Source: Arthrobacter sp. FB24 (GTDB taxonomy: Bacteria > Actinomycetota > Actinomycetes > Actinomycetales > Micrococcaceae). Taken from it: a stretch of DNA of 64,000 nucleotides. Below are positions 1 through 64,000 of the stretch, one piece after another. Both the position numbers and the translations under genes were made by a program. A model generated the notes under the pieces. It was given only the letters and a program-made list of their open reading frames with translations, made no database searches and had not been told where the DNA came from. The number at the start of each line of letters is the position of its first letter. Within the stretch, counting starts at the first letter, position 1. The stretch spans positions 2,480,001 to 2,544,000 of the forward strand of contig NC_008541.1 in assembly GCF_000196235.1 (NCBI RefSeq), in the 5' to 3' direction.

Positions 1-2
1 TC

Positions 3-1514
3 ACTGACAAGCCCGAAGGCCTCAGTCCCCGCAGCACCAGCCGCGGCCGGCCCCGCACCACCGGGACCGCTTCCTGCGCACGCTGCGGCCGGGCCGCCGG
101 CAGAACCCGCGCCACCTGGCCCGAAGGCCGAATCTGCGGCCCCTGCTTCACCACCGCCACCCGCACCCACGGGACCTGTCCGGAGTGCGGCCAGCACAGA
201 CTTCTACCCGGGCCACCGGACATCAGCGGAGGGCCACGCTGCGCGCCCTGCGCCGGCATCCTCCACGACTTCCACTGCACCCGTTGCAATACGGAGGGCG
301 AGTTCTACCGGCGCGGCATATGCGCCCGCTGCGCCCTCCGGGAGGATCTCAACGAACTACTGCTCACGCACCCTGCCGACCCGGAGACCGCCGGCAAAAT
401 CGTCGATGTCCTCTGCAAAGCAGAACGGCCCGAAAGCATCATCACCTGGAAGCGCTCCCCCAAAGTCCAAGCCCTCCTCGGCTCTCTATCGAGCGGGGAG
501 ACTCCGCTGACGCACGAAGGACTCGATGCCGCGGCTAAGTCAGCGAACCGCGAAGCCAATCACCTGCGCGCCCTGTTCATCCACCACGGACTCCTCCCCT
601 ACCAAGACCCGCATCTGGCCCGGTTCGAAACCTGGATTGACGACAAGCTCCGCCACTTGCCCGAGGAGGTCGCCAAACCCGTCGCACAGTTCGCCACCTG
701 GCATCACCTCCGCCGCATCCGATCCATCACAACACCGGAGAAGAGCGCCCAAGCTCCGGTCCACTCCGCCAAACAAGAGATCACCGAAACCATCAAGTTT
801 CTGGACTGGCTCTGGGAAACCCACCAGCGGACAGCGGCGAACTGCACCCAACAAGACATCGAAACCTGGCTCGCCACCGGTCCCACGACCAGAAAAGCCA
901 TCCGCACCTTCATCGTCTTCATCAAAAACACCGGCACAAACCACCGCGTGGACATGGGCCACTACACCGCCAAAACCCGCCCAACGATCACCCAGGACCA
1001 GCGCCTGGCATGGCTCCGGGAACTGCTTACAGGCACCAGCGAGTCCCTGACCTACCGAGTCGCCGGCATCCTGCTGCTTCTCTACGCCCAACCGCTCGTG
1101 CGGGTCGCCAAACTCCGAACCGACGCTATCGAAACCAATGAAAGCACCGGCAACATGCGGATCACCTTCGGCCCGCACCCAGTGCCCATTCCCGAACCCT
1201 TCGCCGGCTTGCTTCGAGAGCACCTTAAAGGCCGTCCGAATCTCAGAACAGGATCAGACGCACAAAGCCCTTGGCTCTTCCCGGGGATCCGGGCCGGACA
1301 ACCACTTCACCCAAACGGCATCATGGATAGGCTCCGAAGCTTGGGCATCGATCTTCAGGGCGCACGAAACACGGCCCTCGACGAACACCTCTTAGCCTCA
1401 CCACCGCCACTGGTCGCCAACGCCCTTGGCTATAGCCACCAAGTAGCCTTCCTCCACGCCGACGCAGCAGGCGACGCCTGGTCACGCTACGTCAATCTCC
1501 GCACGACGCCCTGA
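3..1514 (+). CDS. Cysteine-rich tyrosine-recombinase-like protein, partial (N-terminus outside window)
   Basis: The frame beginning at base 3 stays open to the stop at 1512-1514, giving about 503 residues with no start inside the window, so the gene is cut by the edge. The visible N-terminal part holds six CxxC pairs (first pairs near residues 25/28, 45/48 and 59/62), like stacked zinc ribbons. The C-terminal 250 residues resemble a tyrosine recombinase core: a helix rich in Leu followed by VRVAKLR near residue 365 (usual first catalytic Arg region), an ARNTALDEH stretch near 452, LGYSH near 475 and a terminal SRYV with a possible catalytic Tyr near 495. The usual H-x-x-R box is not intact, so catalytic activity is uncertain. 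Similar actinobacterial proteins are often annotated as site-specific integrase or Fis-like regulator and I recall them lying beside other recombinase genes; that is memory, not something shown here. Confidence 0.72.
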   Translation, partial: TDKPEGLSPRSTSRGRPRTTGTASCARCGRAAGRTRATWPEGRICGPCFTTATRTHGTCPECGQHRLLPGPPDISGGPRCAPCAGILHDFHCTRCNTEGEFYRRGICARCALREDLNELLLTHPADPETAGKIVDVLCKAERPESIITWKRSPKVQALLGSLSSGETPLTHEGLDAAAKSANREANHLRALFIHHGLLPYQDPHLARFETWIDDKLRHLPEEVAKPVAQFATWHHLRRIRSITTPEKSAQAPVHSAKQEITETIKFLDWLWETHQRTAANCTQQDIETWLATGPTTRKAIRTFIVFIKNTGTNHRVDMGHYTAKTRPTITQDQRLAWLRELLTGTSESLTYRVAGILLLLYAQPLVRVAKLRTDAIETNESTGNMRITFGPHPVPIPEPFAGLLREHLKGRPNLRTGSDAQSPWLFPGIRAGQPLHPNGIMDRLRSLGIDLQGARNTALDEHLLASPPPLVANALGYSHQVAFLHADAAGDAWSRYVNLRTTP

Positions 1515-1530
1515 CGTCACTGGGTGAGGG

Positions 1531-1764
1531 CTATGGCTCGTCTCTGACTGATTCCTGCTTTGCGTTCCGCCAAATCAGGGTATAAACGATGGCCAGTCCC
1601 AGAGAGGCCAACATGAGCACAAGATAGATCAAGCGGAAGTCGTTATTCATGACGTCAAAGACCGTTTTCACCGCACAGAAAACGCTGACGATCCACAGAC
1701 CAACCGCCGCCCATCGGGCAGTTCGACGAGGATCTCCACCCAAAGGGTTCCTGTTTGCGCTCAT
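1531..1764 (-). CDS. Small two-helix membrane protein of unknown function
   Basis: A 77-residue protein with two hydrophobic segments (about residues 17-33 and 45-64) separated by a short polar turn, and charged ends, so probably a small inner-membrane protein. The start at 1764 is ATG with an AGGGTG stretch about 5 nt upstream that can serve as ribosome binding site. It converges on the recombinase-like gene with only 16 nt between the two stops. I do not recognise a family beyond the general form of actinobacterial small membrane proteins. It could be a genomic-island passenger because it sits beside a recombinase fragment, but nothing in the sequence proves that. Confidence 0.6.
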   Translation of the reverse strand: MSANRNPLGGDPRRTARWAAVGLWIVSVFCAVKTVFDVMNNDFRLIYLVLMLASLGLAIVYTLIWRNAKQESVRDEP

Positions 1765-1939
1765 GGCTCACCCTAGGCAATACCTAAGCCAATTCGCCAT
1801 AGGCAACGCAGGCCAGGCAGTCCGCCCACCTCGCCGTCTCTCCTCAACGAATACGCTCAGACTGAATCCGCAGGGATGCCACTAGAAGTTTTCCGGCGAA
1901 GCCCCAGGCACAGTGTGAGCGTGACGTGTCCGGCCGGAA

Positions 1940-2236
1940 TCAGCCGATAGCCGCCGCTTCATCCAGGGTGTGCGGTTGAAAGTGCTCCAGCATGTCGCGC
2001 ATGGCCTCATAGCCCTGGGTAAATGCGGGTGAGGCCCGCCACACGTCGACCTGTTCAAGCGACTCCCAGGGGCCGGTACTGATGAATCTGTTGGGAACAT
2101 CGCGATCATGCATCAGCACAGCTTTCGCGCCGGGAAAATCCTCTTCGGTCTTCCGGGCGAGATCGCGCCATGCCTGGACAAAGTCATTCTCCCTGCCGGG
2201 TTTCACCAACCAGATTCCGAGCGTGTAAACAGACAT
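1940..2236 (-). CDS. Antibiotic biosynthesis monooxygenase (ABM) domain protein
   Basis: A 98-residue single-domain protein starting MSVYTLGIWLVKPGRE. It has the small ferredoxin-like ABM pattern: an opening beta strand, a helix carrying FVQAWRDLARKTEEDFPGA, a strand with AVLMHDRDVPNRFISTGPWES and a closing helix around AFTQGYEAMRDMLEHF. ABM proteins include cofactor-free monooxygenases and heme-degrading enzymes, but the substrate cannot be read from the sequence. The reading frame extends upstream, but the ATG at 2236 is chosen because TGGAGG lies about 7 nt before it and the family domain begins there. Confidence 0.78.
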   Translation of the reverse strand: MSVYTLGIWLVKPGRENDFVQAWRDLARKTEEDFPGAKAVLMHDRDVPNRFISTGPWESLEQVDVWRASPAFTQGYEAMRDMLEHFQPHTLDEAAAIG

Positions 2237-2374
2237 CGCGAACGCCTCCAATCGCGTGCGGGGTAGGTATTCCCGATTATCGTCCCGCCAGCCGGAGCCG
2301 GGTAGGGCCACATGGCATGTGGCCCGCTCCCCCGGCACCCAACCTGGGAGCCGGCCCCGACGCCTAAAGTTCCT

Positions 2375-2851
2375 TCAGACCCCGTCGTAGGCGGCCTGCA
2401 GCTCGCTGATCACCAGCTTGCGCATTCCCAGCATTGCCTGCATGGCACGCTGCGCACCCTCAGGATCCGGCCCGCCCAGCAATTGCCCCATTGCGGAAGG
2501 CACTACTTGCCACGAAAGGCCGAACCTGTCCTTGAGCCAGCCGCACTGGCCCTCCGAACCGCCGGCCGTGAGGGCCGTCCAGTATCGGTCCACTTCTTCC
2601 TGTGAGGAGCAGTTGATTACAAAGGAAACAGCTTCAGTGAACGTGAACGCGGGCCCACCGTTAAGACCCAGGAATTTGCGGCCTTCAATTTCGAACTCCA
2701 CGGTCATCGCCTGGCCTGCGATGCCGGGTCCAACGTCGCCATAACGGGCCACGTTAAGGATTTTCGAGTCGTCAAAGACCGAGACATAGAAGTCCGCTGC
2801 TTCCTCGGCCTGCGTATCAAACCACAGGCAGGTGGTGATCTTTTCAGTCAC
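2375..2851 (-). CDS. VOC superfamily protein, PhnB/3-demethylubiquinone methyltransferase-like
   Basis: A 158-residue protein beginning TEKITTCLWFDTQAEEAADFYVSVF, which is the typical opening of the PhnB-like glyoxalase-fold family, followed by FEIEGRKFLGLNGGPAFTFTEAVSFVINC and a tail GDPEGAQRAMQAMLGMRKLVISELQAAYDG that closely follows this family. Members have a betaalphabetabetabeta fold and mostly unknown substrates; the old name 3-demethylubiquinone methyltransferase is not supported by chemistry. The start is GTG at 2851 with GAGGGA about 6 nt upstream. A perfect 14-bp tandem duplication lies just upstream of this ribosome binding site. The gene stands alone between two others on the same strand. 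Confidence 0.85.
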   Translation of the reverse strand: MTEKITTCLWFDTQAEEAADFYVSVFDDSKILNVARYGDVGPGIAGQAMTVEFEIEGRKFLGLNGGPAFTFTEAVSFVINCSSQEEVDRYWTALTAGGSEGQCGWLKDRFGLSWQVVPSAMGQLLGGPDPEGAQRAMQAMLGMRKLVISELQAAYDGV

Positions 2852-2861
2852 TTGGTTCCCT

Positions 2862-2889
2862 CATCTCACTGGCTTCATCTCACTGGCTT
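2862..2889. repeat. Perfect 14-bp tandem duplication upstream of a VOC gene
   Basis: The unit CATCTCACTGGCTT occurs twice head to tail (2862-2875 and 2876-2889). It lies 11 to 38 nt before the GTG start of the VOC gene at 2851, so it probably sits in the 5' untranslated region and partly touches its ribosome binding site. Confidence 0.9.
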
Positions 2890-2981
2890 CGCCGGAACGG
2901 ACTCCCGACGCGATCCTTCGGTTGCGTGTGTGAGCCTAGCGGCGGGTGATTCGCGGCACAATGGAGCCGGTAAGCTGGCCG

Positions 2982-3350
2982 TTAATGCGGCAGCTGGCTG
3001 ACCAGGCCAAGGGTGTTCCCTTCGCTGTCCCGGATGAAAGCCATCCATTCGTCGGTTCCGGCCGGACCCAGGCGGTCATCAGCATGGCTGAAGATCACCT
3101 TGGGCTCCTCAACTATCTCCACTCCCCTGCCCCGGAGGCCGGTCACGGATTCCCTGACGTCAGGCACTGCCAGGTAGAGCAAGGCGGACGGCGCCCCGGT
3201 TTCGAGCAGCAAGCGCACGCCGTCCAGGTCAAAAAAGAGAAGCCCGGGCGGATCGAATAATGCACGGGCCTCGACGCCGAGCAAGGCGGCGTAAAACTCC
3301 CCTGCCCGCGGAAGGTCGCTGGCATGTTGCGCGATCTGGACAAGTCTCAT
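2982..3350 (-). CDS. VOC family protein (glyoxalase/bleomycin-resistance fold)
   Basis: A 122-residue protein with the glyoxalase-like pattern: MRLVQIAQHASDLPRAGEFYAALLG at the start, a central FFDLDGVRLLLE strand pair, VPDVRESVTGLRGRGVEIVEEP and a final MAFIRDSEGNTLGLVSQ. The conserved His near residue 9 and the Glu in DSEGN occupy usual metal-binding places, so a metal-dependent dioxygenase, lyase or binding role is possible. The substrate is not evident. It is a different subfamily from the VOC gene at 2375-2851, which lies upstream of neither the same operon nor an obvious regulator. Start ATG at 3350 has only a weak ribosome binding site. Confidence 0.82.
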   Translation of the reverse strand: MRLVQIAQHASDLPRAGEFYAALLGVEARALFDPPGLLFFDLDGVRLLLETGAPSALLYLAVPDVRESVTGLRGRGVEIVEEPKVIFSHADDRLGPAGTDEWMAFIRDSEGNTLGLVSQLPH

Positions 3351-3506
3351 AGTGCCGTCCGGTTTGTCGTTGCGTGAGGAACTGGTGCTGTGGGGCGTGA
3401 ACAGGAACGCCGGAAAGTTTGCTGGCGGTGTTCCCGGTCACAGTCTAGGGCCGCCGACGGCTGTCACGCAGGCCCACATCGGCTCGTCCGGGCGCGGAAC
3501 CGCAAC

Positions 3507-3518
3507 TAGTGTGGAGGT
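3507..3518 (+). promoter_or_regulatory. Candidate -10 element for leaderless DUF3054 gene
   Basis: TAGTGT at 3507-3512 fits TANNNT and is followed by exactly six bases before the ATG at 3519. The GGAGG between them is only one base from the ATG, too close to act as a normal ribosome binding site, which favours a leaderless transcript. No good -35 is visible. Confidence 0.45.
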
Positions 3519-3935
3519 ATGCCTTCCCGCCCTAACCCGACACCCGTCCGCGCCGCTGCCAGGAACGCGGCAGGATTTGCCGCCCTCGCCGATACCGTCC
3601 TTATCCTGGCGTTTGCAGCCATCGGCCGGGACGCGCACCAGCGCGGAGACGTGATCACCGGGGTCCTCTCGACGGCCTGGCCGTTTCTGGCCGGGGCTGC
3701 CATCGCATGGCTTGCCTTGCGGGTATGGCGGGGGCCGTTGCGCGTCTGGCCGGAAGGCGTCGCTGTGTGGCTTGGCGCCGTGGCCCTGGGCATGGTTCTG
3801 CGGGCGGCGACCGGACAGACGGTGGTCCTGCCGTTCGTGATTGTTGCCACGCTGAGCCTGGGCGTTTTCCTTGTGGGCTACCGTCTGATTGTGGCCGCTG
3901 TTGGCCGGTTCAAAGGACGCCGGCAGCTCCGCTGA
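3519..3935 (+). CDS. DUF3054 membrane protein
   Basis: A 138-residue protein with about four hydrophobic helices: AAGFAALADTVLILAFAAIG (residues 15-35), STAWPFLAGAAIAWLALRVW (50-70), AVWLGAVALGMVLRAATG (86-103) and VVLPFVIVATLSLGVFLVGY (105-125). The IGRDAHQRG motif after helix 1 and the overall pattern fit the DUF3054 family, common in actinobacteria and haloarchaea and without an assigned function. It lies in the same direction as the Lrp-domain gene 81 nt downstream. Confidence 0.83.
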   Translation: MPSRPNPTPVRAAARNAAGFAALADTVLILAFAAIGRDAHQRGDVITGVLSTAWPFLAGAAIAWLALRVWRGPLRVWPEGVAVWLGAVALGMVLRAATGQTVVLPFVIVATLSLGVFLVGYRLIVAAVGRFKGRRQLR

Positions 3936-4016
3936 TTCACATTGAATGTACTAGGCTGGCAGCACACAGCATCGCCTGCCGCCCCTTAAAGGGCGCATCC
4001 ATCCGAAAGGTCCAGA

Positions 4017-4298
4017 GTGATCACCGCATTCGTCCTGATCAAGACAGACGCCTCCCGAATTCCGGAGACGGCGGAGGAAATTTCGGCGATTCCGGGCATC
4101 AGCGAGGTCTACTCCGTGACCGGGGAATGGGACCTGATCGCCGTGGCCCGGGTGGCGAAGCACGATGACCTCGCGGACGTCATTGCGGACAAGCTGTCCA
4201 AGGTGCCGGCGGTGGTTCACACGACGACGCACATCGCGTTCCGCGCGTACTCCCAGCACGACCTCGATGCGGCTTTCGCACTGGGCTTCGAGCAGTAG
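4017..4298 (+). CDS. Stand-alone Lrp/AsnC ligand-binding (RAM) domain protein
   Basis: A 93-residue protein consisting only of the effector-binding RAM domain of Lrp/AsnC regulators: MITAFVLIKTDASRIPETAEEISAIPGISEVYSVTGEWDLIAVARV, with the typical GEWD turn. There is no helix-turn-helix, so it cannot bind DNA alone. Stand-alone RAM proteins probably bind amino acids and oligomerise, perhaps with full-length Lrp proteins. The start is GTG at 4017 with GAAAGG about 6 nt upstream. It converges with trpD (11-nt gap). An amino-acid sensor next to a tryptophan gene is suggestive, but no functional link is proven. Confidence 0.88.
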   Translation: MITAFVLIKTDASRIPETAEEISAIPGISEVYSVTGEWDLIAVARVAKHDDLADVIADKLSKVPAVVHTTTHIAFRAYSQHDLDAAFALGFEQ

Positions 4299-4309
4299 CC
4301 CCTGAACGG

Positions 4310-5368
4310 CTAGCCCCGGGTAAGGGCGACCCACTTTTCCAGCACGGCCGCCGCGGCACCGGAGTCAATGGACTCTTCCGCTCGCTTCAACGCGGCCGCC
4401 ATCCGGTCCGTGAGCGTGCCCTCGGCATCGACGTCGAATGCCACCAGGCCCGCGGCGGCATTCAGAAGGACGGCGTCACGGGCCGGGCCCGCCACGCCGC
4501 TCAGGACATCACGGACGACGGCGGCATTGGCTGTCGCGTCGCCGCCGCGGAGCTCCTCCACTGTTGCGGCACGGATGCCCAGCGCCTGGGGATCAAACGT
4601 CTGTTCCGTCACTTCGCCGTTCCGGATCTCCCAGACAGTGGACGGTCCGGTGGTTGTCAGTTCGTCCAGTCCGTCACTCCCCCGGAAAACCAGGCCGCGG
4701 CTTCCGCGCTTGGCCAGGACCCCGGCAACCAAGGGGGCCATCCTTTCGTTGGCGACACCAACCGCCGAGGCCTGAACCCGCGCGGGGTTGGTCAGCGGGC
4801 CGAGGAAGTTGAACGCCGTGGGTATGGCAAGCTCCCGGCGCGGGACGGCAGTGTGCCGGAAGGAGGGGTGGAACACCTGGGCGAAGCAGAACGTGATCCC
4901 CGCTTCTTCTGCGTTGCGCGCAACGCGTTCGATGGGCAGGTCCAGCCGGACGCCGAGCGCTTCCAGCACGTCCGCCGACCCGGACGACGACGACGACGCA
5001 CGGTTGCCATGCTTAACCACCTTTGCGCCCGCTCCCGCACAGACGAGGGCGGCCATGGTGGAAATGTTGACGGTGTTCAGCTGGTCACCGCCGGTGCCCA
5101 CAATATCCAGCTTCTCGCCGGCGATGTCGACAGGGTTCGCGTGCGCCAGCATGGCCTCGACAAGCCCGGCTATCTCGTCCACCGTCTCGCCCTTTGACCG
5201 CAGCGCCACCAGGAACCCGGCGATCTGCGAAGGGGTGGCCTCCCCGGACATGATGGTGTCCATCGCCCATTCCGTATTGTCGGCCGTCAGGTCCGCGCCG
5301 TTGATCAGTGCCGAAATGAGCCGCGGCCAGGTGTTGCCCGCCGCCTGTGCAGATGCCTGTGAAGTCAC
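4310..5368 (-). CDS. trpD: Anthranilate phosphoribosyltransferase
   Basis: This enzyme joins anthranilate to phosphoribosyl pyrophosphate, the second step of tryptophan synthesis, in the cytoplasm. The 352-residue protein is of normal length. It carries the family motifs DIVGTGGDQ (PRPP loop), [23 protein letters not shown] and the [11 protein letters not shown] segment. No other trp gene adjoins it; trpD is isolated here, as in many Micrococcaceae. The GTG start at 5368 has AGGAG directly against it with no spacer, while TAGCAT lies six bases upstream, so the mRNA may start at the GTG itself. The gene is divergent from ctaE. Confidence 0.96.
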
Positions 5369-5405
5369 CTCCTGATGCTATCGAGGCACCCGCCCTGATG
5401 ACCAA
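5369..5405 (-). promoter_or_regulatory. Candidate promoter giving a leaderless trpD transcript
   Basis: Read on the minus strand, TTGGTC (5405-5400) is followed after 19 nt by TAGCAT (5380-5375), then six bases and the GTG start of trpD. The AGGAG between hexamer and start is in contact with the GTG and so is unlikely to work as a Shine-Dalgarno site. Confidence 0.45.
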
Positions 5406-5480
5406 TGTGAACCGGTCCGGGAACTTTTCCGCGCGAATTCGCGTCTTGGTAGAAAAAGTCCGCGGAAATGGCGGTTTGCG

Positions 5481-5516
5481 TTGGGCAGGAGGAACTTTTA
5501 CAGACATAATGTCTAT
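5481..5516 (+). promoter_or_regulatory. Candidate promoter giving a leaderless ctaE transcript
   Basis: TTGGGC (5481-5486), an 18-nt spacer and CATAAT (5505-5510, five of six bases of the TATAAT consensus) precede the GTG start of ctaE by six bases. An AGGAGGA stretch at 5487-5493 is about 23 nt from the start, too far for normal use. Confidence 0.5.
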
Positions 5517-6155
5517 GTGACATCTGCGACCCATGCCCCCAGTACCCCGGCGCACCCGACGCTGAACCGCCCGAATATGGTTTCCGTAGGAACCGTTGTC
5601 TGGTTGTCCAGTGAGTTGATGTTCTTCGCCGGTCTCTTTGCCATGTACTTCACACTCCGTTCGACGTCCGGACAGATGTGGGCCGAAGAGACAGCCAAGC
5701 TCAACTTCCCCTTTGCGCTCGTAAACACGATCGTCCTCGTGGCAAGTTCATTCACTTGCCAGATGGGCGTCTTCGCCGCTGAGCGGCTCCAGCCGCGCCG
5801 CGCCGGCGGCCCCCTTGCCTTCACGCGTTGGGGGATGAACGAATGGTTCACGCTCACGTTCATCATGGGTGCCTTCTTCGTTGCCGGTCAGGCAACTGAA
5901 TACGCCATGCTCGTCTCGGAGCATGTGTCGCTCTCGTCGAACGCTTACGGCTCTGCCTTCTACATGACCACCGGCTTCCACGGCCTGCACGTCATCGGCG
6001 GCCTCATCGCCTTCCTCTTCATCATCGGCCGTTCGTTTGCCGCCAAGAAGTTTGGTCACTTCGAGGCAACGTCCGCGATTGTCACCTCGTACTACTGGCA
6101 CTTCGTCGACGTCGTGTGGATCGGCCTCTTCCTGGTCATCTACGTCCTCAGGTAG
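5517..6155 (+). CDS. ctaE: Cytochrome c oxidase subunit III
   Basis: Subunit III of the aa3-type terminal oxidase, an integral membrane protein that stabilises the catalytic core. The 212-residue product has about five transmembrane segments and the family motifs [35 protein letters not shown] and the C-terminal [15 protein letters not shown]. The reading frame is open upstream to 5481, but the family sequence starts at VTSATHAPS, so the GTG at 5517 is chosen. It begins the ctaE-qcrC-qcrA-qcrB unit, the standard actinobacterial arrangement that couples this oxidase subunit with the bc1 complex. Confidence 0.96.
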
Positions 6156-6242
6156 CCCCGACTTGACTCTTTTTCTACAAGAGGCAGAATTTCAAGAAGC
6201 GGCTCCCGGAGCCGACGCACGATCGAAAAAAGGAACCACCAC

Positions 6243-7031
6243 GTGAAGGCACTCTCGCAGAAGCGACGTCACCCACTGGCAGCCATTGCGCTGCTGCTGA
6301 TGGGCCTCCTCCTCACTGGTGGGCTGTACGCCGTTGCCACCACCGTCAACGAGGCCAAGGCTTCCACCACCAGCTTCAGTGCGAACGACACTGAAGAGGG
6401 CGGGAAGCTTTTCGCCGCCAACTGCGCAACCTGCCACGGCATGGGTGCGAGCGGAACCAAGGACGGACCCTCACTTGTAGGCGTCGGTGCTGCCGCCGTT
6501 GACTTCCAGGTAGGCACCGGGCGCATGCCCATGCAGATGAACGGCCCGCAGGCTTACAAGAAGCCCGCACAGTTCAACGACGAACAGACCCACCAGCTGT
6601 CCGCTTACGTCGCTTCGCTCGGCCCCGGCCCGTCCATCCCTGAAGAGGGCCTCCTGGACGCAAAGGGCAACGCCGCAGAGGGCGGCGAGCTCTTCCGGGT
6701 CAACTGCGCCATGTGCCACAACGCTGCAGCCGCCGGCGGAGCGCTCACCCGCGGTAAGTTCGCACCGGCCCTTGCTGATGTTTCCGAAAAGCACATCTAC
6801 GAGGCCATGGTTACCGGGCCGCAGAACATGCCGGTCTTCAACGACGCCAACGTTTCCCCCGAAGGCAAGCGCGACATCATCACCTTCCTGAAGCAGATCG
6901 AAGCCAGCGGTTCACCCGGCGGAGCCGATCTCGGCGCCCTGGGCCCCGTCTCTGAAGGTCTGTTTGTCTGGATCGCCGGCCTGGGCGTCATCATCGCCTT
7001 CACCATCTGGCTGACGTCCCGGACGTCCTAG
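6243..7031 (+). CDS. qcrC: Diheme cytochrome c subunit of the cytochrome bc1 complex
   Basis: Membrane-anchored diheme cytochrome c1 that carries electrons from the Rieske centre directly to the aa3 oxidase, replacing soluble cytochrome c in actinobacteria. The 262-residue protein has an N-terminal signal-anchor (residues 11-33), two heme attachment motifs CATCH (61-65) and CAMCH (155-159), and a C-terminal transmembrane helix (about 238-258). The MPMQM and MPVF segments probably supply axial Met ligands. GTG start at 6243 with GGAACC upstream. It is 87 nt after ctaE. Confidence 0.97.
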   Translation: MKALSQKRRHPLAAIALLLMGLLLTGGLYAVATTVNEAKASTTSFSANDTEEGGKLFAANCATCHGMGASGTKDGPSLVGVGAAAVDFQVGTGRMPMQMNGPQAYKKPAQFNDEQTHQLSAYVASLGPGPSIPEEGLLDAKGNAAEGGELFRVNCAMCHNAAAAGGALTRGKFAPALADVSEKHIYEAMVTGPQNMPVFNDANVSPEGKRDIITFLKQIEASGSPGGADLGALGPVSEGLFVWIAGLGVIIAFTIWLTSRTS

Positions 7032-7130
7032 CGACGTCCGCAACTGTAAGAACTCCTGCTGACGAGTCAGCAGTATGGAATTGAAAACTAACCCGGCACT
7101 GGCCGGGACGAGAGAAGGATGAGGCGAATT

Positions 7131-8201
7131 ATGGGCAACCATAGTGACGGCAGTCCGAACCACTCGGGCACCGTAGCTACGGCTGGTCAGAATGAGGTGG
7201 AGAAGTTCCAGGATCCTGGAATTCCCCCGCATCGTTTGCGCCTGGCTGACACGGACCCGAAGGCCGCAAAGCGTGCAGAACGGCAGGTTGCCGTTCTCTT
7301 CGGCAGCTCAGTCGTGGGCACCGTGATCTTCCTGGTGGCGTACTTCGCCATCGATCTTGGACCCGACTCCACGATCGCCACCATCCGGCTGCAGAATGCC
7401 CTGCTGGGCATTGGCACCGCCTTTGCCATGCTCGGCATCGGCACCGGCATTGTCCACTGGGCCAAGGCGCTCATGCCAGACCACGAAGTCTCCGAAGAGC
7501 GCCATGCCATCCGCACCGAAGAGGACCGCCAGGCGGCAGTCCGCATCGTTGATGACATTGTCGAAGAAACGGGCATCAAGCGCCGGCCGCTGATCCGCAA
7601 CACGCTCCTCGGCGCCGTGGCTTTGGCTCCGCTGCCTGCACTGGCCGTCTTCGGTGACCTCGGTCCCCGTCCGGACGACAAGCTTGCACACACCATGTGG
7701 GCCCCGCAAGAGGGCAAGCTCAAACGCCTTACCCGGGACCCGGACGGTACGCCCATCAAGGCTTCGGACGTCACCATCGGCTCGGCTTTCCACGTGATTC
7801 CGGAAGGCCTGAACGAACTGCATGAAGGCAAGCTGAACGAAAAGGCCAAGGCCGTCGTCCTGCTCATGCGCCTGAACCCCGAGTCCCTCAAGCCCTCTGC
7901 GGGCCGCGAGGACTGGAGCTACAACGGCATCGTTGCCTACTCGAAGATCTGCACCCACGTTGGTTGCCCTGTTGCCCTGTACGAGCAGCAGACCCACCAC
8001 CTGCTGTGCCCGTGCCACCAGTCGACCTTTGACCTGACCCAGGAATGCAAGGTTATCTTTGGCCCGGCCAGCCGGCCTCTCCCCCAGCTGCCCATCGCAG
8101 TTGACGCCGAGGGCTACCTGGTCGCTACGAGCGACTTCAAAGAACCCGTAGGACCGAGTTACTGGGAGCGTGATGAGCATGAGCGCAACATCAACAGCTA
8201 A
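7131..8201 (+). CDS. qcrA: Rieske iron-sulfur subunit of the cytochrome bc1 complex
   Basis: The 356-residue Rieske protein transfers electrons from menaquinol to the diheme cytochrome c. It has the long actinobacterial N-terminal extension with three hydrophobic segments (roughly residues 60-82, 90-115 and 160-180) and a C-terminal Rieske domain with CTHVGCP and CPCHQS cluster-binding motifs. The ATG at 7131 is preferred over an ATG at 7119 because GATGAGG lies at good distance from it, whereas the 7119 start touches its AGAAGG. Its end overlaps the start of qcrB by 29 nt. Confidence 0.96.
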   Translation: MGNHSDGSPNHSGTVATAGQNEVEKFQDPGIPPHRLRLADTDPKAAKRAERQVAVLFGSSVVGTVIFLVAYFAIDLGPDSTIATIRLQNALLGIGTAFAMLGIGTGIVHWAKALMPDHEVSEERHAIRTEEDRQAAVRIVDDIVEETGIKRRPLIRNTLLGAVALAPLPALAVFGDLGPRPDDKLAHTMWAPQEGKLKRLTRDPDGTPIKASDVTIGSAFHVIPEGLNELHEGKLNEKAKAVVLLMRLNPESLKPSAGREDWSYNGIVAYSKICTHVGCPVALYEQQTHHLLCPCHQSTFDLTQECKVIFGPASRPLPQLPIAVDAEGYLVATSDFKEPVGPSYWERDEHERNINS

Positions 8202-9858
8202 TGCCCCCGCCTTCGTCGCCAAAACCAAGGGCGGCCGCATTACCGACTTTGTTGACCAGCGCGTCGGCGGATCCGGCATTCTCCGCGAATTCGGCCGAAA
8301 GGTCTTCCCGGACCACTGGTCGTTCATGTTCGGCGAAGTGGCGCTGTATTCCTTCGTCATCCTGCTGCTCTCCGGCACGTTCCTGACGTTCTTCTTCGAT
8401 CCGTCCATGGCGGAGACGCACTATGACGGCTCGTACACGCCGCTGAAGAACGTCGAAATGTCGGTCGCCTATAGCTCATCGCTGGATATCTCCTTTGATG
8501 TCCGCGGCGGCCTGTTCATGCGCCAGGTGCACCACTGGGCCGCCCTGCTGTTCGTGGCTTCCGTTTCCGTCCACATGCTGCGGGTGTTCTTCACCGGCGC
8601 GTTCCGCAAGCCCCGCGAACTGAACTGGGTGGTGGGCGGTGTCCTGCTCATCCTCTCCATGGCGGCAGGCTTCACCGGCTACTCGCTCCCCGACGATCTG
8701 CTCTCCGGCAACGGCCTGCGGATCATCGACGGTGTCATCAAGTCGATCCCGGTGATCGGTACCTACATCTCGTTCTTCCTGTTCGGCGGCGAGTTCCCCG
8801 GTACGGTCATCATCAGCCGGCTCTACATGCTGCACATCCTCCTGGTACCGGCACTGATCCTGCTGATGATTGTGATCCACCTCTTCATGGTTGTTGTTCA
8901 CAAGCACACCCAGTACCCCGGCCCCGGCCGCAACGACGGCAACGTCGTCGGCTACCCTCTTGGTCCGGTGTACGCGGCCAAGGCCGGCGGCTTCTTCTTC
9001 ATCGTGTTCGGTGTCATCGCCCTCATGGCGGGGTTCTTCACCATCAACCCGATCTGGAACTACGGTCCCTACGACCCCTCCCCGGTTTCCGCAGGCACGC
9101 AGCCTGACTGGTACATCGGCTGGGTTGACGGCGCGCTGCGGCTCATGCCCGGTGTCATCGGTGACTTCCATTTCGAGTACGTCATCTTCGGGCACGTCCT
9201 GACCCTGAACGTGCTGCTGCCGGCCCTGGTACCTGCCGGCCTCGTCTTCACGGTGCTGTTCATGTACCCGTGGATCGAACGCTGGATCACCAAGGACGAC
9301 CGCGAACACCACGTCCTGGACCGCCCGCGCAACGCTCCCACTCGTACCGCGATCGGCATGGCCGGCTTCACGTTCTACTGCGTGATGTGGGCTGCGGCTA
9401 GCTCGGACCTCATTGCCACTCACTTCCATGTGGCACTGAACGACGTGACGTACTGGTTGCGGGCACTGTTCTTCATCGGCCCGGTCATCGCGTTCGTTGT
9501 GACCAAGCGCGTCGCCTTGGCGCTTCAGCGCAAGGACCGCGAAATCGCCCTGCACGGCCGCGAAACCGGCCGCATCGTGCGCCTGCCGCACGGTGAGTTC
9601 ATTGAGGTCCATGCCCCGCTGGATGACTACAAGCGTTACAAGCTGGTGGGCTTCGAGTCACCGGTGCCGCTACCTGCTGTTCCGAACGAACACGGCGTCG
9701 TAACCCGCAAGGAAAAGCGCCGTGCAGCGCTCTCGCGCTGGTTCTTCGAGGACAGGGTCGCACCTGCCTCGCCGGCTGAGCTCGAGGCCGCCCACGGGCA
9801 CCACGGCCAGCACGAAGCGGTCGAAACGGCCGAGGGACAGAAGACCCTCAGCCACTAG
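8173..9858 (+). CDS. qcrB: Cytochrome b subunit of the cytochrome bc1 complex
   Basis: Integral membrane subunit that oxidises menaquinol and holds two b hemes. The 561-residue product includes the cytochrome b core: MRQVHHWAALLFVASVSVHMLR with heme His residues, the GFTGYSLPDDLLSGNG segment near the Qo site, and the second His pair around HILLVPALILLMIVIHL and HKHTQYPG. A C-terminal soluble tail ends with a His-rich stretch. Three in-frame starts are close together (8170 GTG, 8173 ATG, 8179 ATG); 8173 is a reasonable choice with GGGAG upstream. This subunit is the target of bc1 inhibitors in mycobacteria. Confidence 0.96.
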   Translation: MSMSATSTANAPAFVAKTKGGRITDFVDQRVGGSGILREFGRKVFPDHWSFMFGEVALYSFVILLLSGTFLTFFFDPSMAETHYDGSYTPLKNVEMSVAYSSSLDISFDVRGGLFMRQVHHWAALLFVASVSVHMLRVFFTGAFRKPRELNWVVGGVLLILSMAAGFTGYSLPDDLLSGNGLRIIDGVIKSIPVIGTYISFFLFGGEFPGTVIISRLYMLHILLVPALILLMIVIHLFMVVVHKHTQYPGPGRNDGNVVGYPLGPVYAAKAGGFFFIVFGVIALMAGFFTINPIWNYGPYDPSPVSAGTQPDWYIGWVDGALRLMPGVIGDFHFEYVIFGHVLTLNVLLPALVPAGLVFTVLFMYPWIERWITKDDREHHVLDRPRNAPTRTAIGMAGFTFYCVMWAAASSDLIATHFHVALNDVTYWLRALFFIGPVIAFVVTKRVALALQRKDREIALHGRETGRIVRLPHGEFIEVHAPLDDYKRYKLVGFESPVPLPAVPNEHGVVTRKEKRRAALSRWFFEDRVAPASPAELEAAHGHHGQHEAVETAEGQKTLSH

Positions 9859-9872
9859 CTAGTGGTTTGAAA

Positions 9873-9922
9873 GCGACACAGAAGAGGCCCGGTCCGAATG
9901 GACCGGGCCTCTTCTGTGTCGC
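9873..9922. terminator. Long perfect hairpin, bidirectional terminator between qcrB and gntR
   Basis: A perfect 23-bp stem (9873-9895 with 9900-9922) closes a GAAT loop. It lies between the convergent stops of qcrB (9858) and gntR (9923), so it can end transcription from both sides. There is no clear T run, which is usual for high-GC actinobacteria. Confidence 0.88.
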
Positions 9923-10717
9923 CTATGGATTCCGGTAGCCGGAGGCGTAGTTGCGCGTGGGACGGACTCCGGGACGTTGCAGCGGCACCCACAGCTTGTA
10001 GCGGTCTGCCCGGTAGTAAGACACGGAGTAGTCCACCATGGAGCGAGCAACGAAGGCGTGCCTCTGGATCTTCAGCAGCGGGGATCCCACCTCTACATTA
10101 AGAAGCCTGGCAGTGGACGGAGACGCTGCCGTGGCCTCAATCATGTCCTCCCCCCACTCCATGACCAGGCCAAAGCGTTCACTCAGGACGTTGTACAGCG
10201 AGGTGGGTGGTTCGCCGTCGAGCAGGCCGGGAACGCGATGAGCGGGAATGAAGTTCTCGTCGACGCTCATGGGCTCGTTGTCGGCCAGCAGGAGGCGCCT
10301 GAAGCGGACCAGGGGGGTACCCTCGTCCAGCTGCAGCTCGCGGGCCAGGAACGCACTCGCGCCGATCTGCTCGAAGCTCAACACCTTGGCGGCAGGGACC
10401 ATGCCACGGCGCTGCATTTCCTCACTGTAAGAGGTCAGCTTCACCTGCAGATCGAGTTTTGGTTTCCGGACGAAGGTCCCCAGGCCAACCACCCGTTCAA
10501 TGACCTCCTCGCCTACCAGCGCATCGATGGCCTGGCGGACCGTCATGCGGGCCAGCCCGAATCTTTCGGCGAGGTCGCGCTCCGAAGGCAGCGACGAGCC
10601 TGGCGGGCAGGAAGCCGTGATGTGTGCGCGCAGGAGTTCCCGCAGCTGGACATAGATGGGCGTCCCGCTGTCGCGGTCGATCTCCCCTACCATCCTGCTC
10701 GCGTCAGACGCCGCCAT
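9923..10717 (-). CDS. GntR-family (HutC/UTRA) regulator, DasR/NagR-like
   Basis: A 264-residue regulator with an N-terminal winged helix domain (IYVQLRELLRAHI... LPSERDLAERFGLARMTVRQAIDALV) and a C-terminal UTRA ligand-binding domain (FLARELQLDEGTPLVRFRRLLLADNEPMSVDENFIP ... PLLKIQRHAFV ... VDYSVSYYRADRYKLWV). This is the architecture of DasR/NagR, which sense amino-sugar phosphates. It is divergent from ptsH, and a palindrome closely matching the DasR operator lies between them. A shorter start at ATG 10693 is possible. The inferred role is control of amino-sugar uptake and PTS genes; the ligand is not shown by the sequence. Confidence 0.87.
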   Translation of the reverse strand: MAASDASRMVGEIDRDSGTPIYVQLRELLRAHITASCPPGSSLPSERDLAERFGLARMTVRQAIDALVGEEVIERVVGLGTFVRKPKLDLQVKLTSYSEEMQRRGMVPAAKVLSFEQIGASAFLARELQLDEGTPLVRFRRLLLADNEPMSVDENFIPAHRVPGLLDGEPPTSLYNVLSERFGLVMEWGEDMIEATAASPSTARLLNVEVGSPLLKIQRHAFVARSMVDYSVSYYRADRYKLWVPLQRPGVRPTRNYASGYRNP

Positions 10718-10767
10718 GGCCGCAATCCAGATCTACATTCATGTTTTAAGGGTAGAGCAACAACAGG

Positions 10768-10783
10768 GCAGGTCTAGACCACC
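10768..10783. promoter_or_regulatory. DasR-type operator (dre-like palindrome)
   Basis: The perfect 10-bp palindrome GGTCTAGACC (10771-10780) sits in the 160-nt gap between divergent gntR and ptsH. The 16-bp window 10768-10783 matches the known dre consensus (A-C/T-TGGTCTAGACCA-G/C-T) at 13 of 16 positions by my count. It is placed to control both genes. Confidence 0.75.
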
Positions 10784-10877
10784 CGGATGGCGGTTTCGGC
10801 CACCGGATGTACCGGCACTACGCTTGTTCAGGAATGCAGTCGTGACGGCCGAGACCCGTCGGAACAAAGGAGTCCTG

Positions 10878-11171
10878 TTGCCAGTGCGCAAGGCAATCGT
10901 TCAATCACCCATAGGCCTGCACGCGCGGCCGGCCGCTGTCTTCGTCCGGGCCGTTACGGATTCCGGCCTGCCGGTCAGAATCGGGAAGAAGGGAATCGTG
11001 CCCGTCGATGCGCGGTCCCTGCTCGAAGTCATGACCGCCGATTTCTATTGCGGCTGTGAGGTGGAACTCTCGGTCGACCCCGAGGCGCTTCCCGCCCGCT
11101 ACAGCGTCGAATCCGCAGAGGCAGCACTGGAAGGCCTGACTCTACTGCTGGAGGCAGGCGCGGCCGCCTGA
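10878..11171 (+). CDS. ptsH: Phosphocarrier protein HPr
   Basis: HPr passes phosphate from enzyme I to sugar-specific EIIA proteins of the phosphotransferase system in the cytoplasm. The 97-residue protein has the active-site segment SPIGLHARPAA with His15 in the standard place, and ARSLLEVM carrying the Ser46 counterpart. The following segment TADFYCGCEVEL differs from the usual glycine-rich MxLGAxxGDEV turn and has two Cys. The start is TTG at 10878 with AAAGGAG about 5 nt upstream; GTG at 10884 is a second option. No enzyme I or EII genes adjoin it. Transcription is likely under the DasR-type operator upstream. Confidence 0.92.
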   Translation: MPVRKAIVQSPIGLHARPAAVFVRAVTDSGLPVRIGKKGIVPVDARSLLEVMTADFYCGCEVELSVDPEALPARYSVESAEAALEGLTLLLEAGAAA

Positions 11172-11252
11172 GGGCTTCCTGACCGACTTCGGCGGGCCTG
11201 TGCGCCACACCGCGCGAGGTACGGACGCGTCCTACTGTGGCTAAGCGCAAAT

Positions 11253-11294
11253 AACGACGGCGGGCCCCACCAAATGGTGGGGCCCGCCGTCGTT
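11253..11294. terminator. Perfect hairpin, terminator between ptsH and ctaF
   Basis: A 20-bp perfect inverted repeat (11253-11272 with 11275-11294) has only AA between the arms, so the real loop is probably the central CAAATG-type turn. It lies between the convergent ends of ptsH (11171) and ctaF (11313) and is followed by TGTTAT on the plus side. Confidence 0.85.
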
Positions 11295-11312
11295 GTTATC
11301 AGTACTTATGCG

Positions 11313-11714
11313 CTAGTGCGCGTGGTCGCCCCGGCTGTATTCGTACACCCAGCCCACGAGGGCGATGACGGCCAGGCCGCCGGCGATGAACGTGACCCAG
11401 AACCCTACGGCCAGGCCGAGGAATCCGCCTGCGCAGGACAGGCCCAGGACCAGCGGCCACCAGCTCCAGGGGCTGAAGTGCCCCTGCTCGCCGGAACCTT
11501 CGTGGATCTCGGCGTCGTTGCGGTCCTCGGGACGCATACCCACGCGCTTGCCGGTAAAGCCAAGGTACGCGCCGATCATGCCGGCAAGGCCGCCAACGAG
11601 AAGGATACCGAGGATGCCGACCCACTCAGACCAGTTGGTCAGGAATCCGTAAACCAGGGAGACCGGTACGAAGAAGAAGACTCCGGCTCCAAAAATCCAT
11701 GATTCGATCTTCAC
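11313..11714 (-). CDS. ctaF: Cytochrome c oxidase subunit IV (actinobacterial type)
   Basis: Small 133-residue membrane subunit of the actinobacterial aa3 oxidase. It has four hydrophobic segments: [62 protein letters not shown] and [18 protein letters not shown], with the acidic [24 protein letters not shown] loop typical of this family. Its GTG start at 11714 overlaps the ctaD stop as GTGA, indicating translational coupling at the end of ctaC-ctaD-ctaF. Confidence 0.93.
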
Positions 11715-13438
11715 TTGGCGGTGTCCTTCTGATCTGCGTTGCCCAGCACGGACGCTGCCGGTGCCGGTGATTCAACGGTGTGCGACTGTGCGAGCTCCGG
11801 GTGGTGGAGGTCCAGGGCAGGACGCTCCGAGCGGATCCGGGGCAGCGACGTGAAGTTGTGGCGCGGCGGCGGGCAAGAGGTTGCCCACTCGAGAGAAGCA
11901 CCGAAGCCCCAGGGATCGTCCACTTCAACCTTTTCGTTGCTGCGCCAGGTGATGTACACGTTCCAGAAGAACGGGATCAGCGAAGCGCCCAGCACGAACG
12001 AGGAGATTGTGGAGAACTGGTTCATCCACGTGAAGTTGTCCTGCGGCATGTAGTCCGCGTAGCGGCGGGGCATGCCCTCGACACCCAGCCAGTGCTGAAT
12101 CAGGAAGGTTCCGTGGAAACCAAGGAACAGGAGCCAGAAGTGGATCTTGCCCAGGCGCTCGTTGAGCATCTTGCCGGTCCACTTCGGCCACCAGAAGTAG
12201 AAGCCGGCGAACATTGCGAATACCACGGTGCCAAACACCACGTAGTGGAAGTGGGCCACCACGAAGTAGGAATCCGATACGTGGAAGTCAAGGGGCGGTG
12301 AAGCCAGGATGATGCCCGTCAAACCACCGAACAGGAAGGTTGCCAGGAAGCCGATGCTCCAGAGCATGGGCGTTTCGAAGGTGATGGAACCCCGCCACAT
12401 GGTGCCGATCCAGTTGAAGAACTTCACGCCGGTAGGTACGGCGATCAGCATCGTCATGAAGGAGAAGAACGGCAGGAGGACCGAGCCGGTGACGTACATG
12501 TGGTGAGCCCACACGGTCACGGACAGAGCAGCGATGGCGATGGTTGCGTACACGAGGCCCTTGTAGCCGAAGATCGGCTTGCGGCTGAAGACCGGGAAGA
12601 TCTCGGAGACGATGCCGAAGAACGGCAGCGCGATGATGTACACCTCGGGGTGGCCAAAGAACCAGAACAGGTGCTGCCAGAGGACTGCACCGCCGTTCTC
12701 GGGATCGAAGATGTGTGCTCCGAAGCGGCGGTCCGCGCCGAGGGCGAACAGGGCTGCAGCGAGAGGCGGGAAGGCCATGAGGACCAGGATGGCCGTAACC
12801 AGCGTGTTCCAGGTAAAGATCGGCATGCGCCACATGGTCATGCCCGGAGCGCGCATGCAGATGATGGTGGTGATGAAGTTGACTGCACCGAGGATGGTGC
12901 CGAAGCCGGAGAGTGCGAGGCCGAACACCCAGAGGTCACCGCCGACGCCGGGGCTGAATGTGGTGTTGGACAGCGGCGCGTACGCGAACCAGCCAAACGA
13001 AGCGGCACCCTGGGGCGTAATGAAGCCGGAGACGGCGATCGTGGAGCCGAAGAGGAAGAACCAGAAAGCCAGTGCGTTCAGTCGCGGGAAGGCGACGTCG
13101 GGTGCACCGATCTGCAGGGGCATGATGACGTTGGCGAAGCCGGCGAACAGCGGGGTCGCAAACATCAGCAGCATGACGGTTCCGTGCATGGTGAACAGCT
13201 GGTTGTACTGCTCTTTGGTCTGCAGGATCTGCATTCCGGGCTCGAAAAGTTCGGCGCGGATCAGCAGCGCCATGACGCCGCCGAAGCAGAAGAACACGAA
13301 GGACGAGATCAGGTACATGTACCCGATGGTCTTGTGGTCGGTCGAAGTGATCCAGTTGACGACGATGCGTCCCTTGGACTTCGGAACAACGGGCGCCCCA
13401 AGGGCCCCGGCAGGTGCGGATTGAGTGTACGTAGCCAC
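11711..13438 (-). CDS. ctaD: Cytochrome c oxidase subunit I
   Basis: The catalytic subunit of the aa3 oxidase, holding low-spin heme a and the heme a3-CuB site where oxygen is reduced and protons are pumped. The 575-residue product has the full set of about twelve helices. Visible landmarks are [15 protein letters not shown], the CuB region [32 protein letters not shown], and [17 protein letters not shown] near the heme His ligands. The start is GTG at 13438 with GGGGAG upstream. It follows ctaC by 10 nt. Confidence 0.98.
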
Positions 13439-13448
13439 GTCGCTCCCC

Positions 13449-14321
13449 TTACTTAATTTCGTTCAGGTTCGGGTTGCGGTCGTACTCTTCGCCGAGCAGA
13501 CCGGTGTTGCCGTCCTGTCGGAGCTGGTCCAGGTGCGCCTGGAACTCCGTTTCGGAGACAACCTTCACGCGGAACAGCATTTCGGAGTGGTATTCGCCGC
13601 AGAGTTCGGCACATTTGCCGTCGTAGGTGCCCTCTTTGGTGGGGGTAAACCTGATGTAGTTCGTCTTGCCCGGGATCATGTCGCGCTTCTGCAGGAAGGC
13701 GGGGACCCAGAAAGAGTGGATAACGTCGCGGGAGTTCAGCTCCAGGTCAACAGACTTGTTGACGGGGAGGTACAGGGTGGGCAGCTTTTCCTTGTCCACT
13801 TCAGCACCGGTGAGGTGCGCCTGGACGCCTGCTTCGTGGACGTCTTCAGTGATGACGTCGCCCTGCTTGTAGTTGAAGTCCCAGGCCCACTGCTTGCCGC
13901 GGACGTCCACAACGACGTCGGCCGGCTCGGAGCGGTTGTCGATGGCCTGCTGGTCCCGGTCGGTGAAGTAGAAGAACACCAGCACCATGAACAGCGGGAT
14001 GGTCAGGTAGAAGACCTCGAGGGGAAGGTTGAAGCTGGTCTGCCGCGGGAACCCGACGGTGCCCTTGCGGCGGCGGTAGGCGACGACGCACCAGACCATG
14101 AGTCCCCAGGTAATGATGCCGACGACCAATGCGGCTATCCATGAGTTGACCCAGAGGTCCATGATGCGGTCAGTGTGATTGGTGGTGCCACGCTCGGTGG
14201 GCAACCAGCCTCTCTGTACCTCTGGTGAACATCCAGTCAAAGCCAACGCGCCGGCTAGTGCCAAGCCAGTGATCGTAGTGATCTGTTTGCGTCGGCTGCC
14301 GGTTCGGTTCTGCGAACTCAC
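13449..14321 (-). CDS. ctaC: Cytochrome c oxidase subunit II (lipoprotein, CuA)
   Basis: Subunit II receives electrons at its binuclear CuA centre on the outer membrane face. The 290-residue precursor has a lipoprotein signal ending ALTGCS (Cys31), two transmembrane helices (about 53-75 and 95-118) and a cupredoxin domain. CuA ligands are visible in the segment [12 protein letters not shown] together with the earlier His of [10 protein letters not shown]. The GTG start at 14321 has AGGAAGGG about 8 nt before it. It opens the ctaC-ctaD-ctaF operon, downstream in the same direction from erpA. Confidence 0.97.
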
Positions 14322-14450
14322 AGACGGCCCTTCCTACTTGTTGCTGTTGCCCGGGCCGTAGATGGCTCCCCGGGCACACTAAAAGTTTTACTACTCGATG
14401 TAGAGCTTACCGCTCCCCGGGGGTTTTCGCTCACATGTCGGCACCGTGCG

Positions 14451-14476
14451 TCGGCACCGGTTTTCACCGGTGCCGA
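14451..14476. terminator. Hairpin between erpA and ctaC
   Basis: An 11-bp perfect stem (14451-14461 with 14466-14476) and TTTC loop lie 31 nt downstream of the erpA stop on the minus strand. It probably ends or reduces erpA transcription before ctaC; no T run is seen. Confidence 0.55.
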
Positions 14477-14507
14477 AAGCAAGCTGTCATGGGGCAAAAG
14501 AGCCAGG

Positions 14508-14897
14508 CTAGTGGAAAGAATCCCCGCAGGCGCAGGAGCCGCCGGCGTTGGGGTTGTCAATGGTGAAGCCCTGCTTCGAGATGGTGTCTTCGAAGTCGAT
14601 GCTCGCGCCGCTGAGGTACGGGACGCTCATCTTGTCGACAACGACCTCGACGCCGTCGTAGTCACGTACGGCATCTCCGTCGAGCAGGCGCTCATCGAAG
14701 TAGAGCTGGTAGATCAGCCCGGAGCAACCGCCCGGCTGGACAGCAACGCGCAGGCGAAGGTCGGTGCGGCCTTCCTGCTCCAGCAGGCTGCGGACCTTGC
14801 CCGCGGCGACGTCGGTCAGCTTGACCTCGTGCGTGGGCAGTTCTTCGCTGGCGGTGCCGGTGGCTGCGGCGCTGTTTTCATTGGTTGTAGTGCTCAT
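14508..14897 (-). CDS. erpA: A-type iron-sulfur cluster carrier protein
   Basis: A 129-residue A-type carrier that accepts an Fe-S cluster from the assembly machinery and hands it to target proteins. The core has VKLTDVAAGKVRSLLEQEG, the first ligand Cys in VAVQPGGCSGLIYQL and the CxC pair in GGSCACGDSFH. The first 20 residues are a low-complexity Ala/Thr/Ser extension. The ATG at 14897 has AAGAAGGTAGG upstream. The location just before the cytochrome oxidase operon is common in actinobacteria and fits the Fe-S demand of the respiratory chain, though a direct link is only inferred. Confidence 0.94.
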   Translation of the reverse strand: MSTTTNENSAAATGTASEELPTHEVKLTDVAAGKVRSLLEQEGRTDLRLRVAVQPGGCSGLIYQLYFDERLLDGDAVRDYDGVEVVVDKMSVPYLSGASIDFEDTISKQGFTIDNPNAGGSCACGDSFH

Positions 14898-15043
14898 TGG
14901 CCTACCTTCTTACGACGGTGGTGGCGACTCGGCTTGCGCGTTGCCCGCCCCTACGGAAACGGTATGGGCTATAGCTACATGCTACGTCGATCCTGCGTGT
15001 AGCTCTAACTCCTGACGTAACCGTGGCCATACCCTGAATGTTC

Positions 15044-15072
15044 CCTGGCGGGTCCGGAACAGACCCGCCAGG
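15044..15072. terminator. Hairpin downstream of the M20 dipeptidase gene
   Basis: A perfect 11-bp stem (15044-15054 with 15062-15072) with a 7-nt loop lies 35 nt after the M20 stop on the minus strand and before the erpA promoter region. Confidence 0.7.
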
Positions 15073-15106
15073 AAACGCGGGTGCAGCTGCACTGCCGGTC
15101 CAGGCG

Positions 15107-16537
15107 TCAGGCAAGACCCTCATGGTTGAGCCGGGCCAGCAGGAGGGCTTCAGCCACCACGGCGTTGCGGAAGTCGTCCAAGTGCAGTGACTCATTGGCG
15201 CTGTGGGCCCTGGAATCGGGGTCCTCGACACCGGTCACCAGGATCTGCACGTCCGGATAGACCTCCGTAAGGTCCGCGATAAAGGGAATCGAACCACCGA
15301 TGCCCATTTCGACCGCCGGAACGCCCCATGCTTCCCCGAGGGCCCACATCGCCATGCCTGCGGCAGCGGAACCCGTGTCGGTCAGGAAGGAGCTTCCGCT
15401 CTCCCCCGGGGTGAAAACCACCTTCGCGCCGAACGGTGCATTGGACTCAACATGGTTCCGCACGGCGGCCATGGCGTCGGCCGGGTCCTGGCCCGGAGCC
15501 AGCCGCAGGCTGAACTTTGCCCGCGCCCGCGGCAGCAGTGTGTTGGAAGCCACGTCCACAGCGGGAGCATCGAAGCCGATGATGGACAGTGCGGGCTTGG
15601 TCCATAGCCGGGAGGCGATGGTTCCGCTGCCGGCGAGGCGGACGCCGTCCAGTACTGACGCGTCGGCCCGGTATTCCGCCTCCGTCAGGTCGACGGAGAC
15701 GTCGTCCCTGCTGACCAGGCCCTTCACGGCGACGTTCCCTTCGTCGTCATGGAGGGTGGCGATCAGGCGGGAAAGCAGCGTTGGCGCATCAAGGACCGCC
15801 CCGCCGAACATTCCGGAGTGGACGGCGTGCTCCAGGACCTGCACCTCAATGGTCCCGTCCACCAGGCCGCGCAGGCTGGTGGTCAGCGCGGGAATGCCCA
15901 CTTTCCAGTTGCTGGAATCCGCTACCACAATGACGTCGGCGCGCAGCAGTTCGCGGTGCGTTTCCAGGAACGTGCGGAACGTGGGCGATCCTGCTTCCTC
16001 CTCGCCTTCGATAAAGAACGTCACACCCAGTCCAAGTTCGTCGGCCAGTACCTCGGTGACGGCGGCGTAGGCGGCAATGTGGGCCATGATGCCGGCTTTG
16101 TCATCGGCGGCACCCCGCCCGTAAAGCCGGCCGTCGCGTTCGACGGCGGTGAACGGTTCGGTCTCCCACAGCGCCAGGTCCCCGGTCGGCTGGACGTCAT
16201 GGTGGGCGTAAAGCAGAATGGTCGGCTTTCCATCGGCAGCGGCACGTCGTGCCACGACAGCCGGGCCGCCCGGCGTCCCGTCCTCTTTGTTGCAGCGCAG
16301 GATCCGGACGTCAGCGACTCCCGCAGCCCGCACCAGCTCCGCCACGGCCTCCGCGCTGCGGTCCAGCGGAGCAGGATCGAAGCTGGGCCAGGCGATGCCC
16401 GGGAGCGTGACGAGGTCCTTCAGCTGCCCAACGGTGGTGTCGAAGGACTCGTGTACGGCCTGGCGCAGGGCGTCGACGTCGATTCCGTCGATTCCTGCGC
16501 TGATTTTTTGCGGGGTCCCCGCCGGTGATGAAGTCAT
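15107..16537 (-). CDS. M20-family metallo-dipeptidase
   Basis: A 476-residue M20 peptidase of the PepV/CPG2-like dipeptidase group. It shows the zinc-site signatures: AHHDVQPTGD (first His and Asp), GRGAADDKAG (bridging Asp), FFIEGEEEAGSPTF (catalytic Glu pair), VADSSNWKVGIPALTT, and a late GIGGSIPF and GVEDPDSRAHSANESLHLDD with the final His ligands. It likely cleaves dipeptides or N-acylated amino acids in the cytoplasm. The frame stays open far upstream, but the ATG at 16537 agrees with family length. TAGGGT stands seven bases before it, so the transcript may be leaderless. Confidence 0.9.
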   Translation of the reverse strand: MTSSPAGTPQKISAGIDGIDVDALRQAVHESFDTTVGQLKDLVTLPGIAWPSFDPAPLDRSAEAVAELVRAAGVADVRILRCNKEDGTPGGPAVVARRAAADGKPTILLYAHHDVQPTGDLALWETEPFTAVERDGRLYGRGAADDKAGIMAHIAAYAAVTEVLADELGLGVTFFIEGEEEAGSPTFRTFLETHRELLRADVIVVADSSNWKVGIPALTTSLRGLVDGTIEVQVLEHAVHSGMFGGAVLDAPTLLSRLIATLHDDEGNVAVKGLVSRDDVSVDLTEAEYRADASVLDGVRLAGSGTIASRLWTKPALSIIGFDAPAVDVASNTLLPRARAKFSLRLAPGQDPADAMAAVRNHVESNAPFGAKVVFTPGESGSSFLTDTGSAAAGMAMWALGEAWGVPAVEMGIGGSIPFIADLTEVYPDVQILVTGVEDPDSRAHSANESLHLDDFRNAVVAEALLLARLNHEGLA

Positions 16538-16656
16538 GGCCAAAACCCTACCTGTGTCCGTGACCACAGGAAACACTTCGGAACCGCCCGCCGGCTCCCC
16601 CGGTTCGCCGCCGCCGGACCCGCGCGACACATGAAATTCCGCCTGCGCGTGCAGGG

Positions 16657-16668
16657 TATTCTTTAGGG
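16657..16668 (+). promoter_or_regulatory. Candidate -10 element for leaderless DUF3043 gene
   Basis: TATTCT (16657-16662, TANNNT) is followed by six bases and the GTG start at 16669. No Shine-Dalgarno sequence is present in the remaining six bases. Confidence 0.5.
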
Positions 16669-17271
16669 GTGTTTGGACGTAAAAAAGAAGCGCCAACGGC
16701 GCAGGACGTAGTTGACCAGCAGGCAGCCGAGGCCTTGGCCCGGCAGGACGCAGCCCTCGGCAAGGGCGCGCCCACGCCCAAGCGCAAAGCACAGGAAGCT
16801 GCGCGGAAGCGCCCCCTGGTGCCGGAGGACCGAAAGGCCTCCAAGGCAGCCGAGCGGGCGGCCGTGCAGGAACAGCGGATCAAAATGCGCCAGGCCCTGG
16901 ACACTGGCGACGAAAAGTTCCTGCCCCTTCGCGACAAGGGCCCGCAGAAGCGCTACGCACGCGATTACGTGGATGCACGCTTCAGCCTGGGCGAGTACCT
17001 GATGTTCGGCGCCCTCTTGTTCGTTGTCATCTCCCTGCTGGTCCCCTCCACCAGCGAGGCAATGATCTATGTCCTGGGCGGCTTCTGGGTCATGTTCCTC
17101 GCCGTTTTCGTTGACGTCTTCATCCTGTCCCGTAAGCTGCGGAAGCGCCTCACCGAGAAGTTTGGCGAGGTGGAACGCGGAACCGTCTGGTACGGATCCA
17201 TGCGTTCACTCCAGTTCCGCCGCCTGCGCCTTCCCAAGCCGCTCGTCAAGCGCGGAGAATTCCCCGCCTAA
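16669..17271 (+). CDS. DUF3043 membrane protein
   Basis: A 200-residue protein of the actinobacterial DUF3043 family, function unknown. It has a long charged N-terminal region (residues 1-100) full of Lys, Arg, Ala and Glu, including RKKEAPTAQDVVD and KRKAQEAARKRPLVPEDRK, then the conserved RYARDYVDARFSLGEYLMFG, two transmembrane helices (about 112-130 and 133-155) and a basic tail VERGTVWYGSMRSLQFRRLRLPKP. The cytoplasmic arm may bind an acidic partner, which is inference. GTG start at 16669. It is divergent from the M20 gene and convergent with pyrD. Confidence 0.9.
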   Translation: MFGRKKEAPTAQDVVDQQAAEALARQDAALGKGAPTPKRKAQEAARKRPLVPEDRKASKAAERAAVQEQRIKMRQALDTGDEKFLPLRDKGPQKRYARDYVDARFSLGEYLMFGALLFVVISLLVPSTSEAMIYVLGGFWVMFLAVFVDVFILSRKLRKRLTEKFGEVERGTVWYGSMRSLQFRRLRLPKPLVKRGEFPA

Positions 17272-17282
17272 TTGAGGCAAGA

Positions 17283-17320
17283 AGAAGCCCCCGGCAGTTC
17301 ACCAACTGCCGGGGGCTTCT
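17283..17320. terminator. Bidirectional terminator between DUF3043 and pyrD
   Basis: A perfect 17-bp stem (17283-17299 with 17304-17320) with a CACC loop, A-rich on the left flank and T-rich on the right, lies between the convergent stops at 17271 and 17356. Confidence 0.9.
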
Positions 17321-17355
17321 TTGTCGTCGGGCGCTTTTCGCAGAATTGCCGGTTA

Positions 17356-18429
17356 CTAGCGGCGGGCGGGGTGTTTGGCCAGCTGCCGGTTGATGCGCGC
17401 GGCCCAGAACGGACCCTCATACAGGAACGCCGTGTAGCCCTGCACCAGGGTGGCACCGGCGTCAAGCCGTTCCTGCACATCCCTGGCATTCTCCACTCCG
17501 CCGACGGACACGAGCGTGAGCGAGCCGCCGGTTGCTTCCTTGAGGCGGCGCAGCACTTCCAGGGACCGCGCCTTCAGCGGAGCCCCGGAGAGGCCACCGG
17601 GCCCACAGTCCCGGATTTTCTCCGGGTCGGACGTGAGCCCCTCCCGGCCGATCGTAGTGTTGGTGGCGATGATGCCGTCCAGCCCGAGGTCCAGGGCGAG
17701 CTTCGCGACATCGTCAATGTCCTCGTCCGTTAGGTCCGGGGCGATCTTAACCAGCAGCGGAACGTGCCTGCCGGCGGCCTTGTCCGCTTCCTCTCCCACC
17801 GCTTTGAGCAGGGGGCGGAGGGTCTCAACGTTCTGGAGCAGGCGGAGACCCGGCGTGTTCGGTGAACTGACGTTGACCACGAGGTAATCGGCTGCGGGTG
17901 CAAGGCTCCGGGCGCTGACGAGGTAGTCGCTGGCCGCGTCCTCCAGCTCCACTACCTTGCTTTTGCCGATGTTGACGCCGATCACCGGGCGGACGCCCGG
18001 GTGGCGGCGCTGCAAGGCGGCCCGCGCGGACTTAAGCCGGGGGGCCACGGCGGTGGCCCCGTCGTTGTTGAATCCCATCCGGTTGATAACTGCCTTGTCC
18101 TCGACGAGGCGGAAGAGCCGGGGCTTTTCGTTTCCGGGCTGGGCCTGCCCGGTGATGGTGCCGACCTCCACGTGGCCGAACCCGAGTTCAGTCAGCGCTT
18201 CAATGCCGTGCCCTTCCTTGTCAAAGCCTGCGGCGAGCCCGAAGGGTGAAGGGAAGGTAATGCCGAAGGCAGTGGTCTGGAGCGACGGCGCAGGTGCCGT
18301 GAATTTAGCGAGCACCCTGCCCGCCCCTGAACTGTGGGCCAGCCTGATGGCACGGAAGCCGATCCTGTGGGCGCGTTCGGCGTCCATCCATGAAAAGGCC
18401 AGGCGAAAGAAGGTGGGATATACGCGCAT
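17356..18429 (-). CDS. pyrD: Dihydroorotate dehydrogenase (quinone), class 2
   Basis: Membrane-associated flavoprotein that oxidises dihydroorotate to orotate in pyrimidine synthesis, passing electrons to menaquinone. The 357-residue protein has the class 2 N-terminal helix (MRVYPTFFRLAFSWMDAERAHRIG) used to reach the quinone. Core motifs are FGLAAGFDKEG, GHVEVGTITGQAQPGNEKPRLFRL, NRMGFNNDG, VNVSSPNTPGLR with the catalytic Ser, IATNTT, and SVGGVENARD for FMN phosphate binding. The frame extends upstream, but the ATG at 18429 matches the family start. Confidence 0.96.
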   Translation of the reverse strand: MRVYPTFFRLAFSWMDAERAHRIGFRAIRLAHSSGAGRVLAKFTAPAPSLQTTAFGITFPSPFGLAAGFDKEGHGIEALTELGFGHVEVGTITGQAQPGNEKPRLFRLVEDKAVINRMGFNNDGATAVAPRLKSARAALQRRHPGVRPVIGVNIGKSKVVELEDAASDYLVSARSLAPAADYLVVNVSSPNTPGLRLLQNVETLRPLLKAVGEEADKAAGRHVPLLVKIAPDLTDEDIDDVAKLALDLGLDGIIATNTTIGREGLTSDPEKIRDCGPGGLSGAPLKARSLEVLRRLKEATGGSLTLVSVGGVENARDVQERLDAGATLVQGYTAFLYEGPFWAARINRQLAKHPARR

Positions 18430-18543
18430 GAGTCCAGTTTTCCGGTTCAGGCTCCGCAGACCAAACCGGCGCGCACGACGGCGGGCGGTGTGACGCGCTT
18501 CGCGGGCACGGCCGGTGTACTCGCCGCTGAAGCAGGCGTTGTC

Positions 18544-18555
18544 TAGTCTGATGAA
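18544..18555 (+). promoter_or_regulatory. Candidate -10 element for leaderless hydrolase gene
   Basis: TAGTCT (18544-18549, TANNNT) stands six bases before the ATG at 18556. There is no purine-rich ribosome binding site at a normal distance. Confidence 0.45.
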
Positions 18556-19566
18556 ATGGAATGGCACACAGATATCCTGGGGGACGACTTCCAAGCCTGT
18601 TCCTACCAGGCCACCGGCGGCGACGGCGTGGAGCGCACGGCTACCCTTGTGCGCCATGTGCCCCAAGGCGACGCTGGCGGGCCGGGCGGTTCCGGACCCC
18701 GGCCCCTCCCCCGCCGCGCCATCCTCTTCCTGCACGGCTGGAGCGATTACTTCTTCAACGTGGAGCTCGCCCAGTTCTGGACAGGGAAAGGATTTGAGTT
18801 CTTTGCCCTAGACATGCACAACCACGGGCGGAGCCTGCAAGCAGACACCCATGGCGGCTACGTGGCCGACCTCGATGACTACGACGCCGAAATCAGCAAG
18901 GCAATTGAGATCATCGGCTCCCTTTGGCCGGAGCAAGCCGGCAAGCCGCCGCTGACCCTGATGGGCCACTCCACCGGCGGCCTCATCGCCGCGCTGTGGG
19001 TGAGCCGGCATCCGGGCGTGGCTTCCCAACTGGTCCTCAACAGCCCGTGGCTGGAAATGCACGGCAGTTCACTGGTCCGGCGTGCCGCCAGGTCCATGGT
19101 GGGACCGCTGGCACGGTACCGTCCGGAGGCTGTGCTGCGGCTACCGGAGCGCGGTTTTTATTGGCGGAGCATCAGCAGCGAAGCTGAGGGTGAGTGGACG
19201 CTGGACAACAAGTACCGGCCGCCCCTGGCTTTTCCCGTGCGGGCCGGCTGGCTCAGCGCCGTCCTGGCCGGGCATTCCCGGGTGGCCCGCGGACTGCGGA
19301 TCGACATCCCCATCCTGGTTCTCCTGTCCGGAGCCAGCGCGAACGGCATGTTCTGGACCGAGGCAATGCGACGGACCGACGCCGTGCTGGATGTGAATAC
19401 GATCGCCATCCGGGCAATGGCCCTCGGCCGGACGGTCACCCTTGAAAGGATCGACGGCGCCCTCCACGACGTCTTCCTGTCTCCACCCCACGTCCGGGCG
19501 GACGCGTACGCGCGGCTGACCCGCTGGATCCGGGGCTACGTCCTGGACGACGGCGGCGGGGAGTGA
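18556..19566 (+). CDS. Alpha/beta hydrolase (monoacylglycerol-lipase-like), first of a tandem pair
   Basis: A 336-residue hydrolase of the serine aminopeptidase S33 / lysophospholipase-like group. The oxyanion loop is FLHGWSDYFF (around residue 58), followed by YALD-type strand FALDMHNHGRSL, nucleophile elbow MGHSTGG with Ser139, and a C-terminal HDVFLS with the catalytic His. The acid residue is probably the Asp of RRTDAVLDV or nearby. There is no signal peptide, so it should be cytoplasmic. It overlaps the next, related gene by four bases, suggesting coupled translation. The substrate is unknown; a lipid ester is a reasonable guess given the fold. Confidence 0.9.
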   Translation: MEWHTDILGDDFQACSYQATGGDGVERTATLVRHVPQGDAGGPGGSGPRPLPRRAILFLHGWSDYFFNVELAQFWTGKGFEFFALDMHNHGRSLQADTHGGYVADLDDYDAEISKAIEIIGSLWPEQAGKPPLTLMGHSTGGLIAALWVSRHPGVASQLVLNSPWLEMHGSSLVRRAARSMVGPLARYRPEAVLRLPERGFYWRSISSEAEGEWTLDNKYRPPLAFPVRAGWLSAVLAGHSRVARGLRIDIPILVLLSGASANGMFWTEAMRRTDAVLDVNTIAIRAMALGRTVTLERIDGALHDVFLSPPHVRADAYARLTRWIRGYVLDDGGGE

Positions 19567-20648
19567 AAGAGGCGGAGCCGGAGGCACTTTCCTGGCAGCC
19601 CGATCTGCTCGGGGAAGGATTCGAGTGCCTGGAGCTGCCCTTGGCCGACGACGAAGAAGGTACGGTGACTGCCACCCTGATCCGTTACGTGCCGGCGGTT
19701 CCGGCGGGTCCGCCTGCCTTCCTTTCTGCGCTGCGTAATACGGTCCTCCGGCCCTTGGAGTGGCCGTCATCAGGCGGCCGGGAGCACAACGGTTCATCGC
19801 GCCCGCGAGTAGTGCTCTACCTTCACGGCTGGGCGGACTACTTCCTGCAGTCCGAACTTGCCAGGTATGTCGGTGCGCACGGAATCCACTTCTATGCGCT
19901 GGACCTCCGCAAGTACGGCCGGAGCCTGCGCGACTGGCAGACGCCCGGCTACACGACGGACCTGGGCGTCTACGATGAGGACATTTCCGCTGCGATCGAG
20001 GTCATCAGGACGGACGTGGCAGGGCGGACCGGCCTGGCCGCGGATCCCGCGGTCCACATGCTGGCGCATTCACTGGGCGGCTTGATCGGTGCGCTCTGGG
20101 CGGACCGGCACCCGGCCGCACTCGAGACACTGATCCTCAACGCGCCATGGCTGGAGCTCCAGGGCAGCAGCCTGATCCGGAACATCGCCATGCATCTCGT
20201 GGAACCGATCGCACGCACGGATCCACGGCGGGCGTTCCGTTTTCCGGAAATGCCCGGCTATTGGGAAAGCGTCAGCGACCAGGCCCACGGCGAGTGGTTC
20301 CTGGATCCGCAGTGGCGCCCGACGGCGTCGTTCCCTATCCGTGCGGGCTGGACCCGGGCCGTCCTTGCCGGCCATGCAGCCGTGGAGCGGCGCCTGGACA
20401 TTGCGAAACCTGTTCTGGTGATGCTCTCGGACCGTACCAGAATCCAGGCTGAGTGGTCCGAAGAGTTGATGATCGCGGACGCCGTGATCGACGTGGAACA
20501 GACAGCGCGCCGCGTGCTGGGCCTGGGCCGCCGGACGTCCGTGTTCCGCTACCCCCGGGCGATCCACGACGTCTTCCTCTCACGCCGCGAGGTGCGGCAG
20601 GAAGCTTACCGGGACCTGGTCGACTGGCTGAGTTCGCATCCGGGCTGA
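19563..20648 (+). CDS. Alpha/beta hydrolase, second of a tandem pair
   Basis: A 361-residue paralogue of the preceding gene. Matching blocks include YLHGWADYFLQSELARYV, FYALDLRKYGRSL, the nucleophile elbow AHSLGG (Ser170), ILNAPWLELQGSSLIRN and AIHDVFLSRREV with the catalytic His. It has a longer insert between strand 2 and the oxyanion loop (residues 45-82). Its GTG start at 19563 overlaps the stop of the first gene as GTGA. The pair looks like an old tandem duplication whose copies have diverged; whether they form a heteromer or split substrates is unknown. It converges with uppS, 6 nt between stops. Confidence 0.9.
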   Translation: MKEAEPEALSWQPDLLGEGFECLELPLADDEEGTVTATLIRYVPAVPAGPPAFLSALRNTVLRPLEWPSSGGREHNGSSRPRVVLYLHGWADYFLQSELARYVGAHGIHFYALDLRKYGRSLRDWQTPGYTTDLGVYDEDISAAIEVIRTDVAGRTGLAADPAVHMLAHSLGGLIGALWADRHPAALETLILNAPWLELQGSSLIRNIAMHLVEPIARTDPRRAFRFPEMPGYWESVSDQAHGEWFLDPQWRPTASFPIRAGWTRAVLAGHAAVERRLDIAKPVLVMLSDRTRIQAEWSEELMIADAVIDVEQTARRVLGLGRRTSVFRYPRAIHDVFLSRREVRQEAYRDLVDWLSSHPG

Positions 20649-20654
20649 CGGATA

Positions 20655-21515
20655 TCAGGACTCCGCGGACTCCACAGGCCGGGATGCGTCGTCCGGGCCG
20701 GTCCGGGCAGCATCCACGGCCCCGCCGTACCGGCGGTCACGCCCGGCATAGATTTCGACGGCGTCCCACAAGGTGCGGCGGTCGACGTCGGGCCAGAGCG
20801 TGTCCATGAAGACAAACTCCGCGTAGGCGGACTGCCACAGCATGAAGTTGGAGAGGCGCTGCTCGCCGGAGCTTCGGAGGAAGAGGTCGACGTCGGGAAG
20901 GTCCGGCTCGTCCAGGTACTTCTGGATGGTCCGTTCGGTGATCGAGCCCGGCTTCAGCCTGCCGGCCGCGACGTCTTCGGCTATCGCCGAGACAGCATCC
21001 GCAATTTCGGCACGGCCGCCGTAATTAACACACATGGTCAACGTGCACGTGCTGTTGCCCCGCGTGTACTCCTCTGCTTCTTCCAGTTCGCGGATCACTG
21101 ATCCCCACAGCCTGGGCCGGCGTCCCGACCAGCGGATCCGTACGCCCCACTCGTCCAGCTGGTTCCGCTGCCGTCTTAGCACGTCCTTGTTAAATCCCAT
21201 CAGGAAGCGGACTTCCTCCGGTGAACGCCGCCAGTTCTCCGTGGAGAAGGCGTATACCGTGACGTACTTGATGCCTAGCTCAATGGCGCCTGCGACGACA
21301 TCCAGCAGCGCCGGCTCCCCCGCTTTGTGGCCCTCGATCCGCGGCAGTCCGCGCTGGTTGGCCCAGCGGCCGTTGCCGTCCATGACGATCGCCACATGCT
21401 GCGGGATGAATTCCGCGGGTATCGACGGCGCCACGGCCCCGGAGCCGTGCGGATACGGCGCGATCACGGGCCCGGTCCGTTTCCGGACGGGGGTCTTCTT
21501 CTTTCCAAGGGCCAC
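20655..21515 (-). CDS. uppS: Isoprenyl transferase (cis-prenyl diphosphate synthase)
   Basis: This enzyme extends an allylic diphosphate with isopentenyl units in cis geometry, making decaprenyl/undecaprenyl diphosphate, the lipid carrier of wall synthesis. The 286-residue protein has [26 protein letters not shown] with the catalytic Asp, [11 protein letters not shown], and the C-terminal [23 protein letters not shown]. The N-terminal 30 residues are a basic extension. It lies two bases after recO in the same direction, so both are probably one transcript. Start GTG at 21515. Confidence 0.95.
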
Positions 21516-21517
21516 TG

Positions 21518-22273
21518 TCAGCTACGCTCCACATGTTTGAGTGATTTCAGCACCCGTTCAAGATGCCATTGCAGATAGCTGGCCACCAAACCGGCAGCCT
21601 CCCGCCGGTGAAGCGCCAGGGACGTATCCGCCGTCGTCCAGTCCCCTGTCAGCAGTGCCCCCAGCAGGAAGACTGTTTCCGCTGCGGGTGCGGGTGATCC
21701 CGGCGGACGGCAATTGCTGCACACCATGCCGCCCAGCGGCGCTGAAAAGGCCGTGTGCGGGCCGGGTGCGCCGCAGCGGGCGCACACCGTGAAGCTCGGC
21801 GCCCATCCCCCGGTAGCCAGTGCACGCAGGAGGTAGGAGTCGAGGATGAGTTCAGGAGTGTGCTCGCCCCGGCTCAGCGAGGCAAGGGCTCCCACCAGGA
21901 GGTTGTATTGCGCGGTTCCGGCCTCGCCGTCCACGTCCGTCAGCTTTTCGGCGGTCTCCGTCATGGCCGCCGCCACCGTGTAGCGGCCGTAGTCGGCCGC
22001 GATGTTGCCGCCGTAGGCACCCTTGGCCACCGCCTGGGTCACGACGTCCAACGTCCGTCCGGAGATTAGCTGCAGGTCCGCCACCATAAACGGTTCCAGG
22101 CGGGCGCCGAAGCGGCTGCTGGTGCGCCGCACTCCCTTGGCCACCGCACGGACCTGGCCATGGTGTTTGGTCAGCAGCGTGATGATCCGGTCTGCTTCGC
22201 CCAGTTTGTGGGTACGCAGCACCACGGCATCGTCACGGTAGGCGCGGGCAGAAAAGGAGGATTGTTGGGCCAC
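21518..22273 (-). CDS. recO: DNA repair protein RecO
   Basis: RecO helps load RecA on SSB-coated single-stranded DNA during gap repair. The 251-residue product has the N-terminal OB-fold motif [39 protein letters not shown] and a zinc finger CARCG ... CSNC near residues 165-190. GTG at 22273 gives the usual [14 protein letters not shown] opening; an alternative GTG at 22288 adds five residues. Neither has a strong ribosome binding site. Confidence 0.93.
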
Positions 22274-22307
22274 AGTTAATCTTCGCACTGAACTTCAGGA
22301 AAACGCT

Positions 22308-22339
22308 GCTGCGCCCCCGGAGTGGTCCGGGGGCGCAGC
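22308..22339. terminator. Terminator hairpin downstream of leuA
   Basis: A perfect 13-bp GC-rich stem (22308-22320 with 22327-22339) and 6-nt loop lies 25 nt after the leuA stop on the minus strand, before recO. No T run. Confidence 0.78.
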
Positions 22340-22363
22340 CTGTCAGTGGTTCGACTAATGCGC

Positions 22364-24243
<1,880 letters not shown>

Positions 24244-24357
24244 TTCACAGTAACACGGGTGCGTAAGATGAAGGAGCAACACCTCCAGCAACGTCCACCA
24301 TGCAGACGCTGCCACCGGTGCCAGCGCCGGAGGCAGCCTTCACCTGAAGGAGCACTT

Positions 24358-26310
24358 GTGCCAAACTCGGGGATCGACCTGTCCAATATCGACCACACCG
24401 TGCGGCCGCAGGATGACCTGTACCAGCACATCAACGGCGCGTGGCTGAAGAGCACGACCATCCCGGACGACCGCCCCCTTGAAGGCACTTTCACCGCTTT
24501 GCGGGACGGCTCCGAGCTGGCGGTCAGGGAAATCATCGAAGAAGCCGCCGGACGCGGCAAGGAAGCCACCGGGATCGAACAGAAGGTCGGGGATCTTTAC
24601 AACAGCTTCATGGATGAAGCTGCCGTCGAAGCCAAAGGCCTGGACCCCATCCGGGAACGGCTCGCCTCCGTCTACGACACGAAGTCCGCGGCGGACGTCA
24701 TCGAACTGGCAGGAAAGCTCTTCCGTTCCGACGTGTCAGGGCTTTTCTACATCTACCCGGCACCCGACGCGGGCAACCCGGACCGGATCCTGCTGTACAC
24801 CGGCCAGGGAGGCCTCGGGCTGCCGGACGAGTCGTACTACCGCGAAGAAAAGTTCGCTCCCATGGTGGCGGCCTACCGCGACCATGTCCGGACAATGCTC
24901 GGCCTCGCCGGAGCCGCGGACCTCGATGCCGCCGCTGAACGCGTGGTCCGGCTGGAGACGGCCCTTGCCGCCCATCATTGGGACAACGTGACCCTGCGGG
25001 ATCCGCAAAAGACCTACAACCTGAAATCCGCCGAGGAGGCGCGGGAGCTCTTCCCGCTGATGGATGCCTGGTTCGAGGCCGCCGGGATCGGGCCGGACAA
25101 ACGCCAGGAGATGGTGGTCAGCACCCCTGACTTCTTCGCCGGGGCAGCCGGCCTGATCGAATCCGAACCGCTGGCGGCCTGGCAGGACTGGCTGGCCATG
25201 CGTGTCGTCAGCTCCGCAGCCCCGTACCTGTCGTCCGAATTCGTGGACGCGAACTTCGCGTTCTACGGCACCACGATTAGCGGCACCCCGCGCAACAAGG
25301 ACCGCTGGAAGCGCGGCGTCGCCGTCGTCGAGGCAGCACTGGGCGAGGCGGTCGGCCAGATCTATGTCTCCCGGCACTTTCCCGAAACCCACAAAGCCCG
25401 CATGCAGACGCTCGTCGCCAATCTCATCGAGGCCTACCGGCAAAGCATCACCGCTCTGGCCTGGATGGGCGAGGACACGAAGCTCGAAGCCCTCAAGAAG
25501 CTCGAAGCATTCCGGGCCAAAATCGGCTACCCGGATGAGTGGATCGACTACTCCGCGGTGGAAATAGACCCGGCCGATCTGCTCGGAAACGTTGAGCGGG
25601 CCCACAATGCCGACGTGGACCGGCACCTGGACGAAGTTGGCAAGCCCGTTGACAAGAACAAATGGCTCATGACGCCGCAGACCGTCAACGCTTACTACCA
25701 CCCGTTGCTGAACGAGATCGTGTTCCCGGCAGCAATCCTGCAGGCCCCGTTCTTCACCGCGGACGCCGACGACGCCGTCAACTACGGCGGTATCGGCGCC
25801 GTCATCGGGCACGAGATCGGGCACGGCTTTGATGACCAGGGCTCGCAGTTCGACGGCGGCGGTGCCCTGCGCAACTGGTGGACCGAGGACGACCGGACTG
25901 CGTTCGAAGCCCTGACCTCCAAGCTGGTGGCGCAGTTCGATGCCTTGTCGCCTACTGCGGCCCCCGGCCACCATGTCAACGGCAAGCTCACCCTCGGCGA
26001 AAACATCGGCGACCTGGGCGGGCTCACCATCGCGTACAAGGCTTACCTGATAAGCCTTGATGGTGCAGAGCCGCCTGTTTTGGACGGCCTCACCGGACCG
26101 CAGCGGTTCTTCGCGTCCTGGGCTGCCGGCTGGCGCCAGGTGATCCGCAACGAGGAGGCAATCCGCCGTCTCGCTACCGACCCGCACTCACCCAACGAGT
26201 TCCGCACCAATGCCATCGCCAAGAACCTGGATGCGTTCCATGACGCGTTCGGCGTGGCGGAGCAGGACGGCATGTGGATGCCCGCGGAGGAACGCGTCAG
26301 CATCTGGTGA
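24358..26310 (+). CDS. pepO: M13-family metallopeptidase (neprilysin/PepO-like)
   Basis: A 650-residue zinc endopeptidase of the M13 family, which cleaves oligopeptides. The catalytic motif GHEIGHGFDD lies near residues 483-492 with the zinc His pair and Glu, and ENIGDLGG near 548 supplies the third ligand and Asp. NAYYHPLLNEIVFPAAILQAPFF is the substrate-binding NAYY segment. The C-terminal end MWMPAEERVSIW corresponds to the normal CxVW-like tail. There is no signal peptide, so the enzyme is likely cytoplasmic. GTG at 24358 follows AAGGAG by 5 nt; the frame upstream is not family-like. Confidence 0.95.
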   Translation: MPNSGIDLSNIDHTVRPQDDLYQHINGAWLKSTTIPDDRPLEGTFTALRDGSELAVREIIEEAAGRGKEATGIEQKVGDLYNSFMDEAAVEAKGLDPIRERLASVYDTKSAADVIELAGKLFRSDVSGLFYIYPAPDAGNPDRILLYTGQGGLGLPDESYYREEKFAPMVAAYRDHVRTMLGLAGAADLDAAAERVVRLETALAAHHWDNVTLRDPQKTYNLKSAEEARELFPLMDAWFEAAGIGPDKRQEMVVSTPDFFAGAAGLIESEPLAAWQDWLAMRVVSSAAPYLSSEFVDANFAFYGTTISGTPRNKDRWKRGVAVVEAALGEAVGQIYVSRHFPETHKARMQTLVANLIEAYRQSITALAWMGEDTKLEALKKLEAFRAKIGYPDEWIDYSAVEIDPADLLGNVERAHNADVDRHLDEVGKPVDKNKWLMTPQTVNAYYHPLLNEIVFPAAILQAPFFTADADDAVNYGGIGAVIGHEIGHGFDDQGSQFDGGGALRNWWTEDDRTAFEALTSKLVAQFDALSPTAAPGHHVNGKLTLGENIGDLGGLTIAYKAYLISLDGAEPPVLDGLTGPQRFFASWAAGWRQVIRNEEAIRRLATDPHSPNEFRTNAIAKNLDAFHDAFGVAEQDGMWMPAEERVSIW

Positions 26311-26326
26311 CCGGCAGGTCGTGATG

Positions 26327-26369
26327 AAACTGCGGGGCCGGCCACAAACAGTGGCCGGCCCCGCAGTTT
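26327..26369. terminator. Bidirectional terminator between pepO and the LCP gene
   Basis: A perfect 19-bp stem (26327-26345 with 26351-26369) with an AAACA loop, flanked by AAA on one side and TTT on the other, lies between the convergent stops at 26310 and 26390. Confidence 0.92.
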
Positions 26370-26389
26370 ATGCGTCGATGCAACCGCAG

Positions 26390-27955
26390 CTAGCGGACGA
26401 TCAGTTCAGGGTTCGCCTGCTGGCAGACGGTGTCGCCGGCCGTTTGGTTGACAATGTCGGACGGGAGCGGCACGGAGTCCATCTTTGTTCCGGACATGAA
26501 GTCGGTGCCGAGGTAGACCTGAACTCCGCTGACGCCGGCCGCCGGGAGAACCTGCGTGGCGGGTATTTCCAGCAATGCTGCGACGTCCGCCGCCACGTCC
26601 TCGAAGCCGGGTCCGTAGTAGACCGCCGTCTTCGCGACAGGCTGCGCCACAAGCGGGGCCACCTGGGTGAAGCCGCCGGCGATGATCGCCTGGGTGATCT
26701 CCTGGGTCCGCGCCGGAACACCCGTTCCGTTCGCGACGGTCACCGGCTGCAGCGCCTTATCGTAGGGCGGCAGCGGCGTTTCGGTCGGCGTCGGGGCGGG
26801 AGCCGATTCGCTCGGCTCCGCCGTGGGGCTCGGGGTGGCTGTCGGGTCGGTCAGGTCGACGTCCTTGCGCAGCGCGGCGAAAAGCTGCGATGCGGCCGGC
26901 TCGGCAACGGTGAGCCGGTTGGGATCAGTGGGAGCAGGCGTGGTTGGCACGGCAACGAACGCCACCTTGCTGATGTCAATGTTCTTGAGCCGGTTGCCGA
27001 TGGTCAGCAGCGACGGGACGGACGCCAGTCCATCATCCACCGTAAGGTTCTGCGTGACGACGTCGGCAATCTTGAGCATCTTCTGGGGGTCGGACAGTGT
27101 GCCGTCATCCTTGATCTTGCGGGTGAGGGATGACAGGAAGCCCTGCTGCGCCTTGATGCGGCCCAGGTCACCGCCGTCCGCGAAGGCATGCCTGGTCCGC
27201 AGGTAGGCCAGCGCCTGCTCGCCCTGCACCTGCGAGTTTCCTGCGGGGAGGCGCAGGCGGGAGTCGGGGTCGTAGACGGCGTCACTTACGCAGACTTCCA
27301 CGCCGCCCACCGCGTTGGAAAGTTCCTTGACCGCGTTGAAGTCCGCCATCATGAAGTGGTCGATTTCCAACCCCGTGATTTTGTTCACCGTGTCCACGGC
27401 GCAGCCGATGCCGGCCTCTTTCATGGCTTCGTTGATCATCACGCCGCTTCGGGCCGGGAACACCTGCTTGGTCTTCTGGTCCGTGCATTCGGGAATGTCC
27501 ACGAGCAGGTCGCGCGGGAAGCTGATGACGCTGACACGCTTGTTGTCCGCCGAGATGTCCATCATCATCATGACGTCCGACTGGCCGTAGCCTGTGGAGT
27601 CCTCGGCCGTGCCGTAGTCGGAATTCTTGCCGTCGCGGGTGTCCGAGCCCAGGATCAGGATCTGCATCCGGTCCTTGGAGTCGTTGACGGGATCTTCGGT
27701 GCGGCTGCTGCCTGCGCCGAGTGGAGCTTTGCTGATGTTCATCTGCAAGCGGATGACCCAGAAGGCGGCGAAAGCGAGAGCGCCCACCAGGACAAGGGCC
27801 ACAACAGCAGTGGCCACCTTGAACCACGCGGGCTTTCCGCCCATGGCGCCGAGGTGCCGGGCGGGGCCCATGTCCTTCGTGTCCGAATGCCTGGCAGCGG
27901 CGTCGGACGCTGGCGAACCAATGCCTTGTCCGGGAGTGTCTCGGCGTCGCACCAC
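26390..27955 (-). CDS. LytR-CpsA-Psr (LCP) family cell-wall glycopolymer ligase
   Basis: LCP enzymes attach glycopolymers such as teichoic acid or arabinogalactan-like chains to peptidoglycan on the outer membrane face. The 521-residue protein has a cytoplasmic N-terminus, one transmembrane helix (about residues 46-68), the LCP catalytic domain with ILILGSDTRDG, QSDVMMMMDISADNKRVSVISFPRDLLVDIP, INEAMKEAG and AYLRTRHAFADGGDLGRIKAQQGFL, then a Pro/Thr/Ser-rich linker (about 375-405) and a LytR_C domain (TVANGTGVPARTQEITQAIIAGGF). The Arg and Asp residues of the pyrophosphate-binding site are present. Start at one of two adjacent GTG codons, with GAGGAAGG upstream. Confidence 0.93.
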   Translation of the reverse strand: MVRRRDTPGQGIGSPASDAAARHSDTKDMGPARHLGAMGGKPAWFKVATAVVALVLVGALAFAAFWVIRLQMNISKAPLGAGSSRTEDPVNDSKDRMQILILGSDTRDGKNSDYGTAEDSTGYGQSDVMMMMDISADNKRVSVISFPRDLLVDIPECTDQKTKQVFPARSGVMINEAMKEAGIGCAVDTVNKITGLEIDHFMMADFNAVKELSNAVGGVEVCVSDAVYDPDSRLRLPAGNSQVQGEQALAYLRTRHAFADGGDLGRIKAQQGFLSSLTRKIKDDGTLSDPQKMLKIADVVTQNLTVDDGLASVPSLLTIGNRLKNIDISKVAFVAVPTTPAPTDPNRLTVAEPAASQLFAALRKDVDLTDPTATPSPTAEPSESAPAPTPTETPLPPYDKALQPVTVANGTGVPARTQEITQAIIAGGFTQVAPLVAQPVAKTAVYYGPGFEDVAADVAALLEIPATQVLPAAGVSGVQVYLGTDFMSGTKMDSVPLPSDIVNQTAGDTVCQQANPELIVR

Positions 27956-28033
27956 GTGGTGTTACCTTCCTCTATAAAACGGGGTTCGGTCCATTTTAGT
28001 GGTCCTGGCTGGGAAAACGCCCGATGGGCGGGC

Positions 28034-28070
28034 CCGCCGGACAGCCGGGATGGGCCGTCCGGTCCGGCGG
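28034..28070. terminator. Possible terminator downstream of era
   Basis: A 9-bp stem (28034-28042 with 28062-28070) encloses a GC-rich 19-nt loop, 37 nt after the era stop on the minus strand and before the LCP gene promoter. Weak compared with other hairpins here. Confidence 0.4.
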
Positions 28071-28106
28071 CAGCATCTCGGGACGCAGCCCCGTGCCCGG
28101 CGAGGG

Positions 28107-29063
28107 CTAGAAACCGAGCTTCACCAGCTGCTTGGGATCCCGTTGCCAGTCCTTGGCCACCTTGACATGCAGGTCGAGGTAGATCCGGGTACCGAGGAGG
28201 GCTTCGATGCCCTTGCGGGCGGTGGTGCCGACTTCCCGCAGCCGGGCGCCGCCCTTACCGATGATGATGGCTTTTTGGGAGGGACGCTCCACGTAGAGGT
28301 TGACCCTGACGTCCAGGAAAGGGCTGTCCTCGGGCCGGCCCTCCCGGGGAACGATCTCCTCCACCACTACGGCCAGGGAGTGCGGAAGCTCGTCGCGGAC
28401 ACCCTCCAGCGCGGCCTCGCGGATGAGTTCGGCCACCATGACTGCCTCGGGCTCATCGGTCAGGTGCCCGTCCGGGTACAGCGGCTGCGAGGGCGGCATG
28501 TGGCTGATGAGGACGTCCGCCACGGTGCCGACCTGGAAGCCGTCCGTTGCCGACACGGGCACGATGTCCTTCCAGCCCTCCTCGCCAAGGACTTCGCGGC
28601 CCAGGGCGGCAACGGCGAGCAGTTGTTCCGTCAGTGCCTGACGGTCCACCAGGTCTGCCTTGGTCACGATGGCGATGATGGGCTTTTTGCCGACCGCGGC
28701 CAGCTGGGCGGCGATAAAGCGGTCGCCGGGACCGATCTTTTCGTTGGCAGGAAGGCAGAAGCCGATGGCGTCCACTTCGGAGAGGGTGTCCGCCACCAGG
28801 TCATTGAGGCGCTTGCCGAGCAACGTCCGCGGCCGGTGCAGACCGGGTGTATCCACGAGGATGAGCTGGGCGTCGTCCCGGTGGACGATGCCACGGATCG
28901 TGTGGCGCGTCGTCTGCGGCTTGGCAGAGGTGATGGCCACCTTCTTGCCCACAAGGGCGTTCGTCAGTGTGGACTTACCGGCGTTCGGCCTGCCCACAAG
29001 GATCGAAAATCCGGCCCGAAAGCCGCCAAAGGCGTCGTCGTCCGCTTTATTCTGCTTGCTCAC
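28107..29063 (-). CDS. era: GTPase Era
   Basis: Ribosome-assembly GTPase that binds the 3' end of 16S rRNA. The 318-residue protein has the G1 loop GRPNAGKST, switch region TRHTIRG, G3 DTPGLH, G4 TKADL and G5 VSATDG, then the C-terminal KH domain with IIIGKGGARLREVG. The GTG at 29063 follows GGGAG by 6 nt and overlaps the preceding CNNM gene by 17 nt, so they are co-translated. It ends the phoH-ybeY-CNNM-era unit, all involved in or next to 16S/ribosome maturation. Confidence 0.97.
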   Translation of the reverse strand: MSKQNKADDDAFGGFRAGFSILVGRPNAGKSTLTNALVGKKVAITSAKPQTTRHTIRGIVHRDDAQLILVDTPGLHRPRTLLGKRLNDLVADTLSEVDAIGFCLPANEKIGPGDRFIAAQLAAVGKKPIIAIVTKADLVDRQALTEQLLAVAALGREVLGEEGWKDIVPVSATDGFQVGTVADVLISHMPPSQPLYPDGHLTDEPEAVMVAELIREAALEGVRDELPHSLAVVVEEIVPREGRPEDSPFLDVRVNLYVERPSQKAIIIGKGGARLREVGTTARKGIEALLGTRIYLDLHVKVAKDWQRDPKQLVKLGF

Positions 29064-30390
29064 GTGGAACTCCCTGTTGCATTGTTTCGGCCTCGTCGAG
29101 TAGGTCTTCAAGGTCAGTTTGTTCTGGAACGGCGCCCTTTGCAACGGGCGCCGCGATGATGTGGCTGACCCTGTTGCGGCGGCCTTCCAAGCGTTCCGCC
29201 CGCAGCGAGATCCCGTCCACCTCTACGGTGCTGCCGACGATGGGAACCCGGCCGAGGGCCTTGGCGAGCAGGCCGCCGACGGTGTCCACTTCGTCGTCGT
29301 CGAGTTCCACATCAAACAGCTCGCCGAGGTCGTCGATGCCCATCCGGGCACTCACCCGGTAGCTGCCGTTGCCAAGGGCCACGGCCTCGGCGCTCTCGGT
29401 GTCATATTCATCCACAATCTCGCCGACGATTTCCTCGATCAGATCCTCAAGCGTCACAAGTCCGGCAGTTCCGCCGTACTCGTCGATCACGATGGCCACA
29501 TGCGTTGATTCCTTTTGCAGTTCACGAAGCAGGTCACTGACCTGCTTCGACTCCGGCACGTAGCGGACTTCGCGGGCAAGGTCATCCACGATGGGGGGTT
29601 CCTCGCCCGGGCCGAGGCCGTGCAGCGCGGCGGCGACATCCTTGAGGTAGATGATGCCCAGGATCTGGTCCGTGTTGTCGCGGATCACGGGGATCCGGGA
29701 GTAGCCGGACCGCAGGAAGAGGGACATGGCCCGGTGCAGGCTCGAGCCCGCGTCGATGCTGAGGATGTCCGTGCGGGGCACCATCACGGCCCGGACCAGG
29801 GTGTCGCCGAAGTCGAACACGGACTGGATCAGTTCGGCTTCGTTGTCCTCGATCATGTCAGATTCAGTGGCACGGTCCACGAGCTCGCGGAACTCTTCTT
29901 CACTGAAGGAGGCTTCGTCGCCGGCGCGTGCGCCCGGTGCCACGACGCTGCCCAGCGCAACCAGCCAGCCCGGAATGGGACCCAGCACCCAGCATAGGAA
30001 ACGGATGATCGGCGCACTGAACCTGGCGACGCCGGCGGCGTGGGCACGGCCCAGCTGCCGCGGTGACACCCCCACGATCACGAAGCCTACGAGGGCCATG
30101 ATTCCGGTGGCGGCAAGGCCGGCGAGCCATACACTGTCCAGCAGGCTGTGCAGAAGGACAGCGACCGCCACTGCCGAGGCCATTTCGAACCAGATCCGCC
30201 AAAACCTCAGGGACCGCATGTGCGCGACTGGCTGGTCCAGGATGCGCTTCAGGGCCTGGCCGTCACTTCGAAGCACGGCCTCTTCGGCGTCGTGGCGGGG
30301 AAGGAAATTAAACGCGGACTCAGCCGCTGTCAGCAGGGCTGCGAAACTGAGGAAGACCAGCGCCATGCCAACAAGGATCAGTGGGGTCAC
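29047..30390 (-). CDS. CNNM/CorC-type transporter (hemolysin family, DUF21-CBS-CorC_HlyC)
   Basis: A 447-residue membrane protein with the DUF21 domain (transmembrane helices from [23 protein letters not shown] onward, residues 4-180), two CBS repeats ([20 protein letters not shown] and [11 protein letters not shown] ... [46 protein letters not shown]) and a CorC_HlyC domain at the end. This is the bacterial CNNM arrangement, associated with magnesium and cobalt efflux. The old name hemolysin is historical. It overlaps ybeY by 4 nt at its start and era at its end, as in many actinobacteria. Confidence 0.94.
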
Positions 30391-30860
30391 TGCATCGTCT
30401 CAGACGGGGCTTCTTTACCGGTGAAGCCCTCAAGCAGTTCCCGCTGCAGGCCGAACATCTCTTCCTTTTCCTCGGGATCGGCGTGGTCGTATCCCAGCAG
30501 GTGCAGGATTCCGTGGGTGGTGAGCAGCAGCATCTCATCCTGCGTGGAATGCCCGGCATTGCGTGCCTGGACCTCCGCCACCTGCGGACACACGGCAATA
30601 TCGCCGAGCATGCCCTGCGGCGTCGGCTTGTCCGGTGTGCCCGGAGTCAATTCGTCCATGGGAACGGACAGGACGTCGGTGGCCCCCGGCTCGTCCATAA
30701 GTTCCAGGTGCAGTTTTTCCATGGCGGGTTCGTCCACCAGGAGGATGGACAGTTCAGCCTGGGGGTGGATGTACAGGCGTTCAAACACAAACCGGGCCAG
30801 GGCAACCAGCTGGGCTTCATCCACCGTGACGCCTGATTCGTTGTTCACTTCAATACTCAT
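30387..30860 (-). CDS. ybeY: Endoribonuclease YbeY (rRNA maturation factor)
   Basis: Zinc-dependent endoribonuclease acting in 16S rRNA 3' end maturation and 70S quality control. The 157-residue protein carries the zinc motif THGILHLLGYDHADPEE (H-x3-H-x5-H), plus MDEPGATDVLSVPMDE and LGDIAVCP. The frame is open upstream to 30926, but ATG at 30860 begins the family sequence MSIEVNNESG. It overlaps phoH by four bases (ATGA) upstream and the CNNM gene by four downstream. Confidence 0.96.
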   Translation of the reverse strand: MSIEVNNESGVTVDEAQLVALARFVFERLYIHPQAELSILLVDEPAMEKLHLELMDEPGATDVLSVPMDELTPGTPDKPTPQGMLGDIAVCPQVAEVQARNAGHSTQDEMLLLTTHGILHLLGYDHADPEEKEEMFGLQRELLEGFTGKEAPSETMQ

Positions 30861-31945
30861 GCGTGCTCTCCCCGCTTCTCCCGGGTCACGGAATGCTTCA
30901 CCCGGTTCCTCTGTGCCTCGTCCCACACGCCGTACGCATTGACGATGTCGCCCACCAGCCGGTGGCGGACCACGTCCGAGGCATCCAGCACGCTGAAATT
31001 CACGTCCTCAATTCCCTGCAGGATCTCTTCCACGATCCGGAGGCCGGAACGGGTGCCGAATGGCAGGTCCACTTGGGTGACATCCCCGGTGACCACCATT
31101 TTGGAGCCGAAGCCGAGCCGGGTCAGGAACATCTTCATCTGCTCTGGTGTGGTGTTCTGGGCCTCGTCGAGGATGATGAAGGCATCGTTGAGGGTCCGGC
31201 CGCGCATATAGGCCAGCGGAGCCACTTCGATGGTGCCTGCCGCCATCAAGCGGGGAATGGACTCCGGGTCCATCATGTCGTGCAGTGCATCGTAAAGGGG
31301 ACGCAGGTAAGGATCGATCTTGTCGCTCAGCGTCCCGGGCAGGAAGCCCAGCCGTTCGCCGGCCTCCACCGCTGGCCTGGTAAGGATGATGCGGCTGACT
31401 TCCTTCTGCTGCAGTGCCTGGACTGCCTTCGCCATGGCGAGGAACGTCTTGCCGGTACCGGCAGGTCCTATTCCGAAGATCACCGTGTGGGCGTCAATGG
31501 CATCCACGTAGTTCTTCTGGTTCAGCGTCTTGGGCCGGATCGTCTTGCCGCGGCTCGAGAGGATGTTGTAGGTCAGTACCTCAACCGGGTTTTGGAGTGA
31601 CTGGCTCCGGAGCAGGGCTGCGAGCTGCTGGAGTACCGCCGGCGTAATGACAGTTCCCCGGTCAACGAGCCCGCGCACTTCATGGAGCAACCGCATGATC
31701 CTGGGAACGTCGGCGGCGGGGCCGCTGATGGCCAGTTCATTGCCGCGGACGTGGAAGTCGACGGCCGGAAACTGTTCCTCGATGAAACGCAGCGCCTCAT
31801 CGTGGCTGCCGAGCGACTGAACCATTTGTTCGGAGTTGTCGAAGATGACCACCTCCGTCCGGACGCCGGGAAGACTATGGGGAAATTCACCTGTGGTGCG
31901 CTCTCCGGCGCTGAACCGGGGCCTTCCGTTTGTTGCTTCAGTCAT
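30857..31945 (-). CDS. phoH: PhoH-like ATPase
   Basis: A 362-residue cytoplasmic ATPase of the PhoH (YbeZ) family, thought to help YbeY in RNA processing. An N-terminal KH-like region (residues 25-110, with FIEEQFPAVDFHVRGNELAISGPAADVPRIMRLLHEV) precedes the ATPase domain. Walker A is GPAGTGKTFLAMA, Walker B FIILDEAQNTTPEQMK, and TGDVTQVDLP is the sensor segment. It begins the phoH-ybeY-CNNM-era operon and is divergent from the GerMN lipoprotein gene. Confidence 0.95.
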   Translation of the reverse strand: MTEATNGRPRFSAGERTTGEFPHSLPGVRTEVVIFDNSEQMVQSLGSHDEALRFIEEQFPAVDFHVRGNELAISGPAADVPRIMRLLHEVRGLVDRGTVITPAVLQQLAALLRSQSLQNPVEVLTYNILSSRGKTIRPKTLNQKNYVDAIDAHTVIFGIGPAGTGKTFLAMAKAVQALQQKEVSRIILTRPAVEAGERLGFLPGTLSDKIDPYLRPLYDALHDMMDPESIPRLMAAGTIEVAPLAYMRGRTLNDAFIILDEAQNTTPEQMKMFLTRLGFGSKMVVTGDVTQVDLPFGTRSGLRIVEEILQGIEDVNFSVLDASDVVRHRLVGDIVNAYGVWDEAQRNRVKHSVTREKRGEHA

Positions 31946-32323
31946 GGTGCCGGCCTGCGGGCCTCTGGTCCCCTCCAGTTAGGAATAGTGTCTCTCCGGC
32001 CGATCACATCGCCGCTGCTGCTGCTGCAGCACCGGGCCCCGTGCCCGGCCGAGTCCTCTTATCTTACGCCAGCACGCCGCCCGGGAGCCGCGGACCGTGG
32101 AGGTCCGCCGGCCGGGTGCAGCCTTTTCGTTGCGGGTTTACGTCATTAGGTATCAACTTCATATCGGCCTCATATCGTTCCCGTTGCAGTTCTGCTGACC
32201 GTCCGCAAACGCCGCTGGCGGCCGCCCGCTCTATGTAATGCTGGAATCCGCCGGGATTGCGCCGGCCGAAAACGACGTCACCGACAACGGTTGCAGGGAC
32301 AGGGCGGGGTACCCGGGAGCACT
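31946..32323. other. 378-nt divergent intergenic region between phoH and the GerMN gene
   Basis: No convincing gene. It should hold both divergent promoters. Visible items are a short CTG repeat (32014-32030), a GC-rich 6-bp hairpin at 32032-32048 in the probable phoH leader, and TAAGAT on the minus strand at 32066-32061, a possible -10 for phoH without a matching -35. A more AT-rich patch at 32138-32185 is the likeliest place for the plus-strand promoter. Confidence 0.5.
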
Positions 32324-33286
32324 ATGGAGATCTGGAATCCACGACGCCGGAAGGCAACAGGAGGCGGGCGGACACGGTCCGCCGCGCTACTGCTTGTGCT
32401 GCCCGCGGCCATGGTCCTCTCCGGCTGCGTCGCCACTCCCCAGCCTTCCGCGACGAGCGCGGACAGCACACCACAGTCAGTGACCGGGTCCGCCACCGCC
32501 GGTGTCCCCAGCACAAGCGCACCGCTGGAAACCACACAGGCCTCCAACAAGGCACCGGTGTATTGGATCGGGCGCAGCAACGAGAACGTCTTCCTTTACC
32601 GTGAGTTCCGGGACGTCCCCGAACAGGAAAATCCGGTTACCAGGGCACTTCGCGCCATGATGTCGGACAAGCCCCTCGATCCCGACTTCTTCACTCCATG
32701 GCAGAACCCGAAGAAGCTGGCAACCTCGATCTCCGGCAAGAACGTGATCACGGTGGACGTCTCAGCGGATGCCTTCAACAGCAACCTCGACGAGGACATG
32801 GCCAATCGTGCCATTCAGCAGTTGGTGTACACGGCAACGGCCGCCGGTGCCAGCTCCGGGCTGGTGGATTCGGGCCAGCAGATCCAGGTTGTCATCCTCG
32901 TTGACGGGCACACGGACTACCTGGCCTTCAACCACGTGCGGCTTGGCTCGCCCACTCCCCGCAGTGCAGGAATGGTGGCCCCGGTCTGGATCATCGACCC
33001 ACAGGAAGGCGTGGGCGTTGCTGACGGCAGCGTCAAGATCAGCGGACGAAGCACCGTCCCCGGCGGGAAACTCCGGTGGAAGATCCTGAAGGTCGAAGGC
33101 AGCACAGACAAGGCGTCGTATTTGGGCGGGGAGGTTACGGCGTCGGCCGAGCCGGCACAATCGGGGCATTTCTCGCTGACAGTCAACCTGGCACCGGGGA
33201 ACTATGAAGTCCGGGTGTCACAGATCGATCCGGGCAAACCCGACCGGGAAATGAACGTGGACACCCGGGGCTTCAAGGTCGAATAG
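32324..33286 (+). CDS. GerMN-domain lipoprotein
   Basis: A 320-residue secreted lipoprotein: signal peptide with RTRSAALLLVLPAAMVLSGC lipobox (lipidated Cys near 36), a Ser/Thr/Pro/Ala-rich linker, then a GerMN domain (YWIGRSNENVFLYREFRDVPEQENPVTRALRAMMS ... NVITVDVSADAF ... AIQQLVYTATAA ... VVILVDGH) and a C-terminal immunoglobulin-like Gmad2 domain (IIDPQEGVGVADGSVKISGRSTVPGGKLRWKI ... HFSLTVNLAPGNYEVRVSQ). ATG at 32324 has GGGAG 6 nt upstream. GerMN proteins occur in spore germination and in LpqB-type sensor partners; here the role is unknown and probably wall-associated. It stands alone in opposite direction to the hrcA-dnaJ-rsmE and phoH units. Confidence 0.88.
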   Translation: MEIWNPRRRKATGGGRTRSAALLLVLPAAMVLSGCVATPQPSATSADSTPQSVTGSATAGVPSTSAPLETTQASNKAPVYWIGRSNENVFLYREFRDVPEQENPVTRALRAMMSDKPLDPDFFTPWQNPKKLATSISGKNVITVDVSADAFNSNLDEDMANRAIQQLVYTATAAGASSGLVDSGQQIQVVILVDGHTDYLAFNHVRLGSPTPRSAGMVAPVWIIDPQEGVGVADGSVKISGRSTVPGGKLRWKILKVEGSTDKASYLGGEVTASAEPAQSGHFSLTVNLAPGNYEVRVSQIDPGKPDREMNVDTRGFKVE

Positions 33287-33294
33287 CTCCGCCG

Positions 33295-34071
33295 CTACCA
33301 GCGTCCGAGGATGTCGCTGGCGAGCACTGTGGCCGCCGGACCTGCCGTGGAGGACCTCAGCACATGGTGCCCCAACAGGGCCGTGACGGCACCGGCGCTG
33401 CAGAGTTTGGTGACTTCCCGCGGACTGATTCCGCCCTCCGGACCAACAATGAGGAGAATTTCGCGGGGCCCCGAACCGGGTGTCCCGCCCTCGCCGTCGT
33501 GCCACTTCTCCAGCACTGCGCGCAGGGGCCGGACGGCATCCTCGTGGAGGATGATCGCCAGGTCCGCCGCGGCGACAGCGGACTGCAAACCCGCGCCGTC
33601 GACGGCGGAACGGACCTCGGGAATCCAGGCCCGCCGCGCCTGCTTGGCCGCCGCGGTCACCACAGACTGCCACTTGGCGTGGGCCTTGGCGGCACGCTCG
33701 CCTTTCCAACGGACTATGGAGCGCTCCGACTGCCACGGGATGACGGCATCGATCCCCAGTTCAGTAGCTGTTTCCGCTGCCAGTTCGTCGCGGTCGCCTT
33801 TGGCCAGCGCCTGCACCAGGACGAGGCGGAGGTCCGGACGCTCCTCAGTTTCAAGGACCGAACACTCCACCGTCAGTTCGCCCTGGTCGACGGCCGCAAC
33901 GGTGCCGGTGAGCCTCTTGCCCGCGCCGTCGGCGATGTCAACCGACTCCCCCACAGCGATCCGCTTGACGGTGATCGCGTGCCGGGCCTCAGCACCCTGG
34001 AGGACAAAGTGCGAACCGGGAACCTGTTCGTCCAGGGCTCCCGGGGTTGCGAAAAAGACCGGGTTGCTCAC
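33295..34071 (-). CDS. rsmE: 16S rRNA (uracil-1498-N3)-methyltransferase
   Basis: SPOUT-class methyltransferase that uses S-adenosylmethionine to methylate U1498 of 16S rRNA. The 258-residue protein has an N-terminal PUA-like domain (HFVLQGAEARHAITVKRIAVGE) and the knotted SAM-binding region LLIVGPEGGISPREVTKL and LLGHHVLRSSTAGPAA. The GTG start at 34071 is two bases after the dnaJ stop, so it belongs to the hrcA-dnaJ-rsmE unit. Confidence 0.95.
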   Translation of the reverse strand: MSNPVFFATPGALDEQVPGSHFVLQGAEARHAITVKRIAVGESVDIADGAGKRLTGTVAAVDQGELTVECSVLETEERPDLRLVLVQALAKGDRDELAAETATELGIDAVIPWQSERSIVRWKGERAAKAHAKWQSVVTAAAKQARRAWIPEVRSAVDGAGLQSAVAAADLAIILHEDAVRPLRAVLEKWHDGEGGTPGSGPREILLIVGPEGGISPREVTKLCSAGAVTALLGHHVLRSSTAGPAATVLASDILGRW

Positions 34072-34073
34072 CG

Positions 34074-35201
34074 CTACAGGTTACCGAACCGGTCCCGCAG
34101 CTTGGCAAAAACTCCCCCGCTGGCGGTGAGTTTTCCCTCGGTGTACTGCTCGCCCCGCAGTTTGGCGAGCTGCCGGAGCAGGTCTTCCTGGGCGGCATCC
34201 AGCTTCGTCGGGGTTTCGACCTGCAGGTGAACCTTCAGGTCGCCGCGGCCGTAGCCCCGGAGATGGGTAACGCCGAGCCCGCGCAGGGTGATGACCTCGC
34301 CGGACTGGGTGCCCGCCTTGACGTCGATTTCCTGCTGGCCGTCGAAGGTGTCCAGGCTGAGCTCGGTGCCAAGGGCGGCGGCGGTCATGGGAATGTGCAG
34401 GGTGGCGTGAAGGTCGTCGCCGTCACGCACGTACGTGGCGTCGTTATTCACGCGGATCTCCACGTACAGGTCGCCTGAGGGGCCGCCGGCCGGGCCGGCT
34501 TCGCCCTGCCCGCCGAGCTGGATGCGGGTTCCGGTGGCGACGCCGGCGGGGACCTTGACCGTCAGCGAACGGCGGCTGCGGATGCGGCCCTGGCCGTTGC
34601 ACTCGTTGCAGGGATCCTTGATGACGGTTCCGAAGCCTTCGCAGGAACCGCAGGGGGCAGCCGTCATGACCTGGCCCAGGATGGAACGAACGGCCCGCTG
34701 AACCTGGCCGCTTCCGCCGCAGATGTCGCAGCGCACCGGGTGGGCCCCGGGCTGGCAGCAGGATCCCTCGCAGGTGGGGCACGTAACGGCCGTGTCCACC
34801 TCAAGCTTCTTGTTCACGCCGAAGACGGCATCGCGAAGGTCGATGCGGACGCTGATGAGGGCGTCCTGCCCGCGGCGGACCCGCGAGGCCGGACCGGACG
34901 AACCGCCGGCGCCGAAGAAGGTGTCGAAGATGTCCTGGAAGGCAAAGCCCTGTCCCGAGTAGCCGGCGCCGCCGAAGCCGTTATCGGTGCCGTTCTCGTT
35001 GCCGGTCGTGTCGTAGACCCGGCGCTTTTGCGGGTCGGAAAGGACTTCGTAGGCGTGGGTGACAGCCTTGAAGCGGTCCGAGGCATCCTCACCGGGGTTC
35101 ACATCCGGGTGCAGGGTGCGCGCAAGCTTTCGGTAGGCCTTCTTGATCTCTTCGCCCGTCGCTTCGGGTGAGACTCCAAGAACGTCGTAGTGGCTGCTCA
35201 A
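34074..35201 (-). CDS. dnaJ: Chaperone protein DnaJ
   Basis: Hsp40 co-chaperone that delivers substrates to DnaK and stimulates its ATPase. The 375-residue product has a J domain ([35 protein letters not shown] with HPD), a Gly/Phe-rich stretch, the zinc domain with four CxxCxGxG-type repeats ([32 protein letters not shown]) and the C-terminal substrate domain. The first repeat departs slightly from consensus. The start is TTG at 35201 because the J domain begins there; the longer frame upstream is not conserved-looking. It follows hrcA and is likely the DnaJ2 paralogue under HrcA. Confidence 0.95.
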
Positions 35202-35295
35202 AGTTCGTATCTCTTCCTGGTTGTACTGCCTGTGGTGCTGCTGCTGCGCCCCGGAAGCCGGGACACGGAGGCCTGGTTGGCTGATGTAGGACCGG

Positions 35296-36309
35296 TCACG
35301 GCCCAAGGATCCTGGAAAGGTAGCGGGCCACGGCACGGACCGCGGCCATGGTTGTGGGATAGTCCATCCGGGTCGGGCCGAGTACGCCCACCTTGGCGCT
35401 GGAGCCGGGACCGTAGCCTGTGGCTACCACCGAGGCTTCCGCGAGTCCGTCGTAAGGGTTCTCCCTGCCGATGCTGACAGTGACACCGCGGGGGTCCTGG
35501 GCCATATCGCTGAGCAGGCGGAGCATGACCACCTGCTCCTCGAGTGCTTCGAGGACCGGGCCGATACTCAGCGGGAAGTCAACGTTGGACCGCGCGAGGT
35601 TCGCCGTGCCGGCCATGACCATCCGCTCCTCGCGGCTGCTGCTGGCCAGGGCATCCAGGCCACGGGCCAGCGCCTGGGCGGCATGCCGGCGTGACGGTTC
35701 ACAACCGGCGACGACGGCGGGCAGCGCCTGCGGGAGCAGGCTCAGGGGTGTCCCCGCCAGGCTTTTCAGGAACCGCGCGCGGAGGCCGGCGAGGGCATCA
35801 TCGCCGAGTTCCTGGCCGACGTCGATAACCCGCTGCTCGACCTTGCCGGTGTCCGCGATCAGCACGATCAGCACCTGCCGCGGCGCGAGCAGCACAAACT
35901 CGATATGCCGCACCATGGCGCGGCTGAGGTGCGGATACTGCACTACGGCCACCTGGTTGGTCAGCTGGGATAGCAGCCGCACGGTGCGCTCCAGGACGTC
36001 GTCCAGGTCCTCCGACCCTTCCAGGAGCGTCTGGATAGCCCGGCGTTCGGCCTGCGACAGCGGCTTGACGGCTGATATCTGGTCGACGAAAAGCCGATAG
36101 CCCTTGTCCGTGGGGATCCGGCCGGCACTGGTGTGCGGCGCCGTGATGAGGCCTTCGTCTTCCAACGCCGCCATGTCGTTGCGGATGGTGGCACTGGAGA
36201 CTCCCAGGTGATGCCGCTCAACCAGTGCCTTGGAGCCCACAGGTTCGCGGGAATGGACGTAGTCCTCCACGATGGCCCGCAATACTTCAAGCTTGCGTGG
36301 CTCGCTCAT
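35296..36309 (-). CDS. hrcA: Heat-inducible transcription repressor HrcA
   Basis: HrcA binds CIRCE operators and represses heat-shock genes; GroEL assists its folding. The 337-residue protein has an N-terminal winged helix ([51 protein letters not shown]), a GAF-like middle domain and the terminal dimerisation region. ATG at 36309 follows GGAGGTGGAG. A CIRCE element lies 69 nt upstream of the start codon, so hrcA, dnaJ and probably rsmE are autoregulated together. Confidence 0.97.
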
Positions 36310-36377
36310 TCTCCACCTCCGATCGGCTTTCCCGGTGCGCGGCCCGGCGCTGCGCCGGGCGCATGTCCCGTTATCCG

Positions 36378-36404
36378 TTAGCACTCGACATGTCTAAGTG
36401 CTAA
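36378..36404. promoter_or_regulatory. CIRCE operator upstream of hrcA
   Basis: TTAGCACTC (36378-36386), nine bases, then AAGTGCTAA (36396-36404) matches the TTAGCACTC-N9-GAGTGCTAA consensus with one mismatch. It lies upstream of hrcA on the minus strand. Confidence 0.93.
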
Positions 36405-36553
36405 CCAGTCTAATATGAGTCGCCGCGTTGTTAGCATTGGTACCGCTCCTGGCGAAACCCGGGAGCGGGACTGGACGTGCACTGCCGTGAACCTACAGAC
36501 GCCCTGTTCACTTCTCCTGTTTATTTTTTCTAGCGCAAGGCTGTGTCTATCCG

Positions 36554-37405
36554 ATGTCGTACCAGAACTGGGGCCCGCAGGACATCACCGCTCCCCGGAA
36601 ATCCGAGCTGCCCGAAGTGCCGGTCGAACGCGGCATGGTGCTCGAAGACGTGCAGTCCGGCTGGGTGGGGGCCGTTACCAGGGTGGAGAAGTCCGGCGGA
36701 ATGCATGTTGTTGCCTTGGAGGACCGGCGGGGCAAATCACGCACGTTCCGGCTCGGCTACGGGTTCCTCCTGGAGGGCCTGCCGATCCGGCTGATGCCCC
36801 CGGCGCCCCGGCCGCAGGCAGCCTCTGCCGGATCCGGAAGGACGGCCTCCGGTTCCGTGCGGGTGGAAGGCCAGCGCGCCCAGGTGGCCAAGGCCAGCCG
36901 CATCTGGGTGGAAGGCAAGCACGACGCCGAACTCGTGGAAAAAGTCTGGGGTGACGATCTCCGCGTGGAGGGCATCGTCGTCGAACCTTTGCACGGCATT
37001 GACGACCTCACAGCGGCGGTTGCCGCGTTCCGGCCCGGCCCGGGCCGCCGGCTGGGGGTGCTGGTGGACCACCTGGTTGCCGACTCAAAGGAATCACGGA
37101 TTGCCGATGCCGTGATGGCGTCCCCCGGCGCCGCCGGAAACGTGCTGATTGTGGGCCACCCCTACGTGGACGTGTGGCAGGCCATCCGGCCCGCCGTCCT
37201 GGGCATTGACGCATGGCCGGTCATCCCCCGGGGCATGGACTGGAAAACCGGCATCCTGACGGCCTTCGGCTGGCCCCACGAGACCAAGGAGGACATCGGC
37301 CTGGGCTGGCAGAAACTGCTCGGGGCAGTCCGCAGCTACGCGGACCTGGAACCGTCCCTGCTGGGCCGGGTGGAAGAGGTCATCGACTTCCTCACAGTGC
37401 CCTAG
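36554..37405 (+). CDS. DUF3097 protein with TOPRIM-like segment
   Basis: A 283-residue actinobacterial protein of the DUF3097 family, function unknown. The N-terminal region (1-75) with MVLEDVQSGWVGAVTRVEKSGGMHVVALEDRRGKSRTFRLGYGFLLEG looks like a small beta-barrel. The middle contains RIWVEGKHDAELVEKVWGDDLRVEGIVVEPLHGIDDL and LGVLVDHLVADSKESRIAD, resembling the Glu...DxD layout of a TOPRIM nucleotide-handling domain. ATG at 36554 has no clear ribosome binding site. The gene lies alone between hrcA and a DUF4870 gene. A nucleic-acid role is inference from the TOPRIM resemblance. Confidence 0.87.
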   Translation: MSYQNWGPQDITAPRKSELPEVPVERGMVLEDVQSGWVGAVTRVEKSGGMHVVALEDRRGKSRTFRLGYGFLLEGLPIRLMPPAPRPQAASAGSGRTASGSVRVEGQRAQVAKASRIWVEGKHDAELVEKVWGDDLRVEGIVVEPLHGIDDLTAAVAAFRPGPGRRLGVLVDHLVADSKESRIADAVMASPGAAGNVLIVGHPYVDVWQAIRPAVLGIDAWPVIPRGMDWKTGILTAFGWPHETKEDIGLGWQKLLGAVRSYADLEPSLLGRVEEVIDFLTVP

Positions 37406-37572
37406 GTGGAAGAGCACAAGCCTGTTGACGGAAGTACGCAGTGCCGAGGGCGCCTGTTGAACTCTTCGAATGCACCCCTGACCCAGTATTCTTGATACGG
37501 CGGTTGTTGCTGTTGAGGCAGCGCCCGCTTTTCCGGGAACCACCGCACCACTGCAATCCGAAGGACGACACC

Positions 37573-37992
37573 GTGGCAGAAGACGCACGTGAACAACGGG
37601 ACAACCAGGCCGGCCATGGCCAGCCCCAGTATCATGGTGTCCCCGCCAATGCCCTGCCGCTGACGGCCAACGAAGACCGGCAGTGGGCAACCCTCGCACA
37701 CTTCGGCGGCATCCTCGGGTGCGTCCCGTCGCTGTTGATCTACCTGATTTTCAAGGACCGCGGCCCGTTCACGGCACAGGAGTCCAAGGAAGCGCTGAAC
37801 TTCACCCTGCCTCCCACAATCGCCGCCGTCATCTGCAACATCCTGGTGATGCTGCCGGTGGTGGGTAACATCTTCGCAGTGCTGGCCACGCTGATCTGGA
37901 TCGCTGTAACCTGCTTCTCCGTGGCGGCCGGTATCCACGTCAACCGTGGCCAGCCCCACCGCTACGACTTCAACCTGCGCTGGATCAAGTAA
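37573..37992 (+). CDS. DUF4870 membrane protein
   Basis: A 139-residue protein with a hydrophilic N-terminus and the DUF4870 pattern: RQWATLAHFGGILGCVPSLLIYLIFKDRGPFTAQESKEALNFTL, then two further hydrophobic segments (about 80-100 and 100-120) and a short basic tail HRYDFNLRWIK. Members are small multi-pass membrane proteins without known function, similar to Tic20-like proteins. GTG at 37573 is preceded by AAGGAC. It converges with hemW. Confidence 0.88.
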   Translation: MAEDAREQRDNQAGHGQPQYHGVPANALPLTANEDRQWATLAHFGGILGCVPSLLIYLIFKDRGPFTAQESKEALNFTLPPTIAAVICNILVMLPVVGNIFAVLATLIWIAVTCFSVAAGIHVNRGQPHRYDFNLRWIK

Positions 37993-38031
37993 GCCATAGG
38001 GCCGACCAACCGGCCGGCCAAGGTAACCGGA

Positions 38032-39261
38032 TTAGTCGGGCAGGATCCTTCTGACTACGGCGTCCGCGAGCAGCCTGCCTTTCAGGGTGAGCACGAGCCT
38101 GCCCCGAAATGCCGCGGCGGGATCCACCAGGCCGTCTGCGATCAGTCCGGCGACGGCCTGCCGCCCGGACACTCCCAGTCCGGATACCTCGAGTCCGGTG
38201 CTCAGCCTGGCCTCAAGCATGACCCGCTCAACGTTGCGGGTTTCGGCGTCGAGCGTTTCCCGGCCCGCCGCCGGTGACACACCGCCGGCAAGCCTCCCGG
38301 CGTAGGCCGTGGGGTGCTTCACGTTCCACCAGCGGACTCCGCCGACGTGCGAATGCGCGCCCGGGCCGATCCCCCACCAGTCATCGCCGCGCCAGTAGGC
38401 CAGGTTGTGCCGGCACGCCTGCTCAGGTGTGCGTGACCAGTTGCTGACCTCGTACCAGCCAAGGCCTGCGGCGGTGATCAGTTCATCGGCGAGTTCATAC
38501 TTGGCCGCGTGGTCGTCGTCGTCGATCCCCGGCACTTCGCCGCGACGGATCTGGGCGGCCAGCTTGGTGCCGTCCTCCACGATCAGGGCGTAGGCGCTGA
38601 TGTGGTCAGGGCCGTACGAGAGGGCTGTCTCGAGCGAGTACCGCCAGTCCTCCAGCGACTCCCCCGGTGTTCCGTAGATTAGGTCGAGGCTGACGGCGAG
38701 TCCGGCATCCCTGGCCCACTGCACCACCTGCGGCACCCGGCTGGGCGTATGGGTGCGGTCGAGGACCTTCAGGACGTGCGGAACAGCCGACTGCATTCCG
38801 AAGGAAACACGGGTGAAGCCGGCATCCGCAAGGAGCTGCAGCGACTCCGGTGTGACCGAATCCGGGTTGGCTTCGGTAGTGACCTCGGCACCCGGTTCCA
38901 GGCCCCATTGCGATACCGCCGCGGTGAGGATGCGGGCCAGGTCTTCCGCGGGCAGCAGAGTTGGTGTGCCGCCGCCAAAAAAGACCGTGCCCAGCCGGCG
39001 TTCCGGCAGACCGCTGCCTTGCAGGGCCTTGGCGGCAAACTCCACTTCCGCGATGGCAGTGGAGGCGTACGCGTCCTGGGACGCGCCGCCGCCTAGCTCT
39101 GTCGCGGTGTAGGTGTTGAAGTCGCAATAACCGCAACGGACGGCACAGAAGGGAATGTGGACGTAGAGCCCGAATCGCCGCTGCGCAGCGCCGTAAGCGG
39201 CCTGCGCGGGCAGCAGGCCGTCCGACGGCGCGGGGTCGCCCAGGGGAAGGACGCTAGGCAT
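38032..39261 (-). CDS. hemW: Radical SAM heme chaperone HemW
   Basis: HemW binds heme and an Fe-S cluster and is thought to insert heme into respiratory enzymes; it was formerly called an oxygen-independent coproporphyrinogen oxidase. The 409-residue protein has the radical SAM motif CAVRCGYCDF (CxxxCxxC) near residue 38, GTVFFGGGTPTLL, EANPDSVTPE and the HemN C-terminal domain. The extra cysteine of true coproporphyrinogen dehydrogenases (C-x3-C-x2-C-x-C) is replaced by Phe, which favours HemW. ATG at 39261 follows GGAGG. It follows lepA by 36 nt. Confidence 0.94.
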   Translation of the reverse strand: MPSVLPLGDPAPSDGLLPAQAAYGAAQRRFGLYVHIPFCAVRCGYCDFNTYTATELGGGASQDAYASTAIAEVEFAAKALQGSGLPERRLGTVFFGGGTPTLLPAEDLARILTAAVSQWGLEPGAEVTTEANPDSVTPESLQLLADAGFTRVSFGMQSAVPHVLKVLDRTHTPSRVPQVVQWARDAGLAVSLDLIYGTPGESLEDWRYSLETALSYGPDHISAYALIVEDGTKLAAQIRRGEVPGIDDDDHAAKYELADELITAAGLGWYEVSNWSRTPEQACRHNLAYWRGDDWWGIGPGAHSHVGGVRWWNVKHPTAYAGRLAGGVSPAAGRETLDAETRNVERVMLEARLSTGLEVSGLGVSGRQAVAGLIADGLVDPAAAFRGRLVLTLKGRLLADAVVRRILPD

Positions 39262-39297
39262 GGGTGCGGCCTCCGGAGGTTCCGGCCACGATCATCA

Positions 39298-41151
39298 CTA
39301 CTTCTTGGCCTTGTCCTTGGATTCGTCCGTGGTGAGCGCTGCGATGAAGGCCTCTTGGGGCACTTCAACGCGACCCACCATCTTCATGCGCTTCTTGCCT
39401 TCCTTCTGCTTTTCCAGCAGTTTGCGCTTACGGGTGATGTCACCGCCGTAGCACTTGGCAAGGACATCCTTACGGATGGCACGGATGCTCTCACGGGCGA
39501 TGATCCGGGAGCCGATCGCGGCCTGGATGGGCACTTCGAACTGCTGGCGGGGGATGAGCTCGCGCAGCTTGCCCGTCATCATCACGCCGTAGGCATAGGC
39601 CTTGTCCCGGTGGGTAATGGCGCTGAAGGCGTCCACCTGTTCGCCTTGGAGCATGATGTCTACCTTGACAAGGTCGGCTACCTGATCGCCGTCGGCCTTC
39701 CAGTCCAGCGAGCCGTAGCCGCGGGTCTTGGACTTGAGGATGTCGAAGAAATCGAAGACGATTTCGGCCAACGGCAGGCGGTAGCGGATTTCCACACGGT
39801 CCTCGGAGAGGTAGTCCATGCCGCCCATCACGCCGCGGCGGCTCTGGCACAGCTCCATGATGGCCCCGACGAACTCGTTCGGCGCCAGGATGGTGGCGGA
39901 CACCATCGGCTCCCGGACTTCCGCGATTTTACCGGTGGGGTATTCGCTCGGGTTTGTCACATGGACGACCCGCTTGTCCTCCAGGGTCACTTCGTATTCC
40001 ACGTTCGGGGCCGTGGAAATCAGGTCGAGCTTGTACTCGCGTTCGAGGCGCTCACGGGTGATTTCCAGGTGCAGCAGCCCCAGGAAGCCCACACGGAAGC
40101 CGAAGCCCAGCGCAGCCGAGGTTTCCGGCTGGTAAACAAGGGCGGCGTCGTTGAGCATCAGCTTCTCAAGGGCATCGCGGAGCACCGGGTAGTCCGTGCC
40201 GTCCAGCGGGTAGAGCCCGGAGAACACCATGGGTTTGGCGTCCGCATAGCCCGGCAGTGATTGTGAGGCAGGCTTGGCCAGGTTGGTGACGGTGTCGCCG
40301 ACCTTGGACAGGCGGACGTCCTTCACACCGGTAATGAGATAGCCCACTTCGCCGACGCCCAGGCCCTTGGAGGGGGTGGGCTCCGGGGAGCTCACGCCGA
40401 TCTCAAGGAGTTCGTGGGTGGCTCGCGTGGACATCATCTGGATGCGTTCGCGGGGGTGCAGCATGCCGTCGACCACGCGCACGTACGTGACCACGCCGCG
40501 GTAGGTGTCGTAGACCGAGTCGAAGATCATGGCGCGGGCGGGAGCGTCGGGGTCGCCAACAGGTGCCGGCAGGTCTCGGACGATCTTGTCGAGCAGTACT
40601 TCGACGCCCATGCCGGTTTTGCCGGAAACGCGCAGGACCTCATCGGGGTCGCCGCCGATCAGGTTGGCGAGTTCCTCGGCGTACTTTTCAGGCTGAGCCG
40701 CGGGGAGGTCGATCTTGTTCAGGACCGGGATGATGGTGAGGTTGTTTTCCATCGCCAGGTACAGGTTGGCGAGCGTCTGCGCCTCGATGCCCTGGGCCGC
40801 GTCCACGAGGAGCACTGCACCTTCGCAGGCGGCCAGCGAACGGGAGACCTCATAGGTGAAATCGACGTGCCCGGGGGTGTCGATCATGTTCAACGCGTAG
40901 CTGGTGCCGTCAACTTCCCAGGGCATGCGTACTGCCTGGGACTTGATGGTGATGCCGCGCTCACGTTCGATATCCATGCGGTCCAGATACTGGGCCTTCA
41001 TGTCGCGGGACTGAACGACGCCGGTGTACTGCAACATGCGGTCGGCCAGAGTGGATTTACCGTGGTCAATGTGCGCAATGATGCAGAAGTTCCGGATGAT
41101 GGCCGGATCTGTTGCGGCGGGCACCGGGGCGGTGCGGGCCATGGGAGACAC
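39298..41151 (-). CDS. lepA: Elongation factor 4 (LepA)
   Basis: Ribosome-associated GTPase that acts on stalled or back-translocating ribosomes and in 30S biogenesis. The 617-residue protein has [15 protein letters not shown] (G1), [11 protein letters not shown] (switch), [12 protein letters not shown] (G3), NKIDLP (G4) and the LepA-specific C-terminal domain [47 protein letters not shown] at 41151 has AAGGA at a proper distance; ATG at 41142 is an alternative. It is followed by hemW. Confidence 0.98.
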
Positions 41152-41319
41152 GCAGGGTCCTTACTGTTGGCATTTCCGCGGCTGTGCTCAGGACGGCCGG
41201 GGCCGTCGCGGGACCTGCCGCACGTGAACTTATAGTGTCCCACGTCCTGCCGCCACTCGGTGCATTGTTTGCGTACCCGGACTGCGGGGGCGCAAAAGGT
41301 CCGGTCCATGCGGTCGAAG

Positions 41320-41331
41320 TATCGTTGCAGG
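41320..41331 (+). promoter_or_regulatory. Candidate -10 element for leaderless PemK/MazF-like gene
   Basis: TATCGT (41320-41325, TANNNT) is six bases before the ATG at 41332. The AGG touching the ATG is too close to act as a ribosome binding site. Confidence 0.45.
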
Positions 41332-41889
41332 ATGGCATTCAACCTCCGCTCACTCGCCCGGGCTGTCCGCACCGCTTTTCGCCTGCTGGAAGGGCGCCCC
41401 GCCGCGGGTCGACCGGCCGGCCCGACCCCCGGCCGTTCCGCTCCCGCCCGTTCAAAGGTGCCGCAGGCCGCTGCCGGCGGCCTCAGCGGAAAATACCCTG
41501 GCGACTTCAAGGGCACCACGAATATCAAGTACGCCCCCTCCCCCAACGGCAAGCCGGAACCGGGCGAAGTCGTGTGGACCTGGGTTCCCTACGAAGAGGA
41601 CCATTCCCAGGGTAAGGACCGGCCCGTGCTCCTGATCGGCAGCCGCGGGCGGTACCTGCTTGGACTCATGCTCACCAGCAAGGACCATGACCAGGACCGC
41701 AGGAATGACGATAGCTACGTGGATATCGGGACAGGCAGCTGGGACAGGCAGCGCCGGCTCAGTGAGGCCAAGCTGGACCGCATCATCCAGATCAGCCCGG
41801 CGGACATCCGCAGGGAGGGCGCTGTCCTGGACCGGCGACGCTTCGACACCGTCGCCTCGGTACTGCGTGAGCTGCACGGCTGGACCTGA
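41332..41889 (+). CDS. PemK/MazF-like toxin-family protein, no antitoxin visible
   Basis: A 185-residue protein. The first 60 residues are basic and rich in Ala, Pro and Arg. The core GEVVWTWVPYEEDHSQGKDRPVLLIGSRGRYLLGLMLTSKDHD resembles the MazF/PemK fold (opening strand, the conserved RPVLxI strand and a following hydrophobic strand). The C-terminal part has YVDIGTGSWDRQRRLSEAKLDRIIQISPADIRREG, like the MazF pattern of a late beta strand and helix. MazF/PemK toxins are RNases, but residues needed for activity cannot be confirmed here. There is no antitoxin frame next to it: lepA is divergent and rpsT follows 198 nt on. Many actinobacteria have such stand-alone relatives, so it may be a housekeeping RNase rather than a toxin. 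Confidence 0.78.
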   Translation: MAFNLRSLARAVRTAFRLLEGRPAAGRPAGPTPGRSAPARSKVPQAAAGGLSGKYPGDFKGTTNIKYAPSPNGKPEPGEVVWTWVPYEEDHSQGKDRPVLLIGSRGRYLLGLMLTSKDHDQDRRNDDSYVDIGTGSWDRQRRLSEAKLDRIIQISPADIRREGAVLDRRRFDTVASVLRELHGWT

Positions 41890-42087
41890 CTGACAACCAC
41901 CGGGCAGCGACAGACGCCAGCCGGAAAACAACGGCATGCCAGAGCATCTGCTACTATTGACAGCTGTGTGTCCGTGCAGGTCGACGGCCACTGATGGTTG
42001 GCCGCCATAGGTATCCCCACGCCGCTCAGTCAATGGCCAATCTGAAAGCCCTCTAGACCATTTCCGCATTAAAAAGAGAGTTCACAC

Positions 42088-42348
42088 GTGGCTAATATCA
42101 AGTCCCAGAAGAAGCGCATCCTCACCAACGAGAAGGCTCGCCTGCGCAACAACGCAGTCAAGTCGGAGCTGAAGACGGCCATCCGCGCCGTCAACACCGC
42201 CGTTGAGTCCACCGACAAGGATGCCGCTGCTGCTGCGCTGGTTGCTGCAAGCCGTAAGCTGGATAAGGCTGTCAGCAAGGGCGTTCTTCACAAGAACAAC
42301 GCTGCAAACCGCAAGTCGGCGATCTCCAAGAAGGTCAACGCACTCTAA
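42088..42348 (+). CDS. rpsT: 30S ribosomal protein S20
   Basis: An 86-residue, strongly basic ribosomal protein that binds 16S rRNA early in 30S assembly. It begins [29 protein letters not shown] and ends [19 protein letters not shown], the standard S20 ends. GTG at 42088 has AAGAGAG about 9 nt upstream. Codon use is strongly biased as in highly expressed genes. TACTAT at 41950-41955 could be a -10 element for it. Confidence 0.98.
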
Positions 42349-42377
42349 GGTTTTCCAGTTCACCTGAACTGATGATC

Positions 42378-42408
42378 GTGGCCGGCACCCCGACGGGGTG
42401 CCGGCCAC
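42378..42408. terminator. Intrinsic terminator of rpsT
   Basis: A perfect 14-bp stem (42378-42391 with 42395-42408), GAC loop and following ATCCTTTTAA lie 30 nt after rpsT. It may also serve holA on the other strand. Confidence 0.93.
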
Positions 42409-42472
42409 ATCCTTTTAACCGCGGCTGCAGGTTGGCAGAGGCCGCCGCGCTCCGCCCGCTACCGCTCCTCCG

Positions 42473-43489
42473 TTAGTTGCGGCGGACCGACGTTGCGATG
42501 ACGGTGACAGCGTGCTCCACCGCGTAGACCGGATCCCGGGAAAGGCCTTTGACCTGGGCGTCCGCCTCGGCAGTCACCTGGATGGAGCGGACCAGGCCTT
42601 CCGGGGTCCAGCGCCTGACGTCCCGCTGCGCCTGTTCCACAAGCCACGGCTGCATGCCAAGCTGGCGGGCGATTTGCGCCGAGGATCCCTGCGCGCCGGC
42701 TACTTTGGCCACCGTGCGGAGTTTTGCGGCAAGTGCTGCCACGAGCGGAACGGGGTCCGCCCCCGTCGCAAGGGCGTGGCGGAGCGTAGAGAGTGCCAGC
42801 GGTCCGTTGCCGGCTAGCGCGGCGTCCGCAACTTTGAAGGCTGTTGCCTCGATCCGCCCGCCATAGTAACGGTCCACCATGTCCGTATCCACAGCAGTGG
42901 CTGCATCCGCGATGAGCTGGCTGCAGGCGGCGGCGAGCTCCGACAGGTTGGCGCCCACCGCATTCACCAGCGCATGGACGGCCTCGGGCTCGATGCGGCG
43001 CGAAGCGGCCTTGAATTCAGCAGCGACGAATGCCGACTTGTCCGCATCCTTCTTGAGCGGCTGACAATCGACCACCGGCCAGCCGGCGGCCTTGATGGCA
43101 TCGAGCAGCTTCTTGCCCCGGACGCCGCCGCCGTGGCGGACTACCAGGACGGCGTCGGGCTCAGGGTCTGCCAGGTACTTGAGGGCGTCCGTGAGGAACG
43201 CGTCGTTCATTGCTTCCGCCGACTCCACCTCAATCAGCTTCGATTCCCCGAACAGCGAAGGACTGACGTTCATGGCCAGGGACCCGGGTTCATAGCTGCC
43301 TGCGTTGAGCCTGGTGATCTCGACATCCGGCTGGGCTGCGCGGACCTGGGACCTGATGCGGTCCATGGCCCGGATGCCGAGGTATTCTTCGGGTCCGCCG
43401 ATCAGCACCACGCGGGCCGGGGTCACGTCGCGCCAGGTGGCGGTCGCTGACGTCGCCGGCTTGGATCGTGCTTTTTGCGCAGCGGCCAC
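42473..43489 (-). CDS. holA: DNA polymerase III subunit delta
   Basis: The delta subunit of the clamp loader opens the beta clamp. The 338-residue protein fits HolA: RVVLIGGPEEYLGIRAMDRIRSQV at the start, DAGS-like LNAGSYEPGSL, LFGESKLIEVESAEAM, RIEPEAVHALVNAVGANLSELAAACSQL and YYGGRIEATAFKVADAALAGN. The first 20 residues are a basic Ala-rich extension that overlaps the end of comEC by 67 nt. Co-location with comEC-comEA is the common bacterial arrangement. Confidence 0.93.
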   Translation of the reverse strand: MAAAQKARSKPATSATATWRDVTPARVVLIGGPEEYLGIRAMDRIRSQVRAAQPDVEITRLNAGSYEPGSLAMNVSPSLFGESKLIEVESAEAMNDAFLTDALKYLADPEPDAVLVVRHGGGVRGKKLLDAIKAAGWPVVDCQPLKKDADKSAFVAAEFKAASRRIEPEAVHALVNAVGANLSELAAACSQLIADAATAVDTDMVDRYYGGRIEATAFKVADAALAGNGPLALSTLRHALATGADPVPLVAALAAKLRTVAKVAGAQGSSAQIARQLGMQPWLVEQAQRDVRRWTPEGLVRSIQVTAEADAQVKGLSRDPVYAVEHAVTVIATSVRRN

Positions 43490-45393
43490 TCTTGGTTCCT
43501 CCCGGACATCGGATTAATACCTCTAAGACTCCCACGGTGGCGGCGCTCATCCAAGCCGGTGAACCGGGGCCACAGATCCAGCAGATCGACGGTCTTTCGG
43601 TGCGTCGCCAGGACCAGCGTCCACAAGGCGCGCGGGTGCAGAACAAGCCACAGCACAAGCAGCGTGCAGCCGGACAGCGCCACCATGGTGGCCGCGCCAA
43701 ACGGTCCCTCAGGCCACGGCAGGGCGGCGCCGGGCAGGTCCGCGAAGAACCTGGCAACGGCCGCGACTCCGGCCGCGCAGCCACCCGCAACCGCCATGGG
43801 AACCGCAGCTGCCCAAGGGGCCAGCGGCACCACGGGCACGGCGGCTGTTCCGAGGATGGTCACCGGCGCCACGAGGGGAGCCGCCACCATGTTTGCCAGC
43901 AGGGCGTAGGACGAAAACTGGGGCTGCAGCAGGACGATCACCGGACTGCAGAAGAGTTGGGCGGACAGCGGAACGGCAAGGCCGGCAGCCAGCCAGCGCG
44001 GCACAACCGGTGGCAGCCATTCCATGATCCGCGGGCCGGCCGTCACGATGCCGAGAGTGGCCAGCACGGACAGCAGAAAGCTAAAACTGGTCCCGAGTCC
44101 CGGATCGGCCATGAGGAGCCCGATCACGGCCAGGCAGAGGAAGCTGAGCCCGCGTCCGGTCCGGCCGCCGGACAGAGAGACCAGTCCGATTGCGCCCATG
44201 AGCGCAGCCCGGAGGACGCTGGCGTCCGGACCCACCATCAGGACGAACAGTGCCAGGCCGGAGAGGGCAGCCGCAGCCGCGGGAGCCCTCGACAGGCGGA
44301 TAGTTCGGGCAGCCAACAACAGAGTCCCCAGGATGAGGCTGCAGTTCGCCCCGCTGACTGCGGTCAGGTGGGTCATGCCGACAGTTTTCATGGCGCTTCC
44401 AAGCTGGTCGTCGAGGTAGCTGGTGTCGCCCGTGACCATTCCCGGCAGGAGGCCGCGGGCATCGCCGCCGATCCATTCGGCTGCGGCGGCAAACCCCCTG
44501 CGGAGGGCGCCTGGTCCCTCCTGCCATGCGGTGGTGGCTGCCGTGGTGGCTGGGTCCGTGGTGGCGGACAGGGTCCCCGCCTGCGTTTGGCCGTGGTCGG
44601 CCGGCCTCAGCTTTCCCGTAGTCCGGATCCGCTGTCCGGGGACCACGTGCTGCCAGTCCCCGCCGCCCACGAGCAACAGGCGGGCGTCACTCCTGATGAG
44701 GCCGCCGTTGGCGATAATCGCGTATGCGGTGGCTTCAACTGCCCAACGGTCCGAACCGCCGCGGCCGGGAATTTTCAGCTGGCGCGGTGTCCCCGCGATC
44801 TCGGCCTCAACCACTACAGCGGAGCGGGCCGTGACTGCATCCGCAACGGGCCCGTCGTGCTTCTGGGATGCGGCGATGGCCGAGTGGGACGCGATGGCCG
44901 CGGACAGCACCACGGCAATGCCGAGGGTGGTCAGGAAGCTCCGTGGCACCAGCCCTGCCCCGTGGCGCCGCATCCGGCGACAGCGGATGGCAGCTAACAG
45001 CGCCACAGCTGCCAGGAGCAATCCCGCGATCAAGACCCCGAGCGCGGGCAACGGCAACCAGACGCCGGCGACGGCGGCGGCCCAGGCGAGGAGTGCCGGA
45101 GGTACGAGACGCAGGTCGGTCCGGCGCTGCGGCCTGTTGCCGGTTGCGGTTCCCGCAGGTCTTCCTGTCCCCTGTACCCGGCCCTCCGGTCCGGGAAGGA
45201 GTCGCGCCGCGAGCACTTCCCGCAGGCCGGACGCCGTTCGCGGCACGATGCCCCTGATGCCGGCAGCGCGGACTTCCGCTGCCTGGCGGGCCTCCGGCGG
45301 GTTCTCGGCAGTGCGCGGCGGCCGGGGGGTCCCTCCCTCCTCACCGCTGACGGCTGCGTCGATGAAGCGGTGCCACGGACTGACCTTGCCCAC
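43423..45393 (-). CDS. comEC: ComEC/Rec2 family DNA-uptake channel protein
   Basis: Inner-membrane protein thought to let single-stranded DNA pass into the cell during transformation. The 656-residue product has an N-terminal OB-like periplasmic region and the competence domain with many helices, including GMTHLTAVSGANCSLILGTLLLAAR (the signature HLTAVSG) and ASVLRAALMGAIGL. It lacks a C-terminal metallo-beta-lactamase domain, as is frequent in actinobacteria. The frame extends to 45447, but GTG at 45393 gives a clean start one base after the comEA stop. The last 22 residues are basic and overlap holA. Confidence 0.9.
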   Translation of the reverse strand: MGKVSPWHRFIDAAVSGEEGGTPRPPRTAENPPEARQAAEVRAAGIRGIVPRTASGLREVLAARLLPGPEGRVQGTGRPAGTATGNRPQRRTDLRLVPPALLAWAAAVAGVWLPLPALGVLIAGLLLAAVALLAAIRCRRMRRHGAGLVPRSFLTTLGIAVVLSAAIASHSAIAASQKHDGPVADAVTARSAVVVEAEIAGTPRQLKIPGRGGSDRWAVEATAYAIIANGGLIRSDARLLLVGGGDWQHVVPGQRIRTTGKLRPADHGQTQAGTLSATTDPATTAATTAWQEGPGALRRGFAAAAEWIGGDARGLLPGMVTGDTSYLDDQLGSAMKTVGMTHLTAVSGANCSLILGTLLLAARTIRLSRAPAAAAALSGLALFVLMVGPDASVLRAALMGAIGLVSLSGGRTGRGLSFLCLAVIGLLMADPGLGTSFSFLLSVLATLGIVTAGPRIMEWLPPVVPRWLAAGLAVPLSAQLFCSPVIVLLQPQFSSYALLANMVAAPLVAPVTILGTAAVPVVPLAPWAAAVPMAVAGGCAAGVAAVARFFADLPGAALPWPEGPFGAATMVALSGCTLLVLWLVLHPRALWTLVLATHRKTVDLLDLWPRFTGLDERRHRGSLRGINPMSGRNQEWPLRKKHDPSRRRQRPPPGAT

Positions 45394-45394
45394 C

Positions 45395-46375
45395 TCAGGA
45401 CACCCGAACGAGGGGCAGCAGCGTTTCCAGCATCTTGGGGCCAACACCGTCCACCGCGTCTAGTTCCTCAACGGTGCTGAACCGGCCGTGTTCCTTGCGC
45501 CAATCGACGATGCGCTGGGCCAGCACGGGACCAACCCGGGGCAATGCGCCCAGTTCCTCGGCAGACGCCGAATTCAGGTCGATCTTCCCGCCCTCCGCTC
45601 CCGTTTGGCCGGGGACTGAGTCGCCGGGCCCCGATCCCGCGGCTCCCGGTCCGGTGGCGCCGGCTGCCGCCCCAGGGGCGTCCACCGGTTCCCCCACCAG
45701 CGGAACGTGGATTTTCTGGCCGTCGGCCAGGACGGCGGCAAGGTTCAACCGGTTCAGGTCAGCCCCTTCCGCACTTCCACCCGCACCGGCGATGGCCTCG
45801 TGGACCCGGCTGCCTTCCGGCAGTTCCACAACGCCCGCCCGGTTGACGGCCCCCGCCACGTGGACAATGATCTTCGCTCCGGATGCGGCACCTGAAGGCT
45901 GTCGTCCCGTTGAGGCGCCGTCGGATCCTCCCGGCCCTGAACCGGGATGTCCTTCCTGTTGCGCGCTGACTTCCGGGCTGCTGACGTCGCTCAAGGGCAC
46001 CACGTGGGGACGGCTGGCTGCCACATCCCACCAGAACCAGCCGCCCAGCAGGAGACTCAGCAGTCCCAGCAGCACCGCAACGCGAAACCCCGAGCGCCAG
46101 CGGAACTTCGCCGGTGCATGTGTTCCGGAAACGGCGGATGAATCGGCGGCCGAGCCGCCAACGGCGCCAGGTTCCGGCTGCGCACCGCCGTCATACGTGA
46201 AAGACCCGTGGCCGTGAACCCCGGCGCCGTACCCCAGGAGCCCCGCCGAACCCGGGTTCCCGGCATCGGATCCACCGCCGTCACCGCCGCCGGAAGGCCC
46301 CAGTGTGGTTGCCAGGCGCCGGCGCGCGCGGCTGGCCGCGGCAGGTGCTCCCGCTTCCGCGTTCCGGCGTGACAT
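45395..46375 (-). CDS. comEA: ComEA-like helix-hairpin-helix DNA-binding protein
   Basis: Membrane-anchored DNA receptor of the competence system. The 326-residue protein has a long Gly/Ala/Ser-rich cytoplasmic N-terminus (about 1-95), one transmembrane helix (FRVAVLLGLLSLLLGGWFWW, about 98-117), an SLBB domain (IIVHVAGAVNRAGVVELPEGSRVHEAIAGAGG) and a C-terminal helix-hairpin-helix pair (KIDLNSASAEELGALPRVGPVLAQRIVDWR ... VDGVGPKMLETLLPLV). It directly precedes comEC. The long low-complexity N-terminus makes the start less certain. Confidence 0.9.
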   Translation of the reverse strand: MSRRNAEAGAPAAASRARRRLATTLGPSGGGDGGGSDAGNPGSAGLLGYGAGVHGHGSFTYDGGAQPEPGAVGGSAADSSAVSGTHAPAKFRWRSGFRVAVLLGLLSLLLGGWFWWDVAASRPHVVPLSDVSSPEVSAQQEGHPGSGPGGSDGASTGRQPSGAASGAKIIVHVAGAVNRAGVVELPEGSRVHEAIAGAGGSAEGADLNRLNLAAVLADGQKIHVPLVGEPVDAPGAAAGATGPGAAGSGPGDSVPGQTGAEGGKIDLNSASAEELGALPRVGPVLAQRIVDWRKEHGRFSTVEELDAVDGVGPKMLETLLPLVRVS

Positions 46376-46474
46376 ACCCCCACGCTAGGCAAATGGAGGC
46401 GGCACAGACAGCGCGAATGACTGTATGTGGAAAGCGCTGCCGGCGGCTTCCTCTGCGGTTCCCCGGCCTGCCGG

Positions 46475-46660
46475 CTACTTCTGGTAGGTGATGTAGGCCT
46501 CGTACTGGACCCGCCAGGATTCCGGCGCCTTGGGGTCGGGAACAGTCGTCGTCAGGAACTGGACGCTTGTCACCTGGCCCTTGAGGTACTTCAGCCAGTT
46601 GGTGACTTCTTCGGACACGTCCTTGTCGAACTGCGCAACGTGGTGCACCTGCATTGTCAT
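46475..46660 (-). CDS. Conserved-looking small protein of unknown function
   Basis: A 61-residue protein with balanced composition: MTMQVHHVAQFDKDVSEEVTNWLKYLKG, a strand-like QVTSVQFLTTTVPD and a C-terminal SWRVQYEAYITYQK. It looks like a small alpha/beta fold rather than a shadow frame, because the opposite strand codes for nothing sensible and its base use is normal. ATG at 46660 has GGAGGCTCCC region upstream that can serve as ribosome binding site. It lies in line between degV and comEA. I do not recognise its family. Confidence 0.68.
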   Translation of the reverse strand: MTMQVHHVAQFDKDVSEEVTNWLKYLKGQVTSVQFLTTTVPDPKAPESWRVQYEAYITYQK

Positions 46661-46703
46661 GGGAGCCTCCTTGCTTGGTGGGGAGACTGTACTACCGGCA
46701 AAG

Positions 46704-47708
46704 CTATCGGACCAGAGGGGGTTCCTTCTGCGGCGTGCTGCTCTCCCCCACGATCACGGCAAGGACCCCCAGTCCCGCGTGGGCAGCGAGTACGGCCGGG
46801 AGCGAACTGATCTGCGCCGGAGGCACTTCCGGTAGCGCGGCTGCCAGCCGGCCCGCAAGCTCCGCCGCCTCACCGGGGTTGCCAAAATGGTGGACTGCCA
46901 GCCTGGCCTGGCCGGCGGGCCGCGCTGCGGCGTCGGCAACCACGATTTCCTCAAGGCGCGCCACGGCCCTTGCCGCGGACCTGACCTTCTCCAGCGGAAC
47001 GATTTTCCCGTCATCCACGGCGAGGATCGGCTTGATGGCGAACATGGTTCCCCAGAGGGACGCCGCCGCTCCGATCCGGCCGCCGCGGCGCAGCTGCTCG
47101 AGGCTGGGTACATAGAAATAGACCTTGGTGCGGGCCATCCGGTCTTCGGCGAAGGCGCGCACTTCGGCTGCGGGGCGGCCGTCCGCAGCCGCTACCACTG
47201 CGCTTTGCACACCCATGCCCAGCGCCATGCCCACGGTCTTCGAATCGACCACTTCCACGGGGATGCCTACACGGGTTGCCGCAAGCCTGGCGGAGTCGGC
47301 GGTGCCGGACAGCGCTCCGGAGATGTGCACGGAGACCACGGCTTCGAAACCGCGTCGCAGCGCCGCAAGATAGGCCTGCTCGAACTGGCCGGGTGACGGT
47401 CGTGACGTCTTGACCGGCGTCCCGGTGGCCAGCGCCACGGCGATCGTGTCGGTGATGTCGTCTTCGCCCTCGCCGTAAATCTCCGCCCCCACCATGACCG
47501 GCATGGGCACCACGGTCAGCCGCCCGTCGGCGGCGAAGTCCGTGACCCAGTCCGCAGGCAGCGCGGCTGCGGAATCGGTCACCACCGCGGTGCGCACGAC
47601 GGCGGCCGGGACCACGGCTTCCGGCGCAGCCCCTGGCTTGGAAACCTGCCGCAGGCGGACAAGCCGTTCCTTTAGCCACGGCCAGCCGGCCGGCTCCCGG
47701 TCGTTCAC
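46704..47708 (-). CDS. DegV family fatty-acid-binding protein
   Basis: DegV proteins bind a fatty acid; in Firmicutes they (FakB) present it to the kinase FakA. The 334-residue protein has an N-terminal extension of about 38 residues, then AVVTDSAAALPADWV, LTVVPMPVMVG, TGTPVKTSRPSPGQFEQAYLAAL, VHISGALSGTADSARLAA, VVDSKTVGMALGMGVQSAV and the C-terminal GRIGAAASLWGTMFAIKPILAVDDGKI. GTG at 47708 has AGGGGGAC upstream. The leuS stop lies 70 nt upstream, same direction. No FakA-like gene is in the window. Confidence 0.93.
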   Translation of the reverse strand: MNDREPAGWPWLKERLVRLRQVSKPGAAPEAVVPAAVVRTAVVTDSAAALPADWVTDFAADGRLTVVPMPVMVGAEIYGEGEDDITDTIAVALATGTPVKTSRPSPGQFEQAYLAALRRGFEAVVSVHISGALSGTADSARLAATRVGIPVEVVDSKTVGMALGMGVQSAVVAAADGRPAAEVRAFAEDRMARTKVYFYVPSLEQLRRGGRIGAAASLWGTMFAIKPILAVDDGKIVPLEKVRSAARAVARLEEIVVADAAARPAGQARLAVHHFGNPGEAAELAGRLAAALPEVPPAQISSLPAVLAAHAGLGVLAVIVGESSTPQKEPPLVR

Positions 47709-47777
47709 GGCGTCCCCCTGCTGCTCCGGTAAAACGTCATGGCCGGCCGCCGGCAATACCGGCGGCCGGTGCCCGGG

Positions 47778-50309
47778 CTACGCCGGGACGATGTTGACCA
47801 GTTTAGGTGCACGCACGATGACCGTGCGGATACCCCGCCCGTCGAGGGCGCGCTGGACGTTCTCCGACGCGAGGGCCAGTTCACGCAACTCGTCTTCGCC
47901 GATCTCCGGAGAGACTTCGAGACGGTCGCGGACCTTGCCCTGGACCTGGACGACGGCGGTCACCGTGTCCTGCACCAGGAGCGCTTCGTCATGCGAGGGC
48001 CAGCCGGCGTTCGCCACCGAGGCGGGATGCCCCAGAACGTTCCACATGTCCTCGGCCGTGTACGGCGCGAAAAGGCTTAGGATGACCGCGACAGCTTCCG
48101 CTGCTTCGCGGACGGCGGGATCCGCCCCGCCCGCGCCGGAGGCTGCATCTATGGTTTTGCGGGTCGCGTTGACCAGCTCCATCAGTTTGGCCACCACCAC
48201 GTTGAACTTATTGCTGTCCAGCAGTGCGGCGGCATCGGCGATGGTGCGGTGCGTGACGGAGCGTAGCGCCCGGTCTCCTTGGGCAGCGTCCGCGCCGGGC
48301 GCGCTGCTTACGTCCTGCGCCAGGCGCCAGGCCCGGGCCAGGAACTTTGCGGAGCCCGACGGCGAAACGTCAGCCCAGTCGACGTCGTCCTCCGGCGGCG
48401 AGGCGAAGATCATGGTGAGGCGCACGGCGTCGACGCCGTACTTGTCCAGCTGCTCACCGAGGTCGACGCCGTTGCCCAGGGACTTGCTCATGGCCTTGCC
48501 CCCGTTGAGGACCTGGCCCTGGTTGAGCAGCGCGCTGAACGGTTCGTCGGCGTCGATCATGCCGAGGTCATGGATGACCTTGGTGAAGAACCGGGCGTAC
48601 AGCAGGTGCAGGATGGCGTGCTCCACGCCGCCCACGTACTGCCCCACAGGCATCCAGTCGTTGATCTTCTTGGGATCAAAGGGACCCTCGGTGTACTGCG
48701 GCGACACGAAGCGCAGGAAGTACCACGACGAGTCAACGAACGTGTCCATGGTGTCAGTGTCGCGTTTGGCGGGACCGTGGCAGTTGGGGCACTCAACGTT
48801 GACCCAGGCCTCGGCCGCGGCCAGCGGCGAGGTGCCCTTCGGGGACAGGTCCTCGCCGCGCAGGTCGGCCGGCAGGGTGACGGGCAGCTGGTCGTCGGGA
48901 ACCGGAACTTCGCCGCAGGCAGGGCAGTGGATGATCGGGATGGGCGTGCCCCAGAAGCGCTGGCGGCTGAGCAGCCAGTCACGCAGGCGGAAGTTGACGA
49001 ACTTTTCGCCCGTGCCCTGTTTCTCCAGCATGTCGATCGCCGTCGGGATGGCCTCGGCCTTGGGCAGGCCGTCGAGCACGCCGGAGTTGATCAGGGTGCC
49101 TTCCCCGGCGGTGGCCTTCCCGGTCACCGCGGGGTCGTCCTCCCCCGTGTCCAGCACGGCGCGGACGGGCAGGTCGAAGGTCCTGGCAAAGTCGAGGTCG
49201 CGCTGGTCGTGGGCCGGGACCGCCATGATGGCGCCCGTGCCGTAGTCCGCCAGCACGTAGTCGGCCGCCCAGACGGGCAGCTTTTCGCCGTTCAGTGGGT
49301 TGACGGCGTAACGGCCGGTGAAGACGCCCGTCTTTTCGCGCTCGGTGGACTGCCGTTCGATTTCGGACAGCGCCTTGACCTGTTCGCGGTACGCGTCCAG
49401 GGCCGCGGCGTGCTCGTCCGTGACCAGCTCCACTGCCATCGGCGCATCTGCTGCAACCACGAAGAACGTGGCGCCGTAGAGGGTATCGGGGCGCGTGGTG
49501 AAGACGGTGACGTCCTTGGCCGGCTTATCGCCGGCGGCCTCGATCACGAAGTTGACGTGGGCGCCTTCGGACCGGCCGATCCAGTTCTTCTGCATGGCCA
49601 GGACACGCTCGGGCCAGTGGCCGCGCAGTTCGTCCATGTCGTCCAGCAGCCGGTCGGCGTAGTCGGTGATCTTGAAGTACCACTGGTTCAGGGACTTCTT
49701 GGTTACAGCGGTGCCGCAGCGCTCACAGGCCCCGTTGACCACCTGTTCGTTGGCCAGTACGGTCTGGTCCTTGGGGCACCAGTTGACCGGAGAATCCTTC
49801 CGGTACGCCAGGCCGCGTTCGTAGAAGCGCTTGAACAGCCACTGGGTCCACCGGTAGTACTCCGGGTCCGAGGTGTGCAGGCGCCGTGACCAGTCCGCCG
49901 AGATCGCATAGCGCTTGAAGGACGCCGCCTGGGTGTCGATGTTGGCGTAGGTCCACTCGCTGGGGTGCGCGTTGCGCTTGATGGCGGCGTTCTCGGCGGG
50001 CAAGCCGAAGGAGTCCCAGCCGATCGGGTGCAGGACGTCGTAGCCCTTCTGGCGCAGGTAGCGCGCCACGACGTCGCCCATGGCAAACGCCTCGGCGTGG
50101 CCCATGTGCAGGTCGCCTGAGGGGTAGGGGAACATGTCGAGGACGTAGCGGCGCTCGCGCGAGCCGTCGTCGACGGGTGTGAACACCTTGAGGTCTTCCC
50201 ACACCTGCGGCCATTTGGCCTCCATCGCGGCGAAGCTGTAGGTGCCCTCCTCGGGACCTTCCGTCGCGACTGCTGCTGTTCCGGTCTCTGTCTCCGGCTG
50301 AACGCTCAC
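47778..50309 (-). CDS. leuS: Leucyl-tRNA synthetase
   Basis: Class I synthetase that charges tRNA-Leu. The 843-residue protein includes the HIGH motif as HMGH (near 67-70, in [14 protein letters not shown]), the KMSKS motif as AMSKS (near 605, in [12 protein letters not shown]), the editing (CP1) domain with [13 protein letters not shown], and a zinc segment CERCG. The frame continues upstream, but GTG at 50309 follows AGAGGG and begins [10 protein letters not shown], which suits the family. A 196-nt leader upstream carries a leucine peptide and a terminator hairpin, so expression is likely controlled by leucine or leucyl-tRNA supply. Confidence 0.97.
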
Positions 50310-50418
50310 TGCTGCCCTCTTCTGTTCTGTACCGCTTTTCGTACGGCCCGGGCTTGCTGTCCAGCCCCGGCCCCCTAATCCCCTGCTGCCGGCCCCGAAG
50401 GGCTCCAGACACACAAAA

Positions 50419-50439
50419 GCCCCTCGACATGGAGGGGCT
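50419..50439 (-). terminator. Attenuator terminator hairpin upstream of leuS
   Basis: On the minus strand AGCCCCTC pairs with GAGGGGCT (50439-50432 with 50426-50419) around a 5-nt loop and is followed by TTTTGTGTG. It sits 110 nt before the leuS start and after the leader peptide, so it can stop transcription early. Confidence 0.8.
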
Positions 50440-50478
50440 GCCGCGCGGTAATCCGAGTAGGTCCGGGATACCGGGCGG

Positions 50479-50505
50479 CTAGCTAAGCAGAAGGATCGCA
50501 CGCAT
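50479..50505 (-). CDS. Leucine leader peptide upstream of leuS
   Basis: An 8-codon frame, MRAILLLS, starts ATG at 50505 and ends TAG at 50479. Three Leu codons in a row (CTT CTG CTT) follow an Ile codon. It lies 170 nt before leuS, just ahead of two stems, and resembles the leuA leader ([10 protein letters not shown]...) in sequence and order. It has no Shine-Dalgarno sequence, but a -10-like hexamer six bases upstream fits a leaderless mRNA. Confidence 0.72.
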
Positions 50506-50578
50506 AGAACTACTTTAGCGCACCTCTACCATCAGCTAAACGTAAGTCGCCACGAGCGGCTGAATAGCTGACGGATAG

Positions 50579-50653
50579 GTTGATGGCAGCCGCACCTCGC
50601 CCGGGTGTGGTGGGCACCGCGAAGCGGGCGGGGCAGGTGCGGCTGCCATCAAC
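50579..50653. terminator. Large inverted repeat downstream of glpK
   Basis: A perfect 19-bp pair of arms (50579-50597 and 50635-50653) continues inward with CGCCCG/CGGGCG (50598-50603 with 50625-50630, four bases bulged) around a further small hairpin. It begins 12 nt beyond the glpK stop and separates it from the leuS promoter, so it is probably the glpK terminator. Its length and nested form are unusual. Confidence 0.75.
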
Positions 50654-50664
50654 GACAGGTCAGA

Positions 50665-52179
50665 CTATTTCACGTCCTCGTCGACCCAGTCCATGGACTT
50701 CGTGACGGCCTTCTTCCAGAGGCGCATCTGGCGGTCCCGCTCGGCGTCGTCCATCTGCGGTTCCCAGCGCTTGTCCTCGGACCAGTTGGCCGAGCACTCC
50801 CCTAGGTCCTTCCAGAAGCCGACGGCCAGGCCGGCAGCGTAGGCGGCACCGAGGGCGGTGGTTTCCACAACCTTCGGCCGGATCACCGGAACGCCCAGGA
50901 TGTCCGCCTGGAACTGCATCAGGGCGTCGTTGGCAACCATGCCGCCGTCGACCTTCAACTCAGTCAGCGGAACACCGGAGTCCGCGTTGACGGCGTCGAG
51001 CACCTCACGGGTCTGGAAGGCCGTGGCCTCCAGCGCCGCACGGGCGATGTGGTTCTTGTTCACGAAGCGGGTCAGGCCAACGATCGCGCCGCGGGCATCG
51101 GACCGCCAGTACGGCGCGAAGAGGCCGGAGAACGCCGGCACGATGTAGACGCCGCCGTTGTCCTTGACCGAGGCCGCGAGCGTCTCCACCTCCGGGGCAC
51201 TGCTGATCAGGCCGAGGTTGTCCCGCAGCCACTGGATCAGGGATCCGGTGACGGCGATCGAGCCTTCCAGGGCGTAGTGCGGAGCAGCATCCCCCAGCTT
51301 GTAGCCCACGGTGGTCAGCAGTCCGTTCTTGGAATGGACGATCTCCTCGCCGGTGTTGAAGATCAGGAAGCAGCCCGTTCCGTACGTGTTCTTGGCTTCG
51401 CCGGCATCAAATGCCGCCTGGCCGAACGTGGCTGCCTGCTGGTCGCCGAGGATGCCGGCAACCGGCACTTCCCGGAGCAACTGCGAGGTGTGGACGGTTC
51501 CGTACACCTCGGAGGAGGACTTGATTGCGGGCATCATTGACGCGGGAACACCGAAGGCGTCAAGGATCTCCTGGTCCCAGGACAGCGTGTCCAGGTCCAT
51601 GAACATGGTCCGGGAGGCGTTGGTGACGTCCGTGACGTGCACGCCGCCATCCACTCCGCCGGTGAGGTTCCACAGCACCCAGCAGTCAGTGTTGCCAAAG
51701 ACCAGATCACCGGCTTCGGCCTTGGCACGGGCGCCTTCCACGTTATCCAGGATCCATTTGATCTTGGTGCCGGAGAAGTACGTGGCCAGCGGCAGGCCCA
51801 CCTTCTGTTTGAAGCGCTCCGGTCCGCCGTCCTTGGCCAGTTCATCCACGATGTCCTGCGTCCGGGTGTCCTGCCAGACGATGGCGTTGTAGATCGCCTT
51901 GCCCGTTGTCTTATCCCACACGACGGCGGTTTCGCGCTGGTTGGTGATGCCGACGGCGGCGATGTCGTGCCGGGTCAGGTTCGCTTTGGAAAGCGCCGAG
52001 GCAATGACCTCGCGGGTGTTGTTCCAGATTTCGGCGGGGTCGTGCTCCACCCAGCCGGCCTGCGGAAAGATCTGCTCGTGTTCCATCTGGCCGGAGGAGA
52101 CGATGCTGCCGCTGTGGTCGAAGACGATGGCGCGCGTGCTGGTGGTGCCCTGGTCGATGGCGATTACGTACTGGTTCAT
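50665..52179 (-). CDS. glpK: Glycerol kinase
   Basis: Phosphorylates glycerol to glycerol-3-phosphate with ATP, trapping it in the cell. The 504-residue FGGY kinase has the start [34 protein letters not shown], the ATPase segments [24 protein letters not shown] and [23 protein letters not shown], and the tail FWKDLGE. ATG at 52179 has GGACGTC upstream. It follows glpF by 58 nt in the same direction. Confidence 0.98.
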
Positions 52180-52237
52180 GTTGACGTCCTTGTCTGTTGT
52201 CTGAAGGGCTTGACGGGGTTGTTGAAACGCGGGCGGA

Positions 52238-52987
52238 TCAGGAAGCTGCCGAGGCGATGATCGGCACTACAGCTGCGACAGCGCCGGCCAGGGTACCGCC
52301 TACCAGCGGCCCGACGACCGGGATCCAGGAGTAGCTCCAGTCGCTGGAACCCTTGCCCTTGATGGGGAGCAGAGCGTGCGCAATGCGGGGACCAAGGTCA
52401 CGGGCGGGGTTGATGGCGTAGCCGGTGGGACCGCCGAGGGACACGCCGATGCCCACGACGAGCAGGGCCACAGCGAGCGGGCCGAGGCCCGAGGGGGTGC
52501 CGCCGAACGTCAGGATGACGAAGACGAGCACGAACGTGCCGATGATCTCGGTGATCAGGTTCCAGGGGGTGGAGCGGATGGCAGGGCCGGTGGAGAACAC
52601 GGCGAGCTTGCTGGCGGGTTCCGGTTCGGCGTCAAAGTGCTGCTTGTGGGCCAGCCACATGACGACTGCGCCCAGGAACGCGCCCAGGAGTTCTCCGCCG
52701 AAGTAGGTCAGTGTGGATGCGAAGTCGACGGGCACCCCGGGCGCATATTCGCTTTTCCCGTTCACCAGCAGGCCGAGAGTCACGGCAGGATTGATGTGTG
52801 CGCCGGACTTTACCGCCACATAGACGCCGGCGAAGACCGCGATGCCCCACCCCCACGTGACCATTAGGAATCCGCCGTTGTTGCCCTTGGTGCCTTTGAG
52901 CGCAACGTTTGCCACAACGCCGCAACCCAGCAGGGTGAGCATTGCGGTTCCGAATACTTCGGAAAGGAAAACAATTCCAAGAGACAT
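52238..52987 (-). CDS. glpF: Glycerol uptake facilitator (aquaglyceroporin)
   Basis: MIP-family membrane channel for glycerol. The 249-residue protein has six helices and both pore motifs, [11 protein letters not shown] and [10 protein letters not shown]; the Asp after the second NPAR marks the glycerol-conducting subgroup rather than strict water channels. ATG at 52987 follows GGAGTCAAAG. It is the first gene of glpF-glpK, with glpD 161 nt upstream in the same direction. Confidence 0.96.
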
Positions 52988-53040
52988 CTTTGACTCCTCT
53001 ATTTTCTGTTGTCAGCCCCTCGCGATTTGAAGGGCTGTTG

Positions 53041-53068
53041 GGCCGGCAACGTTGTTGCGTTGCCGGCC
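53041..53068. terminator. Hairpin between glpD and glpF
   Basis: A perfect 11-bp stem (53041-53051 with 53058-53068) with a 6-nt loop lies 80 nt after the glpD stop on the minus strand and 53 nt before the glpF start. It may end or lower transcription into glpF. Confidence 0.65.
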
Positions 53069-53148
53069 GGCTGCTGCGCTGGCTGCTCCTCCAGCGGGAC
53101 TGCGCAGCCCTTGCGCCCGGGCAATTCCTCCCCGGGCACGCAAGCTTT

Positions 53149-54951
53149 CTAAGCGACCAGGCTGTGGACCTGGACGCCGTGGAAGCGTTCAAGCACCTCC
53201 TGGGCATGGTGGATTTCGGCTGCCCTGGCAGCGGCGTCCCATTCCAGCGGGGCAGCGAGGACGTCTGCCACCTCGTTGAGGAGTTCGCCGGTCACCAGCC
53301 CGCGGAAGGCCAGCGAGGTGCGCCGGATCAGCACGTCGATGAGGTGCCCCACTTGTTCGTTCCGGGCCATGAATTCCAGTTCGCGGACACTGAGTTCACG
53401 GGTGGAGTGCAGGAGCCGGTCCGGGCCCGCGTCGAGGTAGCGCAGCACCTCTTCGGCGCGGGTGCCGTATCGGGTCAGCAATCCGGAGATCCGGTCAGCG
53501 TCGCGGCCGGCGGACATGTGGGCCTTGATCCACTGCTGGACTCCGGCCTGGCTGTCCGGGAAGCCGGCTCCGCCGCCAATGGCGAGTTTCGCCGTCGAGA
53601 CTTTCCGGTCCATGCCCAGTTCCTTGAGCACGTCGTTTGTGAGGTGTTCGGCCAGCGCCCGGAATGTTGTCCATTTGCCGCCCACCAGGCTGAGTACGAC
53701 GGCGCCGCTGCCGCCGGATGCCGCTTCCTGGCCGCCGGCACTGCGTTCGATGCGGTAGTCGCGGCTGACGAAGCCGGGCTGGGTGGCGTCGTGCCTGGGC
53801 AGCGGGCGAACGCCGGCGAAGGTGTAGACGATCTGGTCCCTATGCACTGCGACGTCCGGGAAGACGTGGCCGATCAGGTCGAAGAAGTAGTCGATCTCGT
53901 CGTCGGTGCACACGGCGTCCTCGGCCATGTCCGCGTCCACGTCGGTGGTCCCCACGAGGACACGGTCGCCCATCGGGTAGATGAGCACGATCCTGCCGTC
54001 CGTGTGCTCGAAGAAGATCTCGCGGCCGTTGCAGGCTTCGAGGAGGCCGGGGTGGTCCAGCACGATATGCGAGCCCTTGGTGCCGCCCATGAACATCGAC
54101 GCGGCGCCCATGGCCTCATTGGTCAGGTCCACCCACGCCCCCGTGGTGTTGACGATGACGTCCGCCGTGAAGTCGAACACCTCTCCGGTCAGTTCATCGC
54201 GCAGCTGGACAGTGCTGCCGCCGGTGGGCCCGGCTGACGTGCCGGCCGCTCCGCCCATGGCGACGAGCGAGAGGTAGTTGCTGGCCCGCGCGTCGCTCTG
54301 CCCGCTGGCGCCGGCCTTCTCGCCGTCCTGGAGCACGTCAAGGGTGAGGCGCTCTGGGTTGTGGACCGAGGCATCGAAGTACGTGGCCGCGTATTTGATG
54401 CCGGGGTGCAGCCGTGGCAGCTCCGCCAGGGCGCGCTTCCTGCCGCGGAACTGGTGGCGCGGAACGGTGCCCCCGTCGCGGGAAAAGAAGTCGTACATGC
54501 TAAGCCCGACCTTGATGAGGAAAGCTCCGCGTTCCTTCGGCTTGCCCTGCTGCTTGTGGGTCAGGAACCGCAGGGGCGCGGACAGCACACCCGAGAAAGT
54601 GCTGAAGATAGGGATGGTGGTCTGGAGCGGCTTGACGTAGTGGGGAGCGATGCGCAGGAGCCTGTTGCGTTCGACGACGGACTCCTGGACCAGCCGGAAC
54701 TCGCCGTTTTCCAGGTATCGGATTCCACCGTGGATCATGTGCGACGATGCACCGCTGGCCCCCTGGCAGTAATCCCCGCGTTCAACGAGCGCAACGTCCA
54801 CGCCCTGCAGTGCCAGGTCGCGGAAGGTGCCGACTCCGTTGATCCCGCCGCCGATAATCAGGACTTGGGCGCGGGGCCGCTTGCGCAGGCTCTGCACTGA
54901 TGACCGCTGGCGGCTGGTAGCCGGATGGCCGGATGAATCGTTGGTTCCCAA
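53149..54951 (-). CDS. glpD: Glycerol-3-phosphate dehydrogenase (FAD)
   Basis: Membrane-associated flavoenzyme that oxidises glycerol-3-phosphate to dihydroxyacetone phosphate and passes electrons to menaquinone. The 600-residue protein has the FAD motif VLIIGGGINGVGTFRDLALQGVDVALVERGDYCQGASGASSHMIHGGIRYLE after a 25-residue basic extension, DERILVGTTD-like sequence (GDRVLVGTTDVDADMAE), and LVGGKWTTFRALAEH in the DAO domain, then the C-terminal all-helix domain. The start is TTG at 54951 with AAGGAGCAGAT upstream. It is divergent from the SorC-type regulator. Confidence 0.96.
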   Translation of the reverse strand: MGTNDSSGHPATSRQRSSVQSLRKRPRAQVLIIGGGINGVGTFRDLALQGVDVALVERGDYCQGASGASSHMIHGGIRYLENGEFRLVQESVVERNRLLRIAPHYVKPLQTTIPIFSTFSGVLSAPLRFLTHKQQGKPKERGAFLIKVGLSMYDFFSRDGGTVPRHQFRGRKRALAELPRLHPGIKYAATYFDASVHNPERLTLDVLQDGEKAGASGQSDARASNYLSLVAMGGAAGTSAGPTGGSTVQLRDELTGEVFDFTADVIVNTTGAWVDLTNEAMGAASMFMGGTKGSHIVLDHPGLLEACNGREIFFEHTDGRIVLIYPMGDRVLVGTTDVDADMAEDAVCTDDEIDYFFDLIGHVFPDVAVHRDQIVYTFAGVRPLPRHDATQPGFVSRDYRIERSAGGQEAASGGSGAVVLSLVGGKWTTFRALAEHLTNDVLKELGMDRKVSTAKLAIGGGAGFPDSQAGVQQWIKAHMSAGRDADRISGLLTRYGTRAEEVLRYLDAGPDRLLHSTRELSVRELEFMARNEQVGHLIDVLIRRTSLAFRGLVTGELLNEVADVLAAPLEWDAAARAAEIHHAQEVLERFHGVQVHSLVA

Positions 54952-55075
54952 ATCTGCTCCTTCGGGTTTGGTCCTGTGCGGCGCACCTCACAGCGCGGCG
55001 CCGTTCATCACTATTCTTTGGAGTAATGGAAAATGGAGTCAAGCACTATGCACAAACGTGCAGAACGGAAGCCGA

Positions 55076-56038
55076 ATGCCGCGCTCACGCCACTCAGAAG
55101 CCCTCAGGGCTGCACAACTGTATTACCTCCAGGACCTCACGATGGACGCCATAGCCAGAGAGCTCAGGACGTCCAGATCCACGGTTTCCCGCCTTCTTTC
55201 CGCTGCCCGGGAGACCGGCCTGGTCCAGATCCAGATCCGCAATCCGCTCGACACCGGGCCGGAACTGGAAAACATGATCCGCACCCAATACCGGGTGGAT
55301 GTCCACGTCGTCCCGGTGCTGGACACCCTTAATGAAGCGGAAACCCTTGACAGGGTGGCCATGCAGGCTGCAAGGACGATCGGGCCGCTGGTTGACTCCA
55401 ACGCCATCATCGGCGTCGCCTGGGGATCCACCCTTAGCGCCGTCAGCAGGCACCTCACCCGCAAGATCACCCACGACAGCGTGATCGTCCAGCTCAACGG
55501 CGCCGGCAACATGCAGACCACCGGCATTACCTACGCCAGCGACATCATGCGCAGGTTCGGCAGTGCCTACGGTGCACGCGTTGAACAGTTTCCCGTTCCT
55601 GCCTTCTTCGACCACGCAGCCACCAAAACCGCCATGTGGAATGAACGCAGCGTCCAGCGCATCCTTGAGCTGCAGTCGCGCATGAGCATTGCCATCTTCG
55701 GCGTGGGGTCGGTGGACGCCGACTACCCGAGCCACGTCTATGCCGGCGGATACCTCGACGAAGACGACCTGAATATTCTGGCGAACTCCGACGTGGTGGG
55801 TGACGTAGCCACCGTGTTTTTCCGCGGGGACGGATCCTCTGACGGCATCACGCTCAATGAGAGGTCCACCGGCCCCGCCCTGGCGCAGCTGCGGCAGGTC
55901 AGGCGGCGGATCTGCGTTGTGTCAGGGGCCTCGAAGATCAACGGATTGCGCGGCGCGCTCGCCGCCGGCCTGGCAACGGACCTGATCCTCGATGAGGCCA
56001 CCGCCCGCCGCCTGGTCAGCTTTGACGGACTGTCCTGA
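55076..56038 (+). CDS. SorC/DeoR-type sugar-binding transcriptional regulator
   Basis: A 320-residue regulator with an N-terminal helix-turn-helix (SEALRAAQLYYLQDLTMDAIARELRTSRSTVSRLLSAARETGLVQIQI) and a C-terminal SorC sugar-binding domain (VVPVLDTLNEAETLDRVAMQAARTIGPLVDSNAIIGVAWGSTLSAVSRHL ... GAGNMQTTGITYASDIMRRFGSAYGARVEQFPVPAFF ... VCVVSGASKINGLRGALAAGLATDLILDEATARRL). Such proteins bind phosphorylated sugars. Its position divergent to glpD and upstream of glpF-glpK suggests it controls glycerol use, perhaps by sensing glycerol-3-phosphate. ATG at 55076 has ACGGAAG 6 nt upstream; GTG at 55058 is an alternative. Confidence 0.92.
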   Translation: MPRSRHSEALRAAQLYYLQDLTMDAIARELRTSRSTVSRLLSAARETGLVQIQIRNPLDTGPELENMIRTQYRVDVHVVPVLDTLNEAETLDRVAMQAARTIGPLVDSNAIIGVAWGSTLSAVSRHLTRKITHDSVIVQLNGAGNMQTTGITYASDIMRRFGSAYGARVEQFPVPAFFDHAATKTAMWNERSVQRILELQSRMSIAIFGVGSVDADYPSHVYAGGYLDEDDLNILANSDVVGDVATVFFRGDGSSDGITLNERSTGPALAQLRQVRRRICVVSGASKINGLRGALAAGLATDLILDEATARRLVSFDGLS

Positions 56039-56106
56039 GGCCTGCTGCCAGTCCCGCCCGGCCTGTCCCGGGGAGCGGACGGCGCCGAGTCGGTAGAGTC
56101 AGTCCT

Positions 56107-56982
56107 ATGAAGAACTCGCCCCGACTAAGCCTCAACAACGGTGTGCTGATCGACCAACTGGGCTTCGGGCTCTATAAGGTTCCCCCTGCAGACGCCGCCG
56201 GCCTGGTAACCATGGCCCTCGAGGCCGGCTACCGTCACTTCGACACTGCCGCCATGTACGGGAATGAAACCGGGGTAGGCAAGGCCATCGGTGCGCTTGC
56301 CGGGTTCGCGGGCGGCGGTCCGGCCGGAGGCTCCGGCGAGGCAGCACCGTCGCTTTCCCGCGAGGACCTCTTCGTCACCACGAAGGTGTGGAACGACGAC
56401 CATGGCTACGACGCCACCATGCGGGCCTTTGACACGTCCATGTCCAACCTCGGCATGGAATATGTTGACCTGTACCTCATCCACTGGCCATGCGCCCGCC
56501 GCGGGCTTTTCACGGAAAGCTACCGGGCCATGGAGACCCTCTACCGCGAGGGCAGGATCCGGGCCATCGGGGTGTCCAACTTCCAGCCCGCCCACCTGGA
56601 GCACCTGCTGGAGACCGCCGAAGTCGTCCCTGCAGTGAACCAGATCGAACTCCACCCCTGGCTGCAGCAGGACGAACTCCGCCAGTTGCACGACCGGCTA
56701 GGCATCCGCACCGAGGCCTGGAGCCCGCTGGGCCGGGGCCAGGTGCTTGCGGATCCGGTAGTCCTCGAGCTGGCAGCAGCGCACCGCCGGAGCGCGGCGC
56801 AGATCATCCTGAGATGGCACGTGCAGCTCGGCAACGTGGTGATCCCGAAAGCCAGTTCCTATGCCCGGATCAGGGAAAACCTGGACGTCTTCGGGTTCAC
56901 CCTGGACCCGGCGGAGATGGCCGCCCTCGCCGCCCTGGAACGCGGCCACCGCACCGGCTCCAACCCTGACGACGTCAACTAG
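56107..56982 (+). CDS. Aldo/keto reductase
   Basis: A 291-residue NADPH-dependent oxidoreductase of the AKR family. The catalytic tetrad is visible: Asp in HFDTAAMYGNE, Tyr of MYGN, Lys in VTTKVWNDDHG and His in LYLIHWPC. Later blocks are IGVSNFQPAHLEHLLE, NQIELHPWLQQDEL, AWSPLGRGQVL and NVVIPKASSYARIRENLDVFGFTL for the cofactor phosphate. A Gly/Ala-rich insert (about residues 67-83) lies after the second helix. The substrate is unknown. TAGAGT is seven bases upstream of the ATG, so the mRNA may be leaderless. It is 11 nt before the next gene. Confidence 0.94.
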   Translation: MKNSPRLSLNNGVLIDQLGFGLYKVPPADAAGLVTMALEAGYRHFDTAAMYGNETGVGKAIGALAGFAGGGPAGGSGEAAPSLSREDLFVTTKVWNDDHGYDATMRAFDTSMSNLGMEYVDLYLIHWPCARRGLFTESYRAMETLYREGRIRAIGVSNFQPAHLEHLLETAEVVPAVNQIELHPWLQQDELRQLHDRLGIRTEAWSPLGRGQVLADPVVLELAAAHRRSAAQIILRWHVQLGNVVIPKASSYARIRENLDVFGFTLDPAEMAALAALERGHRTGSNPDDVN

Positions 56983-56993
56983 GATTCGACACC

Positions 56994-57923
56994 ATGGAAC
57001 AAGTGGACATGGGACCGGCGCAGGCCCCGCCCCTCTTCAGCGGGCAACTGGACGCCCGGACGCGGGCTGCCAGCGTGGACCTGCACGGCTGCAATGTGGA
57101 CTACTGGGTCTATGAACCTGTCAGCGTGACGGCCGAGACCCGTACCATGCTGGTGGTCCACGGATTCCGGGGCGACCACCACGGCCTGCTCCGGGTAGCG
57201 GACCAGCTCCCGGACATGCGGCTCATCATGCCCGACCTTCCCGGCTTCGGCAGCTCCGATGCGTTCCCGGACGGCGGGCACAGTGTGAGGCGGTACGGGC
57301 AGTTCATCAGCGATTTCATGGCCGCACTTGGACTGGGGCCGGACACGGTGCTCCTGGGGCACTCGTTCGGGTCCATCGTTGCCAGCCATTTCGCGGCTGC
57401 CAACCCCGGCGCGGTGTTCCCGCTGATCCTCATCAACCCCATTGCCGCACCGGCGCTGGAGGGGCCCAAGGGCGTTATGACCAAACTGGCTGTCATCTAC
57501 TACGAGGCCTCCGCCAGGCTCCCCCGGGCCCTCGGCCTTTACCTGCTCCGCAGCCGGCTCATTGTCAGGGTCATGAGCATGGCCATGGCCAAGACCAGGG
57601 ACAAGCAGCTCCTGCAGTTCATCCATGGACAGCACAACGCCTATTTCTCCGCCTTCGCCAACCGGGACAGCCTGCTTGAGTCGTTCAAGGCCTCCGTGGG
57701 AAGCAACGTTTCCGAGGTTGCCCCGGACCTTTCCCTCCCGGTGCTGCTGATTGCCGGGGAGAAGGATGAGATCGCGATGCTCCCGGACCAGCACAAGCTG
57801 CAGGCACTCCTGCCGGACGGCACCCTCGAGGTGATTCCCGGCGTGGGGCACCTCATCCACTACGAGACCCCCCAACCGGCCGCCGGCTTCATCAGACGCT
57901 TCCTGAAGGACCATCCCGCGTGA
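56994..57923 (+). CDS. Alpha/beta hydrolase, fused by overlap to a glycosyltransferase gene
   Basis: A 309-residue hydrolase: MLVVHGFRGDHHGLLRVAD (oxyanion loop), LIMPDLPGFGSSD, nucleophile elbow LLGHSFGS, PVLLIAGEKDEIAML with the catalytic Asp and VIPGVGHLIHYETP with the His. There is no signal peptide. It overlaps the glycosyltransferase gene downstream by four bases (57920-57923), so they are translated together and probably work on a common lipid or glycolipid. The exact substrate is not evident. Confidence 0.9.
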   Translation: MEQVDMGPAQAPPLFSGQLDARTRAASVDLHGCNVDYWVYEPVSVTAETRTMLVVHGFRGDHHGLLRVADQLPDMRLIMPDLPGFGSSDAFPDGGHSVRRYGQFISDFMAALGLGPDTVLLGHSFGSIVASHFAAANPGAVFPLILINPIAAPALEGPKGVMTKLAVIYYEASARLPRALGLYLLRSRLIVRVMSMAMAKTRDKQLLQFIHGQHNAYFSAFANRDSLLESFKASVGSNVSEVAPDLSLPVLLIAGEKDEIAMLPDQHKLQALLPDGTLEVIPGVGHLIHYETPQPAAGFIRRFLKDHPA

Positions 57924-58996
57924 AAATCATTATCGACGCCCGCTTCACCCGCCTGGACCACCACGACGGCATCAGCCGGTACGGCGCCAGCCTGATCGCA
58001 GCCACGGCCAAGATCGCAGACGTCTCGATGCTCATCAGCGATTCCCGGCAGCTGGCCCTCCTCCCGGATGTGCCCTACACGCTGATCAACAGCCCGCTCT
58101 CCCCCGCGGAGCTGTTCGTGGCCGGCAAGGTCAACAAGCTGGGCGCCGACGTCGTGGTGTGCCCGATGCAGACGATGGGCACGTTCGGCCGGAAGTACGG
58201 CCTGGTGCTGACACTTCACGACCTCATCTACTACGAGCACCCTTCCCCGCCGGGCTTCCTGCCGGCACCCGTCCGTGTGCTGTGGCGCCTGTACCACAAG
58301 GCGTACTGGCCGCAGCGGCTGCTCCTGGACCGGGCGGACGTGGTGGCTACCATCAGCCACACCACCGAAGCACTGATCGCCAAACACCGCCTCACCCGGC
58401 GTCCGGTCCGGATTGTGGGCAATGCGCCGCAGCACGGCCATACTCCGCGCGACCCCGGTGCCGGCGCGGACAGGACGCTTCTCTACATGGGTTCGTTCAT
58501 GCCGTACAAGAACGTGGAAACCATGGTGCGGGGAATGGCCGAACTTCCCGACATGACGCTCCACCTGCTCAGCCGCATCACGCCGCAGCGGCAGGCGGAG
58601 CTGGAAGCGCTGGTGCAGCCGGGAGCCAACGTTGTGTTCCACAACGGCGTGACGGATGCCGAGTACGAGGCCCTGCTGGGCCGGACAACGGCCCTGATCA
58701 GCCTTTCACGAGCGGAGGGCTACGGCCTCCCGCTCGTGGAGGCCATGTCCCATGGGACCCCCGTAATCGCAAGCGACATCCCGATCTTCCGTGAAGTAGG
58801 CCATGACGCGGTGAGTTATGTCCACCCGGATTCCCCCTCGGAGTTCGCCAACGCGGTCCGCAGGCTGGAAGAGCCGGAAGTGTGGAAAGCTCACTCACTC
58901 CGTTCGGTGGAACGCGCCGCGGAATTCAGCTGGGACCACTCGGCCCGGCAGCTTGTGCAGCTGGCCGAGGAGGCCGCCCGAATCAACCGCCGCTGA
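57920..58996 (+). CDS. Glycosyltransferase family 4 (GT-B fold)
   Basis: A 358-residue GT-B enzyme. The N-terminal part has IIIDARFTRLDHHDGISRYGASLIAA with the acceptor-side Gly/Ser loop, and HDLIYYEHPSPPGF. The donor domain has LLYMGSFMPYKNVETMVRGMAEL and the nucleotide-sugar binding motif LSRAEGYGLPLVEAMSHGTPVIASDIPIFREVGHDA (E-x7-E). No membrane helices, so it acts at the cytoplasmic face. It follows the alpha/beta hydrolase by overlap and converges with priA. Glycolipid or wall glycan synthesis is likely in general terms. Confidence 0.92.
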   Translation: MKIIIDARFTRLDHHDGISRYGASLIAATAKIADVSMLISDSRQLALLPDVPYTLINSPLSPAELFVAGKVNKLGADVVVCPMQTMGTFGRKYGLVLTLHDLIYYEHPSPPGFLPAPVRVLWRLYHKAYWPQRLLLDRADVVATISHTTEALIAKHRLTRRPVRIVGNAPQHGHTPRDPGAGADRTLLYMGSFMPYKNVETMVRGMAELPDMTLHLLSRITPQRQAELEALVQPGANVVFHNGVTDAEYEALLGRTTALISLSRAEGYGLPLVEAMSHGTPVIASDIPIFREVGHDAVSYVHPDSPSEFANAVRRLEEPEVWKAHSLRSVERAAEFSWDHSARQLVQLAEEAARINRR

Positions 58997-59023
58997 GGTG
59001 CCGCCCCCCGGGGTGAATCACTG

Positions 59024-61180
59024 CTACAGCACATCCACGCCGTCGAGCCTCAACTGGACGGGGTCGTCGCTGCGCCGCGCCGCTGCAGCTGCCTTGACGG
59101 CCCGCATCACCCGCGTGGCGTCGGCCGCCTGGGAGTATGGAAAAAACAGCAGGGTCCTGACGTCCTCGCTGGCGTCCCGCCGCGGTGCGCGTGCGTCCGT
59201 GAGCACCAGAGGCGCCGGTCCGGCGGTGCGAAGGGTGATGCCCTGCCTGGCAAGGCTGTGTTCGATGGCTTCGGTGAAGTGCCCGACGGCGGTCCGGCCG
59301 CCGGTCACGGAGGCTATCCTGACCGCCGGGGGCAGCTGGAGCTCCTGCCGCAGTGAGAGCTCCCGCTGCGCGTACCCCCCTGCGTCCCAGCGCAGCAGCG
59401 CGCCGACCCCTGCTGTGTCGTCGGCGGTGATAACAACGAGGCCGCCCTCGCGGGCAGGCCTGACCAGCGCCGCGGCATTGAACCAGCGCCGGACGGCGTC
59501 CTCCCCGGCGCGGAGGTTTTCGCGGCGGAGGAGCGAGTCTCCATCCAGCAGAACTGCGGCGGCATAGCCGCCAGCCGCCACAGGTTCCGCCCCCACGGTG
59601 GCGACCACCAGGGATTTTGTGTCCGGGACTGCGGCTTTGACGTGGTCCCCGGACGACGTGATGACCGTCTTGCCAGGAAATGCCCGGCCCAGTTCCTCCG
59701 CGGTTCGCAGCACGCCGGTAGCGGAGCGGCGCAGCCGGGGGCTTGTGCAGTGGCTGCAGCGCCAGGCCGGCGCGGGAGCGGAACACCAGCGGCACTGCGG
59801 CACGGCGGAACTGCCTGCGGCGCCGGCAACAGCCAGGGGTCCGCTGCAGGCCGTGCAACGTGCCGGCTCCCGGCAGGAATCACAGACCAGCGAAGGCGCG
59901 TAGCCGGAACGGGCGACCTGGACCAGGACGGGTCCGCGTTCCAGGCCCTCCTTGGCGGCACGCCAGGCCGCCCCGGGCAGCCTCGCGATCCTGGCCAGGG
60001 GGTCGCGCTCCTGCTCGAAGCTGTCCGCCGTATTCACAACTCGCGGCACGGTCCGGCGGACCTCCGGACGGTCGGCTTCCACCGACCTCGCCCAGCCCGC
60101 CTCCACGAGCCGCTGGAGTTCGGTGCTGCGTGTGTGCGCCGCCATGAGGCACGCCGCGCCTTCCTGTTCCGCCCGCAGCAGCAGGACCTCCCGGGTGTGG
60201 GCGTACGGCGACCGCTGTTCGATGTGAAGATCGTCGCCGTCATCCCAGCACACCACAAGACCCAGGTTGTGCACTGGAGCATAGGCGGCCGAGCGCGTAC
60301 CGACGGCAACCCCGGCGCTGCCCGTGAGCACCCGCAGGTAGCTGCGGTAGCGCGGCGTTGGCCCGTCGTCTGCGGTAAGTCGGGCAATGTCTTCCCGGGG
60401 CAGCAGTTCCGCCAGCGCCTCCTCGACACGGTCCAGGTCGCGGTAGTCCGGAACAACCACCACCGCGCCGCGGCCCGAGGCCCGGGCGGCTGCAACGGCT
60501 TCGGCAACGAGGGCTGGCCACCCGGCGGGGCCGAAACCCTGCAGCGCGCTGAGGACGGCCCGCGGCGATTCGCCGGCCGCAAGATGCTGCAGGAACGCCG
60601 CTCCGTTGACGTAGCGGGACCAGTGGCCGGGTGCGGGAGGCGTGCGGTCCGCCTCCGGCGCAAGGTTCGTTGCGGCTTCGGCGGCCGTACCCGGGCTCAG
60701 ACCGAGGGCACCCCCGGCGGCCAGCTCCTTTTCCAGCCTGGCAACCCGCGGCGGAATGGCTACGCGCAGCACGTCGCTGACGGTGCCTGCGTAGCGGGCA
60801 GCCACTTTGCCGGCGAGTTCGGCGAGTTCGGGGGTGAGCACCCGGACGGGCGAGACCACTTTGTGGAGGGGCACCAGGGTATGGCCGGCGTCGGATACCG
60901 CCAGCCGGTCCAGGATGTAGCCGCTGAGCTCCTGGCCGTTGAACTTGACCTTGACCCGTACGCCGGGCTGCGCGACGTCGTCGAACGCCGCCGGCACGCT
61001 GTAGTCGAAGGGCCGGTCCAGGTGGGGCAGCGAAGACTCGATGAGCACCCTGGCCACGGGCAGCGAGGGGGCGAGGACCGGGCCGGATGGAGACACCGGG
61101 CGGCCCGCCGGGAACCCCTGCAGGAGTGAAAGCTGGAGCGGCTCGCCGGCGGCCGATCCGTCGGAGGAAAAGGAAGTCAT
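59024..61180 (-). CDS. priA: PriA-like primosomal protein N', helicase motifs degenerate
   Basis: Protein of 718 residues with PriA architecture: an N-terminal DNA-binding domain (ARVLIESSLPHLDRPFDYSVPAAFDDVAQPGVRVKVKFNGQELSGYIL), a helicase-like core, and the zinc-binding Cys cluster (CDSCREPARCTACSG ... CRWCSAPAPAWRCSHC). The ATPase signatures are not intact: the Walker A GSGKT-type loop is absent (FGPAGWPAL region), and the DEAH box is replaced by WDDGDDLHIEQ. Actinobacterial PriA is known to be such a version, thought to act without helicase activity in restart. The protein is otherwise full length. Converges with the glycosyltransferase. Confidence 0.93.
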   Translation of the reverse strand: MTSFSSDGSAAGEPLQLSLLQGFPAGRPVSPSGPVLAPSLPVARVLIESSLPHLDRPFDYSVPAAFDDVAQPGVRVKVKFNGQELSGYILDRLAVSDAGHTLVPLHKVVSPVRVLTPELAELAGKVAARYAGTVSDVLRVAIPPRVARLEKELAAGGALGLSPGTAAEAATNLAPEADRTPPAPGHWSRYVNGAAFLQHLAAGESPRAVLSALQGFGPAGWPALVAEAVAAARASGRGAVVVVPDYRDLDRVEEALAELLPREDIARLTADDGPTPRYRSYLRVLTGSAGVAVGTRSAAYAPVHNLGLVVCWDDGDDLHIEQRSPYAHTREVLLLRAEQEGAACLMAAHTRSTELQRLVEAGWARSVEADRPEVRRTVPRVVNTADSFEQERDPLARIARLPGAAWRAAKEGLERGPVLVQVARSGYAPSLVCDSCREPARCTACSGPLAVAGAAGSSAVPQCRWCSAPAPAWRCSHCTSPRLRRSATGVLRTAEELGRAFPGKTVITSSGDHVKAAVPDTKSLVVATVGAEPVAAGGYAAAVLLDGDSLLRRENLRAGEDAVRRWFNAAALVRPAREGGLVVITADDTAGVGALLRWDAGGYAQRELSLRQELQLPPAVRIASVTGGRTAVGHFTEAIEHSLARQGITLRTAGPAPLVLTDARAPRRDASEDVRTLLFFPYSQAADATRVMRAVKAAAAARRSDDPVQLRLDGVDVL

Positions 61181-61265
61181 GGTGCCACCCTCCGTTCAGC
61201 ATCGTGCAGGTTATGGTGCCAGTGGATCCGGTGCAGGGGCCCCGGCGGCCACCGGCCGGAAAGCA

Positions 61266-61302
61266 CTGTAGCAGGGCCACCCGGACGGGGGCCCTGCTAC
61301 AG
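61266..61302. terminator. Terminator downstream of metK
   Basis: A perfect 13-bp stem (61266-61278 with 61290-61302) with an 11-nt loop lies between the metK stop (61394) and the priA start (61180) on the minus strand. Confidence 0.78.
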
Positions 61303-61393
61303 CCAAGCACAAGGCACCGACTTTTACTCCGACGCGGCACATTTCATGCCGTGCGGATCGAGCGCGCCGCGGTTTGTTTGCGGGTGGCGGTTC

Positions 61394-62629
<1,236 letters not shown>

Positions 62630-62738
62630 TCAACTACCTTACTGGTTGGGAATCGTTCAGGCCCCGGCATGTGTCCCCCTGCTAAGCAGGCTTTGCACAC
62701 GCCGGTCTCTCAGTCTCCGGAAAACAGTTTCTCGAAAA

Positions 62739-63974
62739 TCATGATCGCGGGAAAACGCGGCTCAACTCGGAGCTGATGCGGTCAATGACGGTGGCCGCAA
62801 CATCGTCCTTTGAACCGGATGCCGCCTGTGGTTCGGAGCCGGAGCGGGAAAGGATGACTACCGAATTGTGGTCCTGGCCGAACACCAGGCCTTCGCCCAC
62901 ATGGTTGACCACCAGCAGGTCGCAGCCCTTCTTGCGCAGTTTGGCCTCGGCGTAGGCGAGGACGTCACCGTGGGCGTCCCCGGTTTCGGCCGCAAAACCC
63001 ACGATCAGCTGCCCGGGCTTGTTCGCCGCACGCACTTCCACGAGTTCCTGCAGGATGTCCGGGTTGCGCAGCAGGCTGATCACCGGATCGTCGGTGTCGT
63101 CACGTTTCTTGATCTTGGTGTCTGAAACGTTCGCGGGACGAAAGTCCGCCACGGCGGCGGCCATGATGACGACGTCGGAATCGACGGCCGCGCGCAGCGC
63201 CTCTTCCCGGAGCTGCAGCGCCGTTTCCACCCGGACCACCTCGACGCCGGCGGGCGCCGGCACGTCCATGTGGGCGGCGAGCAGCCGGACGCTGGCCCCC
63301 GCGTCGCGTGCCGCCACGGCAAGCGCCACGCCCTGCTTGCCGGAGGAACGGTTACCGAGGAACCGTACCGGGTCCAAAGGTTCACGAGTGCCGCCTGCGC
63401 TGATGGTGACAGTGCGGCCGGCCAGCGGCAGCTGCCCGGAAACCCCGCTGTCCTGCATAAGCGCCATGGCGGCCGAGAAGATTGCCTCCGGTTCGGGGAG
63501 CCTGCCGGGACCGGAATCGGACCCGGTGAGCCGGCCGCTGGCGGGTTCGAGGACGGTGACGCCACGGCCGCGCAGTGTTTCCACGTTGGCCTGGGTGGCG
63601 GGGTGCTGCCACATTTCGGTGTGCATGGCGGGTGCCATCAGCACGGGACCGCTGGCCATCAGCAAAGTGTTTGTCAGAAGGTCGTTGGCGTGGCCGCCGG
63701 CGGCACGGGCCAGGAGGTCCGCGGTGGCCGGAGCCACAACAATGAGGTCCGCCTCATGCCCCAGGCGGACATGGTTGACCGAAGGAACGTCGTCGAAGAC
63801 GCTGTTGCTGACCGGATTTCCGGACAGCGCTTCCCAGGTGGCCACTCCGACAAAGCGGTTCGCGGCCTCCGTGGGGATCACCGTGACGTTGTGTCCGGCT
63901 TCAGTAAAAAGCCGGAGGAGCGATGCCACCTTGTAGGCGGCAATCCCTCCCCCGACTCCGAGGACTATGCGCAC
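62739..63974 (-). CDS. coaBC: Bifunctional phosphopantothenoylcysteine decarboxylase / phosphopantothenate-cysteine ligase
   Basis: Catalyses two steps of coenzyme A synthesis. The 411-residue protein starts RIVLGVGGGIAAYKVASLLRLFTEAGHNVTVIPTEAA, the flavoprotein decarboxylase domain with HVRLGHEADLIVVAPATADLLARAAGGHANDLL and PAMHTEMW (the substrate-binding PAMN-x-x-M motif with His in place of Asn). The C-terminal ligase domain shows GRTVTISAGGTREPLDPVRFLGNRSSGKQG and DVVIMAAAVADFRP. GTG at 63974 follows GGAGG. It lies at the window's right edge. Confidence 0.97.
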   Translation of the reverse strand: MRIVLGVGGGIAAYKVASLLRLFTEAGHNVTVIPTEAANRFVGVATWEALSGNPVSNSVFDDVPSVNHVRLGHEADLIVVAPATADLLARAAGGHANDLLTNTLLMASGPVLMAPAMHTEMWQHPATQANVETLRGRGVTVLEPASGRLTGSDSGPGRLPEPEAIFSAAMALMQDSGVSGQLPLAGRTVTISAGGTREPLDPVRFLGNRSSGKQGVALAVAARDAGASVRLLAAHMDVPAPAGVEVVRVETALQLREEALRAAVDSDVVIMAAAVADFRPANVSDTKIKKRDDTDDPVISLLRNPDILQELVEVRAANKPGQLIVGFAAETGDAHGDVLAYAEAKLRKKGCDLLVVNHVGEGLVFGQDHNSVVILSRSGSEPQAASGSKDDVAATVIDRISSELSRVFPRS

Positions 63975-64000
63975 GTGACCTCCGTCAACAGGCAGTCTGT

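Follow-up and report, generated by a model that had tools for sequence, protein, structure and literature searches.

A leucine leader peptide and two adjoining hairpins upstream of leuS in Arthrobacter sp. FB24, a probable attenuator of the kind known from Streptomyces

The leucyl-tRNA synthetase gene (leuS) of the soil bacterium Arthrobacter sp. FB24 is preceded by a short leader that encodes a run of leucines and carries two adjoining hairpins, the second of which is an intrinsic terminator. The leader before leuS is real, far beyond chance, and its layout makes it probable that it acts as a ribosome-mediated transcription attenuator sensing charged tRNA-Leu and controlling leuS. Comparison with published systems gives good support for placing it in the Streptomyces leuL2 kind, which is already known, rather than treating it as a new kind of switch. 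Here, the window means the whole stretch of 64,000 nucleotides that was analysed (contig NC_008541.1, positions 2,480,001 to 2,544,000 of the forward strand), and all coordinates are given in its numbering.

The leader lies directly before leuS, on the same strand, and comprises the following features together with its putative target:

50517-50512, minus strand: -10 hexamer TAAAGT, with a 6-nt spacer to the ATG (sequence and genus conservation)
50505-50479, minus strand: leader peptide frame MRAILLLS*, read as ATG CGT GCG ATC CTT CTG CTT AGC TAG (sequence; conserved in relatives)
50485..50493, minus strand: sensor codons CTT CTG CTT, Leu5-Leu7 (sequence and conservation)
50479-50440, minus strand: hairpin 1, the proposed antiterminator, in which pairing starts at the G of the UAG stop (computed fold and covariation)
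50439-50418, minus strand: stem of the intrinsic terminator, with its U run at 50418-50415 (sequence, fold and covariation of helix 2)
47778..50309, minus strand: leuS, leucine--tRNA ligase, GTG start at 50309, the putative controlled gene (NCBIfam TIGR00396)

The leuS product matched NCBIfam TIGR00396 with 969.9 bits, against a cut-off of 548.4, over 47781-50309. The earlier note had located the frame and the hairpins correctly to within a base or so, and the 8-codon frame with three Leu codons that it described is present in the sequence. The -10-like hexamer that it reported six bases before the ATG is likewise there, and, given its position relative to the start codon, the transcript is probably leaderless. 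Hairpin 1 and the terminator stem stand back to back in the window (gap 0), and the computed RNA fold of nt 1-95 reached -43.4 kcal/mol (z -3.95), with 0 of 200 shuffles as low. Both the hairpin and the terminator of the note were therefore recovered in the fold, with the correction that its '11-bp stem' consists of two 5-bp segments separated by one mismatch, then an internal loop and 4 bp. No T-box or other Rfam family gave a gathering match anywhere in the window, and a T-box was rejected, the four Rfam matches at E <= 10 within 50250-50660 all being to unrelated families. Just past the U run (window 50405-50414), the sequence GTGTGTCYGG appeared by eye to vary hardly at all within the genus, and in many genus loci a small third hairpin seemed, again by eye, to follow it.

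Using the first 119 codons of leuS as the query against 101 genomes of the genus, we recovered the leuS 5′ end in 98 of them and in none of the other three. The leader was present upstream in all 98 loci, 97 of which were captured by a core pattern and one (L021, peptide MRAILVLS) on inspection, and it was also found in all 16 of the closest named relatives (Arthrobacter, Pseudarthrobacter and Paenarthrobacter records). Loss of the Leu run or of the hairpin in close relatives, which the earlier note would have held against its reading, was not seen in either set. Relative to the start codon, the motif TAnnnT occupied exactly positions -12 to -7 in 97 of 97 genus leaders, and upstream of about -20 conservation was near background; the 6-nt spacing between the -10 element and the start codon was also present in 29 of the 31 named leaders measured. 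Codons 5-7 were Leu-Leu-Leu in 95 of 97 genus leaders, with Leu at these three positions in 95, 97, and 97, respectively. Moreover, codon 7 was CTT in every one of the 97, and since CTT accounts for only 10 of the 219 Leu codons in five genes of the window, a rare codon is retained.

Departures from this pattern were few. The middle sensor codon was not Leu in three leaders, specifically L021 (the genus locus outside the 97) and the named relative L142, both Leu-Val-Leu, and the named relative L141, Leu-Gln-Leu; the leaders of L141 and L142 were missed by the pattern script and found by the model. The typical genus frame is mostly 8 codons long and ends at the base of hairpin 1, with a stop at codon 9 in 87 of 97 leaders. 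In the remaining 10 (L020, L033, L034, L043, L048, L053, L067, L071, L096 and L097), TAG is replaced by CAG or AAG, and the peptide is extended to 17 residues, running into the hairpin. The loss of the early stop in 10 of 97 leaders and the non-Leu middle codon in three both count against an attenuator.

The distance between the Leu run and the hairpins was also maintained. We assembled 161 leaders (97 from the genus, 19 from the family and 45 named, the named and genus sets overlapping in kinship), and automatic folding gave a distance of 14 nt from the opening base of the first Leu codon to the first paired base of hairpin 1 in 137 of them, with a gap of 0-1 nt between the two hairpins in 153. 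When only distinct leader sequences were counted, these figures were 124 and 139 of 147, respectively. Seven of the 24 register exceptions had an offset of 11, which fits two-Leu runs.

Covariation analysis showed strong compensatory change in hairpin 1. In an alignment of 74 leaders (A2), which was fitted to the model so that its result leans towards the model structure, 98.8% of the cells in the two helices were paired and 12 of 16 pairs had changed on both sides, giving 108 double-change cells versus a shuffled mean of 20.4, a count reached in 0 of 500 shuffles. Helix 1 had both-side changes in 8 of 9 pairs, and helix 2, the terminator, in 4 of 7, with 99.6% of its cells paired. We also performed a folding-free test in which the Leu codons served as anchor for the 5′ arm and the terminator for the 3′ arm. 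A sequence's own arms paired at 7.9 of 9 positions versus 6.58 with the arms of other sequences (permutation p <= 1e-4, n=50), after 7 of the 57 matched loci had been dropped because their anchors failed, and with L106, L125, L128, L168, L201 and L213 kept despite apparent mis-anchoring. A genus-only RNAalifold analysis (A1) recovered little covariation, with 1 of 18 pairs changed on both sides, because the stem bases hardly vary inside the genus.

Folding calculations addressed how the two hairpins relate to each other. Across 96 genus leaders, the mean computed probability of the terminator was 0.995 at each of 12 ribosome boundaries, the lowest single value being 0.975, and no classical overlapping antiterminator was found over the 12 ribosome masks. 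The outermost terminator pair had a genus mean of 0.87 with the ribosome at the stop (lowest 0.08) versus 0.93 when stalled or unmasked, so it was slightly less likely with the ribosome at the stop, opposite to the direction expected. A classical trp-type attenuator with mutually exclusive stems is thus not supported, as the terminator forms at every mask and boundary overlap is not selected. The leucine attenuator of the earlier note is therefore borne out in its anatomy and by comparison, while the refolding of the terminator upon stalling that it envisaged does not appear in these computed states. According to these models, shared base pairs do not explain an effect of hairpin 1 on the terminator.

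Judging from model matches, homologues of the leader are spread across the class Actinomycetes. The genus model, R1, matched 23 of 40 loci at E <= 0.001, and one more weakly, in a set composed of one locus from each of 30 other genera of the family, nine more family loci, and one from another family of the order; 34 of the 64 remaining named loci matched at E <= 0.01. A wider model, R2, had a match in 163 of 394 genomes and 63 of 137 genera class-wide, a count that covers all matches, whether or not before leuS. Within the family, R2 matched in 79 of 149 genomes and 18 of 32 genera, so that about half had no match, which counts against the attenuator reading, the absences being approximate under the strict filters applied to R2 genome counts. 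The Kocuria, Rothia and Glutamicibacter loci examined had no match to the leader model, and 20 loci without the leader had no Rfam element either. Among genera, the peptides vary (MHASLLLS, MNVALLLT, METTLLLR, MDHILLLG and others) and the Leu run is kept, with the three sensor positions being Leu in 55, 60 and 58 of 60 further leaders, a set that includes close Arthrobacter-group relatives. Frames are longer in Streptosporangium, Nonomuraea and Actinomadura, where the stop lies beyond the start of the hairpin arm; the Leu-to-hairpin distance is unchanged.

A peptide attenuator for a synthetase gene had seemed much less familiar to the author of the earlier note, a view that does not hold for Streptomyces. 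A 2005 study predicted classical attenuators of leuS in S. avermitilis and S. coelicolor (PMC1262725), and in 2021 the S. lividans LeuL2 peptide, MRAVRLLLSEPR, was reported to be leaderless, with a hairpin and a U stretch after it (PMC8079986). One R2 match (L254, 58.4 bits) encodes MRAVRLLLSEPR before LeuS, and because this peptide is identical to published LeuL2, we infer homology with the Streptomyces element. The two share a Leu-run leader peptide, a hairpin, and a terminator before leuS; they differ in that the genus frame mostly stops after 8 codons at the hairpin 1 base, while the 12-codon frame in L254 continues into the hairpin arm. The window thereby supplies a very short leader of the leuS attenuator kind, and leader-peptide control of a tRNA synthetase is apparently widespread in Actinomycetes, beyond Streptomyces. 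An antiterminator is named for Streptomyces in PMC1262725. No paper joining Arthrobacter, leuS and a leader peptide was found in the literature searched.

Other known systems resemble the leader in part. The pheST operon of E. coli, with its pheM leader, is a case of a synthetase gene under leader-peptide control, differing in its amino acid, its proteobacterial host, and its overlapping hairpins. This operon is also named in PMC1262725. The same source describes the actinobacterial LEU element before leuA, which has a Leu-run leader peptide in common with the leuS leaders and differs in the pseudoknot and the pairing with the leuA Shine-Dalgarno box that are proposed for it. The Corynebacterium ilvBNC attenuator (ilvB-II motif) resembles the leader in having a short frame whose regulatory codons lie close to the start of the transcript and an antiterminator adjoining the terminator (PMC11857589); it differs in sensing Ile/Leu/Val, and the sharing of boundary bases is not selected in leuS leaders. 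A different antiterminator pairing is put forward in PMC10272879. Finally, replacement of candidate regulatory codons before S. coelicolor ilvB reportedly had no effect (quoted in PMC1262725), from which it follows that codon-run leaders in the phylum do not always behave as expected, a point that counts against the attenuator.

The mechanism that we favour would run as follows. Transcription would begin with the A of the ATG or a neighbouring base, and the leaderless RNA would be translated by a ribosome that initiates directly on it. With ample Leu-tRNA, the ribosome would reach the stop codon and cover the 5′ arm of hairpin 1, so that this hairpin would be blocked, only the terminator would form, and the transcript would end after about 91 nt. 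With scarce Leu-tRNA, the ribosome would stall with the first Leu codon in its A site. In toeprint practice, the leading edge of a ribosome lies 12-13 nt past the first A-site base. That of the stalled ribosome would stop just short of hairpin 1, which could then fold flush with the terminator and hinder it, allowing RNA polymerase to continue into leuS. Since the register places hairpin 1 just past the stalled ribosome, with its 5′ arm covered when the ribosome is at the stop, hairpin 1 is likely to be the read-out of stalling, and for the regulation to be sensible, with less charged tRNA-Leu giving more LeuRS, it would have to counteract the terminator. Because adjacency is conserved and base sharing is not, we propose stacking or steric interference at the RNA polymerase exit as the form of hindrance, a guess that constitutes the weakest step. 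Hairpin 1 and the terminator are compatible at equilibrium, so a switch is not visible in base pairing, which counts against the proposal. Should adjacency, without any sharing of bases, really be what brings about antitermination, a second mode would have to be added to the textbook logic of attenuation.

Three other readings were weighed. In Corynebacterium ilvBNC, adjacent hairpins compete for a boundary GCC trinucleotide, a model that mutations there support (PMC11857589), and by analogy hairpin 1 of the leuS leader might extend a few pairs into the terminator base, both structures competing for those bases. The adjacency of the hairpins is alike in the two systems, and in unfinished genus transcripts the first two terminator bases do pair upstream, with a mean of 0.54-0.55 when unmasked and of 0.77-0.83 when masking is confined to the bases before the Leu run. 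However, under a mask that represents a ribosome stalled on the first Leu codon, this pairing drops to 0.05-0.11, and the potential for extension was 1.70 pairs versus 1.94 with permuted partners (p 0.996, n=40 distinct flank pairs), so we regard such a competition for boundary bases as unlikely in leuS leaders.

We attach very little probability to control at the level of translation, in which the Leu run CUUCUG would pair with the leuS ribosome-binding region CAGAAG, as has been proposed for the leuA LEU element. The two motifs are complementary in the window, and CAGAAG lies downstream in 76 of the 78 genus leaders that have CTT as codon 5, yet in the 17 of 97 genus leaders where CTC at codon 5 breaks the pairing, CAGAAG is kept in all 17 (seven of these also contain a CAGGAG somewhere in the 260 nt). 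Moreover, this reading leaves the two hairpins and the terminator unexplained. A reading in which a constitutive double hairpin shields leuS from glpK transcription coming from upstream, the small frame being incidental, would agree with a terminator predicted to form in all states. It would not account for a Leu run, a fixed -10 box and a register that are conserved over many genera, nor for codons that change with the controlled gene, and we consider it highly improbable. The attenuator sensing charged tRNA-Leu is thus the reading we retain.

The change of codons emerged from the genes that lie downstream of the leader across the class. In 39 of 46 class loci examined, LeuS was downstream on the same strand; six had another gene, and in L245 the sequence ends shortly after the leader, so that the downstream gene was not visible. 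These 46 loci were a non-random selection, made up of the 26 best-scoring outside the family and 20 hand-picked, with second hits included. Five of the six non-LeuS genes were identified by NCBIfam, as acetolactate synthase (L251, L253 and L267) and citramalate synthase (L252 and L268), and the sixth, in L262, resembles IlvB by reading only. Weaker matches yielded additional ilvB and citramalate synthase leaders, with L286, L296 and L305 confirmed by NCBIfam, and the leuS model also picked up, at low scores, four leaders before leuA-like genes, with L288 confirmed as leuA by NCBIfam; in three of these four, a second terminator-like hairpin was not assigned. The codon runs are Ile-rich (IIIS, LIIT) before citramalate synthase and contain Ile/Leu/Val before ilvB. 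Since the model was built from leuS leaders alone, this natural codon swap provides independent support for the run as the sensor.

Specifically, Ile-run leaders preceded citramalate synthase in other actinomycetes in L252, L268, L286, L302, L305, L292, L309 and L310, the gene assignment in L302, L292, L309 and L310 being by reading only. No paper on an Ile-run leader of citramalate synthase was evident among the matches listed, and the natural Leu-to-Ile swap before this gene opens the sensing step to direct testing. Counted from the last sensor codon, the offset of the hairpin varied over 3-11 nt in ilvB leaders (17 measured) and was 8, as in leuS, in four of the seven citramalate synthase leaders measured; given this variability, the fixed register holds well only for leuS. 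All of these leaders could conceivably belong to one modular actinomycete attenuator class (leuS, ilvB, citramalate synthase and possibly leuA), with exchangeable sensing codons, a hairpin-terminator cassette that reads ribosome position, and antitermination by a flush hairpin without a shared base, a unification that we put forward tentatively and as somewhat doubtful.

In the FB24 genome itself, scoring 150 of 5196 first-look candidates with the genus model gave no hit at E <= 10 other than the leuS leader, and citramalate synthase was not found in a search that had no positive control. The genome does have an ilvB leader, MIAFVTNCAAADAVVVLTKRVAQ (L269, G000:C4 near 2848000), followed by a hairpin and a terminator-like stem in a layout that is similar by eye.

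Upstream of the leader, between glpK and leuS, we noted a long inverted repeat on the minus strand (window 50575-50650) with the loop core CCGCTTCGCGGTGCCCACCACACC. In the relatives L034, L043 and L096, the loop core appears by reading to be the same and the stem differs. The CCGCTTCGCGGTGCCCACCACACC core occurs once in the FB24 genome, with up to 2 mismatches allowed, and is therefore not a dispersed repeat; the inverted repeat is perhaps a structured glpK 3′ element or a terminator. Further upstream, at 50665-54951 of the window, are frames whose translations resemble, by reading, glpK, an aquaglyceroporin, and glycerol-3-phosphate dehydrogenase.
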